Assembly (NCBI RefSeq): GCF_017745095.1
Contig: NZ_JAGHZZ010000008.1
Span: forward strand, 175,830-239,829
DNA length: 64,000 nt
Origin: Sporocytophaga sp.
GTDB lineage: Bacteria > Bacteroidota > Bacteroidia > Cytophagales > Cytophagaceae
Direction: 5' to 3'
Shown here: one piece after another, positions 1 through 64,000 of the stretch
Layout of the letters: the number at the start of each line of letters is the position of its first letter
Numbering within the stretch: the first letter of the stretch is position 1
Notes under the pieces: generated by a model
Database searches by the model: none
What the model was told of the DNA's origin: nothing
Seen by the model: only the letters and a program-made list of their open reading frames with translations
Program-made: the position numbers and the translations under genes

Positions 1-299
1 TGGTTATACCTTCCCGTGAGTAGCGCTGATCGGCTTGGAGAGCAAAGAGAATTGATTACAAATGCATTTCTAAAACGCACGCCTTCATTCGCAATTCTAT
101 CTAGGTGGGGTGTTTTAAACCATGGAAAACGAGCCTTAGAGCCTTGTTCATCTTGAACAACGCTTAATGCATCATATCTTTGATCATCAGTATAAATAAA
201 GATGATATTAGGTTTGGTGCTCTTTACATTTGATTGAGCATTAGCCTTTCCAAAAATCAGGCTGAGTACCAGGACTGAAAATAAGTATATCTTTTTCAT
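1..299 (-). CDS. Sulfatase, N-terminal part (gene runs off the window)
   Basis: The first 99 residues are visible; the rest lies beyond base 1. The protein would hydrolyse sulfate esters outside the cytoplasm. A Sec signal peptide ends near residue 22 (KANAQ). PNIIFIYTDDQ (residues 30-40) supplies the paired metal-binding aspartates of the alkaline-phosphatase superfamily. CSPSR at 86-90 followed by LLTGR is the Cys-type sulfatase signature whose Cys is converted to formylglycine. It starts 20 nt after the stop of the upstream sulfatase, so the two are probably cotranscribed. Substrate cannot be told from this fragment. Confidence 0.93.
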   Translation of the reverse strand, partial: MKKIYLFSVLVLSLIFGKANAQSNVKSTKPNIIFIYTDDQRYDALSVVQDEQGSKARFPWFKTPHLDRIANEGVRFRNAFVINSLCSPSRSALLTGRYN

Positions 300-319
300 T
301 TCTTTATTTTTTAAACTAA

Positions 320-1714
320 TTATTCCTTCCCTGCCCCTTTGTGTCTAGGCGCATTAGGAGCATTAACTTTTGGTAAAAAAACTATCAGATCCTTTTTAAC
401 ACTTGCATACTTCGGATCATTGGCAAGATTCTTCCATTCTTGAGGATCTGTATCATGATCATATAACTCTTCTGTTCCATCTTCATAAACGATATATCTA
501 AACCTTTCATTTCTTACAGAATGATTACCAAGTCCATGCGTCGTAACAGAAGGATGATTCCATGATGCTTCAGGATTTTTTAGCAAAGGCACTATGCTAT
601 TACCTTCCAGTCCAGATTTTGAAGGAAGCTTGCAGAGGTCTATTAATGTAGGATAAATATCCATTAAGCTAACTGTACGGTTCACGGCAGTATTAGCTTT
701 TGTTAGACCTGGTGCAACAATAATAAATGGAACTCTTGTAGCCTCTTCCCAAAGTGCAAACTTCCTCCAATGCTCCTTCTCTCCCAAGTGCCAGCCATGG
801 TCACCAAAGAGTACAATAATTGTATTGTCTTTGTATTTACTTTTATTCAGAGCATCAATCAATCTACCAATTTGACCATCAGTAAAAGTATTGCTTGCAA
901 GATAGCCTTGAATAGCTTTTTTCCATTGATCTGATTCTACAATAAACTTATGATCTCCATCAGGCTTAGCTATTTTCACTCCTGCAGCAGGGATATCTGA
1001 TAAATCATTTTGTGTAACTGGTGGTAAAGTAATTTTATCTAATGGATATAAATCAAAATACTTTTGAGGAACATACCAAGGAAGATGCGGTCTTGTAAAA
1101 CCCATTGCTAAGAAGAATGGTTTTTCATGATTCTTCTCAAGAAAGTCAATCCCTTTGGATACAGTTTTATAATCACCCATATCTTCATCCTTTACATTTA
1201 AAGGGCTCCAGTCAAAATTTGATTTCCCGTTAACAGGTGTTGAAGCCGGCTCCGGATCTTTAGGAACACCATGATATACAGGCCAGGAAGCATCATCATT
1301 ATAACTGTTATGATAAATTTTCCCTCCAGCTTCTACTTCATAACCATTCGCTGTAAAGTATTGAGGCAAGGTCACAGCATCTTTTAATACTGGCCTCCAT
1401 GGCTGATCATTATGATAGACGCCCGAACTAGCAGGACGCACTCCAGTAAGTAAACTGGCTCTCGAAGGATTGCAAGCCGGAGCAGAACAGTAAGCCTTTT
1501 CGAATCTCACTCCTGATTTCGCAAGCTTATTAAGGTTAGGAGTGATAATTCCTTTATATCCTCCGAATGGTTCTATCCAGTCATTCATATCATCAATGGC
1601 TATGAAAAGCACATTATACTTACCAGTAGTTTGTGCCTGGATCTCATTGTTATATAAAAATGAAACTAATGCGATAACTAAAACAATCGCTTTTTTTAAT
1701 GTACTCAAACTCAT
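320..1714 (-). CDS. Sulfatase, iduronate-2-sulfatase-like
   Basis: Secreted sulfatase of 464 residues. The signal peptide ends near residue 28 (EIQAQ). FIAIDDMNDW (about 37-46) carries the metal-binding aspartates, and CNPSR at 81-85 is the formylglycine motif. GDHGWHLGEKEHW near 306 is the second metal/substrate loop. The DDMND form and overall length resemble iduronate-2-sulfatase-like bacterial enzymes that act on sulfated sugars; the actual substrate is not shown. A 223-nt gap separates it from the sulfatase upstream, and it reads into the truncated sulfatase at the window edge. Confidence 0.93.
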   Translation of the reverse strand: MSLSTLKKAIVLVIALVSFLYNNEIQAQTTGKYNVLFIAIDDMNDWIEPFGGYKGIITPNLNKLAKSGVRFEKAYCSAPACNPSRASLLTGVRPASSGVYHNDQPWRPVLKDAVTLPQYFTANGYEVEAGGKIYHNSYNDDASWPVYHGVPKDPEPASTPVNGKSNFDWSPLNVKDEDMGDYKTVSKGIDFLEKNHEKPFFLAMGFTRPHLPWYVPQKYFDLYPLDKITLPPVTQNDLSDIPAAGVKIAKPDGDHKFIVESDQWKKAIQGYLASNTFTDGQIGRLIDALNKSKYKDNTIIVLFGDHGWHLGEKEHWRKFALWEEATRVPFIIVAPGLTKANTAVNRTVSLMDIYPTLIDLCKLPSKSGLEGNSIVPLLKNPEASWNHPSVTTHGLGNHSVRNERFRYIVYEDGTEELYDHDTDPQEWKNLANDPKYASVKKDLIVFLPKVNAPNAPRHKGAGKE

Positions 1715-1809
1715 TATGTGAAAATTGGATCAATGAAACTATTATGGAAAATTGCTCTTAAATATTTTCCTATATGCTTTAAAACATAGGGCTTTCTTGA
1801 TGTATTTAA

Positions 1810-1852
1810 TGCTCCCTGATATACAGGGAGACGCCAGCATGGCGTCTCTACC
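1810..1852. repeat. Double-hairpin palindromic element
   Basis: Two perfect short hairpins lie side by side and share three bases: CTCCCTG/CAGGGAG (arms 1812-1818 and 1824-1830, 5-nt loop) and GAGACGCC/GGCGTCTC (arms 1828-1835 and 1841-1848, loop AGCAT). It is far more GC-rich than the surrounding spacer. From general knowledge it recalls dispersed GAGACGC-type palindromes of other bacteria; that link is inference. It could also help end transcription of the minus-strand sulfatase upstream. Confidence 0.6.
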
Positions 1853-1886
1853 TTAAATATTAATACTACAGTGGTTAGATTTTTTT

Positions 1887-1941
1887 ACTTTAAGCTTTAA
1901 GCTTCTCTCTTAAAACTTACAGCTTATAACTTACAACTTAC
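1887..1941 (-). repeat. Heptamer repeat array R1 (post-stop)
   Basis: About eight degenerate 7-bp units read on the minus strand, such as AAGTTGT, AAGTTAT, AAGCTGT and two copies of AAGCTTA. The array begins at the stop codon of the sulfatase at 1938-3368, whose TAA falls inside the run AAGTAAGTT. It belongs to a family of similar arrays in this window. Confidence 0.75.
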
Positions 1942-3368
1942 TTAGCTCTCGGTGCTACAGGAAGAGGCAGATAATCTTCATTAAGGATCATCCACTCCTG
2001 AAGTTTTCCTTTAAGTTTTTCTTCTATTTCTTTATACTCAGGCTTTCCTGCAAGATTGTTGAATTCATTTGGATCACTTTGTTCATCAAAAAGCTCAAAC
2101 ATTGATCTTCTTTCTGAGAATAAAAGTTTATCCCATTTTTCTTCAAGCTTTCCTTCATTATGAAGTTGCTGAAGCTCAAGCCAGAAAGGCTGTCCGGAGA
2201 AATCTACAGGATAATAAGGCAACTGCCATAATGCATTGTAGATTAATTTATATTTATCGGATATAACTGTTCTACCAAGGTCGAAATGAGCTGTATTGGT
2301 CGGAAGGCCTGAACCATGAGCCCCTCTTACAGCATAGATGTATTCATGTGCCTGAAAGGGTTTATCTTGGAATGAAGGAACAATACTCACACCAGTAAAT
2401 TCTTGGGGTGCAACAATGCCTGCAACCTGTAACAAAGTCGGAGCGATATCTTCGCCTGACACTAAAATATTACTTACCTGACCTGGCTTAATAAGGTCCG
2501 GATGACGCATGATCAAAGGGATATTTAATCCGGTGTTATACAATGTACCTTTTCCCCTGACAAGTGCTCCACCATTGTCCCCCATAAATACAACCAATGT
2601 ATTCTTTTCCAGCCCTCTCCTTTTCAGTTCTTCAAAAACTTTTCCTACTTCATGATCAAGACGCTGAATTTCTCCCAGGTATCCGGCGAAGTCTTTTCTT
2701 AACAGTTTGGTATCAGGCCATCCTTCAGGAATTTTAATAGTATCAGGATCTGGTTCAAACTCTTTAGCATTGAAGATTCTGTGAGGGTCTGTGTAACCCA
2801 ACTGAAGAAAGAATGGCTTTCCTTTTGGAACTGAATTTAGAAAGTCATTATACTGATAATAAATACTATCAATATTTCCTGTAGTCTTTAAATAATCTAC
2901 TCGATTCTTAAAAGTCTCAAGATTATATTTATCAAACACCTCTTCTGATACTGCAGTATTTCTTGCACCATTTAAATGAAAGTTTCTTCCGCATATACCA
3001 GTGTAATAACCACCTTTTCTTAATAATTCAGGATATGAAACAACATCTGCAGATAATGGTGCAGTAAAACGCGTCATACGAATATCAAGCGTAGATCTTC
3101 CAGTCATGATAGCTGCTCTTGAAAGTACGCATTGAGGTGCTGTTGTATTAGCCCTTTTATATAGGATACCTTCCTTAGCAAGTTTATCAAGGTTTGGAGT
3201 TTTTATGGGATAACCATAACATCCCAGAAAAGGTACGCTATGATCATCGGATAAAATAAATAATATATTAGGTTGGTTTTGCTTTTCTTTTTTTCCAGGC
3301 CCTGCAAATAGGGCACTGGAGAATAAACTTAAAATGATGAAAATTACTCCTACGCTAACTCTACTCAT
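1938..3368 (-). CDS. Sulfatase with atypical CVLSR active-site motif
   Basis: Secreted sulfatase of 476 residues; the signal peptide ends near residue 23. NILFILSDDH (33-42) gives the metal-binding aspartates. The formylglycine site reads C80-V-L82-S-R84, with Leu where the CxPxR consensus has Pro (codon CTT); everything around it (SRAAIMTGR) is normal. FMGDNGG near 261 and the C-terminal domain are intact. It lies 18 nt behind the formylglycine-generating enzyme gene, in the same probable operon. Family membership is sure; whether FGE accepts the Leu variant is not. Confidence 0.92.
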   Translation of the reverse strand: MSRVSVGVIFIILSLFSSALFAGPGKKEKQNQPNILFILSDDHSVPFLGCYGYPIKTPNLDKLAKEGILYKRANTTAPQCVLSRAAIMTGRSTLDIRMTRFTAPLSADVVSYPELLRKGGYYTGICGRNFHLNGARNTAVSEEVFDKYNLETFKNRVDYLKTTGNIDSIYYQYNDFLNSVPKGKPFFLQLGYTDPHRIFNAKEFEPDPDTIKIPEGWPDTKLLRKDFAGYLGEIQRLDHEVGKVFEELKRRGLEKNTLVVFMGDNGGALVRGKGTLYNTGLNIPLIMRHPDLIKPGQVSNILVSGEDIAPTLLQVAGIVAPQEFTGVSIVPSFQDKPFQAHEYIYAVRGAHGSGLPTNTAHFDLGRTVISDKYKLIYNALWQLPYYPVDFSGQPFWLELQQLHNEGKLEEKWDKLLFSERRSMFELFDEQSDPNEFNNLAGKPEYKEIEEKLKGKLQEWMILNEDYLPLPVAPRAK

Positions 3369-3386
3369 ATTTAATATACTAATTGA

Positions 3387-4424
3387 TTAATTTTTATCTG
3401 CTGCTGTCTTATCTTTCACGCACCTGAAGCCAAGATTATTGGAAGCACTGGTAATCTCTCCCTTGCCTCTGCTGCCGCTTTTATATCTTATGCAATACTG
3501 ATCACTGCAAAGGAATGAACCTCCTTTTTGAACACGTTTGACTGCTGTCGGCTCATCAGGATCAAAGCTATCTTCCGGTCCTTTAGGATTTACTTTAGGG
3601 CTTTTTGCAAAATAATCTGGGCGATAGTAATCGCTGCACCATTCCCAAACATTTCCTTCCATATCATACAAACCATATGGATTTGCGGGAAAAGTCTTCA
3701 CTGGTGCAACACCAGCATAGCCATCTTCAAGAGTATTGTTATCAGGAAAGCTTCCTTGATAAATATTTGCTCTCCATTTACCATTTGGTTTTAACTCATT
3801 GCCCCAATAAAATTTGTTATTACCTTTTCCACCTTGGGCTGCAAACTCCCACTCTGCTTCAGTTGGCAATCTCTTTCCTGCCCACTTGGCATATGCCACA
3901 GCATCTTCATAACAAACATGAACAACTGGTTCATTTTCTTTTCCTTTAATAGATGATGATGGACCGAAAGGATGATTCCAGGTAGCGCCATGAACATATG
4001 TCCACCATTGCAATGCATCATCTAAATGTACTTGTCCGTTTGGAGGGGTAAATACTGCTGATCCTGGAACTAACTGATCTGAAGGAACACCAGGATAATC
4101 TTTGGGATTCAGAGGCTGTTCTGCAACAGTTACATAATGCGTCGCTTCCACAAACTTTGCGAATTCAGCATTTGTAACTTCATGTTCGTCCATGTAGAAG
4201 CCATCTACTGTTACTTCGTGCAAAGGCTGAGCATCAGGGAAATCAGGGTTATCAGAGCCCATATTAAACTTTCCGCCTGGTATCCAAACCATTTTTGATT
4301 CGGCCTTTATCTGAGAATATTTTTTCTGTTCTACCTGAACATCTTTCTTTTGTGTATTACTATTCTGGCAAGCAGAAAATAGAAGTAGGAGGATAATGGG
4401 AAGTATGGTTCTGGATGTATTCAT
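3387..4424 (-). CDS. Formylglycine-generating enzyme, lipoprotein form
   Basis: Oxidises the active-site Cys of sulfatases to formylglycine, as sulfatases require. The ATG at 4422-4424 is chosen over one 60 nt upstream because it gives a clean lipoprotein signal (LLLFSAC lipobox). The 345-residue protein follows human SUMF1 closely: MVWIPGGKFNMGSD, FYMDEHEVTNAEF, WAGKRLPTEAEWE, GNVWEWCSDYY, then GGSFLC-SDQYC (Cys306 and Cys311), matching the catalytic pair Cys336/Cys341, and SNNLGFRC at the end. Both catalytic cysteines are kept, unlike in many SUMF1-fold relatives. The lipoprotein signal puts it outside the cytoplasm. It lies amid the sulfatases it should activate. Confidence 0.93.
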   Translation of the reverse strand: MNTSRTILPIILLLLFSACQNSNTQKKDVQVEQKKYSQIKAESKMVWIPGGKFNMGSDNPDFPDAQPLHEVTVDGFYMDEHEVTNAEFAKFVEATHYVTVAEQPLNPKDYPGVPSDQLVPGSAVFTPPNGQVHLDDALQWWTYVHGATWNHPFGPSSSIKGKENEPVVHVCYEDAVAYAKWAGKRLPTEAEWEFAAQGGKGNNKFYWGNELKPNGKWRANIYQGSFPDNNTLEDGYAGVAPVKTFPANPYGLYDMEGNVWEWCSDYYRPDYFAKSPKVNPKGPEDSFDPDEPTAVKRVQKGGSFLCSDQYCIRYKSGSRGKGEITSASNNLGFRCVKDKTAADKN

Positions 4425-4658
4425 TATAACAATAATTTGGTGATTCTGAGTCAAAAGGAAAGTAGTAGTCAAATTAAGATTCATAAAACATTTACTATAC
4501 TTATCCTATAGACAAAGTAAATATTTAAACAAATTAAATCCTATTAACCAAGAAGGATCTTGGTTTTCGTACAACTACTCATATTCTTAAATTAATTTAA
4601 CTGACGGAATTAGTCCAAACTCCCCCTTTTGACTTTAACAGAATTTAAAATCACTTAA

Positions 4659-5435
4659 CTAGTTATTAGTAATGCTTAAGTTAGCAAATTCTCCTCCTGA
4701 ACCTTCGCCCGTCCACAGACCTATTGTTCCAGTCTTTCTGTCATTCAATTTATTTACTACCAATGATGGTTTAGCAGCATTATTAACAAATACCTTTACC
4801 TCTTTGTCTCCCACTTCGATTCTGGCATGAAACCAGTTATTGGGATCAGGCTCAGGTTTTACGGATTTTTCATACTGTCCATTCTTTTCATCTCTAAGCT
4901 TTTTCCATGTAAATTCAGGATGACTTATATACTGAACCGCATGAATATGCCTTACAGAATCAGGAGTTTTAAAATTAAAAGGCCTGAAATAGATACCATC
5001 AAAAGTCTTGTCATCCGCACCATGAAATGCAATTCCAATAAAACTTTTCTGAAAAACGTCTTTACCTTTAAGATCCACATCTATTGTTCCTTTTGAAAAT
5101 TTAACTCCTTTTATCCAAACAACACCTTCTCCATCCTTCTCTTTGACCTTTATAGCACTATGGCTTTTATCTTCAGATGCAACGACATCTCTGTTAACAG
5201 AAACCAAACCTCCTTTAGTCAAAAGATTCCCCAAATCATATTTTGATGATTTTACCTTTTGAGCCAGCAAGGCAGCTCTTCCAGTCTTAGCCTCGCAAGC
5301 ACTTTGACCTGTAGCTTTTTTAGGTTCCTGTTTTGCAGCTTCTTTTGATCCCTTATTGTCAGGAATATTTTTGAATGCAAAAATTAATGTAAGCAGACCA
5401 ATGCCTGCAACAATGGTGGTCTTAGTATTTTTCAT
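4659..5435 (-). CDS. Exported LamG/DUF1080-like protein
   Basis: A 258-residue exported protein with an N-terminal hydrophobic segment (about 8-22), a Lys/Glu/Ala-rich linker, and a concanavalin-like beta-sandwich from about 65 to the end (GIAFHGADD, FDGIYFRPFNF, WFHARIEVGDKEVKVFVN, GTIGLWTGEGSGGEFANL). Such domains bind or cleave glycans; no catalytic residues can be assigned by eye. It sits 10 nt behind a sulfatase, so it may help bind a sulfated glycan. Function beyond the fold is unknown. The 234-nt spacer after it contains a small CCAAGA/TCTTGG hairpin near 4550 that may be a weak terminator. Confidence 0.8.
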   Translation of the reverse strand: MKNTKTTIVAGIGLLTLIFAFKNIPDNKGSKEAAKQEPKKATGQSACEAKTGRAALLAQKVKSSKYDLGNLLTKGGLVSVNRDVVASEDKSHSAIKVKEKDGEGVVWIKGVKFSKGTIDVDLKGKDVFQKSFIGIAFHGADDKTFDGIYFRPFNFKTPDSVRHIHAVQYISHPEFTWKKLRDEKNGQYEKSVKPEPDPNNWFHARIEVGDKEVKVFVNNAAKPSLVVNKLNDRKTGTIGLWTGEGSGGEFANLSITNN

Positions 5436-5445
5436 TTAAATTGGG

Positions 5446-6909
5446 TTATTCTTTTATAATTACTTCAGATGTATTGGTTGTATAATTTTTCCTTAATCTT
5501 ACCGAAAGCTCCTTTACTGTTTCCGAATACTTAGGATCATTCGCAAGATTCGTGAATTCATTACTATCATTCTGATGATCATACAGTTCAATACCAGCCT
5601 TACCTTCATCCCACTCTGTATATCTCCATCTTTCAGTACGAATGCTTCTTCCCATAAAGTCTTTTCTTTTTACCTGAGTAAAAGCAGGTTTATCCCATGT
5701 TGCAGCAGGATTCTTCAATAATGCAGTAAGACTCTTTCCCTGTAAGTATTTTGGAGCAGGAAGTCCGCACAGTTCTGCTAGCGTAGGATAGATATCCAGA
5801 AGCTCAACCGTTCTAGATGAAGCTTTACCTCCTTGTCCTGGAACAGATATGATTAATGGCACTCTTGCTGAGTTCTCAAAAAGACTTTGCTTCATCCATT
5901 GTCCATGCTGACCAAGATTATAGCCATGATCACTCCATAAAACAATGATAGTATTTTCTGATAGTTTCAAGCGATCCAAAGCATCAAGGAGTCTTCCAAC
6001 CTGAGCATCCATAAATGATACAGTTGCATAGTATGCTTTTTGAGCCTCTCTTCTCTTTTGCTCGTCGAGTCCCCAATGAGAAGGCTTGGTAAACAAAGCA
6101 GCTTCAGGAACATCTGCGAGATCATTTTCTTTTTCTATAGCTAAAGGCACTTTGTTCTCGTCATACAAATCAAAATACTTTTGAGGAGCTACATATGGAG
6201 TATGCGGCCTGAAAAATCCTACAGCAAGAAAGAATGGTTCATTCTTTTTTTCTTCCATAATTTTAATTGCCTCTGTAGCAATTAAACCATCCGTTTGTTC
6301 CTCATCTGTACCTCCTGTTGCCCTCCAGCACAAAGCGCTTCCTAGGTGTCTTTCAGGCGTCAGGTTTTTTATCTGTGCTTCTTCAGCTTTATCTCTACCT
6401 ATCGGATTAACCCTTTTGCTCCATGAGATTGAATCATCAAGGCCATTTGTACCGATCTGGTTTGGCACTCCGTAATGATATATCTTTCCTACCCGAGCAC
6501 TGAAATAATTATTATTTTTAAATAGTTGAGGTAACGTAACTGCATCAGGAAGATTTTTACGGAAATGCGTTTGCAATTCATAGATGCCTGTTACATCAGG
6601 TCTTGTACCGGTTAGTAAAGATGATCTGCTGGGACTGCATAGCGGAAACTGAGTATAAGCTTTATCGAATCGCACACCTCTCGTAGCAAGTCTGTCGATA
6701 TTCGGAGACTTTACAAAGGTATTTCCATAGCACCCTAAATCATTATTAAGATCGTCCACAGCTATGAATAGGACATTGTACTTTTTATTTACTTTAGATT
6801 TATCTGGAGGAGCAGTTGCAGAGACTGTTCCGAGAATAAATGTGCACATAACCAGCAGGAGAGTCCTTTTGATTATTGAATATAGTGGTAGTACTCTTTT
6901 AAATTTCAT
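5446..6909 (-). CDS. Sulfatase, iduronate-2-sulfatase-like
   Basis: Exported sulfatase of 487 residues. The N-terminus is long, with a hydrophobic stretch at 16-30. NVLFIAVDDLNNDLGCYG (45-62) holds the metal-binding aspartates and C91-SPSR is the formylglycine motif. GFFRPHTPYVAP and SDHGYNLGQHGQW are typical of iduronate-2-sulfatase relatives, suggesting a sulfated uronic or sugar residue as substrate (inference). It is preceded by its own promoter-like boxes and followed 10 nt on by the LamG-like gene. Confidence 0.93.
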   Translation of the reverse strand: MKFKRVLPLYSIIKRTLLLVMCTFILGTVSATAPPDKSKVNKKYNVLFIAVDDLNNDLGCYGNTFVKSPNIDRLATRGVRFDKAYTQFPLCSPSRSSLLTGTRPDVTGIYELQTHFRKNLPDAVTLPQLFKNNNYFSARVGKIYHYGVPNQIGTNGLDDSISWSKRVNPIGRDKAEEAQIKNLTPERHLGSALCWRATGGTDEEQTDGLIATEAIKIMEEKKNEPFFLAVGFFRPHTPYVAPQKYFDLYDENKVPLAIEKENDLADVPEAALFTKPSHWGLDEQKRREAQKAYYATVSFMDAQVGRLLDALDRLKLSENTIIVLWSDHGYNLGQHGQWMKQSLFENSARVPLIISVPGQGGKASSRTVELLDIYPTLAELCGLPAPKYLQGKSLTALLKNPAATWDKPAFTQVKRKDFMGRSIRTERWRYTEWDEGKAGIELYDHQNDSNEFTNLANDPKYSETVKELSVRLRKNYTTNTSEVIIKE

Positions 6910-6961
6910 ATTTTGATATTACAATTTGTAATTGCCTATTTTTATTATCTTTCTTTTCTCA

Positions 6962-6993
6962 CAAACATAGGACATACCCTATGATGACATAAA
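6962..6993 (-). promoter_or_regulatory. Promoter of the sulfatase/LamG transcript
   Basis: Read on the minus strand, TTTA (6993-6990), a 20-nt spacer and TATGTTTG (6969-6962) fit the Bacteroidetes form TTTG-N19-21-TAnnTTTG with one mismatch. A small palindrome (CATAGG with CCTATG) lies in the spacer and could bind a regulator. Confidence 0.5.
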
Positions 6994-7022
6994 GCACCCC
7001 TCATAGGCTTTATACATTTTAA

Positions 7023-7056
7023 CCTACTTATGACTTATAACTATCAACTTTAAGCT
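7023..7056 (-). repeat. Heptamer repeat array R2 (post-stop)
   Basis: Five degenerate 7-bp units on the minus strand (AGCTTAA, AGTTGAT, AGTTATA, AGTCATA, AGTAGGT) begin about 10 nt after the stop codon of the arylsulfatase at 7066-9438. Orientation relative to the gene is the same as in R1, R3 and R8. Confidence 0.65.
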
Positions 7057-7065
7057 GGTTGAATA

Positions 7066-9438
7066 TTATTTCTCTTCGCTGATAGTAATCTTATCCTTCT
7101 GCACAAATTCAATGATAACCTTTTTCAACTTTCCATTAAATTCAAAAGGCACCTGATATCTGTCCGAAACTGGTGCTATCAGATCTCTTCCAACATCAGT
7201 ACCATCAATTTTGCTTCCGGCAAAAACTGCTGCTTCTTTTTTAGTAAAACTTCTTTCAGCTACTTTTTCATTATTGATATACAGAGCTTCAGTTCCAGCA
7301 TTTCCGGAAGCATCTACTCCATTAAAATTGTAATCAAACCTGAAGACTGATTTTCCTTTAGGAAGTGGTTTATCTGAAACCAAGTGAATAGTTTGGCTGA
7401 GAGATTTATGAGCAAACTGCAGCTTACCTTCTTTTATGAAAAGACTTACTCCAGCTTTCTCACCTCCCAGAGCAAATAAAACTCCTTCTTCCTTACCTGT
7501 TATTAATTCTACTTCAGCTTTGACACTGAATGATTTACCTTCATATAAAGGATTGCTCACTCCGACAAGATGATCAACGCCCGGATACAAAGTAACTACA
7601 GAGGATTTCCCGTAAATACTTCTGCCTGCAGGCATATTATGTACTGTAAAATCTTTTAATGGGAATACATTGTACTTCTTCGCTTCTTCGTCAAACAGAG
7701 CCTGTAATTCTTTTAGCTTTTCAGGATATTTCGCAGCAAGATTAATCCTCTCATTAAAATCTTCATTCAGATTATATAATTCCCAAACATCTTTGCTAAA
7801 ATCAACTTTACGCCCTGAAGCATCTGCTCCATCACCTATATCAATTGTTTCTCCTATTTCATGATGAGCTCCTGCTTTCCATCCATCTTTATATATAGAT
7901 CTGGATCCGGCAATTTCATAATACTGTACAGTGTGACGAGAAGCTGCTTTGGCGTTTTCAACAGTGTATGCAAGACTTGTTCCTTCGACAGATTTTTGCT
8001 TATATCCGTTGATCACTTCAGGCACTTCCGCTTTTGCTAATTCAAGAGTTGTAGGCAATACGTCAATAACATGTCCGTACTGATGCCTGATACCGCCTTT
8101 ATCTTTAATGACTTTAGGATAAGAAATGATCAATGGATTTCTGGTACCACCTTCTGTATTGGCATCTGCCTTCCAGTACCTGAAAGGAGTGTTAGCAGCC
8201 ATTGCCCAGCCTATAGGGTAGTCAGTGCTTGATTCATCAGTACCAATAATATCACGGGCATTTAATATAGCATCTATATGCTCCTCCCCTTTTAATCTAT
8301 TGATCTGAGGATTGACTGTACCAGTCTGAGTTCCGCCTTTACTAGCTCCATTATCACCCAGAACGATTGCTATCAGCGTGTTATCCAATTGATCTATTTG
8401 TTCCAGGTAGTTTACAATTCTTCCTATTTCATAATCCGTATAAGAATAAAATGCAGCATATACTTCCATGAAATGAGCATAAGCCTTCTTCTCCTTTTCA
8501 GACAAGTCTTTCCAGGCCTTCACATTCGGATTTCGTTCAGGCAGTACAGTATTGGCAGGAATGATTCCTAATTTCTTCTGCCTTTCAATTACTACCTTTC
8601 TATACTCATCCCAACCAAGATCAAACTTACCCTTATATTTATCTATCCACTCTTTAGCTACCTGATGAGGAGAGTGTGTAGCACCAGTCGCCAGATACAG
8701 GAAGAAAGGCTTTTCAGGATTGGAAGACTTTTGATTAGCAATATATTTAATTGCTTTATCTGCCAGCAACTGATTTAAATGCTTGGTATTTGGCTCTAAG
8801 CTCAACTTTGTCTGGTCTTCCCAAAGTTCAGGATGCCACTGATCTGTAGCTCCCGGATGAAATCCATAAAAGTGATCAAAACCTCTACCTGTAGGCCATC
8901 TATTAAATGGACCTGCCTGAGAATTTTCGACAACTGGTGTTAAATGCCATTTACCTAATGCAAAAGTATTGTAACCATTCTCTCTTAATATCTCAGCTAC
9001 TGTAGCTTTTTCAAATGGTATACGCGTATCATAGCCCGGAAAATCAACTGCAGCAGGTGTCAACAAACCAACGTGGACAGAGTGATGATTTCTACCGGTT
9101 AACAGTGCAGCCCTTGTCGGAGAGCAAATTGCAGTAGTGTGAAAATTAGTAAATCTCAGACCGTTATTAGCAATCCTTTCAATATTGGGCGTTTCAACCA
9201 AACCTCCGAAAGGGGTTGTCGCTCCGAATCCGGCATCATCAATTAAGATCCAGACTATATTAGGAGCATCTGGTGAAGCTTTTTTATTGAATTGAACTTT
9301 GTATGGTACCGACTCTGATATAGTCTTCCCTATCTCTCCTTCAAACTTCTGTTCAGGACTGTATTGACCAAAAGAAGGCAGAGATAAAAAAAGAGATGCA
9401 ATAAATGCAGTTCCTTTAAATATAAGGTGGTTATTCAT
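7066..9438 (-). CDS. Long arylsulfatase with C-terminal beta-sandwich
   Basis: A 790-residue exported arylsulfatase of the long type. The signal peptide ends near 25 (SFGQ). PNIVWILIDDAGFGATTPFGG (59-79) holds the metal-binding aspartates, and C105-SPTR then LLTGR is the formylglycine motif. LGKWHLTP, WPTGRGFDHFYGF, ATGATHSPHQ and LGDNGASKGG are conserved. The last 170 or so residues form a concanavalin-like domain. It is a paralogue of the protein at 12707-15046; the two flank the receptor and rhodanese/thioredoxin genes. Follows the rhodanese gene by 26 nt. Confidence 0.94.
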   Translation of the reverse strand: MNNHLIFKGTAFIASLFLSLPSFGQYSPEQKFEGEIGKTISESVPYKVQFNKKASPDAPNIVWILIDDAGFGATTPFGGLVETPNIERIANNGLRFTNFHTTAICSPTRAALLTGRNHHSVHVGLLTPAAVDFPGYDTRIPFEKATVAEILRENGYNTFALGKWHLTPVVENSQAGPFNRWPTGRGFDHFYGFHPGATDQWHPELWEDQTKLSLEPNTKHLNQLLADKAIKYIANQKSSNPEKPFFLYLATGATHSPHQVAKEWIDKYKGKFDLGWDEYRKVVIERQKKLGIIPANTVLPERNPNVKAWKDLSEKEKKAYAHFMEVYAAFYSYTDYEIGRIVNYLEQIDQLDNTLIAIVLGDNGASKGGTQTGTVNPQINRLKGEEHIDAILNARDIIGTDESSTDYPIGWAMAANTPFRYWKADANTEGGTRNPLIISYPKVIKDKGGIRHQYGHVIDVLPTTLELAKAEVPEVINGYKQKSVEGTSLAYTVENAKAASRHTVQYYEIAGSRSIYKDGWKAGAHHEIGETIDIGDGADASGRKVDFSKDVWELYNLNEDFNERINLAAKYPEKLKELQALFDEEAKKYNVFPLKDFTVHNMPAGRSIYGKSSVVTLYPGVDHLVGVSNPLYEGKSFSVKAEVELITGKEEGVLFALGGEKAGVSLFIKEGKLQFAHKSLSQTIHLVSDKPLPKGKSVFRFDYNFNGVDASGNAGTEALYINNEKVAERSFTKKEAAVFAGSKIDGTDVGRDLIAPVSDRYQVPFEFNGKLKKVIIEFVQKDKITISEEK

Positions 9439-9464
9439 TTTATTAAAAGATTATTTAAATACAA

Positions 9465-10220
9465 TTAATGCCCGCTAACTGGCGTCAATGACGCTGATCT
9501 ATTCTGTATAGAAAGTAATTCCTTCTCTAATAATGCTGTTGAGCTAACGCCAGATTTTTGCCATACTATCTTATCATCTTTATATAGAATAACAGTAGGC
9601 AAAGAATTTATTTTCAGGTCTATTCCTAACTGTTTGTTTTCAAAGAATTCTATTTTGACTACCTTAAGGTCTTTAGGGTGATTGAGAGAAAGAGAATCAA
9701 TAACAGGAACCATCTTTTTGCATGCTCCGCAATATTTAGATCCGATATCTACCAGTACTACATTCTCAGAATGAATAAGCTTTTTATATTGATCTAAAGT
9801 AAGACCACTTCCAGTAGTACTCTCAACCGGTTTTCCAGATCCTACCCAATTACTAAAACCACCTGGAAGTTCATATACTTCTGAAAATCCATTAGATTGT
9901 AATTTCTTGCTCAGTGCCTTACTTCTTCCATTAGCAATAGAATATACAAATACAGGTTTATCCTTTTTTAACTTGCCTATTTGCTTCTGAAAGTCAGTAT
10001 CATCAGATGCATTAAGATTTATTGCACCCTTTAAATGGTTTTGTTGATACTCTTCAAAAGAACGAGCATCTATTATCTGCGCTTTTGCACCTTCTTTATT
10101 TACTTTGTCTTCAAATTCTTTAAGAGTAATGGACACCCTCTTATCATCCTGAGCCTGTAAGTAACCAGAATAAATAACAGCAATTGCTAATGTGAGTGCT
10201 AATCTGAACATGTTTTTCAT
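9465..10220 (-). CDS. Exported rhodanese-thioredoxin fusion
   Basis: A 251-residue exported protein. The signal peptide ends near 24 (LQAQ). A rhodanese domain spans about 30-132 (IIDARSFEEYQQNHLKGAINL), but its active-site loop reads YS94IANGR99, with Ser in place of the sulfur-carrying Cys, so sulfurtransferase activity is unlikely. A thioredoxin domain spans about 138-240 with a C164-GAC167 redox pair and a cis-Pro loop (NSLPTVILY). Likely a periplasmic thiol oxidoreductase. Its place among sulfatases makes it a candidate reductant for formylglycine generation or sulfatase folding (inference). Confidence 0.88.
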   Translation of the reverse strand: MKNMFRLALTLAIAVIYSGYLQAQDDKRVSITLKEFEDKVNKEGAKAQIIDARSFEEYQQNHLKGAINLNASDDTDFQKQIGKLKKDKPVFVYSIANGRSKALSKKLQSNGFSEVYELPGGFSNWVGSGKPVESTTGSGLTLDQYKKLIHSENVVLVDIGSKYCGACKKMVPVIDSLSLNHPKDLKVVKIEFFENKQLGIDLKINSLPTVILYKDDKIVWQKSGVSSTALLEKELLSIQNRSASLTPVSGH

Positions 10221-10238
10221 AGCTTATATTTTTATGCG

Positions 10239-12686
10239 TTAAAATTCTTTTTCTCCAAATTCACTTGATGGTAATTTCACCTTTTTAGAAGCCTGAGAAA
10301 GACTATAACTGATGTTAATCAGAAATACATCTTTCTCCTGTATGTAATTAGTTGTTGTATAGAAATTAGTACCTCTCGTAGTTATCCTCTGTTCATTAGA
10401 TTTGATTGCACCAAGGCCAATATTCTGCCATTGCAATGATGCTGAAAGCCTGCCTTCCCAAAAAGTTTTTTTCAATGACAGATTCGGACTTATAAATCTT
10501 GAATCTTCGCCCTGTGCGGTTGGCCTTTGAGATAAATAGTTTAGATTAAACTGCAAAGACACGGATTTACTAAACTGAAAATTGTGATTAGTATTGATAG
10601 AATAAGCAATAGCCGAATTTCTAACTTCAACAGTATTACTGAACAATTTTCCTTTTATCCTATAATTGTATATATTTCCACTCAGATAAACCGACCACCA
10701 TTTAACTGGCTTGATATTTATACCAGTTTCTATACCCCATAAATAAGCTCTTCCGGCATTCGTATATATCCTGTTCAGAATAGTATCATTGTAGGCACTA
10801 TTTACTCTGTTTACAACATTCTTTATATCCTGATTATAAACAGTAATAAATATAGAGCCTGCATTCTTCAAATCCTTTATAAGGCCTATCTCAGAAAGAT
10901 TTACAAACTCAGGAAGTATTTGAGGATCTCCTTGTTCAAGGGTCTCAGAGTGCTCCCGCTCAGGGTATGGGTTCAACTCATTACTGGTGGAACGCTGTAC
11001 TCTTCGGCTAAAACCTCCCTTTGCTCTTAAACTGCTATTAAGAGTGTAAACAAGATTAAGAGAAGGAAATAAACTTGATAAGTCTAGCTTATAAGGTTCT
11101 GTAAGTTTATCAGCATTAAACTCACGGAAAGAATACTCATAACGGATTCCGGCAACATAATTTAACTTATCAGCCTTACCTGAATATTGTGTATATAAAC
11201 TATGAATGTAGTTAAGTACTCTTATATCTGCACTAAATTCAGGTACTACACTATATTGACCAGTACCGAGTATTGCATTTTGATAGAGGTAAGCTCCTGT
11301 TTGCCTTTGGAATCTTGCCTGATAACCTGACTCCAGTTTACCTTTTCCAATGTTGAGACTATAATCAGCTCTTCCTCTTAAACCACTTATCGGACTGTTT
11401 CCTGTATTAAGAACATAATCCATTGTATCTGTATAATTGTTAAGTCCGGTATTTAGATTCTTGGTATAGCCATCAAGAACAGCGTATTCATAAAGTCCTG
11501 AAAAAGTCAATACTGATTTATTCTTAAACTTATGAGTGTAATCAATATTTGCAAGAGAGAAGTTACCTTGTTTCTTTACAAGGTTTGAATTATAATAGTC
11601 AATATTACTTAAGGGCTGCTCCGTATTAACATCCCATTTAATGTTATGATAGGTAATATCGGCCCTTCTGTATTGTACCTTTTGGCCTGTATAAAATCCG
11701 ACATTAAATGAATTATTTTCATTAAATGAATAACCGACCAATGCTCTTGCAGAATAATTAGATCTTTGAAAGCTTCTTTCTCCAACAGATGGGAATGATG
11801 TGTACCTATTATCAATAGTTGTATTTACATCACCTTCTCTTCTTCCTGCAATATCATTTTCCTGATAACTTCCCCCTATAGACAAATCCCATTTCCCTTT
11901 TTTGTAGTTCAAAGTTCCATCAATACCATATCTTGAAGGTTTTTCTTTATTGGAGAAATCATTTATACTTGGTAATCCATATTGGATATTTGTAGTGAAA
12001 GATATTCCATCATCCACTCCTTTTTTGGTAGTGATGTTGATAATGCCAGCTTTACCATCCGCATCATATTTAGCAGAAGGAGATGTAATAATTTCTATGT
12101 TCTCAATTGCATTTGCAGGAATCTGACTTAACACTGTTTTCAAATCGCTTTGAACAGGTTTTTCATTAACAAGAATCAAAAATCCTAAAGAACCTCTTAG
12201 CCTTATCTCTCCTTCTGCATTGACACTTATGGATGGCATGTTCTTTAAAACATCAATAGCAGTTCCTCCTTTTGCAGCTTCAAACTGATTTGCTTTGTAA
12301 ACCTGTTTGAAAGGATTTTGCTGTTGACCGTTTACCACAATTTCTTTCAAAGAAGCTTCATCTTCTTCAATTAAAATATCTCCAAGATTAGTGGAAGCAG
12401 ACTTTTCAACTGAGACATTTTGAATAGTTTTCGACTTGTATCCAATGGATTCAATTTTAATATAATAAAGTCCTGCTTTAAGATTTTTAAATTCAAATAA
12501 GCCGGTGCTATCAGTTAGCCGGCCATCTAACAGTGAATTCTCATTGCTATTATAAATAGTAGCATTGCCAAACTCTACTGGCTTTCTGTTTAATGAATCA
12601 ATGATTCTACCCTTAATGGCTGATTGACTATATAGATCAATCACCAAAAAAGAAAGAACCATCAGCAACAAAATTCTATATCTCAT
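10239..12686 (-). CDS. TonB-dependent-receptor-like outer membrane protein
   Basis: An 815-residue outer membrane beta-barrel protein. The signal peptide ends near 20. A carboxypeptidase-regulatory-like domain (about 22-105: IKGRIIDSLNRKPVEFGNATIY) is followed by a plug domain (GGTAIDVLKNMPSISVNAEG to AGIINITTKKG) and a barrel of alternating strands to the C-terminus. This is the outer-membrane-beta-barrel family of Bacteroidetes, distinct from SusC. It lies 18-20 nt from its neighbours in the SusC1 operon and probably takes up, or senses, a ligand released by the sulfatases (inference). Confidence 0.9.
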   Translation of the reverse strand: MRYRILLLMVLSFLVIDLYSQSAIKGRIIDSLNRKPVEFGNATIYNSNENSLLDGRLTDSTGLFEFKNLKAGLYYIKIESIGYKSKTIQNVSVEKSASTNLGDILIEEDEASLKEIVVNGQQQNPFKQVYKANQFEAAKGGTAIDVLKNMPSISVNAEGEIRLRGSLGFLILVNEKPVQSDLKTVLSQIPANAIENIEIITSPSAKYDADGKAGIINITTKKGVDDGISFTTNIQYGLPSINDFSNKEKPSRYGIDGTLNYKKGKWDLSIGGSYQENDIAGRREGDVNTTIDNRYTSFPSVGERSFQRSNYSARALVGYSFNENNSFNVGFYTGQKVQYRRADITYHNIKWDVNTEQPLSNIDYYNSNLVKKQGNFSLANIDYTHKFKNKSVLTFSGLYEYAVLDGYTKNLNTGLNNYTDTMDYVLNTGNSPISGLRGRADYSLNIGKGKLESGYQARFQRQTGAYLYQNAILGTGQYSVVPEFSADIRVLNYIHSLYTQYSGKADKLNYVAGIRYEYSFREFNADKLTEPYKLDLSSLFPSLNLVYTLNSSLRAKGGFSRRVQRSTSNELNPYPEREHSETLEQGDPQILPEFVNLSEIGLIKDLKNAGSIFITVYNQDIKNVVNRVNSAYNDTILNRIYTNAGRAYLWGIETGINIKPVKWWSVYLSGNIYNYRIKGKLFSNTVEVRNSAIAYSINTNHNFQFSKSVSLQFNLNYLSQRPTAQGEDSRFISPNLSLKKTFWEGRLSASLQWQNIGLGAIKSNEQRITTRGTNFYTTTNYIQEKDVFLINISYSLSQASKKVKLPSSEFGEKEF

Positions 12687-12706
12687 CGATGAATCTCCTG
12701 TTCTTT

Positions 12707-15046
12707 TTATTTATCTTTCTCTTCATTTGAGGAGACTTCCTCAACCGCCTGATCAATGACAATCTTTGACACCAAGCCATTAAACGGTGCCGGTGCTTTA
12801 TAAATTTTCGTTACAGGAACATTGAGATCCTTCCCAACGCTAATACCTTCACTTGCAGCAGAGCTGAGATAACTATTCCTGGATTTGAAATTCTGACTCC
12901 CAACCTTTTCATTATTTATATAAACTGAAACTGAAGTAAGATCAGGATATTCAATTCTGATAGTAGCTTTTCCTGGAGGCAGCTGTTTATCAGCAATCAA
13001 AGTGATTTCTTTTACTCCGTCATTTAAAGTATAATGAAGTTTTCCATTCAAAAAGAAAAGTGCATTTCCTCCTGTATAACCTCCACTGGCAAATACAACT
13101 CCTTGTGGTACTTCATTTGGTATTTCCACATGAACTGTAATCTGAAGTGCTTTCTTGCCTATATTCACTTTTGTCTTATCAGTTGTCCCTTGGAAAATCA
13201 CAGATTTCTTTCTCACCTCTGGCTCAGGAACTCCTGCTCTGTAATCTCTTAATGGGTATACATTATTCTTTCTAGCTTCTGTATCAAATAATGCTTTCAA
13301 TTCATTAAGCTTATCAGGATACTTAGTTGCAAGATCTTTTATTTCAGTAGGGTCATCTATAAGGTTATAGAGTTCCCATTTATCTTCTGAAAAAGGCCGA
13401 GGACTAAAGTTAGGGTCTGTATTGCCATTTTCTCCAAAGGTATTTCTAGGATGATACACTGAGGCTTTCCATCCATCTTTATAAATGGATCTTCCGCCGT
13501 GTAATTCAAAATACTGAACAGTATGTTTTGTATCAGCTTGATCATTTTCAAAAGTATGATTAAAGGCTGTCCCATGGAATGGTAATTGTTTATAGCCATT
13601 GATCACTTCAGGCACTTTAATTCCTGCAAGTTCAATTGTGGTAGGAAGAATATCCGTTACATGTCCGTACTGTGCTCTGATAACACCTTTTTCCTTGATC
13701 CCTTTAGGATAATGTACTATCAAAGGATTGTGTGTACCTCCTTCTGAATTGGCATCGCTTTTCCAATATCTGAAGGGAGTATTCATTGCCTGTGACCAGC
13801 CCAATGGATAATTAGGAGAAGTAAGTTCTGTTCCTATTTTATCTATATTGGCCAAAAGATGAGATATATCATCTCCTTTTGATTTATCCGCAGTTCCCAG
13901 AGTTCCCGTATAGGTGCCTTCTTTACTTCCTCCATTGTCACCAACTACAAGAAATATAGCAGTGTTATCTAGCTGGTCTATTTGCTTCAGATAATCCACA
14001 ACTCTTCCGATTTCATAATCAGTATAAGATAAAAATCCTGCATAAACTTCAATGAAACGAGTGAATACCTTTTGCTCTTCAGGAGTTAAAGAGTTCCAGG
14101 CTTTGATTCCATTTTGTCTTGGGGGTAAGGTTGCATTCTTAGAAATATAACCTAGCTCTTTTTGTCTCTTGTATACAGCCTCACGATATGCATCCCATCC
14201 TTTATCAAACTTGCCATTGTATTTATCACTCCATTCTTTAGCAACCTGATGAGGTGAATGAGTTGCTCCCGGAGCTAAGTAAAGAAAGAATGGTTTATCA
14301 GGATTGGCTGATTTCTGATTTGCAATATAGGCTATCGCCTTATCTGCCAAAAGTTGATTCAGATGTTTGGTATTAGGCTCTATATCTATAAAATTATTCT
14401 CTTCTACAAGAGTGGGATGCCATTGGTCTGTTGCACCTCCAAGAAAACCATAGAAATGTTCGAACCCTCTGCCCGTAGGCCATCTGTTGAATGGGCCTGA
14501 GACAGTCTGATCTTTTGAAACCTGTCCATGCCATTTTCCAAGAGCAAATGTATTGTAACCATTTTCCTTAAAGATCTCAGCAACACTTCCTGCTTCAAAA
14601 GGAATATCACCGTTATATCCTGGCGTTCCAATTCCCAGTTCTGCATGATGTCCCATTCCTACAGAGTGAGAGTTTCTGCCTGTTAATAAAGAAGCTCTTG
14701 TAGGACTACATAAGCCCGTAGTGTGAAAGTTTGTATATCTTAAACCATTATTGGCAAGGTATTCAAATGTTGGAGTTTCAATAAGCCCACCGAAAGCCGA
14801 TGTAGCTCCAAAGCCAACATCATCGAGAAGTATCCATACTATGTTAGGAGCACCTTTAGGGGCCTTCACTCTTTCTGGCCATACCTGCTCTGTTCCTTCA
14901 AGGGTATTGCCTATCTTTCCCGTAAAAGGTTTCAAAGGATCTTGTTGAGCAGAAGAGATAATGGGGATAAGGCAATTGATTGCCATCCCCATAATTATGC
15001 GGCCTGTAACAGGCTTCAGTTTATTTGAAATCCCTTTAATATTCAT
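12707..15046 (-). CDS. Long arylsulfatase with C-terminal beta-sandwich
   Basis: A 779-residue arylsulfatase. The hydrophobic signal lies at about 17-33 (IPIISSAQQ). PNIVWILLDDVGFGATSAFGG (67-87) and C113-SPTR carry the metal-binding and formylglycine residues. It shares WPTGRGFEHFYGF, KPFFLYLAPGATHSPHQ and a concanavalin-like C-terminal domain with its paralogue at 7066-9438, so one is probably a duplicate of the other. It follows SusD1 by 40 nt, which places it in the SusC1 operon. A family-level call of arylsulfatase is safe; the substrate is not known. Confidence 0.94.
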   Translation of the reverse strand: MNIKGISNKLKPVTGRIIMGMAINCLIPIISSAQQDPLKPFTGKIGNTLEGTEQVWPERVKAPKGAPNIVWILLDDVGFGATSAFGGLIETPTFEYLANNGLRYTNFHTTGLCSPTRASLLTGRNSHSVGMGHHAELGIGTPGYNGDIPFEAGSVAEIFKENGYNTFALGKWHGQVSKDQTVSGPFNRWPTGRGFEHFYGFLGGATDQWHPTLVEENNFIDIEPNTKHLNQLLADKAIAYIANQKSANPDKPFFLYLAPGATHSPHQVAKEWSDKYNGKFDKGWDAYREAVYKRQKELGYISKNATLPPRQNGIKAWNSLTPEEQKVFTRFIEVYAGFLSYTDYEIGRVVDYLKQIDQLDNTAIFLVVGDNGGSKEGTYTGTLGTADKSKGDDISHLLANIDKIGTELTSPNYPLGWSQAMNTPFRYWKSDANSEGGTHNPLIVHYPKGIKEKGVIRAQYGHVTDILPTTIELAGIKVPEVINGYKQLPFHGTAFNHTFENDQADTKHTVQYFELHGGRSIYKDGWKASVYHPRNTFGENGNTDPNFSPRPFSEDKWELYNLIDDPTEIKDLATKYPDKLNELKALFDTEARKNNVYPLRDYRAGVPEPEVRKKSVIFQGTTDKTKVNIGKKALQITVHVEIPNEVPQGVVFASGGYTGGNALFFLNGKLHYTLNDGVKEITLIADKQLPPGKATIRIEYPDLTSVSVYINNEKVGSQNFKSRNSYLSSAASEGISVGKDLNVPVTKIYKAPAPFNGLVSKIVIDQAVEEVSSNEEKDK

Positions 15047-15086
15047 AAATAGTTTATGATAAAATAAATAAGACAGTTACTCTTGA

Positions 15087-16628
15087 TTACCAACCTGGAT
15101 TTTGTTCCAGATTTGGATTCAGGTCAATCTCCTGCTGTGGAATCGGAAACAGATAATGTTTCGCGCTCGCATTAGTCTTTCCAACTTTATGCAGGCTGCT
15201 TTCCAGAATACCATTTCCAAAAGCATCACGCTCTCTTATCAGATCAAACCATCTTTGATATTCAAATACAAATTCAAGTCTTCTCTCAAGATATAATGAA
15301 TCTCTGAACTGATGTTGACCGAGTCCTTCAGTTAGATTCGGAAGTCCAGCTCTGTTTCTTACCTTATTAATATTATTATAAGCAATTCCTGAAGGTCCAT
15401 TCAATTCATTTTCAGCTTCAGCAAGGATCAAAAGAACTTCTGAGAATCTTATGATAGGCACATTTGCACCGGATTCTGAAAGGTTTGATATATTTGCTGG
15501 ATCCCAATATTTGTTAAAGAATGGAATTGAATCACCTGGAATCTTAGCATCATTTAGCTTTCCGTACCATTTTCCATCTTCTGGACTTTGAAATCTCGTT
15601 ACGAACGTAACATCTCTTCTCTTATCTTTTTTACTATACAATTTATATACACTGAAAAATTTATCCACCCCACCCGGCTTAGTTGCATCAGGTACAGAAT
15701 AAAATACTACCTGATCTGCATAAGAACCTACTATTTTTGGAATACCTGTCAGTACTGACCTTGGAGCCTGGTTATTTCCCTGACCTTGAGATAGTGCTTT
15801 AAACTGAGCAGAAAAGATATGTTCGCGACCATTTTTATAAACCGGAAGAAAAACTTCTGAATAGTTTTGAATAAGGTTATAACCGTAAGGACCAGTGATC
15901 ACTTCATTTGCTTTTGCGATAGCACTTTCCCATTTTCTTTCAGTAAGGTATACTTTTGCCAACAGAGCTTTTGCAGCTCCCGCTGTTGCACGGCCAGCGT
16001 CAGCCCCTCCAGCAATATTATCAAGAACAGTTGCAGCTTCTATAAGGTCTTTTTCAATCTGTGCATAAACTTCTTCAACAGTATTTCTTTTGGGTTGAGA
16101 ATGTGCCTCTTCAAGAGTAGCAAGGTCCTTTAAGATTAAAGGTACTCCACCGTAAAGCCTTACAAGATTGAAATAATACAGAGCCCTAAGGAATTTAGCT
16201 TCTCCTATAAGTCTTTCTCTTAACTTTGTATTTGATCCGAAATCAATTCCAGGAATTTTTTCAATAGCTATGTTTGCCTTTTTGATTCCAGAATAATGCT
16301 GCTGCCAGATTTGCAAAACACGTAGTCCTGTAGATGCATGGCCTAGTACAGACTGAGAACGGACATCCGGGTTGGTTGCTCCCGGTCCCGGATTCTCATC
16401 ATCTCCCATAAAATTCATACCTGTATTAAACAAAGTATTATATGGAGTTTGAACTGCATTACCTCCCGCATTCAACAGAAAATAAACTGAATTTATAGCT
16501 GTAACTGCATCTGCAGGAGTTTTATAATACTGATTGGCATCCATAAAGGACTCTGGTACCTCTTCAAGTTTAGCGCAGGAAAAAACAGTAACTGCAAATC
16601 CTAATAATATATATATCGACTTCTTCAT
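15087..16628 (-). CDS. SusD/RagB-family glycan-binding lipoprotein (SusD1)
   Basis: A 513-residue surface lipoprotein with the lipobox TVFSC at about 14-18. It has the SusD architecture: N-terminal SusD-like segment (DANQYYKTPADAVTAINSVY), TPR-type helices (LRERLIGEAKFLRALYYFNLVRLYGGVPLIL) and a C-terminal RagB/SusD region (RFSEVLLILAEAENEL, VFEYQRWFDLIRERDAFG). SusD proteins cap the SusC transporter and bind the glycan. The gene lies 31 nt behind SusC1 and before an arylsulfatase, so a sulfated ligand is likely (inference). Confidence 0.95.
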   Translation of the reverse strand: MKKSIYILLGFAVTVFSCAKLEEVPESFMDANQYYKTPADAVTAINSVYFLLNAGGNAVQTPYNTLFNTGMNFMGDDENPGPGATNPDVRSQSVLGHASTGLRVLQIWQQHYSGIKKANIAIEKIPGIDFGSNTKLRERLIGEAKFLRALYYFNLVRLYGGVPLILKDLATLEEAHSQPKRNTVEEVYAQIEKDLIEAATVLDNIAGGADAGRATAGAAKALLAKVYLTERKWESAIAKANEVITGPYGYNLIQNYSEVFLPVYKNGREHIFSAQFKALSQGQGNNQAPRSVLTGIPKIVGSYADQVVFYSVPDATKPGGVDKFFSVYKLYSKKDKRRDVTFVTRFQSPEDGKWYGKLNDAKIPGDSIPFFNKYWDPANISNLSESGANVPIIRFSEVLLILAEAENELNGPSGIAYNNINKVRNRAGLPNLTEGLGQHQFRDSLYLERRLEFVFEYQRWFDLIRERDAFGNGILESSLHKVGKTNASAKHYLFPIPQQEIDLNPNLEQNPGW

Positions 16629-16659
16629 TTCGTTGGTGATTTAAAAGGTATTCTGATTA

Positions 16660-19600
16660 TTAAAAGGAGAATGAAAGGCCTCCAAGGAATGTCTTGCTAT
16701 TCGGATAAGCGCCATTATCAACACCCTGATCAATTGCAGACTGTCCGTTACTGCTAACTTCAGGATCATATCCGGTATATTTTGTCAAGGTCAGATAGTT
16801 CTGTAATGACACATACACTCTGATGTTTTTGATCTTTGCCTTGTTTACAAGATGTTCTGGAAAGCTATATCCGAATGTTAGATTCTTAAGTCTGATATAA
16901 GAAGCATCTTCGATGAACCTGTCAGAGATTGTTGCAGAAGGATCCTGGAATGCACTATGAACATCTGTATTGGTATTGGTTGGAGTCCATCTGTCAAGAA
17001 GCGTAGTAGATGCTCCTGTATATCCTGTTCCAAGCTCAAGTGTTGCTCTGTTTTGATTGTAAAGTTTGTTTCCGTAAGATGTTTGTAAAAATATACTTAA
17101 GTCAAAATTACGATAGCTGAAACTGTTGGTCAGACCTGCAATAAATTTTGGCTGGTTAGAAATAATCACTCTGTCACCTGACTGTGTAATTTTACCATCA
17201 CCATTAATATCTTTATATTGCTGACCACCAGGATTCTTATTTGCAGCAGGAGTCAATGCTTTATCAGGAGATGTACCTATAGGTATTACACCATCAGTCT
17301 GATAAACTATAAAAGAACCGATTGGCTTACCAACTGCAGCGATCGAAGGCAATGCGCTGTTGGGAATGATCTGATCGATGCCGTTACCTAAGCTTAAAAC
17401 TTTGTTTCTGTTTACAGCGTAAACAAAGCTTGTATTCCACTGGAATTTACCTACCAGGTTTTTTGTTGTCACTGCAAGTTCAAAACCTTTATTTTCTACT
17501 GCTCCATAATTCTGATATACCTGAGGGTTAGGAGTAGAAAGTGCTCCATTAATTACTACGATATTCCAAAGACCAGACGTGGATGGCAAAGGCACGTTCA
17601 ATAACAAGTCTGTTGTCCTTTTGTAATAAATATCAGCAGCAACTACAATTCTGTTTTTCAACAAACCAAGGTCAGCTCCAAAATCATACTGAGCTGTTTT
17701 CTCCCAAGTCAGGTTTGGATTAGCAATAGAGCTTGGTGCAAAACCTGAAACGGTGTTATTGCCAAAGTTATATCTGTAGTAAGCCAATTGAGAAAATGAC
17801 TGATAAGAAGGAATCTGCTGATTACCGATAAGTCCTGCACTCAATCTAAATTTCAAATGTCCAAGGTTTTTAATCTGAGAAAGGAAGTCTTCATTACTTG
17901 CATTCCATGCAACCGCAGCAGATGGGAAGTAGCCCCATTTATGTCCTGGCGCAAACTTAGAAGAACCATCCGCTCTTAAAGACACTGTCAGTAGATATTT
18001 ATCTCTATAACCATAGTTAACCCTTCCCAGGAAAGATCTCAAAGCCCATCTGCTTGCAAAAGAAGAAGGAGAAGGTGCAAATCCACTTGATCTGATGGAT
18101 GCCACATTACCTGCCTCCTGATTGTTATATTCAAATGCATCTGTTGCATAACCGCTTGAACCGGAAACAGAGCCTTTCGTCACAGATTCCTGTTGGGTAA
18201 AACCTGCAAGGACATTCAGGTTATGTACATTTTTAATCCTCCGTGTGTAATTGATTGTATTTTCATTCAACCAGTTGGTAGAGAATATAGATCCCACCTG
18301 AGCCAATCCACTAAAGCCAGACCCTTCGTAAACAGTTGATGGTAAATATCTGTTCTGTTTATTATTAAGTACATCAGCTCCGGCAAGTACTTTAAATATA
18401 AGCCCTTCAATGATTTTATATTCTCCAGAAACGTTTCCAAGGAAACGTCCTGTTTTAGATTCATTCAGTTGGTTTTTTAGTGTATTGATAGGATTCCCAT
18501 AAACACCTTCAAAAAGGTTTCTTTGCACAAATGAACCATCCGAATTATAGATTGGCACAGCTGGAGACATTAGCAATAATGCAGGAACAACCGCCTGAGG
18601 TGCCACATTTGATGAGATCTGGCTTGCAGTGATATAGGAACCTATTCTTAATCTGTTGCTATATTCATGATCAAGGTTTAACCTTCCGGAGTATCTTTCA
18701 AAGTCTGTGTTTATTAAGACACCGTCTTGTTTAAAATAGTTACCCGAAATTGCTACTCTTGTTTTATCATTACCAGTAAGAACAGATAGGTTGTGATTCT
18801 GTATAGCTGCCTGTCTGAATGCAGCCCTTTGCCAGTTTGTACCTTCTCCCAAACTGTCTAGTTGTGCATCGCTGTATTGTTTTGATTTATTTGAATTAAC
18901 AAGAGCATCATTTCTAAGAGCTCCCCATTCCTTTGCATTCATCAGAGGTATCTCTCTGACAACGCTCTGTACGCCAGCGTACCCATCGTAATTGATAGAA
19001 GAATTATTATAGCTTCCTTTTTTGGTTGTTACAATCACAACACCATTTGCTCCCCTTGAACCATAGATGGCAGTGGCAGAAGCATCTTTAAGAACATCTA
19101 TGGATTCAATATCTGATGTATTAATAGTTGATAGCGGATTTATCTTCGAACCATTCGTTACTCCCGCATCATTACTTGAATTATCATTATAAATTGGAAA
19201 ACCATCAATTACATATAGCGGCTCTGTACCTGCTGTGATTGAATTATTTCCTCTTATCTGCACTGAGGTTCCACCTCCTGGCTGTCCGGTAGATTGCGTC
19301 ACCTGAACACCAGCAACAGAACCTTGTAACAGACGCTCTACAGAACTAACAGGTTGTTTAAGGCTTTCAACAGGAACAGTAGCAACAGACCCTGTCAAAT
19401 CACTTCGCTTTTGTGTTCCGTAACCTACCACCACTACTTCGTTAAGTAATTGACGGCTCTTTAACTGGATATTTAAATCTTCCTCAGGTGCCTCATAAAC
19501 TTCAACTTCTTTAGGTTCATACCCTGAATATTGAAGCACCAAAGTAAATGGATAAGAATGCTCAGTCTTTAATTCATAATTTCCATCTATGTCTGTAATA

Positions 19601-19779
19601 GTACCTTCTTTAGTTCCCTTAATCTGAATTACGGCTCCCACTGCAGGCTCTGCAGTTTTATCATCCACAACTCGTCCTTTAATTACAGTTTGCGCGACCG
19701 CTATACCCTGTGCTATCAGGATTAAGGAGAAGGCTAATAAAAGATACTTTAAATTAAAAGTGGTATAGCGTTTTTTCAT
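16660..19779 (-). CDS. SusC/RagA-family TonB-linked transporter (SusC1)
   Basis: A 1039-residue outer membrane transporter. After a signal peptide (to about 30, GIAVAQ) come a carboxypeptidase-regulatory-like domain (IKGRVVDDKTAEPAVGAVIQIKG), the conserved stretch NEVVVVGYGTQKRSDLTGSVATV, a plug domain (PLYVIDGFPIYND; DVLKDASATAIYGSRGANGVVIVTTKKG) and a 22-strand-type barrel ending in LSFSF. It takes up oligosaccharides with TonB energy, with SusD1. A promoter-like element lies about 58 nt upstream, just after a strong terminator. Confidence 0.96.
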   Translation of the reverse strand: MKKRYTTFNLKYLLLAFSLILIAQGIAVAQTVIKGRVVDDKTAEPAVGAVIQIKGTKEGTITDIDGNYELKTEHSYPFTLVLQYSGYEPKEVEVYEAPEEDLNIQLKSRQLLNEVVVVGYGTQKRSDLTGSVATVPVESLKQPVSSVERLLQGSVAGVQVTQSTGQPGGGTSVQIRGNNSITAGTEPLYVIDGFPIYNDNSSNDAGVTNGSKINPLSTINTSDIESIDVLKDASATAIYGSRGANGVVIVTTKKGSYNNSSINYDGYAGVQSVVREIPLMNAKEWGALRNDALVNSNKSKQYSDAQLDSLGEGTNWQRAAFRQAAIQNHNLSVLTGNDKTRVAISGNYFKQDGVLINTDFERYSGRLNLDHEYSNRLRIGSYITASQISSNVAPQAVVPALLLMSPAVPIYNSDGSFVQRNLFEGVYGNPINTLKNQLNESKTGRFLGNVSGEYKIIEGLIFKVLAGADVLNNKQNRYLPSTVYEGSGFSGLAQVGSIFSTNWLNENTINYTRRIKNVHNLNVLAGFTQQESVTKGSVSGSSGYATDAFEYNNQEAGNVASIRSSGFAPSPSSFASRWALRSFLGRVNYGYRDKYLLTVSLRADGSSKFAPGHKWGYFPSAAVAWNASNEDFLSQIKNLGHLKFRLSAGLIGNQQIPSYQSFSQLAYYRYNFGNNTVSGFAPSSIANPNLTWEKTAQYDFGADLGLLKNRIVVAADIYYKRTTDLLLNVPLPSTSGLWNIVVINGALSTPNPQVYQNYGAVENKGFELAVTTKNLVGKFQWNTSFVYAVNRNKVLSLGNGIDQIIPNSALPSIAAVGKPIGSFIVYQTDGVIPIGTSPDKALTPAANKNPGGQQYKDINGDGKITQSGDRVIISNQPKFIAGLTNSFSYRNFDLSIFLQTSYGNKLYNQNRATLELGTGYTGASTTLLDRWTPTNTNTDVHSAFQDPSATISDRFIEDASYIRLKNLTFGYSFPEHLVNKAKIKNIRVYVSLQNYLTLTKYTGYDPEVSSNGQSAIDQGVDNGAYPNSKTFLGGLSFSF

Positions 19780-19836
19780 TCGGCAGTTTTTTAATAATTA
19801 AACACTTTATTATAGAAAGTCTATCGGATAGGTATA

Positions 19837-19867
19837 CAAATATATATAACTTAAGAGCATTGACAAT
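19837..19867 (-). promoter_or_regulatory. Promoter of the SusC1 operon
   Basis: On the minus strand, ATTG (19867-19864), 19 nt, then TATATTTG (19844-19837) fit the Bacteroidetes promoter with one mismatch in the upstream box. It lies between the terminator of the upstream transcript and SusC1. A small palindrome (CTATCCGATAG, 19821-19831) sits at the expected start of transcription. Confidence 0.6.
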
Positions 19868-19903
19868 TGGTAAGTTTATCTATTTGAAAACCTTACCACT
19901 AAA

Positions 19904-19949
19904 AATGAAAAACCTATCATCTCTAAGGGATGACGATAGGTTTTTCATT
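19904..19949 (-). terminator. Rho-independent terminator after the SusC2 operon
   Basis: A perfect 15-bp inverted repeat (AATGAAAAACCTATC at 19904-19918, complement at 19935-19949) with a 16-nt loop lies 47 nt after the sulfatase stop at 19996. T-rich sequence follows on the minus strand. It separates the SusC2 and SusC1 transcripts. Confidence 0.85.
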
Positions 19950-19995
19950 CTAAAAGGAGTCGCCTTAATTTCTTCTCAGAGAGGAAAATGAGTTT

Positions 19996-21372
19996 TTATT
20001 CACCTTTAGTTTCAGAAGTTCTTTGAGATTCAAGACCAGGCAATACATATTTTGGTTGTCCTGGATCACCAAATTTCCATGCCGGAAGTTTTGCAAACTC
20101 TTCCTTAAACAATTTCCTCGCCGATTCAGCCTCAGGACTTCCCTGTCCTTCTCCAATCGATTGGGTCTCTTCAATATCTTTTACAAGGTCATAAAACCTG
20201 CCATCATGATAGAGTTTATACCTATGATTGCGGAAAAACCTTGCAGAGTGCTTGTCAGATTCCTTTGAATGTATTGGAGTATAATGGGAAAATATCCATT
20301 GACGAGGACTCCCCTTCTCTCCTTTGATTTGAGGGAAAATGCTGTTTCCATCAGTATTCCAATCAACCGGTACCTTAACCTGAGCAGCATCTGCTATTGT
20401 TGCAAGAATGTCTGTAAAGTCCACTAGATCATCAGTCTGATGGACTTTGTATCTGTTAGAGCCATAATTAACAATTAGTGGAACATGATGCCCTCTATCT
20501 ATAGTAAGTCCTTTTCCACCTTTAATGTATGAACCATCTTTCAGCTGTGTCACTACAGATTTTCCTGTACCATTGTCGCCTGTAAAAATGATCACAGTAT
20601 TTTCATAAATACCAAGGTCTTTAAGTTTCTTAATGATCTGCCCTACATTCTTGTCAGTATATGCAACCATGTCTCTGAAATTTGCTGTATCTCTTTTGTG
20701 TCTTGCTTCGGGCCCAGTTTTCCAGCTCTTGCTATCAGGTGTAGGCAAAAAAGGGTCATGGACCAAAGCCATTGGATAATATGCTAGAAATTTATTATCC
20801 TTATTCTTCTCAATGAAATCAAGAATATAGTTCGTAAATATATCAGGGCCATAATCATTATCAGTAGAACTTAATGTCTTTCCATCCTGCTCTATCAGAG
20901 GCTTTGCATAACGTTCTCCCTGATCTCTGGGATATACAAGCTGCCACAAGCAATACTGATCAAAGCCAAAATGAGCAGGTAACTTATTATTTGCTCCTAA
21001 TTGCCATTTGCCTGCGATACAGGTTTTATAACCGGCATCTTTCACAAGATGTGCAAATGTCTTTTGTTTGGGATCAAGATATCCAAACTCAACATAATTC
21101 TTATAGTTGTATTTTCCTGTCATAATCTGCACCCTTGATGGCGTGCAGAGAGGCTGAGAAAATCCATAATTAAATTTCAAACCTTCAGAAGCTAGCTTAT
21201 CTAAATTGGGAGTCTTATAAGTACCACCATAAGTACCAAGACATTCCTTTCCCATATCATCCGCAAGGATAAGTATGATATTAGGAGTATTATTCTTCTT
21301 TGCCTGAGCAAAAGAGTTGTTGAATGAAAATAATAAAGCAATCAACAAAAGGCTTACATATCTGACTTTCAT
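19996..21372 (-). CDS. Sulfatase
   Basis: Exported sulfatase of 458 residues; the signal peptide ends near 23 (SFAQ). NIILILADDMGKECLGTYGG (31-50) gives the metal-binding aspartates, and C76-TPSR then IMTGKYN is the formylglycine motif. AGKWQLG, MALVHDPFLPTP and FTGDNGTGKS are conserved. It ends the SusC2 operon: 10 nt behind another sulfatase and followed by a strong terminator. The specific sulfate ester is unknown. Confidence 0.94.
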   Translation of the reverse strand: MKVRYVSLLLIALLFSFNNSFAQAKKNNTPNIILILADDMGKECLGTYGGTYKTPNLDKLASEGLKFNYGFSQPLCTPSRVQIMTGKYNYKNYVEFGYLDPKQKTFAHLVKDAGYKTCIAGKWQLGANNKLPAHFGFDQYCLWQLVYPRDQGERYAKPLIEQDGKTLSSTDNDYGPDIFTNYILDFIEKNKDNKFLAYYPMALVHDPFLPTPDSKSWKTGPEARHKRDTANFRDMVAYTDKNVGQIIKKLKDLGIYENTVIIFTGDNGTGKSVVTQLKDGSYIKGGKGLTIDRGHHVPLIVNYGSNRYKVHQTDDLVDFTDILATIADAAQVKVPVDWNTDGNSIFPQIKGEKGSPRQWIFSHYTPIHSKESDKHSARFFRNHRYKLYHDGRFYDLVKDIEETQSIGEGQGSPEAESARKLFKEEFAKLPAWKFGDPGQPKYVLPGLESQRTSETKGE

Positions 21373-21382
21373 AATTTCAAAT

Positions 21383-22816
21383 TTATTCGTGATTTACATA
21401 CCATGGATTAGCAGATGCAGGTATCGGAGCCTTCACTTGCTTTCTCCAGTTATCTAGCTTTTCATACAACTCTTGTGCTTTTTGAGGATTCTTCTGTGCG
21501 AGATTATTAGTTTCTCCTATGTCCTCTTTAATATTATAAAGTTCAATTCTTTTATCTTCATAAAATTCAAGAAGCTTATAATCTCCCGATCTGACTGCGC
21601 TTACCGGCCTTGATCTGAAGGGATCTTTATTTCTTTTATCGGCTGAAAATCCTTCCAGATAAGCAGGGAAATGCCAGTATATAGCATCTCTGGTCTTATA
21701 TGGTTTATTAAATAAAATCGGTGCAAAACTTTGTCCATCAAGCTTTGAAGTCGTAAGTGGCTTATTGATATTAGCGACATCAAGCAATGTGGAATAAAAA
21801 TCAATACCAATAACAGGTATTTCAGATTGACTTCCTGATTTTATCTTTCCTGGCCAGCGAACAAATAAAGGCACTCTTATACCACCTTCATATAACATCC
21901 CCTTTGATCCTTTTAATGGATACTGATAAGTAGCTCCACCATATCCTCCATTATCGGAATAAAAAATTACAAGCGTATTTTTTTCAAGGTTTAACTTCTT
22001 AAGATTTTCAAGTAATCTTCCAACACCTTGATCTGCGCTTTCCAACATAGCAGCATAAGTAGGATTGTTGTGATATTCAGCCCCTTGCTTTGCCTTATAT
22101 TTTGCTATAAGAGAATCCTTGGCTTGTATTGGTGTATGTACCGCGAAATAAGACAAATAAAGGAAGAAAGGTTTTTCTTTATTGCTATTAATAAATTTGA
22201 TTGCTTCATCTGTAAGACGGTCTGTAAGATATTCCCCTTCCTTTCCGCTGTCAATGCCTTCAAATGGTTGCTTGTCCTTCTTCATGGCATATGGATAAAA
22301 ATAAGATGACGTCCCTCCTGCTCCCCCGATTACAAAATCAAATCCCTGGGATTTCGGATCTGTTTGATGCTTCTTTTCACCTAATTGCCATTTACCTATC
22401 AAGCCGGTGCTGTATCCAGCATTTTTAAGTTCTTCAGCAATAGTTACAAAAGACGAAGCCAATACTGTATTATTTTTTACTGGAATTAATTTTCTCAAGG
22501 AAGAGTCTCCTCTTTCTGCAGTACCGACTGTATATATTCCATGACGTGGAGTATATAAGCCTGTCATAAGTGAGCCTCTGCTGGGAGCACAATTAGGACC
22601 ACAGGAATAAGCTTGAGTAAATCTTATTCCTTCAGAAGCAAGCTTATCTATATTCGGAGTTTCATAAAACTTGCTTCCTGAGGCGACGTCTGTCCAGCCG
22701 AGATCATCCATATATATGAATAAAATATTGGGACTATTCTTTTGTGCCAAAGCCAATTCAGCGTTGATTCCTAAAAAGAATATCAATACAAGTATGATAA
22801 AGTATTTTATTTTCAT
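21383..22816 (-). CDS. Sulfatase
   Basis: Exported sulfatase of 477 residues. The ATG at 22814-22816 is preferred because it gives a signal peptide ending LALAQ (about 25), while an upstream start would translate through an intercistronic hairpin. PNILFIYMDDLGWTDV (29-44) and C76-APSR then LMTGLYTPRHG hold the key residues. LIGKWQLG, YFAVHTPIQAK and YSDNGGYGG are typical of arylsulfatase A-type bacterial enzymes. Second sulfatase-family position after SusD2, with a possible attenuator in between. Confidence 0.94.
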   Translation of the reverse strand: MKIKYFIILVLIFFLGINAELALAQKNSPNILFIYMDDLGWTDVASGSKFYETPNIDKLASEGIRFTQAYSCGPNCAPSRGSLMTGLYTPRHGIYTVGTAERGDSSLRKLIPVKNNTVLASSFVTIAEELKNAGYSTGLIGKWQLGEKKHQTDPKSQGFDFVIGGAGGTSSYFYPYAMKKDKQPFEGIDSGKEGEYLTDRLTDEAIKFINSNKEKPFFLYLSYFAVHTPIQAKDSLIAKYKAKQGAEYHNNPTYAAMLESADQGVGRLLENLKKLNLEKNTLVIFYSDNGGYGGATYQYPLKGSKGMLYEGGIRVPLFVRWPGKIKSGSQSEIPVIGIDFYSTLLDVANINKPLTTSKLDGQSFAPILFNKPYKTRDAIYWHFPAYLEGFSADKRNKDPFRSRPVSAVRSGDYKLLEFYEDKRIELYNIKEDIGETNNLAQKNPQKAQELYEKLDNWRKQVKAPIPASANPWYVNHE

Positions 22817-22836
22817 AAGGTCGTAATAGATTATAA

Positions 22837-22868
22837 AATGGCATTCAACTTTTTTAGTGAATGCCATT
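22837..22868 (-). terminator. Intercistronic hairpin between SusD2 and sulfatase
   Basis: A perfect 11-bp stem (AATGGCATTCA, 22837-22847; complement 22858-22868) with a 10-nt loop lies in the 82-nt gap between SusD2 and the next sulfatase. The tail on the minus strand is TTTATAATCT, a weak T-tract. It may act as a partial terminator or mRNA stabiliser that sets SusC/SusD above the sulfatases. Confidence 0.65.
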
Positions 22869-22898
22869 CGGATTAATTAAAACAGGTTCGATGAAAAC

Positions 22899-24332
22899 TT
22901 ATTTCCAGAGATCGTTTTGTTCAAGCTTAGGGTTTAAGTCGATCTCTCTTTGTGGTATAGGATGCAGATAATGTTTCTCTGATGCATTTGTTTTACCAAC
23001 AGCATGAAGAGCAGATATCATTCTCTTAGTTCTTATCAAGTCAAACCAACGTTGGAACTCGAACATAAGCTCCAATCTACGCTCAAGATATACAGCTTCT
23101 CTGAAGCTGCTTTGATCCAAACCTGAAAGAGGATCCAGGCCAGCTCTCTTTCTAACCCTGTTAATTGCTTCATAAGCTCCTCCAGGTCCTGTTGCTTCAT
23201 TCACTGCTTCTGCATAAATCAAAAGCACTTCAGCAAAGCGAATTACAGGAACATTCCTTGGGGACTCCGTAGGATTAGTAATTGTAGACGGATCGAAGTA
23301 TTTGAAGAATTTAGGATCGAATTTATATAACTTTCCGTTTGTAGGACTTACAATCTGTGTAAAAAAAGTAACATCTCGACGTTTGTCATTTGCAGTATAA
23401 AGTGCATAAGTCGAAGGAAGCAATGGTTCATCAGTTCCTGCAGCTGCAATCCCGGGAATTCCCACAGGTGTTGCTGAGGAAGCAAGACGATTTCCTTGTC
23501 CGTTTACAAATGATTTAAATTGCGCTGAGAATATGTGCTCTTTCCCATTCTTTGTTTCAGCCCTGAATACGTCCGCATAATCCTCAAATAAATCATAACC
23601 ATATGGGCCATTGATCACTTCAAGACTTTTCGCTGCTGCTTTTTCCCATTCTTTTCTTGTTAGATAAACCTTCGCAAGTATTGATTTTGCAGCTCCTCCT
23701 GTCGCTCTTCCTGCATCAGCTCCTCCCATTACAGGAGGTAGTTTTTCAGCATCAGTAAGGTCATTTATAACCTGAGTATAAACCGCCTCTACCGGAGATT
23801 TTGCCACGTGAATTGAAGAGTTATCCAAAGAGGTAACCTCATGAAGCACCAATGGTACTTCACCCCAAAGTCTTACAAGATTAAAATAAAGCAAACCGCG
23901 AAGAAATTTAGCCTCATTGACCAGTCTGTCTCTCAACGTCGGATCCATATCAATCAGAGGAATGCGATCAATGGCAATATTTGCTCTGTTTATAGCTGTA
24001 TAATGTTCTTTCCAAAGCTCATCAATTCTGTCATTTGTTGTAGAATGATTTAACACAGCTATGGAGCGTACATCAGCGTTTGTTACCCTTTGACCCGCAA
24101 TGGCATCATCAGACATGATCTCCACACCAAGGTGAATTAAGCGGTTATACATGGTTAGACCACCATTATTTAGTGCTCCATTGTAAATGCTGTTTACGGC
24201 TGCAATCGCATCTTCTTTGGTCTTGTAAAACTGGTCCGTGGTAAATAAAGATGCTGGTTTTTCCTCAAGCTTCTTGCATGATACAAAAGCCGCAAGCAAT
24301 AATAATATATATGTGTAATTTAAAACCTTCAT
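22899..24332 (-). CDS. SusD/RagB-family glycan-binding lipoprotein (SusD2)
   Basis: A 477-residue lipoprotein with the lipobox AAFVSC near 14-19. It follows the SusD plan: FTTDQFYKTKEDAIAAVNSIYNGA, helices with LRDRLVNEAKFLRGLLYFNLVRLWGEVPLVLHE, and RFAEVLLIYAEAVNEA and FEFQRWFDLIRTKRM near the C-terminus. It is clearly paralogous to SusD1, with near-identical landmark segments, so the two SusC/SusD pairs arose by duplication. It lies 62 nt behind SusC2 and should cap that transporter at the cell surface. Confidence 0.95.
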   Translation of the reverse strand: MKVLNYTYILLLLAAFVSCKKLEEKPASLFTTDQFYKTKEDAIAAVNSIYNGALNNGGLTMYNRLIHLGVEIMSDDAIAGQRVTNADVRSIAVLNHSTTNDRIDELWKEHYTAINRANIAIDRIPLIDMDPTLRDRLVNEAKFLRGLLYFNLVRLWGEVPLVLHEVTSLDNSSIHVAKSPVEAVYTQVINDLTDAEKLPPVMGGADAGRATGGAAKSILAKVYLTRKEWEKAAAKSLEVINGPYGYDLFEDYADVFRAETKNGKEHIFSAQFKSFVNGQGNRLASSATPVGIPGIAAAGTDEPLLPSTYALYTANDKRRDVTFFTQIVSPTNGKLYKFDPKFFKYFDPSTITNPTESPRNVPVIRFAEVLLIYAEAVNEATGPGGAYEAINRVRKRAGLDPLSGLDQSSFREAVYLERRLELMFEFQRWFDLIRTKRMISALHAVGKTNASEKHYLHPIPQREIDLNPKLEQNDLWK

Positions 24333-24370
24333 AAATTTAAACTTTAATTTTTCTGTAGTTTGTTTGGTAC

Positions 24371-24394
24371 TCTAACTTAAGCTTTGAGCTTAAA
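24371..24394 (-). repeat. Heptamer repeat array R3 (short, post-stop)
   Basis: Three degenerate heptamers on the minus strand (AAGCTCA, AAGCTTA, AGTTAGA) start directly after the TAA of SusC2. Weak alone, but position and orientation match R1, R2, R5 and R8. Confidence 0.5.
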
Positions 24395-27300
24395 TTAGAA
24401 TGTTACATTTAATCCTACTTGATATGATTTGCTGTTTGGATATACACCATAGTCAACACCTTGAGTAAGTGTAGTCTGCTCATTTTTACTTACTTCAGGA
24501 TCATATCCTGTATATTTCGTCAGTGTAAGAATATTTTGAGCAGCGATATAGAATCTAGCTTTGCCGATATGAGCTTTATTTGTCAGCTTAGCAGGTAATG
24601 TATAACCAATAACGATGTTTTTCAATCTTAGAAATGATGCGTCTTCTACAAATCTGTCTGATACAACTGTTGTCGCATCTTCAAAAAAAGCTCTAGGCAT
24701 TGTAGTACTTGGATTAGAAGTTGTCCATCTATCCAGAGCTGCAGTAGACGCATTTTGCTGTCCTGTTAGCTGCTCCAGCTGTTGTCTGTTCTGATTGAAA
24801 ACCTTATTTCCATAAGAAGCATAGAAGAATATACTTACATCAAAATTTTTGTAATAAAAATTATTGGTAAGCCCCGCAAGGAATTTCGGCTGAGCATTTC
24901 CAATTACTACACGGTCTCTATCCTGAGTAATTTGGCCATCACCATTAATATCAGCATATTTTATATTTCCGGGGGTTGCCTCACCTGTCTGATAAATACC
25001 GATAGATTTATATCCATAAAAAGAACCAAGAGGTTGTCCTACTTTAGCAATGCTTTGTCCTGAGATAACATAATCTACACCGTCTCCCAAGCTTTCCACT
25101 TTGTTTCTGTTCAATGAATAAACAAAACTTGTTGTCCAGTTAAACTTTTCTGTTTTTACATTTTGAGTAGTCAAAGCAAGCTCTATCCCTTTGTTAGATA
25201 CAACGCCATAATTTTGAAGAGCTGTTGATTGACCTGTTGTATATGGAATTGGTACGTTTAGGAGCAAATCACTTGTTTTCTTATAGTATGCATCAATAGT
25301 CAAATCAACCCTGTTATTTAGAATAGCTATATCTACACCTGCATCAAATTGCTTTGTTCTTTCCCAGCTTAAGTCCGGATTGCTTATCCTGTTTGGGGAA
25401 AAACCAATGACTGTCTGATTGTTAAAAAAATATGTATTGGTAGATAATGTAGATAAAGATTGATATAAACCTATTTCCTGATTTCCAGTAAGACCTCCAC
25501 TTAATCTCAGTTTTAAATTACTGATATAGTCGTTGGAAGCAAGGAAGCTTTCTCTATTGATATTCCATGCAAGAGCCGCAGATGGGAAAAAGCCCCACTT
25601 GTTATTCTTTCCAAAACGAGAAGATCCGTCTGCTCTACCTGTAATAGTGAGGTAGTATTTTTGGGCGTATGAATAGTTTACTCTACCAAGGAAAGACTGC
25701 AAGCCCCAATCAGAAGTATTGGAAGTTGGCTTAGTATAAACTGCCCCTGTTGAAAGGTCATTATAAGTTAAAGCATCTGAAACAAACTGCTGCGAGCCCC
25801 CAGTAACTGACTCGGTCTTATAATACTGCTGAGTAAAACCGGCAACGGCATTGAGTTTATGATTTTTCCCAATATTAGTTGAATAGTTTAATGTATTTTC
25901 ATTCAGCCATGTATTGGTAAACTTAGCTCCTATAGCTGCAGTTCCGGTACTATTAGAATTAGCACCCTGATAGATTGTAGAAGGTATGTATACGTTTTGT
26001 TTATTATTGATAAGGTCAGTCCCTATCGAAACTCTCGCTGTTAAGCCTTTTGTAATCGTATAATCCCCATATATATTACCGAGCAAGCGGAATGTATTAG
26101 TTCGGTTAGTTATATTTTTTAAAGTAGCAATAGGATTGCCTAGCGGAGTCTCAAATTCACTTTGATAGGTATAGTTTCCATTGGCATCTTTTACAGGAAC
26201 TGTTGGAGGCATCAACAGAAGAAATCTGACAATTTGGTCATTAACAGTCTGAGCACTGGTTTGACTTCCGGTAAGGTTGGCTGCAACTCTAAACCTCTGA
26301 GAAAAATTATGTTCCAGATTAAACCTTCCTGAATACCTTTTAAAATCAGTATTCTCCAACACACCATTTTGTTTATAGTAATTTCCTGAAATTGAAAATC
26401 TTGTTTTTTCATCCCCCCCCCGGAAGGTAACCTGATGATTTTGAAAGCCAGCTTGTCTGAATGCTTCTTTTTGCCAGTCAGTTCCGCCAGACATGCTGTC
26501 TATCTGCCCTTGTGTATAGTACGGAGTTTTACCAGAGTTAATGCGGGCGTCATTCCTCAATTGAGCCCATTGCTTTGCATCAGTAAGCACATCGAGAGTC
26601 TTAATCACTTGAGAAACTCCGTAATAACTATCGTATGAAATATTATTTTGTCCTGCTTTTCCTTTTTTAGTTGTAATGATTACAACCCCGTTTGCTCCTC
26701 TCGACCCATAGATAGCGGTTGCGGATGCATCCTTCAAAACGTCTATCGATTCGATATCACTTGGGTTAAGACTTGCCAGAGCATTAATGCTAGGCCCTGC
26801 AGTTACTCCAGCATTTGCATCATTATTATCATTATAAACAGGAAATCCGTCAATTACATAAAGAGGCTCATTTCCTCCATTTATTGAATTGCCCCCCCTA
26901 ATCCGGATACTTACTGATCCTCCAGGTTGGCCAGAAGACTGAGTCACTTGAACCCCAGCTACAGAACCTTGAAGAAGTTTATCAACTGATGTAACAGGAG
27001 TTTTTAATATTTCTTCCGAAACTGTCGCAACCGATCCCGTCACATCTGATCTTTTCTGAGTACCGTAACCAACGACAACCACTTCATTCAGTAGAGAAGA
27101 ATTTTTAAGTTTGATGCTCAAATCTTCATCTAAAGCTTCGTAGATTTCTACTTCTTTTTGTTCGTACCCTGCAAATTTTACAACTAGAGTAAATGGAAAA
27201 GGATGACTTGTAATAAACTCATAATTTCCATCAATATCAGTCACTGAGCCCTCTTCAGTGTCTTTGATTTTTAAAACGGCGCCTACGAGTGGTTCACCAG

Positions 27301-27430
27301 TTTTGTCATCTGCAATCCTGCCCTTTAGAACCTCCTGGGCACTAGCAGCAGTGTGAATACTCAAAATTAATAAAGTAATAATTAATGTTTTCCATAGCTT
27401 CTCGTTCGTAAAATCAACCATCATCAACAA
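24395..27430 (-). CDS. SusC/RagA-family TonB-linked transporter (SusC2), with G9 tract
   Basis: A 1011-residue outer membrane transporter. Signal peptide to about 32 (AASAQ), a carboxypeptidase-regulatory-like domain (LKGRIADDKTGEPLVGAVLKIKD), NEVVVVGYGTQKRSDVTGSVATV, a plug domain (PLYVIDGFPVYND; DVLKDASATAIYGSRGANGVV) and a barrel ending QVGLNVTF. It pairs with SusD2 and is a paralogue of SusC1. Codons 337-340 (R-G-G-D) contain a run of nine G on the coding strand (26413-26421), and codons for R-G-G-N contain a G7 run near 26892. The start could also be Met3 or Met4. Confidence 0.96.
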   Translation of the reverse strand: MLMMVDFTNEKLWKTLIITLLILSIHTAASAQEVLKGRIADDKTGEPLVGAVLKIKDTEEGSVTDIDGNYEFITSHPFPFTLVVKFAGYEQKEVEIYEALDEDLSIKLKNSSLLNEVVVVGYGTQKRSDVTGSVATVSEEILKTPVTSVDKLLQGSVAGVQVTQSSGQPGGSVSIRIRGGNSINGGNEPLYVIDGFPVYNDNNDANAGVTAGPSINALASLNPSDIESIDVLKDASATAIYGSRGANGVVIITTKKGKAGQNNISYDSYYGVSQVIKTLDVLTDAKQWAQLRNDARINSGKTPYYTQGQIDSMSGGTDWQKEAFRQAGFQNHQVTFRGGDEKTRFSISGNYYKQNGVLENTDFKRYSGRFNLEHNFSQRFRVAANLTGSQTSAQTVNDQIVRFLLLMPPTVPVKDANGNYTYQSEFETPLGNPIATLKNITNRTNTFRLLGNIYGDYTITKGLTARVSIGTDLINNKQNVYIPSTIYQGANSNSTGTAAIGAKFTNTWLNENTLNYSTNIGKNHKLNAVAGFTQQYYKTESVTGGSQQFVSDALTYNDLSTGAVYTKPTSNTSDWGLQSFLGRVNYSYAQKYYLTITGRADGSSRFGKNNKWGFFPSAALAWNINRESFLASNDYISNLKLRLSGGLTGNQEIGLYQSLSTLSTNTYFFNNQTVIGFSPNRISNPDLSWERTKQFDAGVDIAILNNRVDLTIDAYYKKTSDLLLNVPIPYTTGQSTALQNYGVVSNKGIELALTTQNVKTEKFNWTTSFVYSLNRNKVESLGDGVDYVISGQSIAKVGQPLGSFYGYKSIGIYQTGEATPGNIKYADINGDGQITQDRDRVVIGNAQPKFLAGLTNNFYYKNFDVSIFFYASYGNKVFNQNRQQLEQLTGQQNASTAALDRWTTSNPSTTMPRAFFEDATTVVSDRFVEDASFLRLKNIVIGYTLPAKLTNKAHIGKARFYIAAQNILTLTKYTGYDPEVSKNEQTTLTQGVDYGVYPNSKSYQVGLNVTF

Positions 27431-27483
27431 TTTAAATTAACAAGTCATTAAAGTTCAATAGATTACAACAAAGTAATACTATA

Positions 27484-27516
27484 CAAAGTTAATAGACTTT
27501 CCCACCTTAAAGCAAA
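27484..27516 (-). promoter_or_regulatory. Promoter of the SusC2 operon
   Basis: On the minus strand, TTTG (27516-27513), a 21-nt spacer and TAACTTTG (27491-27484) match the Bacteroidetes consensus exactly. The predicted transcript starts near 27478, giving a leader of about 48 nt before the SusC2 start. Confidence 0.75.
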
Positions 27517-27707
27517 GGCCAGACAACTGTTTCAGGGTTTCATACCACGAAAAAAATCAGGAAAGTGCAATTGAAAAGGATCTAACAAGAAGAAAACACT
27601 TACAATCAAACAGATCAAATTTTGTACTGATATTTGAGAAAATGGATATCATGCCTATAAAAGGTTGAGCATTGCAAGAATAAAAATTTTCTACACAAAA
27701 AAATAAA

Positions 27708-27745
27708 TCCCATCCTGCAAGTGTTATAAAACAAACAAGATGGGA
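27708..27745 (-). terminator. Probable terminator of the SET-domain gene
   Basis: A 7-bp stem (TCCCATC/GATGGGA) with a long loop, followed on the minus strand by TTTATTTTTTTG, lies 27 nt after the stop. The stem is short, so strength is uncertain. Confidence 0.5.
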
Positions 27746-27771
27746 CAGTTTAATATGACAAAGTACAAAGA

Positions 27772-28314
27772 CTAAGAAACTTTGCTCATATTATTTTCTT
27801 TATTTCTTATTTTTTCTTCAATCCAGCTGATATAGTGACCGCGATATATATCTTTCATGAGCCACCAATCCTGCTTGCCAAGCTTACCTCTGCAAAGACT
27901 ACTTCCGCACAGGCACTTTTTAATTCTAGAGCTTTCAAATTCATTCACTATAAACGTAGCATAGTCAATGGTAACCTGCTCTCCTTTTTTGATAAACCTT
28001 CTTGCAGCTACATCATCATCATTGATCATCCATGCGTTAGGATCACAGCTATGATTGATGAAGTAATCCATTTGGGGTGTTACATCTTCATTTTCAAAGG
28101 GACCAACATAAACGAACTCTTCAATCTCTGTAGAATATTTTTCAAAGATAGTTTTATAAGGTTCCGGAAGAGCATCTACCTCTTTTCTTGAAAGCCTCAC
28201 ACAACTGTCATTCCAGTTGCTAAAGACTATTTCTCCAGGCTCAATATCTTCACCTGCAAACACTCCGAAAAAGTCAGCATCCAGCTGCTTCTTCACAAGT
28301 TTTCTGTTGTACAT
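27772..28314 (-). CDS. SET-domain protein (putative lysine methyltransferase)
   Basis: A 180-residue cytoplasmic protein starting MYNRKLVKKQ; the ATG at 28312-28314 fits the domain better than one 84 nt upstream. The SET core is present: GVFAGEDIEPGEIVF near the N-terminus, then YFINHSCDPNAWMI (NHSC, S-adenosylmethionine binding), KKGEQVTIDYATF (catalytic-type Tyr) and a post-SET Cys cluster KCLCGSSLCRG. SET proteins methylate lysines of proteins; the bacterial target is not known. It stands alone between the sulfatase locus and a sugar transporter. Domain call is strong; function is not. Confidence 0.88.
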   Translation of the reverse strand: MYNRKLVKKQLDADFFGVFAGEDIEPGEIVFSNWNDSCVRLSRKEVDALPEPYKTIFEKYSTEIEEFVYVGPFENEDVTPQMDYFINHSCDPNAWMINDDDVAARRFIKKGEQVTIDYATFIVNEFESSRIKKCLCGSSLCRGKLGKQDWWLMKDIYRGHYISWIEEKIRNKENNMSKVS

Positions 28315-28475
28315 AAAATTTATTTTTCCTGGAAATGAATTATAAATCAGACCTAATTTTAAAAAATTAAGACTTTGAGTATTCAACTTTTGACCCATGC
28401 AACGTCGATAAAAAAAAGTTATAAATCATAATAATTAAGATATATATTTTAAAATAAAATAAGCTATAAAAATGT

Positions 28476-29750
28476 TTAAATTTTTTGTGGTTGAAGCTCT
28501 TCTTTTTCTTCTATCCTGTCGAACCTAGACAGTTTTAGCCCATACAGCGCGATGTAGAAGTAGCATACAATCACTATCAGGAACGCAATCTTATAACTTA
28601 CATATGAGAAGTTAATTACATTGAACGGAATGATTGCACCTCCCACAATAGACATAATAAGAACAGATGATCCATCTTCTGAGAATTTTCCAAGCCCATT
28701 TACTCCGAGGGTAAATATAGCAGGAAACAGTATTGAATTAAACAACCCCACTGCAACTATCATCCAGAAAGAGATTGTTCCACCTGTTATTACAGATAAC
28801 ACAACCAACAGAATAGACATTCCGGCACAAATACCAACAGACTTTCTGAGACTACTTTGATGCAACAAAAAGCTACCGACAAAACGGCCAACCATTGCAG
28901 CACCCCAGTAATAGATTACTGTATCTTTTGAAAAATCTGTTAAATAGTTCCCCAATGACACTTCTGCACCAACGTATGCAAATATTGCAAAAGCTCCCAA
29001 TCTAAGCTGAGGAAAGTGCATCACGTGGCGTCTTCTAATCTGCGGCATTTTATTCGCAGGCTCAATACCAGATGTATCAATCTGTGGTATTTTTACAAAA
29101 AACAGATATATCGCATACATAGTCATTGCGATGGCAACAAATAAATATGGATAGTGTACATATGGAGCTTCTATTAAAAACCTATCAGCGCTTGAAATCA
29201 TATTCTTGGATTCAGACGGAAGATCAATCATCATCCATAAAATAGGGGAAGCAAGAAAAGGAGCCAGAAATGCTCCAAGAGAATTAAAGGCCTGCATCAA
29301 TACAAGTCGACTTGCGGCTGTTTTTATATTTGCCTTTAATAGTATGTTCTTCCAGAGTACAATATAGAGATTTGCTCCAACTTGTAAAATCGTGATACCG
29401 GCAGCTTGCATAAATAGGGCAGCAAGAAAACATTCAAAGTTTCTGAAATAAACTGCAAGAAAAAAGGTAAAACATCCAAGGCAGGAAAGCACCCATCCTA
29501 CCATGATTCCTTTTTTATACCCGATTTTTGAGATTAGATTTCCTGCTTGCAATGATACAACCAGATAAGTTGTAAAGAAGGTAAGGTTAATAAGTGTAGA
29601 AAGTGAATAATTTAAATTAAAGATGTAGGCCAAATAATCTTTATAAACAAAGTTAAGATTGGTGATAAAACCCCACATCAGAAAAAGAACACCAAATGAA
29701 ATTAATATTTGCAGGTTCTTACCTTTAAAACTATTACTATTATTTTCCAT
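28476..29750 (-). CDS. FucP-type MFS sugar transporter
   Basis: A 424-residue inner membrane protein with about 12 membrane segments. FGVLFLMWGFITNLNFVYKDYL near the N-terminus and AGITILQVGANLYIVLW...SRLVLMQAFNSLGAFLAPFLA are hallmarks of the fucose/glucose-galactose permease family, which import hexoses with protons. Its start overlaps the end of the GH13 gene by 11 nt, so the two are translationally coupled. The natural reading is import of sugar to be processed with the GH13 enzyme; the sugar itself cannot be named. Confidence 0.9.
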   Translation of the reverse strand: MENNSNSFKGKNLQILISFGVLFLMWGFITNLNFVYKDYLAYIFNLNYSLSTLINLTFFTTYLVVSLQAGNLISKIGYKKGIMVGWVLSCLGCFTFFLAVYFRNFECFLAALFMQAAGITILQVGANLYIVLWKNILLKANIKTAASRLVLMQAFNSLGAFLAPFLASPILWMMIDLPSESKNMISSADRFLIEAPYVHYPYLFVAIAMTMYAIYLFFVKIPQIDTSGIEPANKMPQIRRRHVMHFPQLRLGAFAIFAYVGAEVSLGNYLTDFSKDTVIYYWGAAMVGRFVGSFLLHQSSLRKSVGICAGMSILLVVLSVITGGTISFWMIVAVGLFNSILFPAIFTLGVNGLGKFSEDGSSVLIMSIVGGAIIPFNVINFSYVSYKIAFLIVIVCYFYIALYGLKLSRFDRIEEKEELQPQKI

Positions 29751-31365
29751 TAATTTTTTTTAAGATCAAAATTTCTAATGGCTCCAACTCAACGGTTATG
29801 CCCGAGTCTTTTTCTTCTGTCTTTACTTCGAAAAATCTGTGGTTTGAAGAATTGCTTTTGATATTTTCGAATCCTCCTGCATACCTTTCCTTCCCTTGTC
29901 TTACGAGTCCCTTAATCTTTTTGTTTGAAGAAAAATTACAAATAATCAGCATCAATTCAGACTCATAGGTTCTTGAAAATGCTAATATACTTTTTTTATT
30001 ACCGTATTTTACTTCGTTTGTTAATTCAATAACCTCCAACATTTCAAATCTTCCTCTGCTTAACGCTGTATATTGCTTTCGTATGCTACTAAGCTCCTGA
30101 ATTTTTTTAAAGTAAAAATTGTCCTGTCCAAAAATATCTTCGAATTGATTATCAAGAGAAAACATGGCTTCTCTGACCGCATCATCTGTTTTCCCACGTC
30201 CCGACAAGCCTTGTTCTGTTCCATAATACAAGCATGGAATGCCTGGTAGGCAGAATAAAAATCCTATTCCAAGCTCAAACTGTGCTTCTGAAAGTCCTGT
30301 AGCAAAACGCTTTTTCACTTCCTGCCCCAACTGATCATGATTGTCGAGGAAAGTAACTTTTGGCTTTCCATCGGAAAATTTCTTTCTATAAGTCATCAAC
30401 TTTTGCAACTGATCAGGATATACATTTCCTCTTATCATTTCAGGCAAAATGAAATGAAGAGGAAAATCAATAACAGCGTCTAGTGTCGGAATTTCATTCA
30501 AAAATTCTTCCGCCAAATCATCTCCAGCTGCAACTTCAGCGAAAATAAAAAATTCGTGTTGCCCTGACTGTTCTGTATATTTTTTTATGCTTTGAATGAA
30601 CGAGTTCAAGGCTGGTACTCCAAAATGCTTAGCGGCATCTATGCGGAAGCCATCCACTCCTGTTTCCTTTATCCAGTAGACATAAATTGCTGCCAATAAA
30701 TCCGAAACCTTTCTTGCTTCAGGTGTATCATCATTTCTGAAGCTTTTCAATTCGTATAGATCGCCTTCGAGTGTTTCAGGATATTCATCAAAATTGATGA
30801 TACTACCTCTTTTATTATATAAATTGGGATTTCTTAGTTCTATCGGTACAGGCCATTCCCGAGACTTCCAGTTTCCAAATGTATAGACCTTGCCGTTATC
30901 ATATGGAGTGGAGGTTTCTTTGTATGACCATGTATCTCCGGAGTGATTCACCACCACATCCATCATTACTCTAAGGTCTTTTTTATGGCATTCATTTACC
31001 AGCAACTTCAAATCTTCCAGCGTACCAAACCGAGGATCAACCTTTAAAAAATTCCGGATAGCATAACCATGATATTTGTTATCATTTTCTAGAAATGGGC
31101 TTAACCAGATAGCAGTACACCCCAAAGCCTTTATATAATCAAGTTTGAGTAAGACACCTTTGAGATTGCCGCCACAAAAGGATTTAAGTTTTTCTTCATC
31201 ACCAAAACCTATTCTCGAATTAATTGAAGTTCTCTGGAATCCGTCATGAAAGCGATCCAGCAAGATGAAATAAATAATCTCATTATCCCAGCTCCTGGAA
31301 ATTGCCGAAGGCTTTCCAGGTGAGACTTCAGAGTCTAGCTGTGTTATAGAAATTATCTTTTCCAT
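29740..31365 (-). CDS. Alpha-amylase-family (GH13) glycoside hydrolase
   Basis: A 541-residue GH13 enzyme with no signal peptide, hence cytoplasmic. The four conserved regions are visible: DVVVNHSGD (near 137), GFRIDAAKH with the nucleophile Asp (near 240), FAEVAAGDD with the acid/base Glu (near 276), and FLDNHDQ with the third Asp (near 343). A beta-sandwich C-terminal domain follows (MLIICNFSSNKKIKG). It probably acts on imported or stored alpha-glucans; exact specificity is not clear. Upstream partner of the transporter gene, which it overlaps by 11 nt. Confidence 0.92.
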   Translation of the reverse strand: MEKIISITQLDSEVSPGKPSAISRSWDNEIIYFILLDRFHDGFQRTSINSRIGFGDEEKLKSFCGGNLKGVLLKLDYIKALGCTAIWLSPFLENDNKYHGYAIRNFLKVDPRFGTLEDLKLLVNECHKKDLRVMMDVVVNHSGDTWSYKETSTPYDNGKVYTFGNWKSREWPVPIELRNPNLYNKRGSIINFDEYPETLEGDLYELKSFRNDDTPEARKVSDLLAAIYVYWIKETGVDGFRIDAAKHFGVPALNSFIQSIKKYTEQSGQHEFFIFAEVAAGDDLAEEFLNEIPTLDAVIDFPLHFILPEMIRGNVYPDQLQKLMTYRKKFSDGKPKVTFLDNHDQLGQEVKKRFATGLSEAQFELGIGFLFCLPGIPCLYYGTEQGLSGRGKTDDAVREAMFSLDNQFEDIFGQDNFYFKKIQELSSIRKQYTALSRGRFEMLEVIELTNEVKYGNKKSILAFSRTYESELMLIICNFSSNKKIKGLVRQGKERYAGGFENIKSNSSNHRFFEVKTEEKDSGITVELEPLEILILKKINGK

Positions 31366-31546
31366 TTTACTTCAGGAACATCTCTCTCAGTTCCAAGTAT
31401 TTTGAGCGAAAGTAATATCTATGTTTATATTTTAAAACATGAGGTATCACTTTTTCCTAATTAAAATTTACCAGAAAAAGTTATGGTTATCTTCAAGATT
31501 GAACAAAACTTTATTGAATCACAAGACAATGTTTTAATGCAAAGTC

Positions 31547-31574
31547 AAAAAAAAAGCGGGTTAATTAACCCGCT
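31547..31574 (-). terminator. Terminator hairpin containing the epimerase stop codon
   Basis: The perfect palindrome AGCGGGTTAATTAACCCGCT (31555-31574) is followed on the minus strand by a run of nine or more T. The last two sense codons and the TAA stop of the epimerase form part of the left arm. Confidence 0.88.
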
Positions 31575-32515
31575 GTAACTGACGAAAGTGAATTGAATGC
31601 AAACTTGTCTTTAAATTCGAGTAATTCCTGTTTCAGATCACTTTCCTGTATTTTATAATAAGCATCCAGCTTAGAATCCGGATTTACCTTTAATTCTCTG
31701 AGTGCGAGATGTTGGTTGATAAAAAGAAACTCAAGATCAGGGTATATTTCTTTCAAAATATCAACGAGATCTAATATTTCAACATTCTTATCAGTCAGGT
31801 TATAAATATCAGATGGTACTTTTAATGTTCTTAACTGAATCAATGCATCAACAACCTTTTTCACGTGAATAAATGATCTTGATTGCTTGCCAGATCCGTG
31901 AATCGAAATCCTATTGTTAAAATTGGCATCGAACATAAATCTGTTGATAACAGAATCAAAGCGAATAGCAGGAGTATATCCGTAAACATTTCCACCTCTT
32001 AGGATAACTGTTTCTATTTTTTTACTGAGACGTTGTACATGTTGCTCCGCTCTCAATTTAGAAATACTATAGAAAGTTTTAGGATTGGGCTCAGTACTTT
32101 CCTTTGCCAGATCTTTAGATGAACCATAAACTGAAGTACTGCTCAGATAAATAAATTTAGAAACTCTTTTTGTTTCCTCTACAGCATATACAAGCTCTGC
32201 CGTTCCCCAGTTATTAACCTGTTCAAAAAAGTGAGAATCAATATTAGAAAAAGGAGTGGAAACTCGTGCTGCCAAATGATAAACAACATCAATGTCTTTT
32301 AGAACCTTTTTAATTTTTCTGGTATCAAGAATATCGCCAAACTCAAACTTTACTTTATCTCCTGCAATTCTATTTCTATTGCTGATAAAAAGATTATAAT
32401 TTTCTCTTCCCAGATTGTCATATACGATGACTTTCTCTACATTCTTATCCTGGCTAAGCTGATAAACCAGCTCCGACCCAATGTAGCCGGCCCCACCTGT
32501 TACTAATACGTTCAT
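31565..32515 (-). CDS. NAD-dependent epimerase/dehydratase (extended SDR)
   Basis: A 316-residue cytoplasmic extended short-chain dehydrogenase. The Rossmann motif is GGAGYIGS (7-14); DILDTRKIKKVLKDIDVVYHLAA, LSSTSVYGSS and YSISKLRAEQ (the YxxxK catalytic pair) follow. Such enzymes modify nucleotide sugars. Its ATG overlaps the stop of cysH by 4 nt, an unusual pairing. It is shorter than UDP-sulfoquinovose synthase and lacks that family's N-terminal signature. The stop codon is buried in the terminator hairpin. Confidence 0.9.
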   Translation of the reverse strand: MNVLVTGGAGYIGSELVYQLSQDKNVEKVIVYDNLGRENYNLFISNRNRIAGDKVKFEFGDILDTRKIKKVLKDIDVVYHLAARVSTPFSNIDSHFFEQVNNWGTAELVYAVEETKRVSKFIYLSSTSVYGSSKDLAKESTEPNPKTFYSISKLRAEQHVQRLSKKIETVILRGGNVYGYTPAIRFDSVINRFMFDANFNNRISIHGSGKQSRSFIHVKKVVDALIQLRTLKVPSDIYNLTDKNVEILDLVDILKEIYPDLEFLFINQHLALRELKVNPDSKLDAYYKIQESDLKQELLEFKDKFAFNSLSSVTAG

Positions 32516-33177
32516 TGCTTATTTATTAAATCAGTATTTAAACCACATTCTGTTTTCTTTAGGCCGAACCATCTTCCCTCTCTCGAGTAAGATTCCAGAT
32601 CAAACTTTCTTGTACAAGGCTCACAGCCAATGCTAAGATAGCCTTTTGCCTCAAGAGGATGCCTTGGTAATTTATGTTCTTTAATATACAATTCAATCAT
32701 CTTTGTTGTCCAATCCAGCATTGGATGGAAACGTACTGTATTGTGCGGGGCGCTCTCTTCTACTTTAAAAGCCTTTCTCACAGCACTCTGATCACCGCGT
32801 ACTCCGTTAATCCAGACATCTTTCTCTGCTAAAACTGGCTCCAGCGGCTGCGTTTTATTCAAGAAGCAGCAAAAATCAGGATCTGAGGCAAAAAGTAATC
32901 GGCCATTAGCATCTTTCTGCATATGGCGCGGAGTAAATGCACTTACTTCCTGAATATTCAAATTCATTAATTCCGCCAGCTGGTCTCTGTATTCTATAGT
33001 CTCAGGAAAATGATATCCTGTATTTATAAAATATACAGGTATAGTATTGTCAATTTTGCTGAGGATATGCAAAAGTACAATACTATGAGTCTGAAAAGAA
33101 GAAGTCGTGAACAACTTCAGATCCTTCTGAAGGTATTCGTTTATTTTAATTTTAATTGATTCTATATCCACGGCCAA
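32512..33177 (-). CDS. cysH: Assimilatory APS/PAPS reductase
   Basis: A 221-residue cytoplasmic reductase that turns activated sulfate into sulfite. SSFQTHSIVLLHIL (residues about 26-39) is the nucleotide-binding loop and PVYFINTGYHFPETIEYRDQL the second family motif. Cysteines CC (near 103) and CEPC (near 186) are the four ligands of the [4Fe-4S] cluster found in the APS-reducing type, so APS rather than PAPS is the likely substrate. The usual C-terminal ECGLH appears as ECGLN. It is the first gene of a two-gene unit with the epimerase; cysD/cysN are not in the window. Confidence 0.92.
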   Translation of the reverse strand: MAVDIESIKIKINEYLQKDLKLFTTSSFQTHSIVLLHILSKIDNTIPVYFINTGYHFPETIEYRDQLAELMNLNIQEVSAFTPRHMQKDANGRLLFASDPDFCCFLNKTQPLEPVLAEKDVWINGVRGDQSAVRKAFKVEESAPHNTVRFHPMLDWTTKMIELYIKEHKLPRHPLEAKGYLSIGCEPCTRKFDLESYSREGRWFGLKKTECGLNTDLINKQ

Positions 33178-33442
33178 CCAAATTTTATTCTGTGAATTTA
33201 GGAATTAATGGAAACTAAAAGAATTTTATTGAAGTTTTTTTTATAAAAACCAAAAAAAATTCTTCGCATGAAGCTAATAAAGATTAATTAGAGTATCTTT
33301 ATGAATCCAAAATAATTACAATTATTTGATTCTAATCTAACATTTTGTTAAAGATAGGAACAAAATAACGTTTTTCCTGATTCCGGGATCCTGAGATTTA
33401 AATTGTATTTATATTTTGCGTAAATTCATATAACTGTTAAAC

Positions 33443-33853
33443 ATGAAAACTGCCGTCTACAGAAAAGAACATTTTAATGCCGCTCACCGGCTATTTGTTC
33501 CCGAATGGTCTAATGAAGACAACGACGCTTTATTTGGAAAATGTAATAATCCGAATTTTCATGGGCATAATTATGAGGTAATTCTTAAGGTCACTGGCGA
33601 AACTAATCCTATAACAGGATATGTTATAGACATGAAATTTTTAAGTGATCTGGCGCAAGAGCACATAATTAAAAAATTTGACCATAAAAACCTGAATCTT
33701 GATACTGAGGAATTTAAAAACCTCAATCCAACTGCCGAAAATATTGCGATGGTAATCTGGACAAAACTCAGGGATAAAATAGATAAAAAGTACGATCTTA
33801 AGGTAATTTTATATGAAACAGAAAGGAACTTTGTTGAATACCCAGCTGATTAA
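33443..33853 (+). CDS. queD: 6-pyruvoyl tetrahydropterin synthase/QueD family
   Basis: A 136-residue enzyme of the 6-pyruvoyltetrahydropterin synthase fold that acts on dihydroneopterin triphosphate. The zinc histidines are seen in FNAAHRL and FHGHNYEV, and the catalytic Cys in FGKCNNPNFHGHNY; DMKFLSDL and FDHKNLNLD follow. It overlaps the downstream GTP cyclohydrolase gene by 41 nt, and the pair gives the first two steps toward queuosine or a pterin. I favour QueD, since folE-queD pairing is common. A TATATTTTG sequence upstream resembles a promoter -7 box with one extra base. Confidence 0.9.
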   Translation: MKTAVYRKEHFNAAHRLFVPEWSNEDNDALFGKCNNPNFHGHNYEVILKVTGETNPITGYVIDMKFLSDLAQEHIIKKFDHKNLNLDTEEFKNLNPTAENIAMVIWTKLRDKIDKKYDLKVILYETERNFVEYPAD

Positions 33854-34505
33854 AGACCTGACTATTGAGGAGATTGGAGATGACCATGTACCTGGGTCTT
33901 ATGAAACACCTTTAAGATCAGACGCCTTTGAAATGAGCGATGAAGTTAAAATGCAGCTCATTGAAAATCATTTCAGAGAAATAATGACTATTATGGGTAT
34001 GGACCTTAATGATGATAGTCTAAAAGGTACCCCAAAAAGAGTGGCTAAAATGTTCATTAAAGAAGTATTTAGTGGGCTAAATCCAGAAAACAGACCCAAA
34101 ATAAAGCTCTTTGACAATAAATTTAAGTACAATGAAATGCTCGTAGAAAAGGATATTACCTTTTATTCTTATTGTGAGCATCACTTTGTACCTATTATCG
34201 GAAAAGCTCATGTTGCCTATATCAGTTCAGGCAAGGTTATAGGGCTTTCCAAAATAAACAGAATTGTTCAGTATTATTCCAAAAGGCCACAAGTACAGGA
34301 AAGACTTACAGTTCAAATTGCCAATGATTTGAAAGAAACACTGGAAACTGAAGATATCGCAGTAATCATGGATGCAAGCCACCTGTGTGTTGCCTCCAGA
34401 GGAGTCAGTGATACTAGCAGTAGAACTGTAACAGCCCATTATTCCGGCAAATTTAAGTTGGATGCGGTTAAAGCTGAATTCCTTAATCATACAAAACAAG
34501 CTTAA
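33813..34505 (+). CDS. folE: GTP cyclohydrolase I
   Basis: Converts GTP to dihydroneopterin triphosphate, the entry to folate, pterins and queuosine. The 230-residue protein has the family motifs: KGTPKRVAKMF, FYSYCEHHFVPIIGKAHVAYIS (Zn Cys and His), IGLSKINRIV and HLCVASRGV (second Zn Cys). The ATG at 33813 lies 41 nt inside queD; TTG codons at 33831 and 33834, preceded by AGAAAGGA, are an alternative start that would shrink the overlap. A strong terminator follows. Confidence 0.94.
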   Translation: MKQKGTLLNTQLIKDLTIEEIGDDHVPGSYETPLRSDAFEMSDEVKMQLIENHFREIMTIMGMDLNDDSLKGTPKRVAKMFIKEVFSGLNPENRPKIKLFDNKFKYNEMLVEKDITFYSYCEHHFVPIIGKAHVAYISSGKVIGLSKINRIVQYYSKRPQVQERLTVQIANDLKETLETEDIAVIMDASHLCVASRGVSDTSSRTVTAHYSGKFKLDAVKAEFLNHTKQA

Positions 34506-34513
34506 TCAAGAAA

Positions 34514-34555
34514 TTAATAAAGGAGAAACAAGAAACTTTCTTTCTCCTTTATTAA
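34514..34555 (+). terminator. Terminator of queD-folE
   Basis: A perfect 15-bp inverted repeat (TTAATAAAGGAGAAA, 34514-34528; complement 34541-34555) lies 9 nt after the folE stop. Confidence 0.8.
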
Positions 34556-34722
34556 AATAAAGCTAAGTTCTTCTTATTTCCCCTCCTGCGCTACCTTTTA
34601 CCCCGTTTATTATAGATGTAATTTTTATATCCATTTACATTTATCCTCAATTCGACAAAAATATCTAAAAATTAGATAATCAAGCATTTGCAGAAGTTCT
34701 TCCAATTTTCTTATTTTGGAAT

Positions 34723-35172
34723 ATGAGGTTAGAAGATGAAATAAAACAAAAAGAATTCAGGAATGAATTCCAAAAAACCGCCGTCAATATCATTTTTACC
34801 TTCAATTGGCTTGATGCACGGACAAGAAACTTTATGAAGGATTATGATCTGACTCCACAGCAATTCAATATTCTTCGTATTCTGCGAGGGCAATACCCCA
34901 ATCCATCTACAATAAATTTATTAAAGGAAAGAATGCTCGACAAGATGTCTGATGCTTCACGCTTGGTAGAAAGATTAAGAATAAAAGAGTTGCTTGAACG
35001 AAGCCCATCTGCAGAAGACAGAAGATCTGTGAATATATTAATTTCACAAAAGGGGTTGGATCTACTTGCGGAAATCGATAAAAATTTTCATGAATATGAA
35101 AAGGTCTTCAATTCTATCACAATTGAAGATGCCAAAATTCTTAACCAACTTTTAGATAAACTTAGAGATTAA
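34723..35172 (+). CDS. MarR-family transcriptional regulator
   Basis: A 149-residue winged-helix repressor-type protein. DYDLTPQQFNILRILRGQ begins the DNA-binding domain, LKERMLDKMSDASRLVERLRIKELLERSPSAEDRRSVNILIS covers the recognition helix and wing (the DRR motif is typical), and helices at both ends form the dimer. Target genes are unknown; it is not in an operon and faces a convergent gene. The nearby 217-nt spacer upstream holds nothing else I can name. Confidence 0.92.
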   Translation: MRLEDEIKQKEFRNEFQKTAVNIIFTFNWLDARTRNFMKDYDLTPQQFNILRILRGQYPNPSTINLLKERMLDKMSDASRLVERLRIKELLERSPSAEDRRSVNILISQKGLDLLAEIDKNFHEYEKVFNSITIEDAKILNQLLDKLRD

Positions 35173-35177
35173 AAAAA

Positions 35178-35207
35178 CAGCTTCGCCTTAAAATGAGGGC
35201 GAAGCTG
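35178..35207. terminator. Bidirectional terminator
   Basis: A 10-bp stem (CAGCTTCGCC, 35178-35187; complement 35198-35207) is flanked by A7 on the left and T6 on the right, so it can serve both the MarR gene (+) and the convergent gene at 35240 (-). Confidence 0.88.
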
Positions 35208-35239
35208 CTTTTTTATAATTATAATTCCAGATTTCAAGT

Positions 35240-35686
35240 TTATTTGTCAGACCTTACCCTCACCTTCCATCTTTCAGCATATTCATTTCTTACAGGAGGT
35301 TTTGTATAAACAGGAAAATTAACTTCAAAACTTTCGCAGTCCAGTGTTTTATCCACATTATGAATAAACATCTTAATCTTAGCACTTTTTGCAAGCTTTC
35401 TTGCTCTGGCCAAAGCCAATGATTTACTTTCTTCCACAAACAATAGCTTAGCATCAACATCACATACACCCCAGCCAGAATTATGCGGGATCAGGTGTAT
35501 GGAATATTTCTGAATTTTATTAATGTCTGCCATTGTCAGATTTGCTTTTACTAAAGCCACCTCAAAACATAAATCTTTCTCAAATCCTTCCTCTATTAAA
35601 CCATAAGCAAGTTTTAAAGCTTTTGCTTTTATATCCTGCTTTAAAAAATTATAAAGCGCCGGAATTTTATATTTTAGATTTTGCAT
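35240..35686 (-). CDS. DUF2188-like hypothetical protein
   Basis: A 148-residue protein with no signal or membrane segment. The middle (YSIHLIPHNSGWGVCDVDAK then SLALARARKLAKSAKIKMFIHNVDKTL) resembles the DUF2188 fold: a short strand with HNxGW, a helix, and a strand with IHxxD. The first 70 residues are extra helices I do not recognise. It stands alone with its own terminator. Function unknown. Confidence 0.7.
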   Translation of the reverse strand: MQNLKYKIPALYNFLKQDIKAKALKLAYGLIEEGFEKDLCFEVALVKANLTMADINKIQKYSIHLIPHNSGWGVCDVDAKLLFVEESKSLALARARKLAKSAKIKMFIHNVDKTLDCESFEVNFPVYTKPPVRNEYAERWKVRVRSDK

Positions 35687-35984
35687 AGAATTAGGGGGTT
35701 AGAAATTTGGATCAATTATTTAACCTCAAAAAATAGTAATATGTTTATATTTTTTTTTTAATAATTGAGTTATAATAATTGACCTGATCCCAGTTACTTT
35801 TTTGTCTAAACAAAAATTAATCATGGATTAGTAAATTAAAAAATTGCAGATTTGTACAAAAGCAAGACAAAAATTATTTTAGCCTAATATTCTAATTATT
35901 AAATAATTCAAGGATTTACCCTTAATTTTTCCTATATTTATAATTAAAGCAGGTTACAATATGCTTATATAAAGTATATAAACT

Positions 35985-36527
35985 ATGAAAGATAGTGAGA
36001 TCTTAGAGAAGATAAAGAAACGTGATGAATCTGCACTAGACTATCTTTATAAAAAGAACTATAAAATGATGGTCAAAATGATCATCAGGAATAATGGTTC
36101 TGAAGAAGAAGCCAAGGACATATTTCAGGATGCCTTGATTGTAGTCTGGCAAAAAGCATATTCACCGGAATTTGTTTTATCTTCCAAACTTAGCACTTAC
36201 ATATACAGTATATGCCAGAACCTCTGGAGAAAAGAGCTTGAAAGAAAAAGCAGGCTCACAGGGGAACAGCCGGTTGAAAAAGGCGAAACTTATGACCTTG
36301 ATAAACAGGAAAGAGCAAATATCATAAATAAGTGCATTGAAGATCTGGGAGAAACATGTCGGAAAATTCTGACATACTATTATTTCGACGATCTGTCAAT
36401 GAACGACATTGCTGAAAAACTTGGTTTTGCCAATGCTGATACAGCAAAGACAAAAAAGTACAAGTGTAAAAAAGAATTAGATAATAAAATTAAATCTTTA
36501 TATACCGCTAAAGATTTTTTGGACTAA
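35985..36527 (+). CDS. ECF-type RNA polymerase sigma factor
   Basis: A 180-residue sigma-70-family protein. Region 2 (ALDYLYKKNYKMMVKMI, then EEAKDIFQDALIVVWQKAY) and region 4 (LGETCRKILTYYYFDDLSMNDIAEKLGFANADTAKTKKYKCKKEL) are present, without region 3, as in ECF sigma factors. The next gene starts 1 nt after its stop and encodes a membrane protein that may hold it inactive. The 298-nt AT-rich spacer upstream shows no clear housekeeping promoter. Confidence 0.93.
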   Translation: MKDSEILEKIKKRDESALDYLYKKNYKMMVKMIIRNNGSEEEAKDIFQDALIVVWQKAYSPEFVLSSKLSTYIYSICQNLWRKELERKSRLTGEQPVEKGETYDLDKQERANIINKCIEDLGETCRKILTYYYFDDLSMNDIAEKLGFANADTAKTKKYKCKKELDNKIKSLYTAKDFLD

Positions 36528-36528
36528 T

Positions 36529-37434
36529 ATGGACAACAACTTTTACAGTCAGGACAAAATAGACGATTTCCTTTCGGGGAAACTCTCTGGGACCGAAAAG
36601 CTCATGTTCGAAGAATACATGACTAAAGATCCTTTAGTTAGTAATGAGCTTAAACTTCAGGAGGACATCATCAACCACCTGAAAGGTCAGCGAAAAGCTG
36701 AATTAAAAGCGCGTCTGGACAATATCAATGTCTCAACTGCATCGTCATACACCGGCCTTAAAATAGCAGCTGGCATTGTAGGGACATTGTTACTTAGCAC
36801 AACTCTATATTTCACTCTATTCAATAAATCTGTAGATCAACCTGTTTTAACTCAACAATCTTCAGAACATCAAATAGAGAATACTCCGGATGAGGTATTT
36901 ACTCCGCAAACAGAAGCAGAGGTCATTACTTCAGAAACATCTTCCACTGCTCCAGCATTGGAAACTGAAAATAAATTTGAAATAAAGAGGGAATCCAGAA
37001 TTGCTCAGTTGAAAAAACGTCCTGAGCCAGCAATTACCAAAACTACTAACCCTCAAATTCTTACTAACACTTCAGAACCAAGCATTTCTGATTTCGAAAG
37101 TGAAGATTTTAATACAGAAAATTCTGTACAACCTCAAAAAGGTGATATACAAGGAAGCGATGCCGCAAAACTTGACAACATTACTGTAAAAATAACACAG
37201 AAGAAAAACAAGGACTTCCACTATCAATTCTTCAGCAACAAACTTTTCCTTTATGGAAAATTTGATGAAAAGCCATATGAAATCCTTGAGCTGAACAGCA
37301 AAGGAGGCAGAGAATTATATCTGAAATATGATGGAAGCTATTTCTCCTTGAAATCAAATCAGATCGATATTGCTCCTCTTCAGGAAATTCATGATAAAGA
37401 CATCACAAGGCAACTGGAGTCTTTAAAAAAATAA
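36529..37434 (+). CDS. Membrane protein, probable anti-sigma partner
   Basis: A 301-residue protein with a cytoplasmic N-terminal part (QDKIDDFLSGKLSGTEKLMFEEYM, a pattern common at the start of Bacteroidetes anti-sigma-like proteins), one membrane helix (about 80-100, AAGIVGTLLLSTTLYFTLF), a Glu/Thr/Ser-rich linker and a C-terminal periplasmic domain (FHYQFFSNKLFLYGKFDEKPYEILELN). No zinc-binding anti-sigma motif is seen. Cotranscription with the sigma factor 1 nt upstream is the main evidence for the role. Confidence 0.75.
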   Translation: MDNNFYSQDKIDDFLSGKLSGTEKLMFEEYMTKDPLVSNELKLQEDIINHLKGQRKAELKARLDNINVSTASSYTGLKIAAGIVGTLLLSTTLYFTLFNKSVDQPVLTQQSSEHQIENTPDEVFTPQTEAEVITSETSSTAPALETENKFEIKRESRIAQLKKRPEPAITKTTNPQILTNTSEPSISDFESEDFNTENSVQPQKGDIQGSDAAKLDNITVKITQKKNKDFHYQFFSNKLFLYGKFDEKPYEILELNSKGGRELYLKYDGSYFSLKSNQIDIAPLQEIHDKDITRQLESLKK

Positions 37435-37447
37435 TTTTTACTACCAT

Positions 37448-37492
37448 AAAGGACTTTATTCCCATGACAAACAAGAAGGAATAAAGTCCTTT
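37448..37492 (+). terminator. Terminator of the sigma/anti-sigma pair
   Basis: A perfect 15-bp stem (AAAGGACTTTATTCC, 37448-37462; complement 37478-37492) followed by TATTTTTA. Confidence 0.88.
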
Positions 37493-37591
37493 TATTTTTA
37501 GCCTCTCTTATTTCTGAAGGTGTTTTGGGAAATTTCTATAAATAAAGTTAAAAAGCCTCATTCTTAACTTCGGTAATAAGATTTATTCTAG

Positions 37592-37599
37592 TAAATTTG
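37592..37599 (+). promoter_or_regulatory. -7 box upstream of ftsX
   Basis: TAAATTTG matches the Bacteroidetes -7 consensus TAnnTTTG and lies 12 nt before the ATG at 37612, implying a very short leader. No TTTG is seen at the expected -33 position. Confidence 0.4.
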
Positions 37600-37611
37600 C
37601 TCACCTTAGTT

Positions 37612-38511
37612 ATGAATAAGCCATTAAAAATCAAAAAAAGAAAAAAGAAGTTAGGGAGCTATCCTTACCTTACTGTAGTGTTCAGTATTACATTATCGCT
37701 TTTTGTTATCGGCTTATTTGCTCTTGTCTTTTTACATGGAAAAAAATTAAGTACGGTAATCCGAGAAAATCTGGAACTTCATGTATATCTTGACAAAAAC
37801 CTTTCCCCGGACATGATGGATTCTTTGCAAAATGCCATTTCCTCAAAGCCTTTTGTATTGAAGAAAAAAGGAAAAGCGCAAATTGAATATATTTCTCAGA
37901 AAGAGGCTGCTAAAAGATTCATTAAGGAAACAGGAGAAGATTTTTCTGCAGTTTTAACAGAAAACCCATTAAGACCTTCTCTGGTGGTTAAAATTTCTTC
38001 CAAGTATTTTGAAGAAACCAAAATGAAAAAAATCTCTGGGGAAATTAAGTCAATGACCGGTGTATTTGAAGTTGATTATCCTGTGAATTTAATAGATACA
38101 ATTAACCGCAACATAAAAATCATTGCATTGATTATGCTTTCTTTTTCATTGATTTTATTGTTTGCTACTTATCTTCTAATCAATAACACCATAAAACTCG
38201 CGCTTTACAGTCAGCGATTCCTTATTAGAAGTATGCAGTTGGTAGGAGCCAAGCGCTCCTTTATACAAGGGCCATTCTTATTGCATGCTACATTTCAGGG
38301 CTTCTTCAGCGGTATTATTGCAGCAGGACTTCTATTCCTGTTACAACAATATGCTTATAGGGAAATCCCGGAATTATCTCAATTAGGAGAAACCAAAAAC
38401 ATAGCTATTGTATTTGGAGCACTAATTGCCGCAGGTATATTTATTGGACTTATCTCCTCTTTCAGAGCTGTTAATAAATATCTTAAAATGTCTTTAGACG
38501 AATTATATTAA
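37612..38511 (+). CDS. ftsX: Cell-division protein FtsX
   Basis: A 299-residue inner membrane protein, partner of the ATPase FtsE in activating peptidoglycan hydrolases at division. It has the FtsX plan: a basic N-terminal tail, one membrane helix (YPYLTVVFSITLSLFVIGLFALVFL), a periplasmic domain (ELHVYLDKNLSPD), and three C-terminal membrane helices around RSMQLVGAKRSFIQGPFLLHATFQG. The ATG at 37612 is used rather than a TTG 15 nt earlier. It opens a run of six close-packed genes. ftsE is not adjacent but lies about 16 kb away. Confidence 0.93.
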   Translation: MNKPLKIKKRKKKLGSYPYLTVVFSITLSLFVIGLFALVFLHGKKLSTVIRENLELHVYLDKNLSPDMMDSLQNAISSKPFVLKKKGKAQIEYISQKEAAKRFIKETGEDFSAVLTENPLRPSLVVKISSKYFEETKMKKISGEIKSMTGVFEVDYPVNLIDTINRNIKIIALIMLSFSLILLFATYLLINNTIKLALYSQRFLIRSMQLVGAKRSFIQGPFLLHATFQGFFSGIIAAGLLFLLQQYAYREIPELSQLGETKNIAIVFGALIAAGIFIGLISSFRAVNKYLKMSLDELY

Positions 38512-38516
38512 TAACC

Positions 38517-38723
38517 ATGAACAAACTAGTTTTTTCAAAAGCCAATTACATCATCATGCTTATTGGCATTGCTTTTCTTATTATCGGATTTATAACAATG
38601 AGTAAGGACGACCAACCTCACGGCTTCGGAACCCTGGGCTTAACAATTGGTCCGACATTCCTGTTAATCGGTTTTATAATACAGTTTGTAGCAATCTTTT
38701 ATAAGCAAGGTAAAAAAGAATGA
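38517..38723 (+). CDS. DUF3098 small membrane protein
   Basis: A 68-residue protein with two membrane helices (about 10-28 and 42-61) and the family stretch [24 protein letters not shown]. It lies between ftsX and uppP, 5 nt after the first and overlapping the second by 4 nt. This placement is typical in Bacteroidetes and suggests a part in envelope growth, but no function is known. Confidence 0.88.
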
Positions 38724-39505
38724 ATTTCATAGAAGCCATAATCCTGGCCATTGTTGAAGGACTTACAGAATTTTTGCCAGTTTCATCTACAGGTCACATG
38801 ATCATTACTTCCGCCCTGATGGGGATTAATGAGCAGGAATTCACAAAAATTTTCACTGTACAGATTCAGTTCGGAGCAATACTTTCTGTTGTAATCCTTT
38901 ACTGGAAAAGATTTTTCACTTCGCTTGACTTTTATTATAAGTTGTTCGTAGCATTTCTTCCTGCTGCAGCAGTAGGTTTTCTTCTTGGAGATTATATTGA
39001 CCGATTGCTTGAAAACGTGATAGTTGTTGCTTCGTCTCTTTTATTGGGAGGAATATTCCTTCTATTTGTTGATAGAATTTTCAATCCATTAAAAGGAAGA
39101 TCTCTTGAGGATCTATCTTATAAAAACTCATTGATTATAGGCTGCTTCCAATGCCTCGCCATGATCCCCGGAGTAAGTAGATCAGCTGCAACAATCATAG
39201 GAGGAATGGCGCAAAATCTTAACAGAAAGGCTGCAGCAGAATTCTCCTTTTTCCTTGCAGTGCCTACCATGTTCGCTGCATCAGGTTATAAGCTTCTTAA
39301 AGATTATAAAGCAATTGATGCTTCAAACCTTAACATTCTGGTAGTTGGGAATGTAGTAGCATTTGTTGTGGCTTTGCTTGCAATAAAATTCTTTATAGGC
39401 TTTGTAACCAAATATGGTTTTAAAGTTTTCGGGTACTATAGAATCGCTCTGGGCCTAATTCTGCTAATATTACTCGCTCTCGGAGTCGATTTAAAAATAC
39501 AATAA
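38720..39505 (+). CDS. uppP: Undecaprenyl-diphosphatase (BacA/UppP)
   Basis: A 261-residue polytopic membrane enzyme that recycles undecaprenyl pyrophosphate to the carrier lipid for peptidoglycan and other polymers. Both signature motifs are present: [17 protein letters not shown] (15-31) and [14 protein letters not shown] in the middle, which hold the catalytic Glu, Ser and Arg. Translation is coupled to the DUF3098 gene (ATGA overlap) and truB follows directly. Confidence 0.96.
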
Positions 39506-40195
39506 ATGACATTTGATTTTGAAGCAGGTGAAGTGCTTCTTATTGACAAGCCTTACGAATGGTCATCCTTTGATGTAGTCAGGAAAATCCGTAATACATT
39601 CAAGATGAAGAAAGTAGGTCATGCAGGAACACTTGATCCTCTGGCCACAGGTCTATTGATACTTTGTACTGGTAAAAAGACAAAGGAAATAGAGACTTAC
39701 CAGGGACAGGAAAAAGAATATGAAGGCCAGATCTGCCTTGGCAAGACCACCCCATCTTGTGATCTTGAAACAGAATTTGATCAGGAGTTTGACATTTCTC
39801 ATATTACGGAAGCCGATATACATAGGGTAGCTTCTGAATTCCTGGGCCAGCAAATGCAGGTCCCTCCCAGCTTTTCCGCGATTAAAGTAAACGGCAAAAG
39901 GGTTTATAAACTCGCAAGAAAAGGAATCAATGTGGAGATGAAAGAAAGAGAAGTTTTCATCAAAAGCTTTGAAATAAAAAAAATCGATTTCCCAATTATT
40001 GAATTCAATATCGTTTGCTCTAAAGGAACCTATATAAGAAGTATAGCAAGAGACTTCGGAGAAAAACTAGGAGCTGGGTCCCACCTTGCCCAATTGAGAA
40101 GAACAAGAATAGGAGAATTCACGATAGATAAATCCTACAAATTAGAAGATTTTCTTAAGTTAGCAGGAAAGAAACAAGGAGATGAAGGTTTATAA
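39506..40195 (+). CDS. truB: tRNA pseudouridine-55 synthase TruB
   Basis: Makes pseudouridine 55 in the T-loop of tRNAs. The 229-residue protein has LLIDKPYEWSSFDVVRKIR, the catalytic GHAGTLDPLATGLLILCTGK (Asp in TLDPLA), PPSFSAIKVNGKRVYKLARKG and SKGTYIRSIARDFGEKLG. It starts right after uppP and overlaps ribF by 14 nt. Like other Bacteroidetes forms it is short, without a long C-terminal PUA domain. Confidence 0.96.
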   Translation: MTFDFEAGEVLLIDKPYEWSSFDVVRKIRNTFKMKKVGHAGTLDPLATGLLILCTGKKTKEIETYQGQEKEYEGQICLGKTTPSCDLETEFDQEFDISHITEADIHRVASEFLGQQMQVPPSFSAIKVNGKRVYKLARKGINVEMKEREVFIKSFEIKKIDFPIIEFNIVCSKGTYIRSIARDFGEKLGAGSHLAQLRRTRIGEFTIDKSYKLEDFLKLAGKKQGDEGL

Positions 40196-41132
40196 TTCTT
40201 TCGATGAGTTCACAAAATTGCCGAATGCCGTTGTCACCATTGGTACCTTTGACGGCGTTCATCTCGGACATAGAAAGATTTTGAGCCGTCTTAAGGAAAC
40301 TTCAAATGAAGAAAATGGAGAAAGCGTAGTGATAACCTTCTGGCCCCATCCGAGAAAAGTACTCCAAGATGCTGGCTCTTTTAAGCTTTTGCTTACCCTT
40401 AATGAGAAAATTGCAATGATCGCTTCCTGCGGCATAGATCACCTTCTTCTCATTCCTTTTACAAAAGAATTCAGCTCTACATCTTCAGAAGATTTTATAC
40501 ATAAAATTCTAATTGATAAAATAGGCACTAAAAAACTTGTAATCGGATACGATCATAAGTTTGGCAAAAACAGAGAAGGCAGCTTTGAATATTTGAAAGA
40601 AAATGCCTCCAAGATAGGATTTCAGGTTGAAGAAATCCCAAGAGAAGACATTGAGCACAATGCCATAAGCTCAACTTCAATTCGAGAAGCACTTTCTCAG
40701 AACAATGTTTCAAAAGCAACAACCTTACTCGGACGCCCTTACAGTGTTAAAGGTAAAGTTGTAGAAGGTAAAAAACTTGGTAGAGAACTTGGTTACCCTA
40801 CTGCTAATATTGAAGTGGAAGATCCTGAAAAAATTCTTCCTGCTGATGGCATTTACACTGTACTTGTGAAGGTAGATGGTAAAAAATACGGAGGCATGCT
40901 TAGTCTCGGATTCAATCCGACTGTTGAAGGCAAAGGAAGAAGCATGGAAGTCCATATATTTGACTTCAATAAAAATATATATGGAGAAACAGTAGAAGTT
41001 GCTTTCCTGGAATTTTTAAGATTCGAAGCAAAGTTTCCTAACCTTGATGCGTTAATAGTTCAGCTTAAAAAGGACGAAAAGCAATCCAGAGCCATTCTTG
41101 AAAATCATAATAAAGCTTATCATAATTCTTAA
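40182..41132 (+). CDS. ribF: Bifunctional riboflavin kinase/FAD synthetase
   Basis: A 316-residue cytoplasmic enzyme that makes FMN and FAD from riboflavin. The N-terminal nucleotidyltransferase domain has TIGTFDGVHLGHRKIL and ISSTSIREAL; the C-terminal flavokinase domain has GRELGYPTANIE and EVHIFDFNKNIYGE. Length is normal. It overlaps truB by 14 nt, and the M48 peptidase gene follows 15 nt later. Confidence 0.96.
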   Translation: MKVYNSFDEFTKLPNAVVTIGTFDGVHLGHRKILSRLKETSNEENGESVVITFWPHPRKVLQDAGSFKLLLTLNEKIAMIASCGIDHLLLIPFTKEFSSTSSEDFIHKILIDKIGTKKLVIGYDHKFGKNREGSFEYLKENASKIGFQVEEIPREDIEHNAISSTSIREALSQNNVSKATTLLGRPYSVKGKVVEGKKLGRELGYPTANIEVEDPEKILPADGIYTVLVKVDGKKYGGMLSLGFNPTVEGKGRSMEVHIFDFNKNIYGETVEVAFLEFLRFEAKFPNLDALIVQLKKDEKQSRAILENHNKAYHNS

Positions 41133-41147
41133 TTCAAAATAAAATAT

Positions 41148-41957
41148 ATGAGTATGAAAAAAGGATTTCTGTTATCCATTTTTATTCTTGTCATTTTTGT
41201 TTCCTGTAAAAAAGACAAGGACGCAAAAATTAATATCTTTCCAGTTAGTAAAGACAAAGAGTTGGGGGCTCAGATGGATGCATTTATTAACTCTGACACC
41301 TCAGGAATGGTGGTATTAAATGAAGCTCAATATCCTAAGTCCTACGCTAGACTCAAGCATATCAGAGACTACATACTGGCCTCTGGAAAACTGAAATACA
41401 AGGACGACTTTCCATGGAAAGTTACCATCATCAGAGATGATACCACTTTAAATGCTTTTGCAACTCCTGGTGGCTATATGTATGTATATACAGGTCTTAT
41501 TAAATACCTTGATTCGGAAGATCACCTTGCTGGAGTAATGGGACATGAAATGGCACATGCAGACAGAAGACATGGTACATCTCAGATGAGCAAGCAATAC
41601 GGTGTTGAAACCTTATTCAGTTTGGTGTTAGGTCAGAACCCGGGAATGTTGGGACAGCTGACTGAAGGCTTACTTACATTAAAATTCAGTCGTAATGATG
41701 AAGCTGAAGCTGATGACTATTCAGTGCAATACCTTTGTCAAAACCCTGCTGAATACGAAGCAGACGGCGCTGCCGGCTTCTTTGAAAAACTATTGGCTTC
41801 AGGTTCAGGTTCTAGTACTCCTGCGTTCTTAAGTACTCACCCATCAGATCAAAGTAGAGTGGAAAACATCACAGCCAAAGCTAATTCTCTGGGATGTGAC
41901 GTAAATGCACACAATCCAACAGGATTTCAGGAAATGAAAAAAGAACTAGGTTTCTAG
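41148..41957 (+). CDS. M48-family metalloprotease lipoprotein
   Basis: A 269-residue lipoprotein (lipobox VIFVSC) of the M48 zinc peptidase family. The zinc site reads GHEMAHADRRHG (HExxH), with the third ligand in RNDEAEADDYSVQYL. NAFATPGGYMYVYTGL and FLSTHPSDQSR are also typical of the periplasmic BepA/Oma1-like group, which removes misfolded outer membrane proteins. The second ATG (41154) is an equally good start. Convergent with the next gene at a distance of 1 nt. Confidence 0.92.
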   Translation: MSMKKGFLLSIFILVIFVSCKKDKDAKINIFPVSKDKELGAQMDAFINSDTSGMVVLNEAQYPKSYARLKHIRDYILASGKLKYKDDFPWKVTIIRDDTTLNAFATPGGYMYVYTGLIKYLDSEDHLAGVMGHEMAHADRRHGTSQMSKQYGVETLFSLVLGQNPGMLGQLTEGLLTLKFSRNDEAEADDYSVQYLCQNPAEYEADGAAGFFEKLLASGSGSSTPAFLSTHPSDQSRVENITAKANSLGCDVNAHNPTGFQEMKKELGF

Positions 41958-41958
41958 T

Positions 41959-42966
41959 TTATTTGAAATTGATAAATACAGGAAAATGGTCACTAAAGCC
42001 ATTTTCCTGATATTTAGCCCCAGAGAAGGTTCTGAAAGGTCCATTACTCAGATTACTTTTATAATGCATCCACTCCGGATGATAAATTTCCGAAGAGTTC
42101 TTTTTATAATGCTTTTTATAAAATGCTTTACTCATCATTATCTGATCAAAGGTCAACCAATTTTTCCCATATTTAGTTGAACCGATTTTTAATGCATCAA
42201 TATTTCCAAATCCGTTAAAAAGGTCTTCCCCTCCCATTTTCTTTGCATTCCCCTTGGCCATTATGGCTTCCGTAATACTGGGATCATGTGGAGTATCATT
42301 AAAATCTCCCATCACGATAATTTCAGATTCTTTATTGTTCCTGAAGAGTGAATCGCACAATTCTCTGACTAACATTCCCATGATTATTCTTTTCCTTTCA
42401 GACTTTTCTACACCTGCCCTTCGGGATGTCCAGTGATTCACAAGCACAAATGTTGTATCCTTATTCAATATTCCTTTCACCAATAAAAGCTCTCTCAATC
42501 CTGACTTTATTCCTTCCATGTTTTTAGGAGAATAAAGTTTGTGGTATAAGGGTTTGAATATTTTCCTTTTATAAAGGAGTGCGACATCAATCCCCCTATT
42601 ATCACAGGACTCTAAATGAATAAAACCATATGTTCCCGAAACAGCAGAGATATTAATAAGATCTTTTAATACATGGCTATTCTCTATTTCAGCCATACCC
42701 AGCAATTCTGGTCCATCATTGTCGCCAAGTTTGCTTATCACAGTTGCAATCTGATTAAGTTTTTTTTCATATCTCTTTTGAGTCCAATGACATTTACCAC
42801 GGGGAAGAAAATCATTATCATTCACATCAGGATCATCTTGACTATCAAAAAGATTTTCAACGTTATAAAATGCTATTGTATATGCATCTGATTTTTCTTC
42901 AGGAAGGCAAAAGGATAAAACAAAGGTGACGATGAGAGTAAGGCACAGCCAAAGTATTTTCTTCAT
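41959..42966 (-). CDS. Endonuclease/exonuclease/phosphatase-family protein
   Basis: A 335-residue exported protein; the N-terminal hydrophobic segment ends with a possible lipobox (LSFC). The fold's motifs are present: IAFYNVENLFD, LGMAEIEN (metal-binding Glu), LVNHW, VMGDFNDTPHDPS and FSDHFPVF (catalytic His pair). Members cut nucleic acids or phosphoesters; the substrate here is unknown. The 3' end contains an 11-bp inverted repeat (41979-42009) that may end transcription of either convergent gene. Confidence 0.88.
   Translation of the reverse strand: MKKILWLCLTLIVTFVLSFCLPEEKSDAYTIAFYNVENLFDSQDDPDVNDNDFLPRGKCHWTQKRYEKKLNQIATVISKLGDNDGPELLGMAEIENSHVLKDLINISAVSGTYGFIHLESCDNRGIDVALLYKRKIFKPLYHKLYSPKNMEGIKSGLRELLLVKGILNKDTTFVLVNHWTSRRAGVEKSERKRIIMGMLVRELCDSLFRNNKESEIIVMGDFNDTPHDPSITEAIMAKGNAKKMGGEDLFNGFGNIDALKIGSTKYGKNWLTFDQIMMSKAFYKKHYKKNSSEIYHPEWMHYKSNLSNGPFRTFSGAKYQENGFSDHFPVFINFK
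41979..42009. terminator. Possible terminator inside a coding 3' end
   Basis: A perfect inverted repeat CAGGAAAATGG/CCATTTTCCTG with a 9-nt loop lies inside the end of the nuclease gene, just past the stop of the convergent peptidase gene. Tails are AT-rich but not strong T-runs. Confidence 0.45.
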
Positions 42967-42997
42967 AAGAAGTAATGGAAATCCTATAAATTAAAAG

Positions 42998-43005
42998 TAA
43001 ATTTG
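42998..43005 (+). promoter_or_regulatory. -7 box upstream of gldC
   Basis: TAAATTTG fits TAnnTTTG and lies 31 nt before the gldC start. No good -33 box is seen. Confidence 0.4.
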
Positions 43006-43035
43006 AGTAAAGAAAAAATTACCTGAATATAATTA

Positions 43036-43371
43036 ATGAAAAAATCAGAGATTAAATTTGTAGTTGAGCTTGACAGTGAAAATATTCCAGAAAAGATTAA
43101 ATGGGACGCTACAGATAGCCCTCAGGGAAATCTTTCTGAAGCAAAAGCTATTAGCCTCAATATCTGGGATCAGAAGCAACAATCGACTATGCGTATAGAC
43201 CTTTGGGAAAAAGATATGCCTGTAGATGAAATGAAGCGCTTCTTTATTGAAGCAATCGGAGGAATGGCTGAAACTGTTAAAACCTCAACAGGTGATGATG
43301 TTATGGCAGATGAGATGCATGCATTATGTCGTAAATTAGTAAAACATCTTGAGAATCTTAATAAACAATAA
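43036..43371 (+). CDS. gldC: Gliding motility protein GldC
   Basis: A 111-residue cytoplasmic protein that matches GldC along its length: MKKSEIKFVVELDSENIPEKIKWDATDSP, then ISLNIWDQKQQSTMRIDLWEKDMPVDEMKRFF and DEMHALCRKLVKHLE. GldC is an accessory protein of gliding in Bacteroidetes whose mechanism is not settled. It is alone here, away from other gld genes, with its own promoter-like box and a strong shared terminator. Confidence 0.93.
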   Translation: MKKSEIKFVVELDSENIPEKIKWDATDSPQGNLSEAKAISLNIWDQKQQSTMRIDLWEKDMPVDEMKRFFIEAIGGMAETVKTSTGDDVMADEMHALCRKLVKHLENLNKQ

Positions 43372-43390
43372 TAATTCACTAAATGAATTT

Positions 43391-43437
43391 ATAAAGACTG
43401 AAAGTCAGGAAAAATAATCCGGACTTTCAGTCTTTAT
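43391..43437. terminator. Bidirectional terminator
   Basis: A perfect 16-bp inverted repeat (ATAAAGACTGAAAGTC, 43391-43406; complement 43422-43437) lies between gldC and the convergent secreted-protein gene and can serve both. Confidence 0.88.
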
Positions 43438-43450
43438 TCAATAAGCCCTG

Positions 43451-44218
43451 TTAATTGGATTTATATCCTTCCTTATCCCTTTTCATTTTGCTACCAGATG
43501 AATTGTAATTATATTCTTCTGTAGAGCTTCTTCCCTTATTCATCGAATGCCCAGGACAACTGCGCTTGGTTTTAATCTGTTTTTGTATCATAACAGAGTT
43601 ATTATTCATTGGACAAGCTTCTGCGGACTCCATAGGAACGCCAATTCTGACAATTTCAGTTTGTTGAGGTTCGTAATTTCTTGCTCTTGTTTTAGCATCA
43701 ACTCCTCTAGTAGAAGTATTCACCTCTTCTGGCTCAGCATATAGATTCTGATCATTGCTTGCCGAAGTTGTTTCAGGTGTCATTCCCTGATTCTGTCTGA
43801 ATGCATTGTATTTGGCAACAAACTCTGAAGGATCACCCTCAGCTTTTATTTTCTCCTCGTCTCCTGAACGTTTATACTTCAATACAAACTTATCATCTTT
43901 ATATTCAAAGTCCTTTGGCATTTCATTTTCTCCTGATAAAGACTGGATAAAAGCCTTGTCTTCAATTACTCTTAATACTTCCACTTCCTGTTCCGGATCT
44001 GCAAGGTTATTTTCAAATAACCTTGTCATAGAAGTAGACATTTCCATTTCACCTTCCACAACTTCAGGCTTTGAAGGATTACCTTTAACAGTCGGCTTAC
44101 TTTCTCTTTCTTCGTACTGAACTCTTCCCTGCAGATCCTGATCATCTTCCTGGGCTATGGATACAGATGAGAATCCTATGCCCATCATTATCATTAATAG
44201 CGATTTTCCTACTCTCAT
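43451..44218 (-). CDS. Unrecognised exported protein
   Basis: A 255-residue protein starting MRVGKSLLMIMMG; the ATG at 44216-44218 is used because the upstream start would be GTG with an odd leader. The signal peptide ends near 22 (VSIAQ). The mature part is rich in Glu, Ser, Asn and Lys, with a predicted ordered piece (TRLFENNLADPEQEVEVLRVIEDKAFIQSL). Two cysteines occur late (EACPMNN and SCPGHSMN). I do not recognise a family. With the next gene upstream it may form a pair of secreted lineage-specific proteins. Confidence 0.7.
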   Translation of the reverse strand: MRVGKSLLMIMMGIGFSSVSIAQEDDQDLQGRVQYEERESKPTVKGNPSKPEVVEGEMEMSTSMTRLFENNLADPEQEVEVLRVIEDKAFIQSLSGENEMPKDFEYKDDKFVLKYKRSGDEEKIKAEGDPSEFVAKYNAFRQNQGMTPETTSASNDQNLYAEPEEVNTSTRGVDAKTRARNYEPQQTEIVRIGVPMESAEACPMNNNSVMIQKQIKTKRSCPGHSMNKGRSSTEEYNYNSSGSKMKRDKEGYKSN

Positions 44219-44260
44219 ATCTCTCACGTTTAATCACCAACTAATACTACTCTTATAAAT

Positions 44261-44295
44261 AACTAAGGAAAAACAGCCTTTGTTTTTCCTTAGTT
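44261..44295 (-). terminator. Terminator-like hairpin between two secreted-protein genes
   Basis: A perfect 15-bp stem (AACTAAGGAAAAACA, complement 44281-44295) with loop GCCTT. A second inverted repeat (AGAATTTTCCGG, 44307-44318; complement 44353-44364) encloses a 34-nt loop next to it. Together they should separate the two genes. Confidence 0.7.
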
Positions 44296-44386
44296 TATGA
44301 AGTGAAAGAATTTTCCGGTAAGCTCTTCCCCACAATCAGCCTGCAATACTTTCCGGAAAATTCTGCAACAGAAACACTCGCCTCAA

Positions 44387-44815
44387 CTAAATACACTCCT
44401 CTTCATCTCCCTGCATGTCCCTGCTGGCCTCTCCTTGTCCTTCTCTTTCATACCGAACCCTTCTTGCCGAACCCTCTCTTTCTCCACGTCTTTTCTGGAA
44501 AGGCCATTGAAGCATTTTTAGCTTTTTCACTTCTTCTACATAAACAGTAGAAGTATCTTTAAAGTAAATATTCTTTGCATCAAGATTTTGCTGAGGCTCT
44601 GCCTCAAAGTCATATCTGATATTACTATTGATCTTTGTCGCACTCAGGTAAGCTATATTATGTAAACCAGTATTGACACTATCTTTTACTTGAGTTATTC
44701 TTTTTACGCACAGGTCTTTCACCGGCCCACTAGCTTTATTACTCTTCGTTTCCTGTGCATAGACCGCTGAGTACATCACCATGAACATCAGCAGAACTCC
44801 CCATTGCTTTTTCAT
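44387..44815 (-). CDS. Unrecognised small exported protein
   Basis: A 142-residue protein starting MKKQWGVLLMF (ATG 44813-44815). The signal peptide ends near 21 (AVYAQ). A short middle part has one Cys (VKDLCVKRI), and the last 40 residues are strikingly Arg/Glu-rich (FQKRRGEREGSARRV, REGQGEASRDMQGDEEE), likely disordered. No family recognised. The upstream flank carries heptamer arrays R4 and R5. Confidence 0.6.
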   Translation of the reverse strand: MKKQWGVLLMFMVMYSAVYAQETKSNKASGPVKDLCVKRITQVKDSVNTGLHNIAYLSATKINSNIRYDFEAEPQQNLDAKNIYFKDTSTVYVEEVKKLKMLQWPFQKRRGEREGSARRVRYEREGQGEASRDMQGDEEECI

Positions 44816-44909
44816 TGTTACCGACTTTATAAATCTAACCAGGGAAAAATTCAAATAGTTATAAGGAAGGGATTTCGATGGGATAATAGACTATTAATCA
44901 AGAGATATG

Positions 44910-44986
44910 AAGCTTAAAGCAGAAAGCTTAAAGCAAAAAGTTATTAAAAAGTTAAAAGTAGAAAGCTTAAAGTTAAAAGTTTATAA
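44910..44986 (+). repeat. Heptamer repeat array R4
   Basis: About eleven units read on the plus strand, mostly AAGCTTA, AAGCAGA, AAAGTTA and AGTTAAA types, with one broken unit in the middle. It lies in the spacer between the small exported protein and proC, facing array R5. Confidence 0.8.
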
Positions 44987-45049
44987 GAGATTTATTCTCC
45001 CAATCCACTGAAGTCTTCTGCCTAAAAAAATGGTTCATTGGTATTAAAA

Positions 45050-45112
45050 ATTAAAAGCAGAAAGCAAAGGTCTAAAGACTACTTTAACTTTCTGCTTTTC
45101 GCTTTAAGCTTA
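45050..45112 (-). repeat. Heptamer repeat array R5, two opposed halves behind proC
   Basis: The right half (about 45082-45110) reads on the minus strand straight from the proC stop; the left half (45051-45069) reads on the plus strand. The halves pair through 12 bp (AAAAGCAGAAAG, 45053-45064, with 45088-45099), inside which GTCT/AGAC can also pair. On the minus strand TTAATTTTTAA follows, so the array also works as a likely proC terminator. Confidence 0.8.
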
Positions 45113-45922
45113 TCAAGCTGACTCTTTCGAAAGCTCTTTTGCTCTTTTTTCAGCTGATTTTAAAGCTTCAATAATATCCTGTCCGACATTGGATTTTTCA
45201 AAAGAATTCAGTGCAGCCTCTGTTGTTCCTCCTTTAGACGCTACAGCTTTAATCATGTCGTCTAGAGAATCTTTGCTATTGCTCATGATCTGAAAAGCTC
45301 CAAGCATAGTTTGTTTCACCAACATAGCAGCTACCGGCTCTTCCATTCCCATTTGCTTTCCGGCTTCTATCATATGCTTTACAAAATAGTAATAATAAGC
45401 AGGCCCACTTCCACTCAATGCAGTTACAGCATCTAGCAGTTCTTCATCTTTCATAAAAATAGCCTTGCCTGTGGTTTCAAGCAAAGTATCCACAATAGAT
45501 ATCTGATCAAGTGATGCATCCTTACAAACAGTAAAAGCTGTTATACCAAAACCAAGTTGTGCTGGAGTATTTGGCATTGCTCTCACAATTTTATCATGTT
45601 TTAGAAGAGTCTGTATAGTTGAAATAGTAATTCCGGCCATGATAGAAATAATCAGCTGGTTCGGCTTTATTACTTTAATCAGATCCGGTACCAGAGATTT
45701 AAAATCCTGAGGTTTTACTGCCACAATCAGAATGTCGTAGCTTGACAAACTTTCGTTGATTTCTTCCTTAAGGTCAGCGACTCCCTCTTCTCTAAGGCTT
45801 TTACGTTTCTCAGGATGTTTTTCTATGATAAGGAGGTCACCTTTTTTTACAATATTACTTCTAACAAAGGCTTTGGCATAGGTAGTACCCATATTCCCGC
45901 CGCCAAGTATTGCAATTCTCAT
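45113..45922 (-). CDS. proC: Pyrroline-5-carboxylate reductase
   Basis: Last step of proline synthesis, NAD(P)H-dependent. The 269-residue protein begins MRIAILGGGNMG (Rossmann motif), so the ATG at 45920-45922 is preferred to a TTG 6 nt upstream. VAVKPQDF, ISIMAGITISTIQ, VRAMPNTPAQLG and TALSGSGPAYYYYF are family hallmarks. Last gene of the guaA-hemL-proC unit, 23 nt after hemL, ended by a hairpin built from heptamer repeats. Confidence 0.95.
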   Translation of the reverse strand: MRIAILGGGNMGTTYAKAFVRSNIVKKGDLLIIEKHPEKRKSLREEGVADLKEEINESLSSYDILIVAVKPQDFKSLVPDLIKVIKPNQLIISIMAGITISTIQTLLKHDKIVRAMPNTPAQLGFGITAFTVCKDASLDQISIVDTLLETTGKAIFMKDEELLDAVTALSGSGPAYYYYFVKHMIEAGKQMGMEEPVAAMLVKQTMLGAFQIMSNSKDSLDDMIKAVASKGGTTEAALNSFEKSNVGQDIIEALKSAEKRAKELSKESA

Positions 45923-45945
45923 ATTCAATATATTATTAATTTCTT

Positions 45946-47244
45946 TTAAGCATTTTGAAGCACAGCTTTCAATGCTTTGTAATTTGCTTTTATAATCTCT
46001 TCTGCCAGTTCCTCTGTAATTGCTGTTGAAATAAACAGACTTTCATATTGAGAGGGAGCTAGATAAACTCCTTCTTCCAACATCGCTCTGAAATATCTGC
46101 CGAAAAGAGCTGTATCAGAAGTCTTAGCAGTTTCAAAATCTATAACCTTCTGATCAGTAAAGAACAATGTAAACATGGAGCCTATCCTGTTGACTGTTCC
46201 TTTTATGCCAAGCTCATTAAGGTTTTTCTCAAAACCTTCACAGATTCTGGCAGTGATTTTTTCCAAATGGGTATATATTTCCGGATGTGTATTCAGATAA
46301 TTTAACATTGCCAAGCCGGCAGCCATAGCCACGGGATTTCCGGAAAGTGTCCCTGCCTGGTATACAGGACCAGCGGGAGATACAAAATCCATAATTTCCT
46401 TTTTCCCGCCATATGCACCTACTGGCATTCCACCTCCGATTATTTTTCCTAAAGTCGTAAGGTCAGGTTTAACATTTAAAATTTGTTGAGCTCCTCCTTT
46501 AGATAATCTGAAACCTGTCATCACTTCATCAAAGATCAAAACAATGCCTTCGTTATCACAAAGTGTTCTCAATCCTTGCAGAAAGCCGCTACCTGGCACA
46601 ACAAGTCCCATATTTCCTGCTACAGGCTCAATGATAATAGCAGCGATCTGCCCTTTATTGGCAGCTGCAAGATCCTGAACTGCTTTAAGATTATTAAACG
46701 GAGCGGTAAGTGTATCATTGGCCACGCCTTGAGTAACACCTGGGCTATCTGGTACACCAAGTGTTATCGCACCACTTCCTGCAGCAATTAGAAATGAGTC
46801 TCCGTGGCCATGGTAACAGCCTTCAAACTTAACAATCTTGGCTCTGTTCGTATAACCTCTTGCAAGTCTGACTGCAGCCATAGTGGCTTCAGTGCCTGAG
46901 CTAACCATTCTCACCTTCTCAATTGAAGGAATCATAGAAGTGATCAGTTCCGCCATCAAAACTTCTCTTTCTCCAGGAGCTCCGAATGAAAGTGAGTCCT
47001 TAACAGCTTCACAAACCGCTTCCTGAATACCCTTATTGGCATGACCAAGAATCATTGGTCCCCATGAATTGATCAGTTCTATATATTTATTATCATCCTC
47101 ATCTATCAAGTAAGCACCTTCAGCTTTTTTGATAAATAAAGGATTTCCTCCAACTGCTCTAAATGCTCTAACAGGAGAATTAACTCCACCGGGAATTACT
47201 TTTTTCGCTCTTTCAAAAAGTTTGTGGCTTTTTTCAGTCCTCAT
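45946..47244 (-). CDS. hemL: Glutamate-1-semialdehyde 2,1-aminomutase
   Basis: Makes 5-aminolevulinate for haem by the C5 route. The 432-residue PLP enzyme has VIPGGVNSPVRAF near the N-terminus, GYHGHGDSFL, IFDEVMTGFR, and the PLP lysine in TTLGKIIGGGMPVGAYGG; AGTLSGNPVAMAAG follows. Length is normal. It lies 4 nt behind the periplasmic binding-protein gene. Confidence 0.97.
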   Translation of the reverse strand: MRTEKSHKLFERAKKVIPGGVNSPVRAFRAVGGNPLFIKKAEGAYLIDEDDNKYIELINSWGPMILGHANKGIQEAVCEAVKDSLSFGAPGEREVLMAELITSMIPSIEKVRMVSSGTEATMAAVRLARGYTNRAKIVKFEGCYHGHGDSFLIAAGSGAITLGVPDSPGVTQGVANDTLTAPFNNLKAVQDLAAANKGQIAAIIIEPVAGNMGLVVPGSGFLQGLRTLCDNEGIVLIFDEVMTGFRLSKGGAQQILNVKPDLTTLGKIIGGGMPVGAYGGKKEIMDFVSPAGPVYQAGTLSGNPVAMAAGLAMLNYLNTHPEIYTHLEKITARICEGFEKNLNELGIKGTVNRIGSMFTLFFTDQKVIDFETAKTSDTALFGRYFRAMLEEGVYLAPSQYESLFISTAITEELAEEIIKANYKALKAVLQNA

Positions 47245-47248
47245 ATAC

Positions 47249-49003
47249 TTATTTAATCTGATCTACAGAATTTGCTACTACCATTTTGTTACCCTCAAAT
47301 TTTACTATCGGAACAAACAGGTTAGAATTCGAATTGGTAAAATTAAAACCATATAGGGTATAACCTTTAGTAAAGCCCTGTGCAGAGAGCCCAGGACCAA
47401 ATACATTACCAAAATTCTTTAAGGCATTCCCGAAAAACCTCATCATATCATATCCTTGATAAGCATAGATTTCAGGGATGATATAAGCTTTTTTCAAAAA
47501 AGTATTTCTGAAACTTTGAACTGCGTAGCTATCATAATCTATATAGTCTGGATTGATAAAATGTACATTTCTCCTTTCAAACTGTTCAAAGGTAAGCAGA
47601 GGGAACTGCAACCATTCCTGCCTTGTGATTACAGGTGTAGAAAATTTGCTGATCTCCATTTGACTGATGAAGTTAGCAGCAATTACCTGATCGTTTGCAG
47701 CTATGAAAATATGATTGACACCTAAAAGCTTGGCAGAATCAGACAAAAGCTTTTGCATGTTTTTAAGCTTATCTTTTGCAACTTTCTCAAACTGAGTCAC
47801 TGCAAATCCTTTTAGTATAATACTGTCTTTGTATCTTGTTGCCAGCAATGAATCTCTATTTTCCTGACCAAAGAATATATATACATTTTTCCTTTCTGGT
47901 GCGGTGTGAGCTTTCTTTCCTGTTCCCACAGCCATAGGTTCTACAGGGAATTTTGCCGCGGCCATTTCGGCAGCCCTACCCGCCTGAGCTTCCAGACTTG
48001 GCTGAAATAAAAACACATATGGATTTCCTTCTACAAGTTTAATATTATTGGAAAGAGGATTGATGCCTGATATCTTATTCTTTAATGCAAATTCAGCTAC
48101 CAAAGGATAGTTAGCTGGAAAAATAGGTCCTATAATAAGGTCCATATTGACAAGTTCGGGAGATTTTAAAATTTGCGAAACCTTTGAATCGTCCTTTTCT
48201 GTATCATAAGGATGAAGCACAACACTAACGCCATCTTTCTTCAAGGAATCTATTGCAATTTTCATCCCTTCATACAACTCAAAGACATATTGGTAGCTTT
48301 TGCCCCATGTCTCCGGACTCAATTGCTTCTCCATAAAAGGAAAAAGTACAGCTACATGATATTCCGGCTTTTTTACTGAAGCTCTGGTAGCTTCAACAGT
48401 CTCCTTTTCCAATTTAAATTCCTGTCTCAGATATTCCAGCAGCATCTTATCTTTCTCATTCAGCTGAGCATAAGAAAGTCTGTTAACAAGATTCTTTGCT
48501 ATTACTTCATCGTTTGGAAATAACTTTTGGAGGTTTTTGAGAGTGTCTATTGGAGCTTTCTGCAGATAGAAATTCTTCTGCTTATCCGCATCCTGCTTCA
48601 AATCCTTTGAATTAAGAGTACTAAGGAGTTTTACGGCTTGAAAATATCTCTGCTGTTCAAAATAAAGGTTTGCATAAAGGTAATTCACATCCTCTATTTT
48701 GTCCCAGTCCGGGTATCTTTGTTTGATCTGCATAACCATAGCTTTTCCTTCGTTCAGCTTGCCAACTTTTAGAGCCGCAAGAGAATAGTAATAAGCAGAA
48801 TAAGCTTCGAATTTATTTTCTTCACTTTCCTTAGTCAACGGCAGAAAAACATCCATTGCCTGTTGATATTTACCTTCCTTAAGGAAGTTTTTACCAATCA
48901 GGAATTGTCCCTGATAGTCCGTTTGTCCCAAAACATTATTGGAGACAAAATATAGAATAAGAAAACTTAATGCGTAAGAGATTTTTTTCATCCGGTTGAT
49001 CAT
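47249..49003 (-). CDS. Periplasmic binding-protein-like protein with TPR-type N-terminus
   Basis: A 584-residue exported protein. The ATG at 49001-49003 is chosen because GGGAG lies just upstream, at the guaA stop; ATGs at 49018 and 48991 are alternatives. After the signal peptide (to VLGQ) come TPR-like helices (FLIGKNFLKEGKYQQAMDVFLPL), then a type I periplasmic-binding fold (HVAVLFPFMEK, LYEGMKIAIDSL, DLIIGPIFPANYPLVAEFA, INPLSNN). The ligand is unknown; no permease is near. The plan recalls LpoA-like proteins that mix TPR and binding-protein folds, but this is only analogy. Confidence 0.82.
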   Translation of the reverse strand: MINRMKKISYALSFLILYFVSNNVLGQTDYQGQFLIGKNFLKEGKYQQAMDVFLPLTKESEENKFEAYSAYYYSLAALKVGKLNEGKAMVMQIKQRYPDWDKIEDVNYLYANLYFEQQRYFQAVKLLSTLNSKDLKQDADKQKNFYLQKAPIDTLKNLQKLFPNDEVIAKNLVNRLSYAQLNEKDKMLLEYLRQEFKLEKETVEATRASVKKPEYHVAVLFPFMEKQLSPETWGKSYQYVFELYEGMKIAIDSLKKDGVSVVLHPYDTEKDDSKVSQILKSPELVNMDLIIGPIFPANYPLVAEFALKNKISGINPLSNNIKLVEGNPYVFLFQPSLEAQAGRAAEMAAAKFPVEPMAVGTGKKAHTAPERKNVYIFFGQENRDSLLATRYKDSIILKGFAVTQFEKVAKDKLKNMQKLLSDSAKLLGVNHIFIAANDQVIAANFISQMEISKFSTPVITRQEWLQFPLLTFEQFERRNVHFINPDYIDYDSYAVQSFRNTFLKKAYIIPEIYAYQGYDMMRFFGNALKNFGNVFGPGLSAQGFTKGYTLYGFNFTNSNSNLFVPIVKFEGNKMVVANSVDQIK

Positions 49004-49004
49004 T

Positions 49005-50534
49005 TTACTCCCATTCAATGGTAGCAGGTGGTTTTGAGCTTATATCGTAAACTACTCTGTTGACTCCTTTTACTTTATTGATAATCTCACTGGAAATATC
49101 CGCAAGGAATTCATAAGGAAGGTGAGCCCAGTCAGCTGTCATACCATCTGTACTTGTTACAGCTCTTAAACTTACTACGTTCTCATAAGTTCTTTCATCC
49201 CCCATAACTCCGACAGATTTAACAGGAAGCAAAATTGCTCCAGCCTGCCAAACCTTATCATATTCTCCAACTCTCTTTAAGCCAGATATGAACAGATGAT
49301 CTACTTCCTGCAGTATTGCAACTTTCTCTGCAGTGATGTCTCCCAGTATCCTGATTGCTAGACCTGGACCAGGGAAAGGATGGCGACCGAGAATAGTATT
49401 GTCTATTCCAAGAGATTTTCCAACTATCCTTACTTCATCTTTAAACAATGTTTTTAAAGGCTCTACAACTTTCATCTTCATTTTTTCAGGAAGACCACCA
49501 ACGTTGTGGTGAGATTTAATAGTTGCAGAAGGTCCTTTAACAGAAACCGACTCAATTATATCTGGATAAATCGTGCCTTGCCCAAGCCACTTAACATCAG
49601 ATATTTTATGAGCTTCCTGATCGAAAACTTCTATAAAAACTCTTCCGATTGCTTTTCTTTTTTGCTCTGGATCTGAAAGGCCTTTTAAAGCTGAATAAAA
49701 TTGTTCTTTTGCATCAACCCCAATCACATTCAATCCCATATGTTTGTAGGATGCCAATACTTCCTCAAACTCATTTTTTCTCAACAAGCCATTGTCGACA
49801 AAAATACAAGTAAGTCTGTCTCCTATAGCCTTATCTATAAGCACGGCAGCTACAGAAGAATCCACTCCTCCAGATAAGCCTAGTACTACTTTATCATTTT
49901 TTAATGTAGTTTTTAATTCTGCAACAGTAGAATCGATGAAAGTATCTGGAGTCCAATCCTGGCTACATCCGCAGATATGTACAACGAAGTTTCTTAAAAT
50001 TACTTTACCTTCAAGAGAATGAGTCACCTCTGGGTGAAACTGAATTCCGTAGGTTTGTTCACCTATAACTTTATATGCAGCGACCTTCACAGACTCTGTG
50101 CTGGCCAGAATTTCAAATTTGTCATTGAGACCGGAGATTGTATCTCCATGAGACATCCAAACCTGAGAATCAGGTGTGATTTCCTTCATCAACTTGTCTG
50201 TATTGTGAATGCTCACAAGTTTGGCTCTTCCGTACTCTCTTATTTTAGAAGGCAATACATCATTGCCTGCTTTATGGGCCATTAATTGAGCACCATAACA
50301 AACACCCAGGACAGGCATTTTTCCTTTAAAAGGTGTCAGATCTATATCCGGAGCATTTACTTCGCGAACAGAACATGGACTTCCTGATAGTATTAGACCT
50401 TTTACACTGGAATCAACAGGAGGAATTTTATTGAAAGGGTGAATTTCGCAGTAAACGTTTAACTCTCTGACTCTGCGGGCTATAAGTTGAGTATACTGGG
50501 ATCCGAAATCCAGAATTAATATTTTTTCAGTCAT
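49005..50534 (-). CDS. guaA: GMP synthase (glutamine-hydrolysing)
   Basis: Converts XMP to GMP. The 509-residue protein has the glutamine amidotransferase domain ([14 protein letters not shown] with nucleophile Cys; [11 protein letters not shown] with His and Glu), the ATP-pyrophosphatase loop [14 protein letters not shown] and the C-terminal dimer domain ([14 protein letters not shown], ending [12 protein letters not shown]). First gene of the unit guaA-binding protein-hemL-proC. Confidence 0.98.
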
Positions 50535-50614
50535 AATGTAAAATTAACATTAGTTGTCCGGTTTTTCCAAAAAAAGTAAATCCTTTCCGGAACAAGTTAT
50601 AAACATACAGGAAA

Positions 50615-50649
50615 AAAGCGTAAAGCAGAAAGTTGAAAGCTAAAAGTTG
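50615..50649 (+). repeat. Heptamer repeat array R6
   Basis: Five units in a row on the plus strand: AAAGCGT, AAAGCAG, AAAGTTG, AAAGCTA, AAAGTTG. It lies upstream of guaA. The unit order AAAGCG-, AAAGCAG, AAAGTT- is shared with R5 and R8. Confidence 0.8.
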
Positions 50650-50717
50650 ATTTCTTAAAACCAAGAAAAGTTTGAGAGTGAAAATTTCGGAGCAAAGGAA
50701 TCTACTATATTATAAAA

Positions 50718-50750
50718 ATAGAAAAACCTGCTCATTGGCAGGTTTTCTAT
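50718..50750 (-). terminator. Terminator of the small gene at 50774
   Basis: A stem AAAACCTGC/GCAGGTTTT extended by ATAG/CTAT past one bulged A, followed on the minus strand by TTTTTATAATA. Confidence 0.8.
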
Positions 50751-50773
50751 TCAATTCTTAACATGAAGTAATG

Positions 50774-51010
50774 TTATACTCCTGCTTCTATTGGTGTCAG
50801 CAACTCAAAATATTTTTCAAAATCTTTTTTCTCCAACAAAAAAGTCGGCTTATGACTTGCCCATTCTGTAGACACCTCAAAGAGGTCATTAAAGGATCTT
50901 CCACGATATACCTGGTTCTCCTTAAATTCTTTTAGCTGCTTGTTATCAGGCGTCCTAATACATTTGTACTGGATCTTTACATTATTCCTTTTCATTTGAC
51001 TTGTTACCAT
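50774..51010 (-). CDS. Small hypothetical protein
   Basis: A 78-residue soluble protein, one gene on its own with a good terminator. It has RTPDNKQLKEFKENQVYRGRSFNDLFEVSTEW and PTFLLEKKDFEKYFELL, a small alpha/beta-looking layout rich in Lys, Glu and aromatics. Met6 is another possible start. I do not recognise it; the terminator and coding-like composition support a real gene. Confidence 0.65.
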   Translation of the reverse strand: MVTSQMKRNNVKIQYKCIRTPDNKQLKEFKENQVYRGRSFNDLFEVSTEWASHKPTFLLEKKDFEKYFELLTPIEAGV

Positions 51011-51502
51011 ACTACTTATACTTACTCCGGTTTAACAACAAATATTTTTAAAAAATTCATCTTGTTTGAAAATTCCGTGGATTAATTCTTTCGTTCAACT
51101 TTTCCTTGGTATAATCCACTACAACTTATTAATACTGAATAAAATAATTGCTAATTAATTCATTGTACTAATAAAGAAACTTCTACCTTCTTTCCAAATG
51201 AATGCAGTGATTTTATTTCATCTCATGTTGCTTAATCAATACAAAAGGAAAGTCTGAGTTAAGTTATGCTTTATATAATTCAACAAACAGATTTAACCTT
51301 ACAATAATTGCATGAGTGGAATAATTATTTTTCACAATGTATTTATGTGACAAGTGTCATTTTAACTACAGAGATCGCTAAAGGTTATTAACAAATCATA
51401 AACCAATCTTTATTTTTTCTTAAAACATCATGAACTTTTAAAAACACTATTGATGTTGACAGATCAAACAAAGCTTCAAAAAATAAATAACCAACCATTA
51501 TT
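51011..51502. other. 492-nt spacer upstream of mreB
   Basis: No gene visible on either strand. A 12-bp palindrome TGACAAGTGTCA (51348-51359) within TGTGACAAGTGTCAT is a possible regulator site, distantly like a CRP/FNR-type box. No clear TAnnTTTG promoter was found near mreB. Confidence 0.45.
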
Positions 51503-52534
51503 ATGGGTTTATTCGGAAATCTTTTTCATAATGAAATTGCCATGGATCTGGGGACTGCTAATACCCTGATCATGCTAAACGACCAGGTCGTACTAAACGA
51601 ACCATCTATTATCGCAATAGATACAATTACGGGAGAACTTGTTGCCCTTGGCAGAAAAGCTATGGAAATGCATGAAAAAACTCCGGAGAACATCAAAACC
51701 ATAAGACCTCTTAAGGATGGTGTTATTTCTAATTTCCATGCGGCAGAACAAATGATCAGAGGGATGATCAAAATGATTTTTGACGGTAAAAAGTCCTTAA
51801 TTAAAACTGCCCAGAAAATGGTGATTTGCATTCCTTACGGAGCAACAGAAGTTGAAAAAAGAGCCGTTAGGGATTCTGCCGAAAACGCAGGTGTGAAAGA
51901 ACTTTACCTTATACATGAGCCGATAGCTGCTGCTGTGGGAATCGGAATAGATATTGAGGAACCACATGGTTCCATGGTAATAGATATAGGAGGTGGTACT
52001 ACTGAGATTGCAGTTATATCCCTATGCGGTGTAGTATGCAATCAATCATTGAAAATTGCTGGTGATCAGCTCAACAAAGATATTCTGAACTTCATGAGAA
52101 GAAGTCATAATCTTTTAATAGGAGAAAGATCCGCCGAGAGAATCAAGATTGAGGTAGGAGCTGCTCTTCAGGAGCTAGATGATGCTCCGGCAAACTTTAC
52201 AGTAATCGGAAGAGATATGATGACGGGACTTCCGAAAGAAGTAACTGTTAATTATGCTGAAGTTTCTTCTGCTATGGAAAAATCTATATCTGTTATCGAA
52301 GAGTCTGTAATAAAAACACTTGAAACTTGTCCGCCGGAACTTGCCGGAGACATCTATAGAAAAGGTATTCATATCACAGGTGGAGGCAGTAATCTAAAAG
52401 GTCTTGACAAAAGATTGGAACAGAAGACAAAGCTAAAAATACACCTTTGTGAAAACAGTTTATTATCAGTAATAAAAGGTACTTCAACTTCATTGAAGAA
52501 AATAAAAACAATGAAGCATATACTGGTAAGATAA
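51503..52534 (+). CDS. mreB: MreB-like actin homologue
   Basis: A 343-residue filament-forming ATPase of the MreB family, which organises cell-wall growth along the membrane. AMDLGTANTLIM (phosphate 1), PYGATEVEKRAVRDSAENAG, IHEPIAAAVGIG, MVIDIGGGTTEIAVISL (phosphate 2) and GIHITGGGSNLKGLDKRL (adenosine) are all seen. mreC and mreD do not follow; a terminator closes the gene, so this may be a second, solitary paralogue. Near the C-terminus VIKGTSTSLK replaces the usual A-R-G-x-G stretch. Confidence 0.93.
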   Translation: MGLFGNLFHNEIAMDLGTANTLIMLNDQVVLNEPSIIAIDTITGELVALGRKAMEMHEKTPENIKTIRPLKDGVISNFHAAEQMIRGMIKMIFDGKKSLIKTAQKMVICIPYGATEVEKRAVRDSAENAGVKELYLIHEPIAAAVGIGIDIEEPHGSMVIDIGGGTTEIAVISLCGVVCNQSLKIAGDQLNKDILNFMRRSHNLLIGERSAERIKIEVGAALQELDDAPANFTVIGRDMMTGLPKEVTVNYAEVSSAMEKSISVIEESVIKTLETCPPELAGDIYRKGIHITGGGSNLKGLDKRLEQKTKLKIHLCENSLLSVIKGTSTSLKKIKTMKHILVR

Positions 52535-52550
52535 TTTTCCTTCTCACCTA

Positions 52551-52592
52551 TGCCGGAGATAATTGGTTTCATTCTGATTCCTGTCTCCGGCA
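52551..52592 (+). terminator. Terminator of mreB
   Basis: A 9-bp GC-rich stem TGCCGGAGA (52551-52559) with TCTCCGGCA (52584-52592), a 24-nt loop, then TTTTCCTTTT. Confidence 0.8.
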
Positions 52593-52705
52593 CTTTTCCT
52601 TTTATCTGTATTTTCAAACGAAAAAAATATTTTCTATCTCAATCATCTGTATTTCAGTTTAAATAAAAATTATTTTTTAATTAAATTAATATTTTGTCTT
52701 AAGCT

Positions 52706-52736
52706 TTTGAATCTAATATTAATTCATATACATTTG
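52706..52736 (+). promoter_or_regulatory. Consensus promoter of the SRP RNA gene
   Basis: TTTG (52706-52709), exactly 19 nt, then TACATTTG (52729-52736): a full match to the Bacteroidetes primary-sigma consensus. Transcription is predicted to start near 52741-52743, at the first paired base of the RNA. Confidence 0.85.
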
Positions 52737-52740
52737 CACC

Positions 52741-52836
52741 GGCAAATCTATACGACCAGCTCCTGTTGAACCCCCCCAGGTCCGGAAGGAAGCAAGGGTA
52801 GACGGTAGAGCGGTGCGATATATGATTTGCCATTTT
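52741..52836 (+). ncRNA. ffs: Signal recognition particle RNA (4.5S-type)
   Basis: Small bacterial SRP RNA that binds Ffh and brings ribosomes with membrane or export substrates to FtsY. The universally conserved tip is present: CAGGTCCGGAAGGAAGCA (52777-52794), including the GGAA tetraloop and the asymmetric loop that binds Ffh. The outer ends pair (GGCAAATC 52741-52748 with GATTTGCC 52824-52831) and are followed by ATTTTTGTTTT, which serves as terminator. No Alu domain, as expected for the short form. The 3' end is set at the T-run and is uncertain by a few bases. Confidence 0.95.
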
Positions 52837-52883
52837 TGTTTTAAGGCTATCTCCAAACCTATACTCAGGTTGAAATTAATTCT

Positions 52884-52891
52884 TAGATTTG
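52884..52891 (+). promoter_or_regulatory. -7 box upstream of fsa
   Basis: TAGATTTG fits TAnnTTTG, 32 nt before the fsa start and after the SRP RNA terminator. The -33 box is not evident. Confidence 0.4.
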
Positions 52892-52922
52892 TACCTTCAC
52901 TTTGTAAAAAACAATTCAAATA

Positions 52923-53579
52923 ATGAAATTCTTTATTGACACAGCTAATCTTAATGAAATAAGAGAGGCTCATGAACTTGGGGTGCTTGACGGCGTTACT
53001 ACGAATCCGAGTTTAATGGCCAAAGAAGGGATCAAAGGAAAAGATAACGTTTTTGCCCACTATAAAGCTATTTGTGATATTACTGACGGAGATGTAAGTG
53101 CTGAAGTAATTGCTACTGATTTCGAAGGTATCATCAGAGAAGGAGAAGAACTGGTAACAATCGATGAAAAAATCGTTGTAAAAGTCCCCTTGATCAAAGA
53201 TGGTATCAAAGCGATAAAATATTTCTCTAAAAATGGCATCAGAACAAACTGTACACTTTGCTTCAGCCCAGGACAAGCACTTCTTGCAGCAAAAGCGGGA
53301 GCTAATTACATATCTCCTTTTATAGGCAGGCTTGATGATGTTTCAACTGATGGACTTGAGCTTATCAGCCAGATTGTCCAAATCTATGATAACTATGGGT
53401 ACCAAACAGAAGTACTAGCGGCTTCGGTAAGACACCCAATGCATATCATTAAATGTGCTGAAATAGGAGCAGATGTAGCTACCTGTCCACTTAGCGTAAT
53501 TACAAGTTTATTAAATCATCCATTAACTGACATAGGTTTGCAGAAGTTTCTGGCAGACCACAAAAAACTTAATGGTTAA
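52923..53579 (+). CDS. fsa: Fructose-6-phosphate aldolase/transaldolase-like
   Basis: A 218-residue small-type transaldolase. [36 protein letters not shown] is the family start; the Schiff-base Lys lies in [11 protein letters not shown], followed by [31 protein letters not shown] and [17 protein letters not shown]. This short form is usually annotated either transaldolase or fructose-6-phosphate aldolase; sequence alone does not decide. It starts a plus-strand run leading to ftsE. Confidence 0.94.
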
Positions 53580-53611
53580 TCAGGAATCTTGCCGGAAATA
53601 AGTTCAGCAGA

Positions 53612-53815
53612 ATGTACATTATTAAAGTAAAAGGAAAAGCTAAAATTCCAGATTACATTCAGTTAAGAGACGAAAACTTCGTTTTGGTAGCTTATTTCCG
53701 GGCAGATCGCCCTGTCAAACTTCCCAAAAAAACAGGGCTTGAAGGAAAAGAAAAACTTTTGGAAGAAGTAATAAAAGATCTTCCCTTTGGAAAACTTCAA
53801 AAACTGGAAATATAA
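53612..53815 (+). CDS. Small conserved hypothetical protein before ftsE
   Basis: A 67-residue soluble protein (MYIIKVKGKAKIPDYIQLRDENFVLVAYF..., with GLEGKEKLLEEVIKDLPFGKLQKLEI at the end), a strand-rich start and a helix. It ends 3 nt before ftsE, so it is very likely cotranslated with it. Function unknown; it may be to ftsE what DUF3098 is to ftsX in this genome, that is, a small fixed neighbour (inference). Confidence 0.8.
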   Translation: MYIIKVKGKAKIPDYIQLRDENFVLVAYFRADRPVKLPKKTGLEGKEKLLEEVIKDLPFGKLQKLEI

Positions 53816-53818
53816 GCA

Positions 53819-54523
53819 ATGACATTTTCCTCCGAACCTGTAGTATCTGTTAAAGATCTTAGTATATATCAGGAAGACAGACTTATCCTGGACAATATTT
53901 CATTTGAAATTAGCAAAGGTGAGTTTGTTTATCTAATTGGAAGAACCGGAAGCGGAAAAAGTTCATTGTTAAAATCATTATATGCTGATCTTCCCTTTGA
54001 AAAAGGAAGTATTAACGTTGCAGGATACGACCTTACCAAAACTAAAAGAGCTAAGATCCCTTACCTTAGAAGAAAGATTGGCATCATCTTTCAGGATTTT
54101 CAATTGCTTCATGACAGAAATATTTCAGATAACCTTCTATTTGTAATGAAGGCGACTGGCTGGAAAGACAATGCTGCTATGAAAGCACGCTTGTCTGAAG
54201 TATTAATGCGTGTTGGACTGGGAGCTGCTTCCTTCAAATTACCACATCAACTCTCCGGTGGCGAACAACAAAGGATAGTTATTGCCAGGGCTCTGATCAA
54301 TGAACCCCTGATCCTTTTTGCAGATGAGCCGACAGGGAACCTTGATCCAGAAGTTGCTGAGGAAATCTTCAATCTTTTCAAGGAAATCAACAATAGTGGC
54401 ACAGCTGTACTCATGGCTACCCACAACTATGAGTTGATCAATAAATTCCCTAATAGAATCTTAAAAATCAAAGACAGAGTCCTGCTGGATTCAAAAGATA
54501 ATTTGGAAAGTAATTCTTTCTAG
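53819..54523 (+). CDS. ftsE: Cell-division ATPase FtsE
   Basis: A 234-residue ABC ATPase. Walker A is GRTGSGKSS (about 41-49), the signature is QLSGGEQQRIVIARAL, Walker B is LILFADEPTGNLD, and the switch His is in MATHNYEL. The FtsE-type GRTGSGKSSLLK and DFQLLHDRNISDNLLFVMKATGW stretches support the call over LolD. It should drive FtsX, which is encoded about 16 kb away rather than next to it. Confidence 0.92.
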   Translation: MTFSSEPVVSVKDLSIYQEDRLILDNISFEISKGEFVYLIGRTGSGKSSLLKSLYADLPFEKGSINVAGYDLTKTKRAKIPYLRRKIGIIFQDFQLLHDRNISDNLLFVMKATGWKDNAAMKARLSEVLMRVGLGAASFKLPHQLSGGEQQRIVIARALINEPLILFADEPTGNLDPEVAEEIFNLFKEINNSGTAVLMATHNYELINKFPNRILKIKDRVLLDSKDNLESNSF

Positions 54524-54528
54524 AATAA

Positions 54529-55638
54529 ATGGAAGATAAACATCTTCATTTGATCTCCTTTGATATCCCCTACCCAGCCGATTATGGGGGAGTTATAGAT
54601 GTTTATCATAAGCTTATAAATTTTAAAAAAGCAGGAATAAAAATCATTTTACATTGCTACTTTTCCAAAAGGACTCCTCAAGGACAACTGGATGATATGT
54701 GCGAAAAGGTTTTCTATTATAAACGGTCTTCAGTCTTACCCATATTTTCAACTAAACCGTATATAGTGGCCTCAAGAAACAATCAGGAATTACTAAATAA
54801 TCTCCTCCAAGATCAATATCCTATCTTTTTTGAAGGCATACACACAACTCACCTGCTCAATCACCCATCTTTAAAAGACAGGAAGAAGATTGTAAGACTG
54901 CATAATATTGAGCACCGTTATTATAAGCTTTTAGCTAAATCAGAAAGTAATTTATTGAAAAAAATATTTTTTCACATCGAATCTTTCAAACTATATCATT
55001 TCGAAAAAAGATTGAAATATGCAGATGTGCTGCTCCCTATAAGTGAACTGGAGTATACTTATTTTAAAAAAGCCTTCCCTTCGAAAACTGTAGAGCTTGT
55101 CAATGCTTTTTCTAAAGCAAATGAGGTTTCCATAAAAACGGGAAAAGGTAAATATGTTCTTTACCACGGTAATCTTTCGGTCAATGAAAATGAGATCGCT
55201 GCATTATACCTGATTAAGAACTTATCTCCTTACATATTGCTTCCACTTGTTATAGCAGGAAAAAATCCCTCTGAAAAATTAAAGCGATTCGCTTCAGATC
55301 ATACTATAGAACTAATATCCAATCCTTCAGAAGAATCTCTAAGTGAATTGATTTCGAATGCCCATATCAATATTGTTTTTAGTCTATTTGAAACTGGCAC
55401 TAAATTAAAATTACTGCACGTATTATTTGGAGGTAGATTTTGCTTGGCCAATGATAATGTACTCTTATCGCCTGCTCTGGCCGCATGCTGCATCAGAACC
55501 GAAGATGCCCAGACTATGATTGAGGTCATCAAAGTACTACAGGAACAGGAATTTGGCGAAAAAGAAATCCGTATCAGAACAGAAATTCTAACCAAAAACT
55601 TCCTTAATGAAGTTTCTAAAATCATTGGCATTCTCTGA
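54529..55638 (+). CDS. Glycosyltransferase, GT4-like
   Basis: A 369-residue cytoplasmic protein of the GT-B type. The N-terminal half has FDIPYPADYGGVIDVYHKLINFKKAGI and RLHNIEHRYYKLLA, and the C-terminal half KYVLYHGNLSVNENEIAALYL, LPLVIAGKNPSEKL and FSLFETGTKLKLLHVLFGGRF, where the ETGTKLK segment is the usual nucleotide-sugar binding site. Neither donor nor acceptor is known. It follows ftsE by 5 nt, so it may serve envelope synthesis. Confidence 0.82.
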   Translation: MEDKHLHLISFDIPYPADYGGVIDVYHKLINFKKAGIKIILHCYFSKRTPQGQLDDMCEKVFYYKRSSVLPIFSTKPYIVASRNNQELLNNLLQDQYPIFFEGIHTTHLLNHPSLKDRKKIVRLHNIEHRYYKLLAKSESNLLKKIFFHIESFKLYHFEKRLKYADVLLPISELEYTYFKKAFPSKTVELVNAFSKANEVSIKTGKGKYVLYHGNLSVNENEIAALYLIKNLSPYILLPLVIAGKNPSEKLKRFASDHTIELISNPSEESLSELISNAHINIVFSLFETGTKLKLLHVLFGGRFCLANDNVLLSPALAACCIRTEDAQTMIEVIKVLQEQEFGEKEIRIRTEILTKNFLNEVSKIIGIL

Positions 55639-55649
55639 AATGACTTCTA

Positions 55650-57068
55650 CTATTTTACTGGTTGCAGATTAAATCGATCCGAAGCAAACTTTAACATAAA
55701 CTGATAAGCTTCTTCAAATTCGTTTTTAATAGTCCCTACCAATATTGCTTCTCTTAGCTCGTCTTTAATATCTCCTACGACTTTCCCGGGAGTCAGATTA
55801 AATGTATCCATAATGATCTCTCCAGTAATAACAGGTTTGAAATTTCTTAACTTATCTTTTTCCTCTACTTCTTTTAATTTAAGCTCAACAGAATTAAAGT
55901 TAGTAAGATACTTCTTTACCTTCACTTCATTTTTGGAGGTAATATCAGCACGGCATAGGGTCAGTAACGCATCGATATCATCGCCGGCTTCAAACAACAA
56001 CCTCCGTAAAGCAGAATCTGTAACATTCTCCTTTACCAGCGCAATAGGCCTTAAATGGAGACGCACAAGCTTTTGAACAAACTTCATTTTTTCATTCAAT
56101 GGAAGTTTAAGCTTTCTGAAAATATGAGGAGTCATTCTGGCTCCTAATTCCTCATGCCCGTGAAATGTCCAGCCGATTTTTTCGTCATACCTTTTCGTTG
56201 CTGGCTTAGCAATATCATGAAGAATAGCAGCCCATCTTAACCACAGGTCATTGCTCTTTTCAGCGACATTATCCAGTACTTGTAAGGTGTGGTAAAAGTT
56301 ATCTTTATGTGCTCTGTTTCCAACAGATTCCACACCTTGAAGATCCGTAAGTTCTTTAAAAATAATTTCCAATAAGCCACAATGATAAAGAAGCTTAAAG
56401 CCATAAGAAGGCTTAGGGCTCAGAACAATTTTATTTAGCTCATCAGAAATTCTTTCACATGAGACTATATTGATCCTTTCCTTGTTATCAATAATAGCCT
56501 GAAAGGTATTAGGATCTATGTCGAAGCCCAATTGGGTGGCAAATCTCACTGCTCTCATCATCCTTAAAGGATCATCAGAAAATGTGATGCCTGGATCAAG
56601 TGGAGTTTTAATTATTTTCTTTTTGAGATCAGACATTCCATTGAAAGGGTCCAACAGCTCACCAAAATTGTTTTCATTCAAACTAATGGCAAGTGCATTT
56701 ATGGTAAAATCCCTCCTGTTCTGATCATCCTGTAAAGTTCCGTTTTCAACTACAGGTTTCCTTGAGTTCCTGTTGTAGGACTCTTTTCTAGCACCTACAA
56801 ACTCAAGCTCTCCAACCTCCATCTTGATCATTGCCGTTCCGAAGTTCTTGAATACAACTACCGGCAGATCACCCATCTTCTGAGCCACTTTCTGTGCCAA
56901 TGTTATACCACTGCCCACACACACAATATCTATATCTTTTGAAGGTCTTTTCAGCAAGAGATCTCTGACATAACCACCAATGACATAAGAGTCCACTCCA
57001 AGTTCTCTGGAAGCTTCGGCAACAATATTGAATAATTTGTTACCATTTAAAAGTTCTGAAAAATTCAT
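55650..57068 (-). CDS. cca: CCA tRNA nucleotidyltransferase with HD domain
   Basis: Adds or repairs the 3' CCA of tRNA. The 472-residue protein has the class II head domain ([21 protein letters not shown] with catalytic aspartates; [13 protein letters not shown]), neck ([30 protein letters not shown]) and an HD phosphohydrolase domain ([18 protein letters not shown]). The HD domain supports cca over poly(A) polymerase. The tsaC gene lies 18 nt upstream in the same unit, so both are tRNA maturation genes. Confidence 0.93.
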
Positions 57069-57086
57069 TAACGAATATTCTCCGGA

Positions 57087-57656
57087 TTATTTTCGGATAA
57101 ATTTTATTTCCCCGTCAAGACCTAACTTCACAATGGTTGAAGGATTTGATGTCATATTTTCTCCATTTTTGACATCCACTACAAAATCCGCTTGTTTCAA
57201 TACTGCCTCATCTATACCTGCAAAATTCATCGGAGAAGGATTGCCACTTATATTGGCAGAAGTTGAAACTATTGGCTTCCTGAATTTTTTCAGCAAGGCA
57301 TTGCAAAAATCATTTCTTACAAGTCTGATAGCTATACTTCCATCCTCTCCAAGCAAATCCGGGCTTACATTTTTTCCTTTCGGATAAATTACTGTCAAGG
57401 GTCTTTCTGCAAAATCTACCAGATCCCATGCAATTTCAGGTACATTCACCACATAGTCATGCAACTGACCAATTTCATGAATGAGCACTATCATTGCTTT
57501 GGCATCCGGCCTTTTCTTTATGTCGTAAATTTTCCTGATAGCTTCAGTGTTTATTGCGTCGCAGCCCAATCCCCATATCGTATCTGTAGGATACACAATC
57601 ACATTTCCCTTTTTTAACTGCTCAATACAGAGGTTAATCTCTTCCTCAGACTTCAT
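57087..57656 (-). CDS. tsaC: L-threonylcarbamoyladenylate synthase (Sua5/YrdC family)
   Basis: First step of the t6A37 tRNA modification. The 189-residue protein is the YrdC domain alone: VIVYPTDTIWGLGCDAINTEAI near the N-terminus, KRPDAKAMIVLI, and STSANISGNPSPMNF. The C-terminal Sua5 domain is absent, as in the short TsaC form. It leads into cca 18 nt downstream. Confidence 0.94.
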   Translation of the reverse strand: MKSEEEINLCIEQLKKGNVIVYPTDTIWGLGCDAINTEAIRKIYDIKKRPDAKAMIVLIHEIGQLHDYVVNVPEIAWDLVDFAERPLTVIYPKGKNVSPDLLGEDGSIAIRLVRNDFCNALLKKFRKPIVSTSANISGNPSPMNFAGIDEAVLKQADFVVDVKNGENMTSNPSTIVKLGLDGEIKFIRK

Positions 57657-57684
57657 TTAGGTTCTTTTTGTTGGTGATTTTTTT

Positions 57685-57713
57685 CAAAGATAGGTAGTAA
57701 TTACAAATTTAAA
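57685..57713 (-). promoter_or_regulatory. Promoter of tsaC-cca
   Basis: On the minus strand TTTA (57713-57710), 17 nt, then TATCTTTG (57692-57685). The -7 box is perfect; the -33 box has one mismatch and slightly short spacing. Confidence 0.45.
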
Positions 57714-57818
57714 GACTTGTATCTCCTTTTACTCCTTATTTTTTGGTCGAATTTTTCAGAATATACTGGAATACAAGCCCATCAAGAAAAGTTATAATAT
57801 AAACATCCTTTGAATTGG

Positions 57819-58895
57819 TTAAAATTTAGGACAAGGAATTACCATATCTTTCCTTCGTACTATTTTCCTGGTCTTAAAAACATATGACAATGAAAACTCA
57901 TGCGCTCCAGCAGAAGTTGTAGCAGTGAGGCTTGAAATAGTAAGATCATAACTATAGCCAATCCCCCATCTGTCTGTTCTCACTCCTACCATCACTACGA
58001 CTGCATCATGATTAAAATTTTCCTGATTATATCGTTTAAATGGTATACCTCTATACCAAAGTCCTGTTACAACAGGCTCATAACAGAGATATAATCCAAG
58101 ATCAAGCTGATCAAAATGCTCCTGATGCTTGTACACGAAAGTCGGAGAAATGCTTCTTTCTTTTTGCTCTCCGTATTTTTTCTTGTGCACACCCTCTTTC
58201 AGAAAAAATTTTATCCCTCCGTGAAGTGTTGTTTTTATTGGAAGTTTGTTTCCTCCTGTATTCAATGACTGATCTGGCTGATTGATATGACTGGATGCCA
58301 TTCCCATCCAGAATTTATTATTATAAAATAAAAAACCTGCACCAAAGTCAAAGTAATTAATATTCGAACTTTTACCAGCTACATCATATGGTATTCCTGG
58401 CACACCATCAATCTGACTTCCAAATGTCAGATTATAATAATCGATACTTCGTGAAACATAACCAAATTGTATCCCTGGCCTGAAAACCAATTTGTTCGAC
58501 AGATTTACACGAAAGGAATACATACCGCTTATAGAAGCCGACTTTAAGGCGCCCGCTCCTGCTTTATCCAGCATAGCCATCAACCCTACACCGCTTCTGA
58601 ACTTTTCAAAGTTATGATCTAAAGATGCAGCATAAGTAATAAAAGGCTTTGGCAAATTTACCCATTGATATCTGTTGTTAAACATCGCCCTGCTTTCATG
58701 AGTAGCACCAGCAAAAGCAGGGTTGAGATAAAGCGGAGCAGCATAGTATTGGGAGAACTGTGTATCCTGAGCATAGGTGGTTAAGCTTAAAGCGGAAAGC
58801 AGAAAGCAGAAAGGTAAAAGCTTAAAGCTTAAAGCAAAAAGCTTAAACTTTAAAGTGGAAAACTTAAAGCTCAAAAATGACTGAGCAAATGGCAT
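57819..58895 (-). CDS. PorP/SprF-family type IX secretion membrane protein
   Basis: An outer membrane beta-barrel protein of the PorP/SprF family, linked to type IX secretion of gliding adhesins. The mature start TQFSQYYAAPLYLNPAFAGATHESRAMFNNRYQW is the family hallmark. I take the ATG at 58893-58895 (358 residues): a -7 box (58983-58990) would start the transcript near 58977, excluding an ATG at 58985. The signal peptide is odd: residues 6 to about 38 are encoded by heptamer array R7 and repeat every seven residues (LSFKFST, LKFKLFA, LSFKLLP, FCFLLSA). It sits beside the gliding-type giant protein. Confidence 0.9.
   Translation of the reverse strand: MPFAQSFLSFKFSTLKFKLFALSFKLLPFCFLLSALSLTTYAQDTQFSQYYAAPLYLNPAFAGATHESRAMFNNRYQWVNLPKPFITYAASLDHNFEKFRSGVGLMAMLDKAGAGALKSASISGMYSFRVNLSNKLVFRPGIQFGYVSRSIDYYNLTFGSQIDGVPGIPYDVAGKSSNINYFDFGAGFLFYNNKFWMGMASSHINQPDQSLNTGGNKLPIKTTLHGGIKFFLKEGVHKKKYGEQKERSISPTFVYKHQEHFDQLDLGLYLCYEPVVTGLWYRGIPFKRYNQENFNHDAVVVMVGVRTDRWGIGYSYDLTISSLTATTSAGAHEFSLSYVFKTRKIVRRKDMVIPCPKF
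58782..58879 (+). repeat. Heptamer repeat array R7 inside the PorP/SprF-like gene
   Basis: Fourteen units in unbroken 7-nt register on the plus strand, among them AAAGCTT (three clean copies), AAAGCAG (two in a row), AAAGCGG, AAAGCAA and AAAGTGG. It starts about 16 nt into the coding region (minus strand) and encodes the signal peptide. This is the longest array in the window. Confidence 0.92.
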
Positions 58896-58982
58896 TCTAA
58901 ATCCTCTTGTTTTTGTTATTATTTCTTTTGTTAAAATTGAAAGTCTTAAAAACTTGAAGTATTTATTAAAACTTAAAATCAT

Positions 58983-58990
58983 CAAATTTA
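58983..58990 (-). promoter_or_regulatory. -7 box of the PorP/SprF-like gene
   Basis: TAAATTTG on the minus strand, at the inner edge of array R8. No clear -33 box, as that position is filled by heptamer repeats. Confidence 0.4.
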
Positions 58991-59038
58991 CTACTTTACA
59001 CTTTTAACTTTCAGCTTTTCGCTTTAAGCATTAAGCTC
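58990..59038 (-). repeat. Heptamer repeat array R8 (post-stop)
   Basis: Seven units on the minus strand start 3 nt after the stop of the PKD protein gene (AGCTTAA, TGCTTAA, AGCGAAA, AGCTGAA, AGTTAAA, AGTGTAA and a partial AGTAG). The unit order matches R5 with one unit more. It points toward R7, so R7 and R8 form an inverted pair around the start region of the PorP/SprF-like gene. Confidence 0.85.
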
Positions 59039-59040
59039 CG

Positions 59041-62000
59041 TTACCATATCAAAGTAATATCTCCAGCATACTCCTTCACCTTCCCACTTGGCATCTTCAC
59101 CTTGATCCTGTACACATATACATCTTCCTGGCAAAGCTGATTTTTATAGTATCCATCCCATCCAGTTGAAGAATCTCTTGTTTCAAAAAGCATTTCTCCC
59201 CACTTATTATAGATACCCATATAAAATTCAGTAACATCATGTAAGCGTGGATAGAAGACCTCATTTAGCCCACTTCCATCTTTTTTGCCTCCATTTGACC
59301 CTCCGTGATTTGGTGTAAAAGCATTCGGAATTTCAATTGAACCTCCTTCTTCAGCTATTGCAGCATCGTCCAACTCATAAATATTCACACATCCGAATTC
59401 ATTTTCAGCAGTAAGCTTTACTTTATATCTTCCTGATGTTTTATATACATGCGAAGGACTGACTTCTATAGAAGATGACTGATCTCCAAAATCCCATGTA
59501 TATTTTATAGCATTATTAGATTTATTATTAAAAAAAATCGGATCAGGGATAAAAACTATCTTTGGCTGGGCTATGAAATAAGCAACCGGCACAGGTCTTA
59601 CATGTATGATTGAATCTTTCAAAAGATAGTTTTCACCACCCAATCCTTTTGCTAATAACCTTACAGAATAATCGCCAGCAATGCCATAATTATGTTTTGG
59701 ATTTTTAAGTACTGATGTTTCACCATCACCAAATTCCCATAAATATTGTTCTGCAAATTTAGATGTATTATTAAACGATATTTCTAAAGGCAAACAGCCC
59801 TCCCCTTCACCAATGAAGCTGGCAATTGGCGCAGTCGGTAATACATTTATATCTTTTGTAAACGAGCTTGTGCACTTGCCTGTATTTAAAGAAAGTTTGA
59901 GTTTATATGTGCCATAGAAACCATAGTAGTGAACCTGAGGATCTCTAATAGAAGAATTGTTCCCATCACCGAAATCCCATTTAATATCAAAATCTCCTTC
60001 GACACTATTGTTAGTTATATAAATTGCAGAATCCGGCAATTGAATGATGCTTGATGCAACTGTGAATTTTGCTTCAGGACCTCCCCAGACTTCAACTGAC
60101 TTTGCCACTTCTGCATCACAACCATGCACGGATTTAACTTTCAGGACAACATTAAACAAAGTATCTGTTCCATTAGGGTTCTGGAATATATGCACTGGCG
60201 ATGTTTCCAATGAAGAACTGCCATCCCCAAAATCCCAGCTGTAATTTGATATTAATGAACCTGACGGTGCAAACTTTGTCTTGAAAGGACTACATCCTTC
60301 CATTTCCCCGACGAAATCAGGATAAACTTCAGGAAAAACTGAAATCTTTCTAATCATAGTATCTGCACAATTATTATCAGTACCAGAAATCAGTTTTACA
60401 AAAAACTCTTTAACCAAACCCGTCTTATTTTCAAATACGTGCGACACATCTCCAAACAAAGTATCCAGCAAAACGCCATCTCCAAAGTCCCATTTGTACC
60501 ATCCTGCCTTCTGACTGCTATTGGAAAAGCTAACTGATAAAGGACTGCATCCGAAAGAAATGGATTCATTAAAATCAGCCTCGGGTTTGGGATGTACAAT
60601 TACTGTGTCATAAACAGTTGCTGAGCAATTAAATGAAGATAAAGCATTAAGTGATATTCGAAATAAAGTATCTCTGTCTGTTATATTCTTAAAAATGTGT
60701 GTGGGTGTTGATGAAGAGGAACTAAAACCATCAGCGAAATCCCAGTTAAACTTATATTGTGTTCCTTCGGAAGATAAACCCACTATTAGAGGATGGCATC
60801 CGTCCTTAGGTTTAGCTATAATTTTAAACTCAGGTTCAGGATATACAATTATAGTTTTACTCTTTTCTAAAAAACATCCATGATCCGTAATAGCTCTGAT
60901 CGATACCGTTTCATCCTTCACTATTCCAGTCTTGTTCACAAAAGTGTGATTGAACTCCATTGAATTAACAATAGTATCTTTTCCCTGAATTGTCCACTTA
61001 AAGGAAGAAGCTAAAGAAGAATTATTAGATAGCTTTACAATAGAAGGGCTGCATTGAGGTACCTGAGGTGTGAACAAGAAATCAGATACAGGAGCCGGAT
61101 AAACAGTAACATTTTGTATTAACGTATCCAAACAACCCTTATCAGATTTGGCAATAAGTTTCAAAGGAAATTCCAGAACATCGCTCCCTTTATTTAAATA
61201 AGTATGAGAGATCGTATCTAAATTATCTGAAGTAACAAGTCCCGGAGAGCCATCTCCAAAACTCCAATCATATGCAAAAGTATTTTGCGATTTGTTCGCA
61301 ATCTTAACATCAAAGGGTGTGCAGCCATTCCAATTATCTGACTCAAAAGAAGGAACCGGCAAGGATGAAACAACAGTATAAATTGTGTCTTTCCTCTTAC
61401 ATATATCAGTAGAAGCCTCAATGATTACTTCGTAACTTCCGGGAGCATTATATAAATGAACGGGTTCTTTTACCGAAGCAGCTGCTCCATCTCCAAAGGT
61501 CCATGACCAGGATGTAATTTCTGTTCCCGGCGTATATGGACTAAGATATTTTGCAGGAATTGGCCTTTCAAAAGTGCCATCGGGTAATTGCCATCCAACA
61601 GACAAATGATCATCCAGATTACTTTCTTTGTGCAGTGCTTCAATGTAGTATCTCTGATTTGCTTTCAAAAAAACTGGCAATGACTGCTGAGAAATATATC
61701 TGTTCCACTGTCTTAATGTAGTGGTACCAGACACATAAGCTATTTTTGTTTTATCAGAAACCTTTGCACTTGAACTAAGCCAAAGCTCAGAATCTCCATT
61801 ACTTGAGATCCAGAAGGTATATATGCCGTCTACAGGAGGACATATAAATCCATATATTCTGGAGCCATAATTATCCCCAATATTAACAGGACCTTCAAAA
61901 TAATTGGTTAGCAATGAAGTTCGGGACGGCTTATTCGGAAAGTTAACATTGGCTGTAAGTGTGGCAACAGTCGCAGCTCCGGTGATATTATCCCATTGTT

Positions 62001-63564
62001 CTCTCAAAATTGATCCTGTGGCACAAGATACTGCAGGCAATAGATCTGATAGATTTTTAAACTCATTTATATCTCCCAGACAAACTGGGTCAGAGGAAAT
62101 ATTAAAAGAAATATCCGGAGGAACAATTACTGCGGCACTTCTTTCAGAAATACAGTTAAGACTATTACGCCCTATCAACTTAACACTATAGTAACCAGGT
62201 TCAAAATCAATAGTCCATGGGCCACTACCCGATTGCGTTATTCCATTACCAAAATCCCAGGCAAAAGAAGATGCGTTTGTGGAAATATTTTTAAACAGAA
62301 CAGAGGCCTTTCCACAACCTGTAGGTTTATCAAAAGTAAAATTCGCTTGTGGAAGTCCTAGCACGGAAACTGATGAAGTAGAAGTATCAGAGCAGCCAAG
62401 AGCTTTGTCCTGAACTGCAGCCATTTTGATAGTATAATTTCCCGCAGTGTTATATTTATGGTAAAGTGAAGGATTATTATTTTCTACCCAGCCCGTTCCA
62501 TCACCGAAATTCCATCTAAATCTGTTTGCTCCACCAGTTGAAGTATTTTGAAAAAAAACTGAATCCCCAGCGCAAATAGCCGAAGTTGAAGTGTTAAATT
62601 GAGAAAAAGGAGGATCAATGATTTCTACTTTCATAGAAGTCTGATTTACTCCACAAAAGTTGGAATCCAGGAGCGTGATATTATAAATGGTACCGGGAGC
62701 ACCGGTAATATAAGCTTTAAGAGACTTGTTTACAGGAGTTGCCTGAAGCCATGGGGTTGAAATTCCCAAATCAGAGGAAATCCATTTTATTTTCCTTGCC
62801 TGCTTATTATTACAATTATATTTAGAAACATCCTTAAATGTCACCGAATCTGCCCCGCAAATTTGCTGCACAGACGCACTGATGATAGCAGAATCAGTAT
62901 CCCAGAAATTAAAAGGACCGTAACTGGCAAATGATGCATCGCACAAACCTGTCGCAGTGAGTCGGACAATCATATTACAACTGGATGTTCCTTTTTGGTA
63001 AGTATGCAACATTAACTGACCCGCATTGGAAGCATCAACCAGATCTTTAGTCCCATCTCCCCATGACCATTCAAATTTTGTAAATGCCGAAGTGTTGGTG
63101 GAAGTGTTTTTGAAGGTTAGAATATTAGGGGCACAGGTACTGGCTCCTATGGTAGGCGGCAAAGCTGCTGCACCCGCTTTCCTGTCATTAATAAAAGTTC
63201 CCGTTATTGTTTTCTTGGTACAGCCTGCTTTGGTTTCGGAAAGTGTTATTGTAAATTTTCCCAAACCAAATGAGTGAGAAAGAATAGTATTGGAAGGCCA
63301 GAATACACCTGATACTACAGCAGAACCATCACCAAAATCAATGGTATAATTCTGAATGTCATAAGGAGACATCAACTCTAGATTGTATATATCCGGATCA
63401 GTTTCGTTATCGATACAATTGACCCACGTTTGGGAAGAGCTGGGATTTGCATAGGTTAAATCATATAATTCTGGTAAAGCACACTGACCTAAGGCCTCAA
63501 AAGAGCCTAGACTCAATAAAAGTAAAACACAAATTTTCCAGGTAAATGATATTTTTTCACGCAT
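59041..63564 (-). CDS. Giant PKD/PA14 surface protein with gliding-type sorting domain
   Basis: A 1507-residue secreted protein. The ATG at 63562-63564 gives a signal peptide ending EALGQ (about 26). Many PKD-type beta domains follow, each with the WDFGDG-like turn (FRWNFGDGTGW, YKWDFGDGVLL, YSWDFGDGSSS, IKWDFGDGNNS). A PA14 domain lies at about 515-675 (GFICPPVDGIYTFWISSNGDSELWL). The last 100 residues (IPNAFTPNHGG, YPRLHDVTEFYMGIYNKWGEMLFET, GWDGYYKNQLCQEDVYVYRIK, YAGDITLIW) are the gliding-motility-associated C-terminal domain, a type B type IX secretion signal. Likely an adhesin or glycan-binding surface protein, exported with help of the PorP/SprF-like neighbour. Confidence 0.93.
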   Translation of the reverse strand: MREKISFTWKICVLLLLSLGSFEALGQCALPELYDLTYANPSSSQTWVNCIDNETDPDIYNLELMSPYDIQNYTIDFGDGSAVVSGVFWPSNTILSHSFGLGKFTITLSETKAGCTKKTITGTFINDRKAGAAALPPTIGASTCAPNILTFKNTSTNTSAFTKFEWSWGDGTKDLVDASNAGQLMLHTYQKGTSSCNMIVRLTATGLCDASFASYGPFNFWDTDSAIISASVQQICGADSVTFKDVSKYNCNNKQARKIKWISSDLGISTPWLQATPVNKSLKAYITGAPGTIYNITLLDSNFCGVNQTSMKVEIIDPPFSQFNTSTSAICAGDSVFFQNTSTGGANRFRWNFGDGTGWVENNNPSLYHKYNTAGNYTIKMAAVQDKALGCSDTSTSSVSVLGLPQANFTFDKPTGCGKASVLFKNISTNASSFAWDFGNGITQSGSGPWTIDFEPGYYSVKLIGRNSLNCISERSAAVIVPPDISFNISSDPVCLGDINEFKNLSDLLPAVSCATGSILREQWDNITGAATVATLTANVNFPNKPSRTSLLTNYFEGPVNIGDNYGSRIYGFICPPVDGIYTFWISSNGDSELWLSSSAKVSDKTKIAYVSGTTTLRQWNRYISQQSLPVFLKANQRYYIEALHKESNLDDHLSVGWQLPDGTFERPIPAKYLSPYTPGTEITSWSWTFGDGAAASVKEPVHLYNAPGSYEVIIEASTDICKRKDTIYTVVSSLPVPSFESDNWNGCTPFDVKIANKSQNTFAYDWSFGDGSPGLVTSDNLDTISHTYLNKGSDVLEFPLKLIAKSDKGCLDTLIQNVTVYPAPVSDFLFTPQVPQCSPSIVKLSNNSSLASSFKWTIQGKDTIVNSMEFNHTFVNKTGIVKDETVSIRAITDHGCFLEKSKTIIVYPEPEFKIIAKPKDGCHPLIVGLSSEGTQYKFNWDFADGFSSSSSTPTHIFKNITDRDTLFRISLNALSSFNCSATVYDTVIVHPKPEADFNESISFGCSPLSVSFSNSSQKAGWYKWDFGDGVLLDTLFGDVSHVFENKTGLVKEFFVKLISGTDNNCADTMIRKISVFPEVYPDFVGEMEGCSPFKTKFAPSGSLISNYSWDFGDGSSSLETSPVHIFQNPNGTDTLFNVVLKVKSVHGCDAEVAKSVEVWGGPEAKFTVASSIIQLPDSAIYITNNSVEGDFDIKWDFGDGNNSSIRDPQVHYYGFYGTYKLKLSLNTGKCTSSFTKDINVLPTAPIASFIGEGEGCLPLEISFNNTSKFAEQYLWEFGDGETSVLKNPKHNYGIAGDYSVRLLAKGLGGENYLLKDSIIHVRPVPVAYFIAQPKIVFIPDPIFFNNKSNNAIKYTWDFGDQSSSIEVSPSHVYKTSGRYKVKLTAENEFGCVNIYELDDAAIAEEGGSIEIPNAFTPNHGGSNGGKKDGSGLNEVFYPRLHDVTEFYMGIYNKWGEMLFETRDSSTGWDGYYKNQLCQEDVYVYRIKVKMPSGKVKEYAGDITLIW

Positions 63565-63774
63565 AAATACAATCCAACCTATCAAAATATATCCGTTAAA
63601 CAATTGATTTGGTGTGCCTTTTTTGCAGAAAACAACTTCACAAGATAATCAAAAAGTAAGAATGATAGAACTTATTTTGATGGATTTCCATTTCAAAAAG
63701 GTGGATTCATGGTATATTCTTATTAAAGTTTCAGATTCTCAGCTTTTCAAAAAAATAATACACAAAAAAAGGGT

Positions 63775-63810
63775 TTTGTATAAATTTATAAGACGAAACA
63801 TATACCTTTG
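63775..63810 (+). promoter_or_regulatory. Promoter of pyrG
   Basis: TTTG (63775-63778) and TACCTTTG (63803-63810) match both consensus boxes, though the spacer is 24 nt, longer than usual. The ATG of pyrG lies 35 nt after the -7 box. Confidence 0.5.
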
Positions 63811-63845
63811 TATCCCATAAGTAAAATAGAGTCTTTTTAGTACTT

Positions 63846-64000
63846 ATGGCTTCTGCTAAATATATCTTTGTAACCGGAGGGGTAACCTCATCATTAGGAA
63901 AAGGAATAATCTCCGCATCACTTGCGAAACTGCTTCAGTCCAGAGGATTTTCCGTCACCATTCAAAAATTTGATCCCTATATTAATATAGATCCAGGGAC
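63846..64000 (+). CDS. pyrG: CTP synthase, N-terminal part (gene runs off the window)
   Basis: The first 51 residues are visible: [20 protein letters not shown] (nucleotide-binding loop), [18 protein letters not shown] and [11 protein letters not shown], the unmistakable start of CTP synthase, which aminates UTP to CTP. The rest, including the glutamine amidotransferase domain, lies beyond base 64000. Confidence 0.97.

Follow-up and report, generated by a model that had tools for sequence, protein, structure and literature searches.

The porP locus

The window analysed here is a stretch of 64,000 nucleotides on contig C63 of a genome (G000) of the soil bacterium Sporocytophaga, which was compared with the other three Sporocytophaga genomes G001, G002 and G003. 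Gene calls are the longest ORFs that begin with ATG and reach 90 aa or more; no trained gene finder was used. The features considered are listed in Table 1. The porP product matched both family profiles, Pfam PF11751 (225.5 bits for a cut-off of 22.3) and TIGR03519 (251.5 bits for a cut-off of 90.55). The PKD-repeat protein encoded upstream reaches 34.8 bits for its CHU_C domain (Pfam cut-off 27) and 33.7 bits against TIGR04131, just under the cut-off of 35. According to PMC9143113, PorP-like proteins pair with type B CTD substrates and sprF is adjacent to sprB; comparably, porP of the window adjoins the gene of a CHU_C-domain protein, and this neighbour is possibly a type B T9SS substrate partnering the PorP protein.

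Table 1. Location of the features of the window discussed in the text
Feature	Position	Strand	Basis or remark
PorP/SprF-family outer-membrane protein gene (porP), 358 aa	57819..58895	-	PF11751, TIGR03519, orthologues
Predicted signal peptide, 42 codons, MPFAQS...LSLTTYA before QDTQFSQYY	58770..58895	-	sequence
Coding heptamer array (GCTTTNN)n, about 13 degenerate units	58782..58872	-	encodes most of the n- and h-region
porP ATG start codon	58893..58895	-	same place in four Sporocytophaga orthologues
porP leader between both arrays, presumed ribosome binding site inside	58896..58992	-	sequence
Opposite-sense heptamer array (AAAGCNN)n	58993..59039	-	begins at most about 8 nt from the upstream gene's stop codon
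PKD-repeat protein with CHU_C C-terminal domain, upstream of porP	59041..63603	-	Pfam
Two adjacent family arrays (44909-44941 and 44948-44980)	44909..44980	+	register scan
Opposite-sense partner of the preceding arrays	45087..45112	-	register scan
Further family array	50615..50647	+	register scan

The coding array begins after the first eight codons of porP, ATG counted; with its edges, the region reads FLSFKFSTLKFKLFALSFKLLPFCFLLSALSLTTYAQ and runs to the PorP mature start QDTQFSQYY. Tandem Repeats Finder delimits it at 58783-58875 with a period of 21 (3 x 7) and a score of 88, the register scan at 58782-58870 with a score of 26, which is the highest among 80 arrays found in 45 segments of G000. 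No array was found by the register scan in ten Markov-shuffled copies of the window. The original prediction of a repeat array in frame just after the start codon of a PorP/SprF-like gene is thus borne out by both programs and both profiles. Its count of fourteen heptamers holds in part: fourteen units can be written in register, of which only 12 have at most one mismatch in the 5-base core, and the array itself holds about 13.

Periodicity was measured as DNA identity at lag 7. It amounts to 0.71 for the signal-peptide DNA of G000. Base shuffles of this DNA reach 0.33, and when the peptide is back-translated at random the value is 0.44 (maximum 0.60 of 5000). The three congeneric orthologues give 0.63, 0.61 and 0.65, and in each of the four the value exceeds the back-translated controls (0.40-0.44) with p <= 2e-4. 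The seven-base period is therefore held in the DNA beyond what the peptide demands.

Signal peptide and translation start

The mature start was placed by the QD(P/T)QFSQ-like motif common to relatives, and cleavage is expected at YA|QD, followed by export of the porP product. The hydropathy (over 11 residues) of the G000 signal peptide is 2.41, at the low end of ten paralogues; the four porP signal peptides range from 2.24 to 2.42, the paralogues from 2.35 to 3.73. Both hydropathy and charge of the N-terminus are compatible with a signal peptide, in agreement with the earlier suggestion that the seven-residue repeat is hydrophobic enough to act as one.

Ahead of the array, each of the four orthologues has the conserved ATG and, at codon 8, a TTG. 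Within or after the array and before the mature start, no in-frame ATG, GTG or TTG is found in G000, G002 or G003. In G001, in-frame ATG, TTG and GTG codons stand at distances of 13, 11 and 3 residues from the mature start, which would leave no room for a signal peptide. Any ATG, GTG or TTG start of G000 porP must consequently precede the array, which must therefore be translated; the conserved ATG is probably the codon used.

We consider it highly probable that the array belongs to a genus-wide heptamer family and that its GCTTT-sense arm, lying past the porP start, is translated as a Sec signal peptide. As a seven-base unit is not divisible into triplets, the array gives the same seven-residue repeat in every frame; this repeat, A-L/F-x-F-x-L-x, would supply the hydrophobic stretch with scattered Lys that a signal peptide needs. 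Units that would place a TAA in frame appear to be avoided, and the length difference between species, three units or 21 nt, keeps the frame.

A dispersed heptamer family in Sporocytophaga

The distribution of the AAAGCNN/GCTTTNN heptamer was analysed in the four genomes. Exact matches to the three-unit pattern number 86 in G000, 38 in G001, 51 in G002 and 136 in G003, whereas the pattern reversed as a control gives 0, 2, 0 and 0. Over 59 genomes searched, own included, the pattern is present in 13, and outside Sporocytophaga only G005 (19) and G014 (9) have more than two matches. The units of the porP array agree with this dispersed family. In the window, Tandem Repeats Finder also reports a short array of a different heptamer, CTTACAA, at 1909-1941.

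AAAGC-sense arrays are located close behind genes: over the four genomes together, 87 of the 98 whose preceding gene has the same direction start at most 25 nt from its stop (49/50 in G000, 16/16 in G002, 15/19 in G001 and 7/13 in G003). The G001, G002 and G003 counts come from 30 loci each, out of 38, 51 and 136 pattern matches, and arrays inside called genes (5, 4, 6 and 4 over the four genomes) were left out. This placement is weakest in G003, where six arrays lie 142-976 nt from the called stop. GCTTT-sense arms of G000 are found 7-726 nt before the next gene, 6 of 24 being within 50 nt of a start; two ORFs that have such an arm 7-8 nt ahead, for example, are presumably ArgC-like and ABC-permease-like. 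Only 2 of the 80 G000 arrays lie between divergent genes. Neighbouring arrays within 300 nt of each other follow the order AAAGC then GCTTT in 26 of 31 G000 pairs and never the reverse order. Among the arrays examined, porP alone clearly has its GCTTT arm past the start codon.

The two senses differ in coding content. In G000 arrays of at least 33 nt, porP and the charged-stretch gene described below being left out, GCTTT-sense arrays give hydrophobic peptides (median max-KD 1.56 over 10 residues, 104/171 frames open), and AAAGC-sense arrays give charged ones (median max-KD -1.29, 59/171 frames open), for a background max-KD of 0.15. What makes the porP arm hydrophobic is the heptamer itself, when its GCTTT direction is read. 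For the AAAGC direction there is a protein of about 500 residues, common to the four genomes, in whose C-terminal region such arrays encode KLKAES-type repeats (G000:C3:47622-47868, L023; L203 in G001, L181 in G002, L216 in G003), and a few further proteins end in KLKAES-type tails. A Pfam scan of this protein from an internal Met (481 aa) gave no match.

At G000:C6:48819-49276 (L027, L028) two like-oriented AAAGC arrays are 212 nt apart, and no called gene is nearby. At G003:C5:439314-440066 pattern matches recur at 171-nt steps, and at G003 C4:272556-273037 at steps of about 152-159 nt, which looks like tandem amplification of entire array-spacer-array units.

Orthologues and other PorP loci

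The porP orthologues of the three congeners are 91-94% identical, and the large open frames of the four genes are 358-394 aa long. ATG, FLS(S)K, array and QD(P/T)Q(F/Y)SQ follow each other in G001, G002 and G003 in the same order as in G000. The arrays of G001 and G002 are 21 nt shorter (three heptamers, seven codons), and the number of codons beside the cleavage site also varies slightly. In G003 (L067), a second copy of leader, ATG and array start lies in tandem upstream (period 146 nt, 83% identity over 143 nt), possibly the outcome of array-mediated recombination; this extra copy ends after 26 codons, as a truncated 26-residue peptide. The G002 leader (L068) is the only one of the four with a near-perfect hairpin, AAAGTCCTTCTCC...GGAGAAGGACTTT, between both arrays.

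For comparison we collected 60 other PorP loci: 18 G000 paralogues, 16 from named contigs and 26 from relatives. L093 begins at the end of a contig; in the other 59 we scanned the region that reaches from 150 nt ahead of the first position of the mature-part match to 20 nt beyond it. No GCTTT/AAAGC array was found there in any of the 59, and their lag-7 identity does not exceed 0.40. The farthest in-frame ATG of these genes lies mostly 18-31 residues before the mature start, with the exceptions of L017 (8), L095 (42) and L004, L008, L087 and L092 (none). Sporocytophaga porP is unlike the other PorPs examined in its predicted, repeat-built signal peptide, the conserved ATG of the four orthologues standing 37-44 residues from the mature start. 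Another in-frame ATG is found farther upstream in G000, at 71 residues, and in G003, at 66.

These comparisons bear on the proposal that a non-coding repeat was recruited as coding sequence at the 5' end of the gene. The congeners carry the same N-terminus together with its heptamer periodicity, the 59 other PorP loci examined lack the array, and a translation start after the array is barred in G000, G002 and G003, all of which supports the proposal; the family itself is genus-wide and mostly intergenic. The array is common to all four genomes, and the order of events, repeat first and coding use afterwards, is the one we infer.

The four genomes were also searched with the porP signal peptide for other genes with an array-built signal peptide, and no clear case was found. 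The search gave 30 matches at E <= 10, of which the four large open frames are the porP orthologues and the rest are at most 111 aa; as the G002 orthologue itself reaches only E 0.05, weaker cases could be missed. Two candidates for an N-terminal array, L187 in G001, which we take to be ArgC-like, and an ORF that we assume to be acyl-AMP-ligase-like (L172 in G002), were judged from sequence to be spurious upstream extensions.

Evolution of the array and possible avoidance of stop codons

Between G000 and G003, the first 38 codons of porP have a dS of 0.15 and a dN of 0.16, compared to 1.01 and 0.024 for the mature part. Between G001 and G002, the values are 0.03 and 0.23 for the signal peptide, based on very few synonymous changes, and 0.73 and 0.022 for the mature part; these values give no sign of constraint on the amino acids of the signal peptide. 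Low dS combined with high dN would fit repeat DNA under homogenisation, or under constraint at the DNA level, and only loosely required to stay open and hydrophobic.

TAA-making units were counted in the four orthologues pooled: there are none among 14 units at the stop-prone register, versus 18 AA-ending units out of 31 at the other two (Fisher p 1.6e-4, the orthologues not being independent). Taken singly, the test gives p 0.08 in G000 (count 5/8), 0.07 in G003, 0.48 in G002 and 0.20 in G001. Intergenic units make the same comparison possible outside porP, with 73/283 versus 0/14 (p 0.025), porP units being accepted at up to one mismatch and units elsewhere only as exact GCTTT/ACTTT. These counts suggest selection against in-frame stops in the porP array, with a significance that depends on pooling related sequences. 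The 21-nt length difference, which could reflect one event, is a weak sign of frame selection; in a simulation, some 21-nt losses from the array still produced a stop.

Alternative explanations

Could the array be kept for a role as nucleic acid? Together with the opposite-sense array it would form an RNA stem enclosing the porP ribosome binding site and start codon and controlling translation or termination, the signal peptide being a by-product. The two arrays are 86% complementary over 43 nt of the coding array, the junction folds better than dinucleotide shuffles (z -4.8 in G000, -5.1 in G003, -7.2 in G002 and -4.9 in G001), the dS of the array is low, and the pairing order of G000 arrays described above points the same way. 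Against this, the variable dinucleotides of paired arms match in 26 cases for 27.4 expected (26 pairs, p 0.75); the pairing thus follows from one heptamer used both ways and shows no sign of co-evolution, and the fold of G002 contains another hairpin in the leader. Strictly inverted, co-evolving arms were accordingly rejected, since paired dinucleotides match no better than those of shuffled pairs. A stem does not compete with translation of the array either: a regulatory stem at the porP junction is possible and compatible with a coding role, and we regard a purely nucleic-acid role as unlikely, although it is the most serious of the alternatives.

The three others have far less in their favour. 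An in-frame array near a start recalls phase-variable contingency loci, in which slippage of one heptamer would shift the frame and switch the surface protein off; indeed, when 7 or 14 nt were taken out or put in at the sites sampled, a stop followed within 12-76 codons. The units are nevertheless degenerate, the longest perfect tract being 19 nt in G000 and 13-19 nt in the other three, the gene is in frame in all four species genomes and the length difference within the array is 21 nt, which makes phase variation very improbable. It is harder still to believe that the array is leader RNA, with translation starting after it or at a non-standard codon inside it. The in-frame ATG, TTG and GTG codons of G001, in or after the array, speak for this; they leave too few residues ahead of the mature start, G000, G002 and G003 have no such codon, and the conserved ATG stands before the array in all four. 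Finally, a signal peptide rich in Leu, Phe, Ser and Lys might resemble the heptamer by chance, and its back-translations do already show some lag-7 identity. The observed value tops all 5000 of them, p is equally low in the three orthologues, and the units agree with the dispersed family; coincidence has next to no chance of being the explanation.

Comparison with known heptamer repeats

In the accessible part of PMC4692102, the heptamers GGGAATC and GGGGA(C/T)T of Xanthomonas and Nostoc are described as lying mainly between genes: those on the coding strand sit at stop codons or overlap them, those on the non-coding strand precede ORFs, and few are found between divergent genes. They are under-represented in coding regions, and repeats near protein ends are attributed there to Lin and Kussell 2012. 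Sporocytophaga arrays resemble these repeats, as far as that part describes them, in being dispersed, mostly intergenic, placed at stop codons and rare between divergent genes (2/80). For the trait of lying at most 50 bp upstream of ORFs, the G000 counterpart is the 6/24 arms near a start reported above. The Sporocytophaga arrays differ from the repeats of that account in that arms are often paired, AAAGC then GCTTT, that one arm would serve as signal peptide, and that the unit AAAGCNN has no G-run or G-tract, so that no quadruplex is expected. An AT-rich heptamer with a layout near that of quadruplex-forming repeats suggests that the layout needs no quadruplex. The term "signal peptide" does not occur in the accessible text of PMC4692102.

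The portion of PMC4679880 at hand deals with TAACTGA heptamers of Beggiatoaceae, cyanobacteria and five Bacteroidetes, in which the strand decides coding capacity. Eleven ORFs hold reverse repeats, several near protein ends and mostly in hypothetical proteins, and in the main genome studied the repeats lie mostly just upstream of start codons. Both systems are heptamer arrays with different units, and signal peptides go unmentioned in that portion for TAACTGA. A literature search recognised no report of signal peptides made from heptamer repeats in the titles and abstract openings of the best-ranked matches, subscription journals being mostly outside its coverage; the best-ranked matches to raw sequence strings looked unrelated. 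The porP feature is a variant of known heptamer repeats, whose novelty would be an arm that serves as a predicted signal peptide.

If read as proposed, the locus offers a concrete route by which a new protein-targeting sequence may arise from non-coding repeat DNA, the seven-base period making the coding content of the repeat independent of frame. Signal peptides of relatives are difficult to align; their turnover could then be traced back to a source.

Other heptamers and signal peptides in Bacteroidia

As a heptamer gives the same seven-residue peptide in all three frames, any hydrophobic, stop-poor heptamer at the 5' end of a gene could replace a signal peptide. A heptamer that lands or expands there would create a new one, and the opposite strand of the Sporocytophaga repeat would account for charged C-terminal stretches. 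We lean towards the view that signal peptides in Bacteroidia have repeatedly drawn on intergenic heptanucleotide repeats as raw material, on GCTTTNN in Sporocytophaga porP and on TGCCTAC in nine or more proteins from three other families.

In G020, a genome of the same order, 194 matches of a different heptamer, CGAAANN, were found. At one locus (G020:C5, about 69114-69300, L319), 14 nt separate the end of such an array from the ATG of a PorP gene, with which the array is open in frame. The signal peptide of this PorP contains five TGCC units of period 7, with a lag-7 identity not above control (p 0.12). Two heptamer families, CGAAANN and a TGCCTAC type, occur here at one 5' end.

A class-wide search with the TGCCTAC-type signal peptide matched 51 of 295 genomes, with many places in short open frames. 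The query had a typical signal-peptide start and a PorP mature start at its end and favours N-terminal places; its matches therefore show the existence, not the frequency, of heptamer-built signal peptides. Fifty loci were examined, 30 as returned and 20 picked by open-frame size or interest. The TGCCTAC-type motif was held by 22 ORFs of at least 180 aa, of which 13, picked by eye, were signal-peptide-like. Nine of these 13 exceed the back-translation control at lag 7 (p < 0.05, uncorrected); L319, L283, L298 and L280 do not. For L298, L280 and L317 the fragment tested had no ATG start; the first codon of L306 is GTG. The nine belong to three families of the class (f25, f36, f39). Pfam identified a second PorP (L303), a CotH/LTD protein (L304), a cyclophilin (L314) and an M28 peptidase (L301) among them, as well as a Por secretion tail in L278 and L317; L306, L307 and L316 had no Pfam match.

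The cyclophilin, from genome G183, has four orthologues in one genus, 73-77% identical to it in the matched mature part and with signal peptides unrelated by eye. The G243 orthologue has two TGCC units and a lag-7 identity of 0.55. Over 12 PorP loci of this genus, four TGCC units are seen only in the query's own. The cyclophilin loci (L335-L339) include one with TGCCTAC units, one with TGCCATY-like units and one with a palindrome-like sequence, CTCCTTCTCC...GGAGAA.
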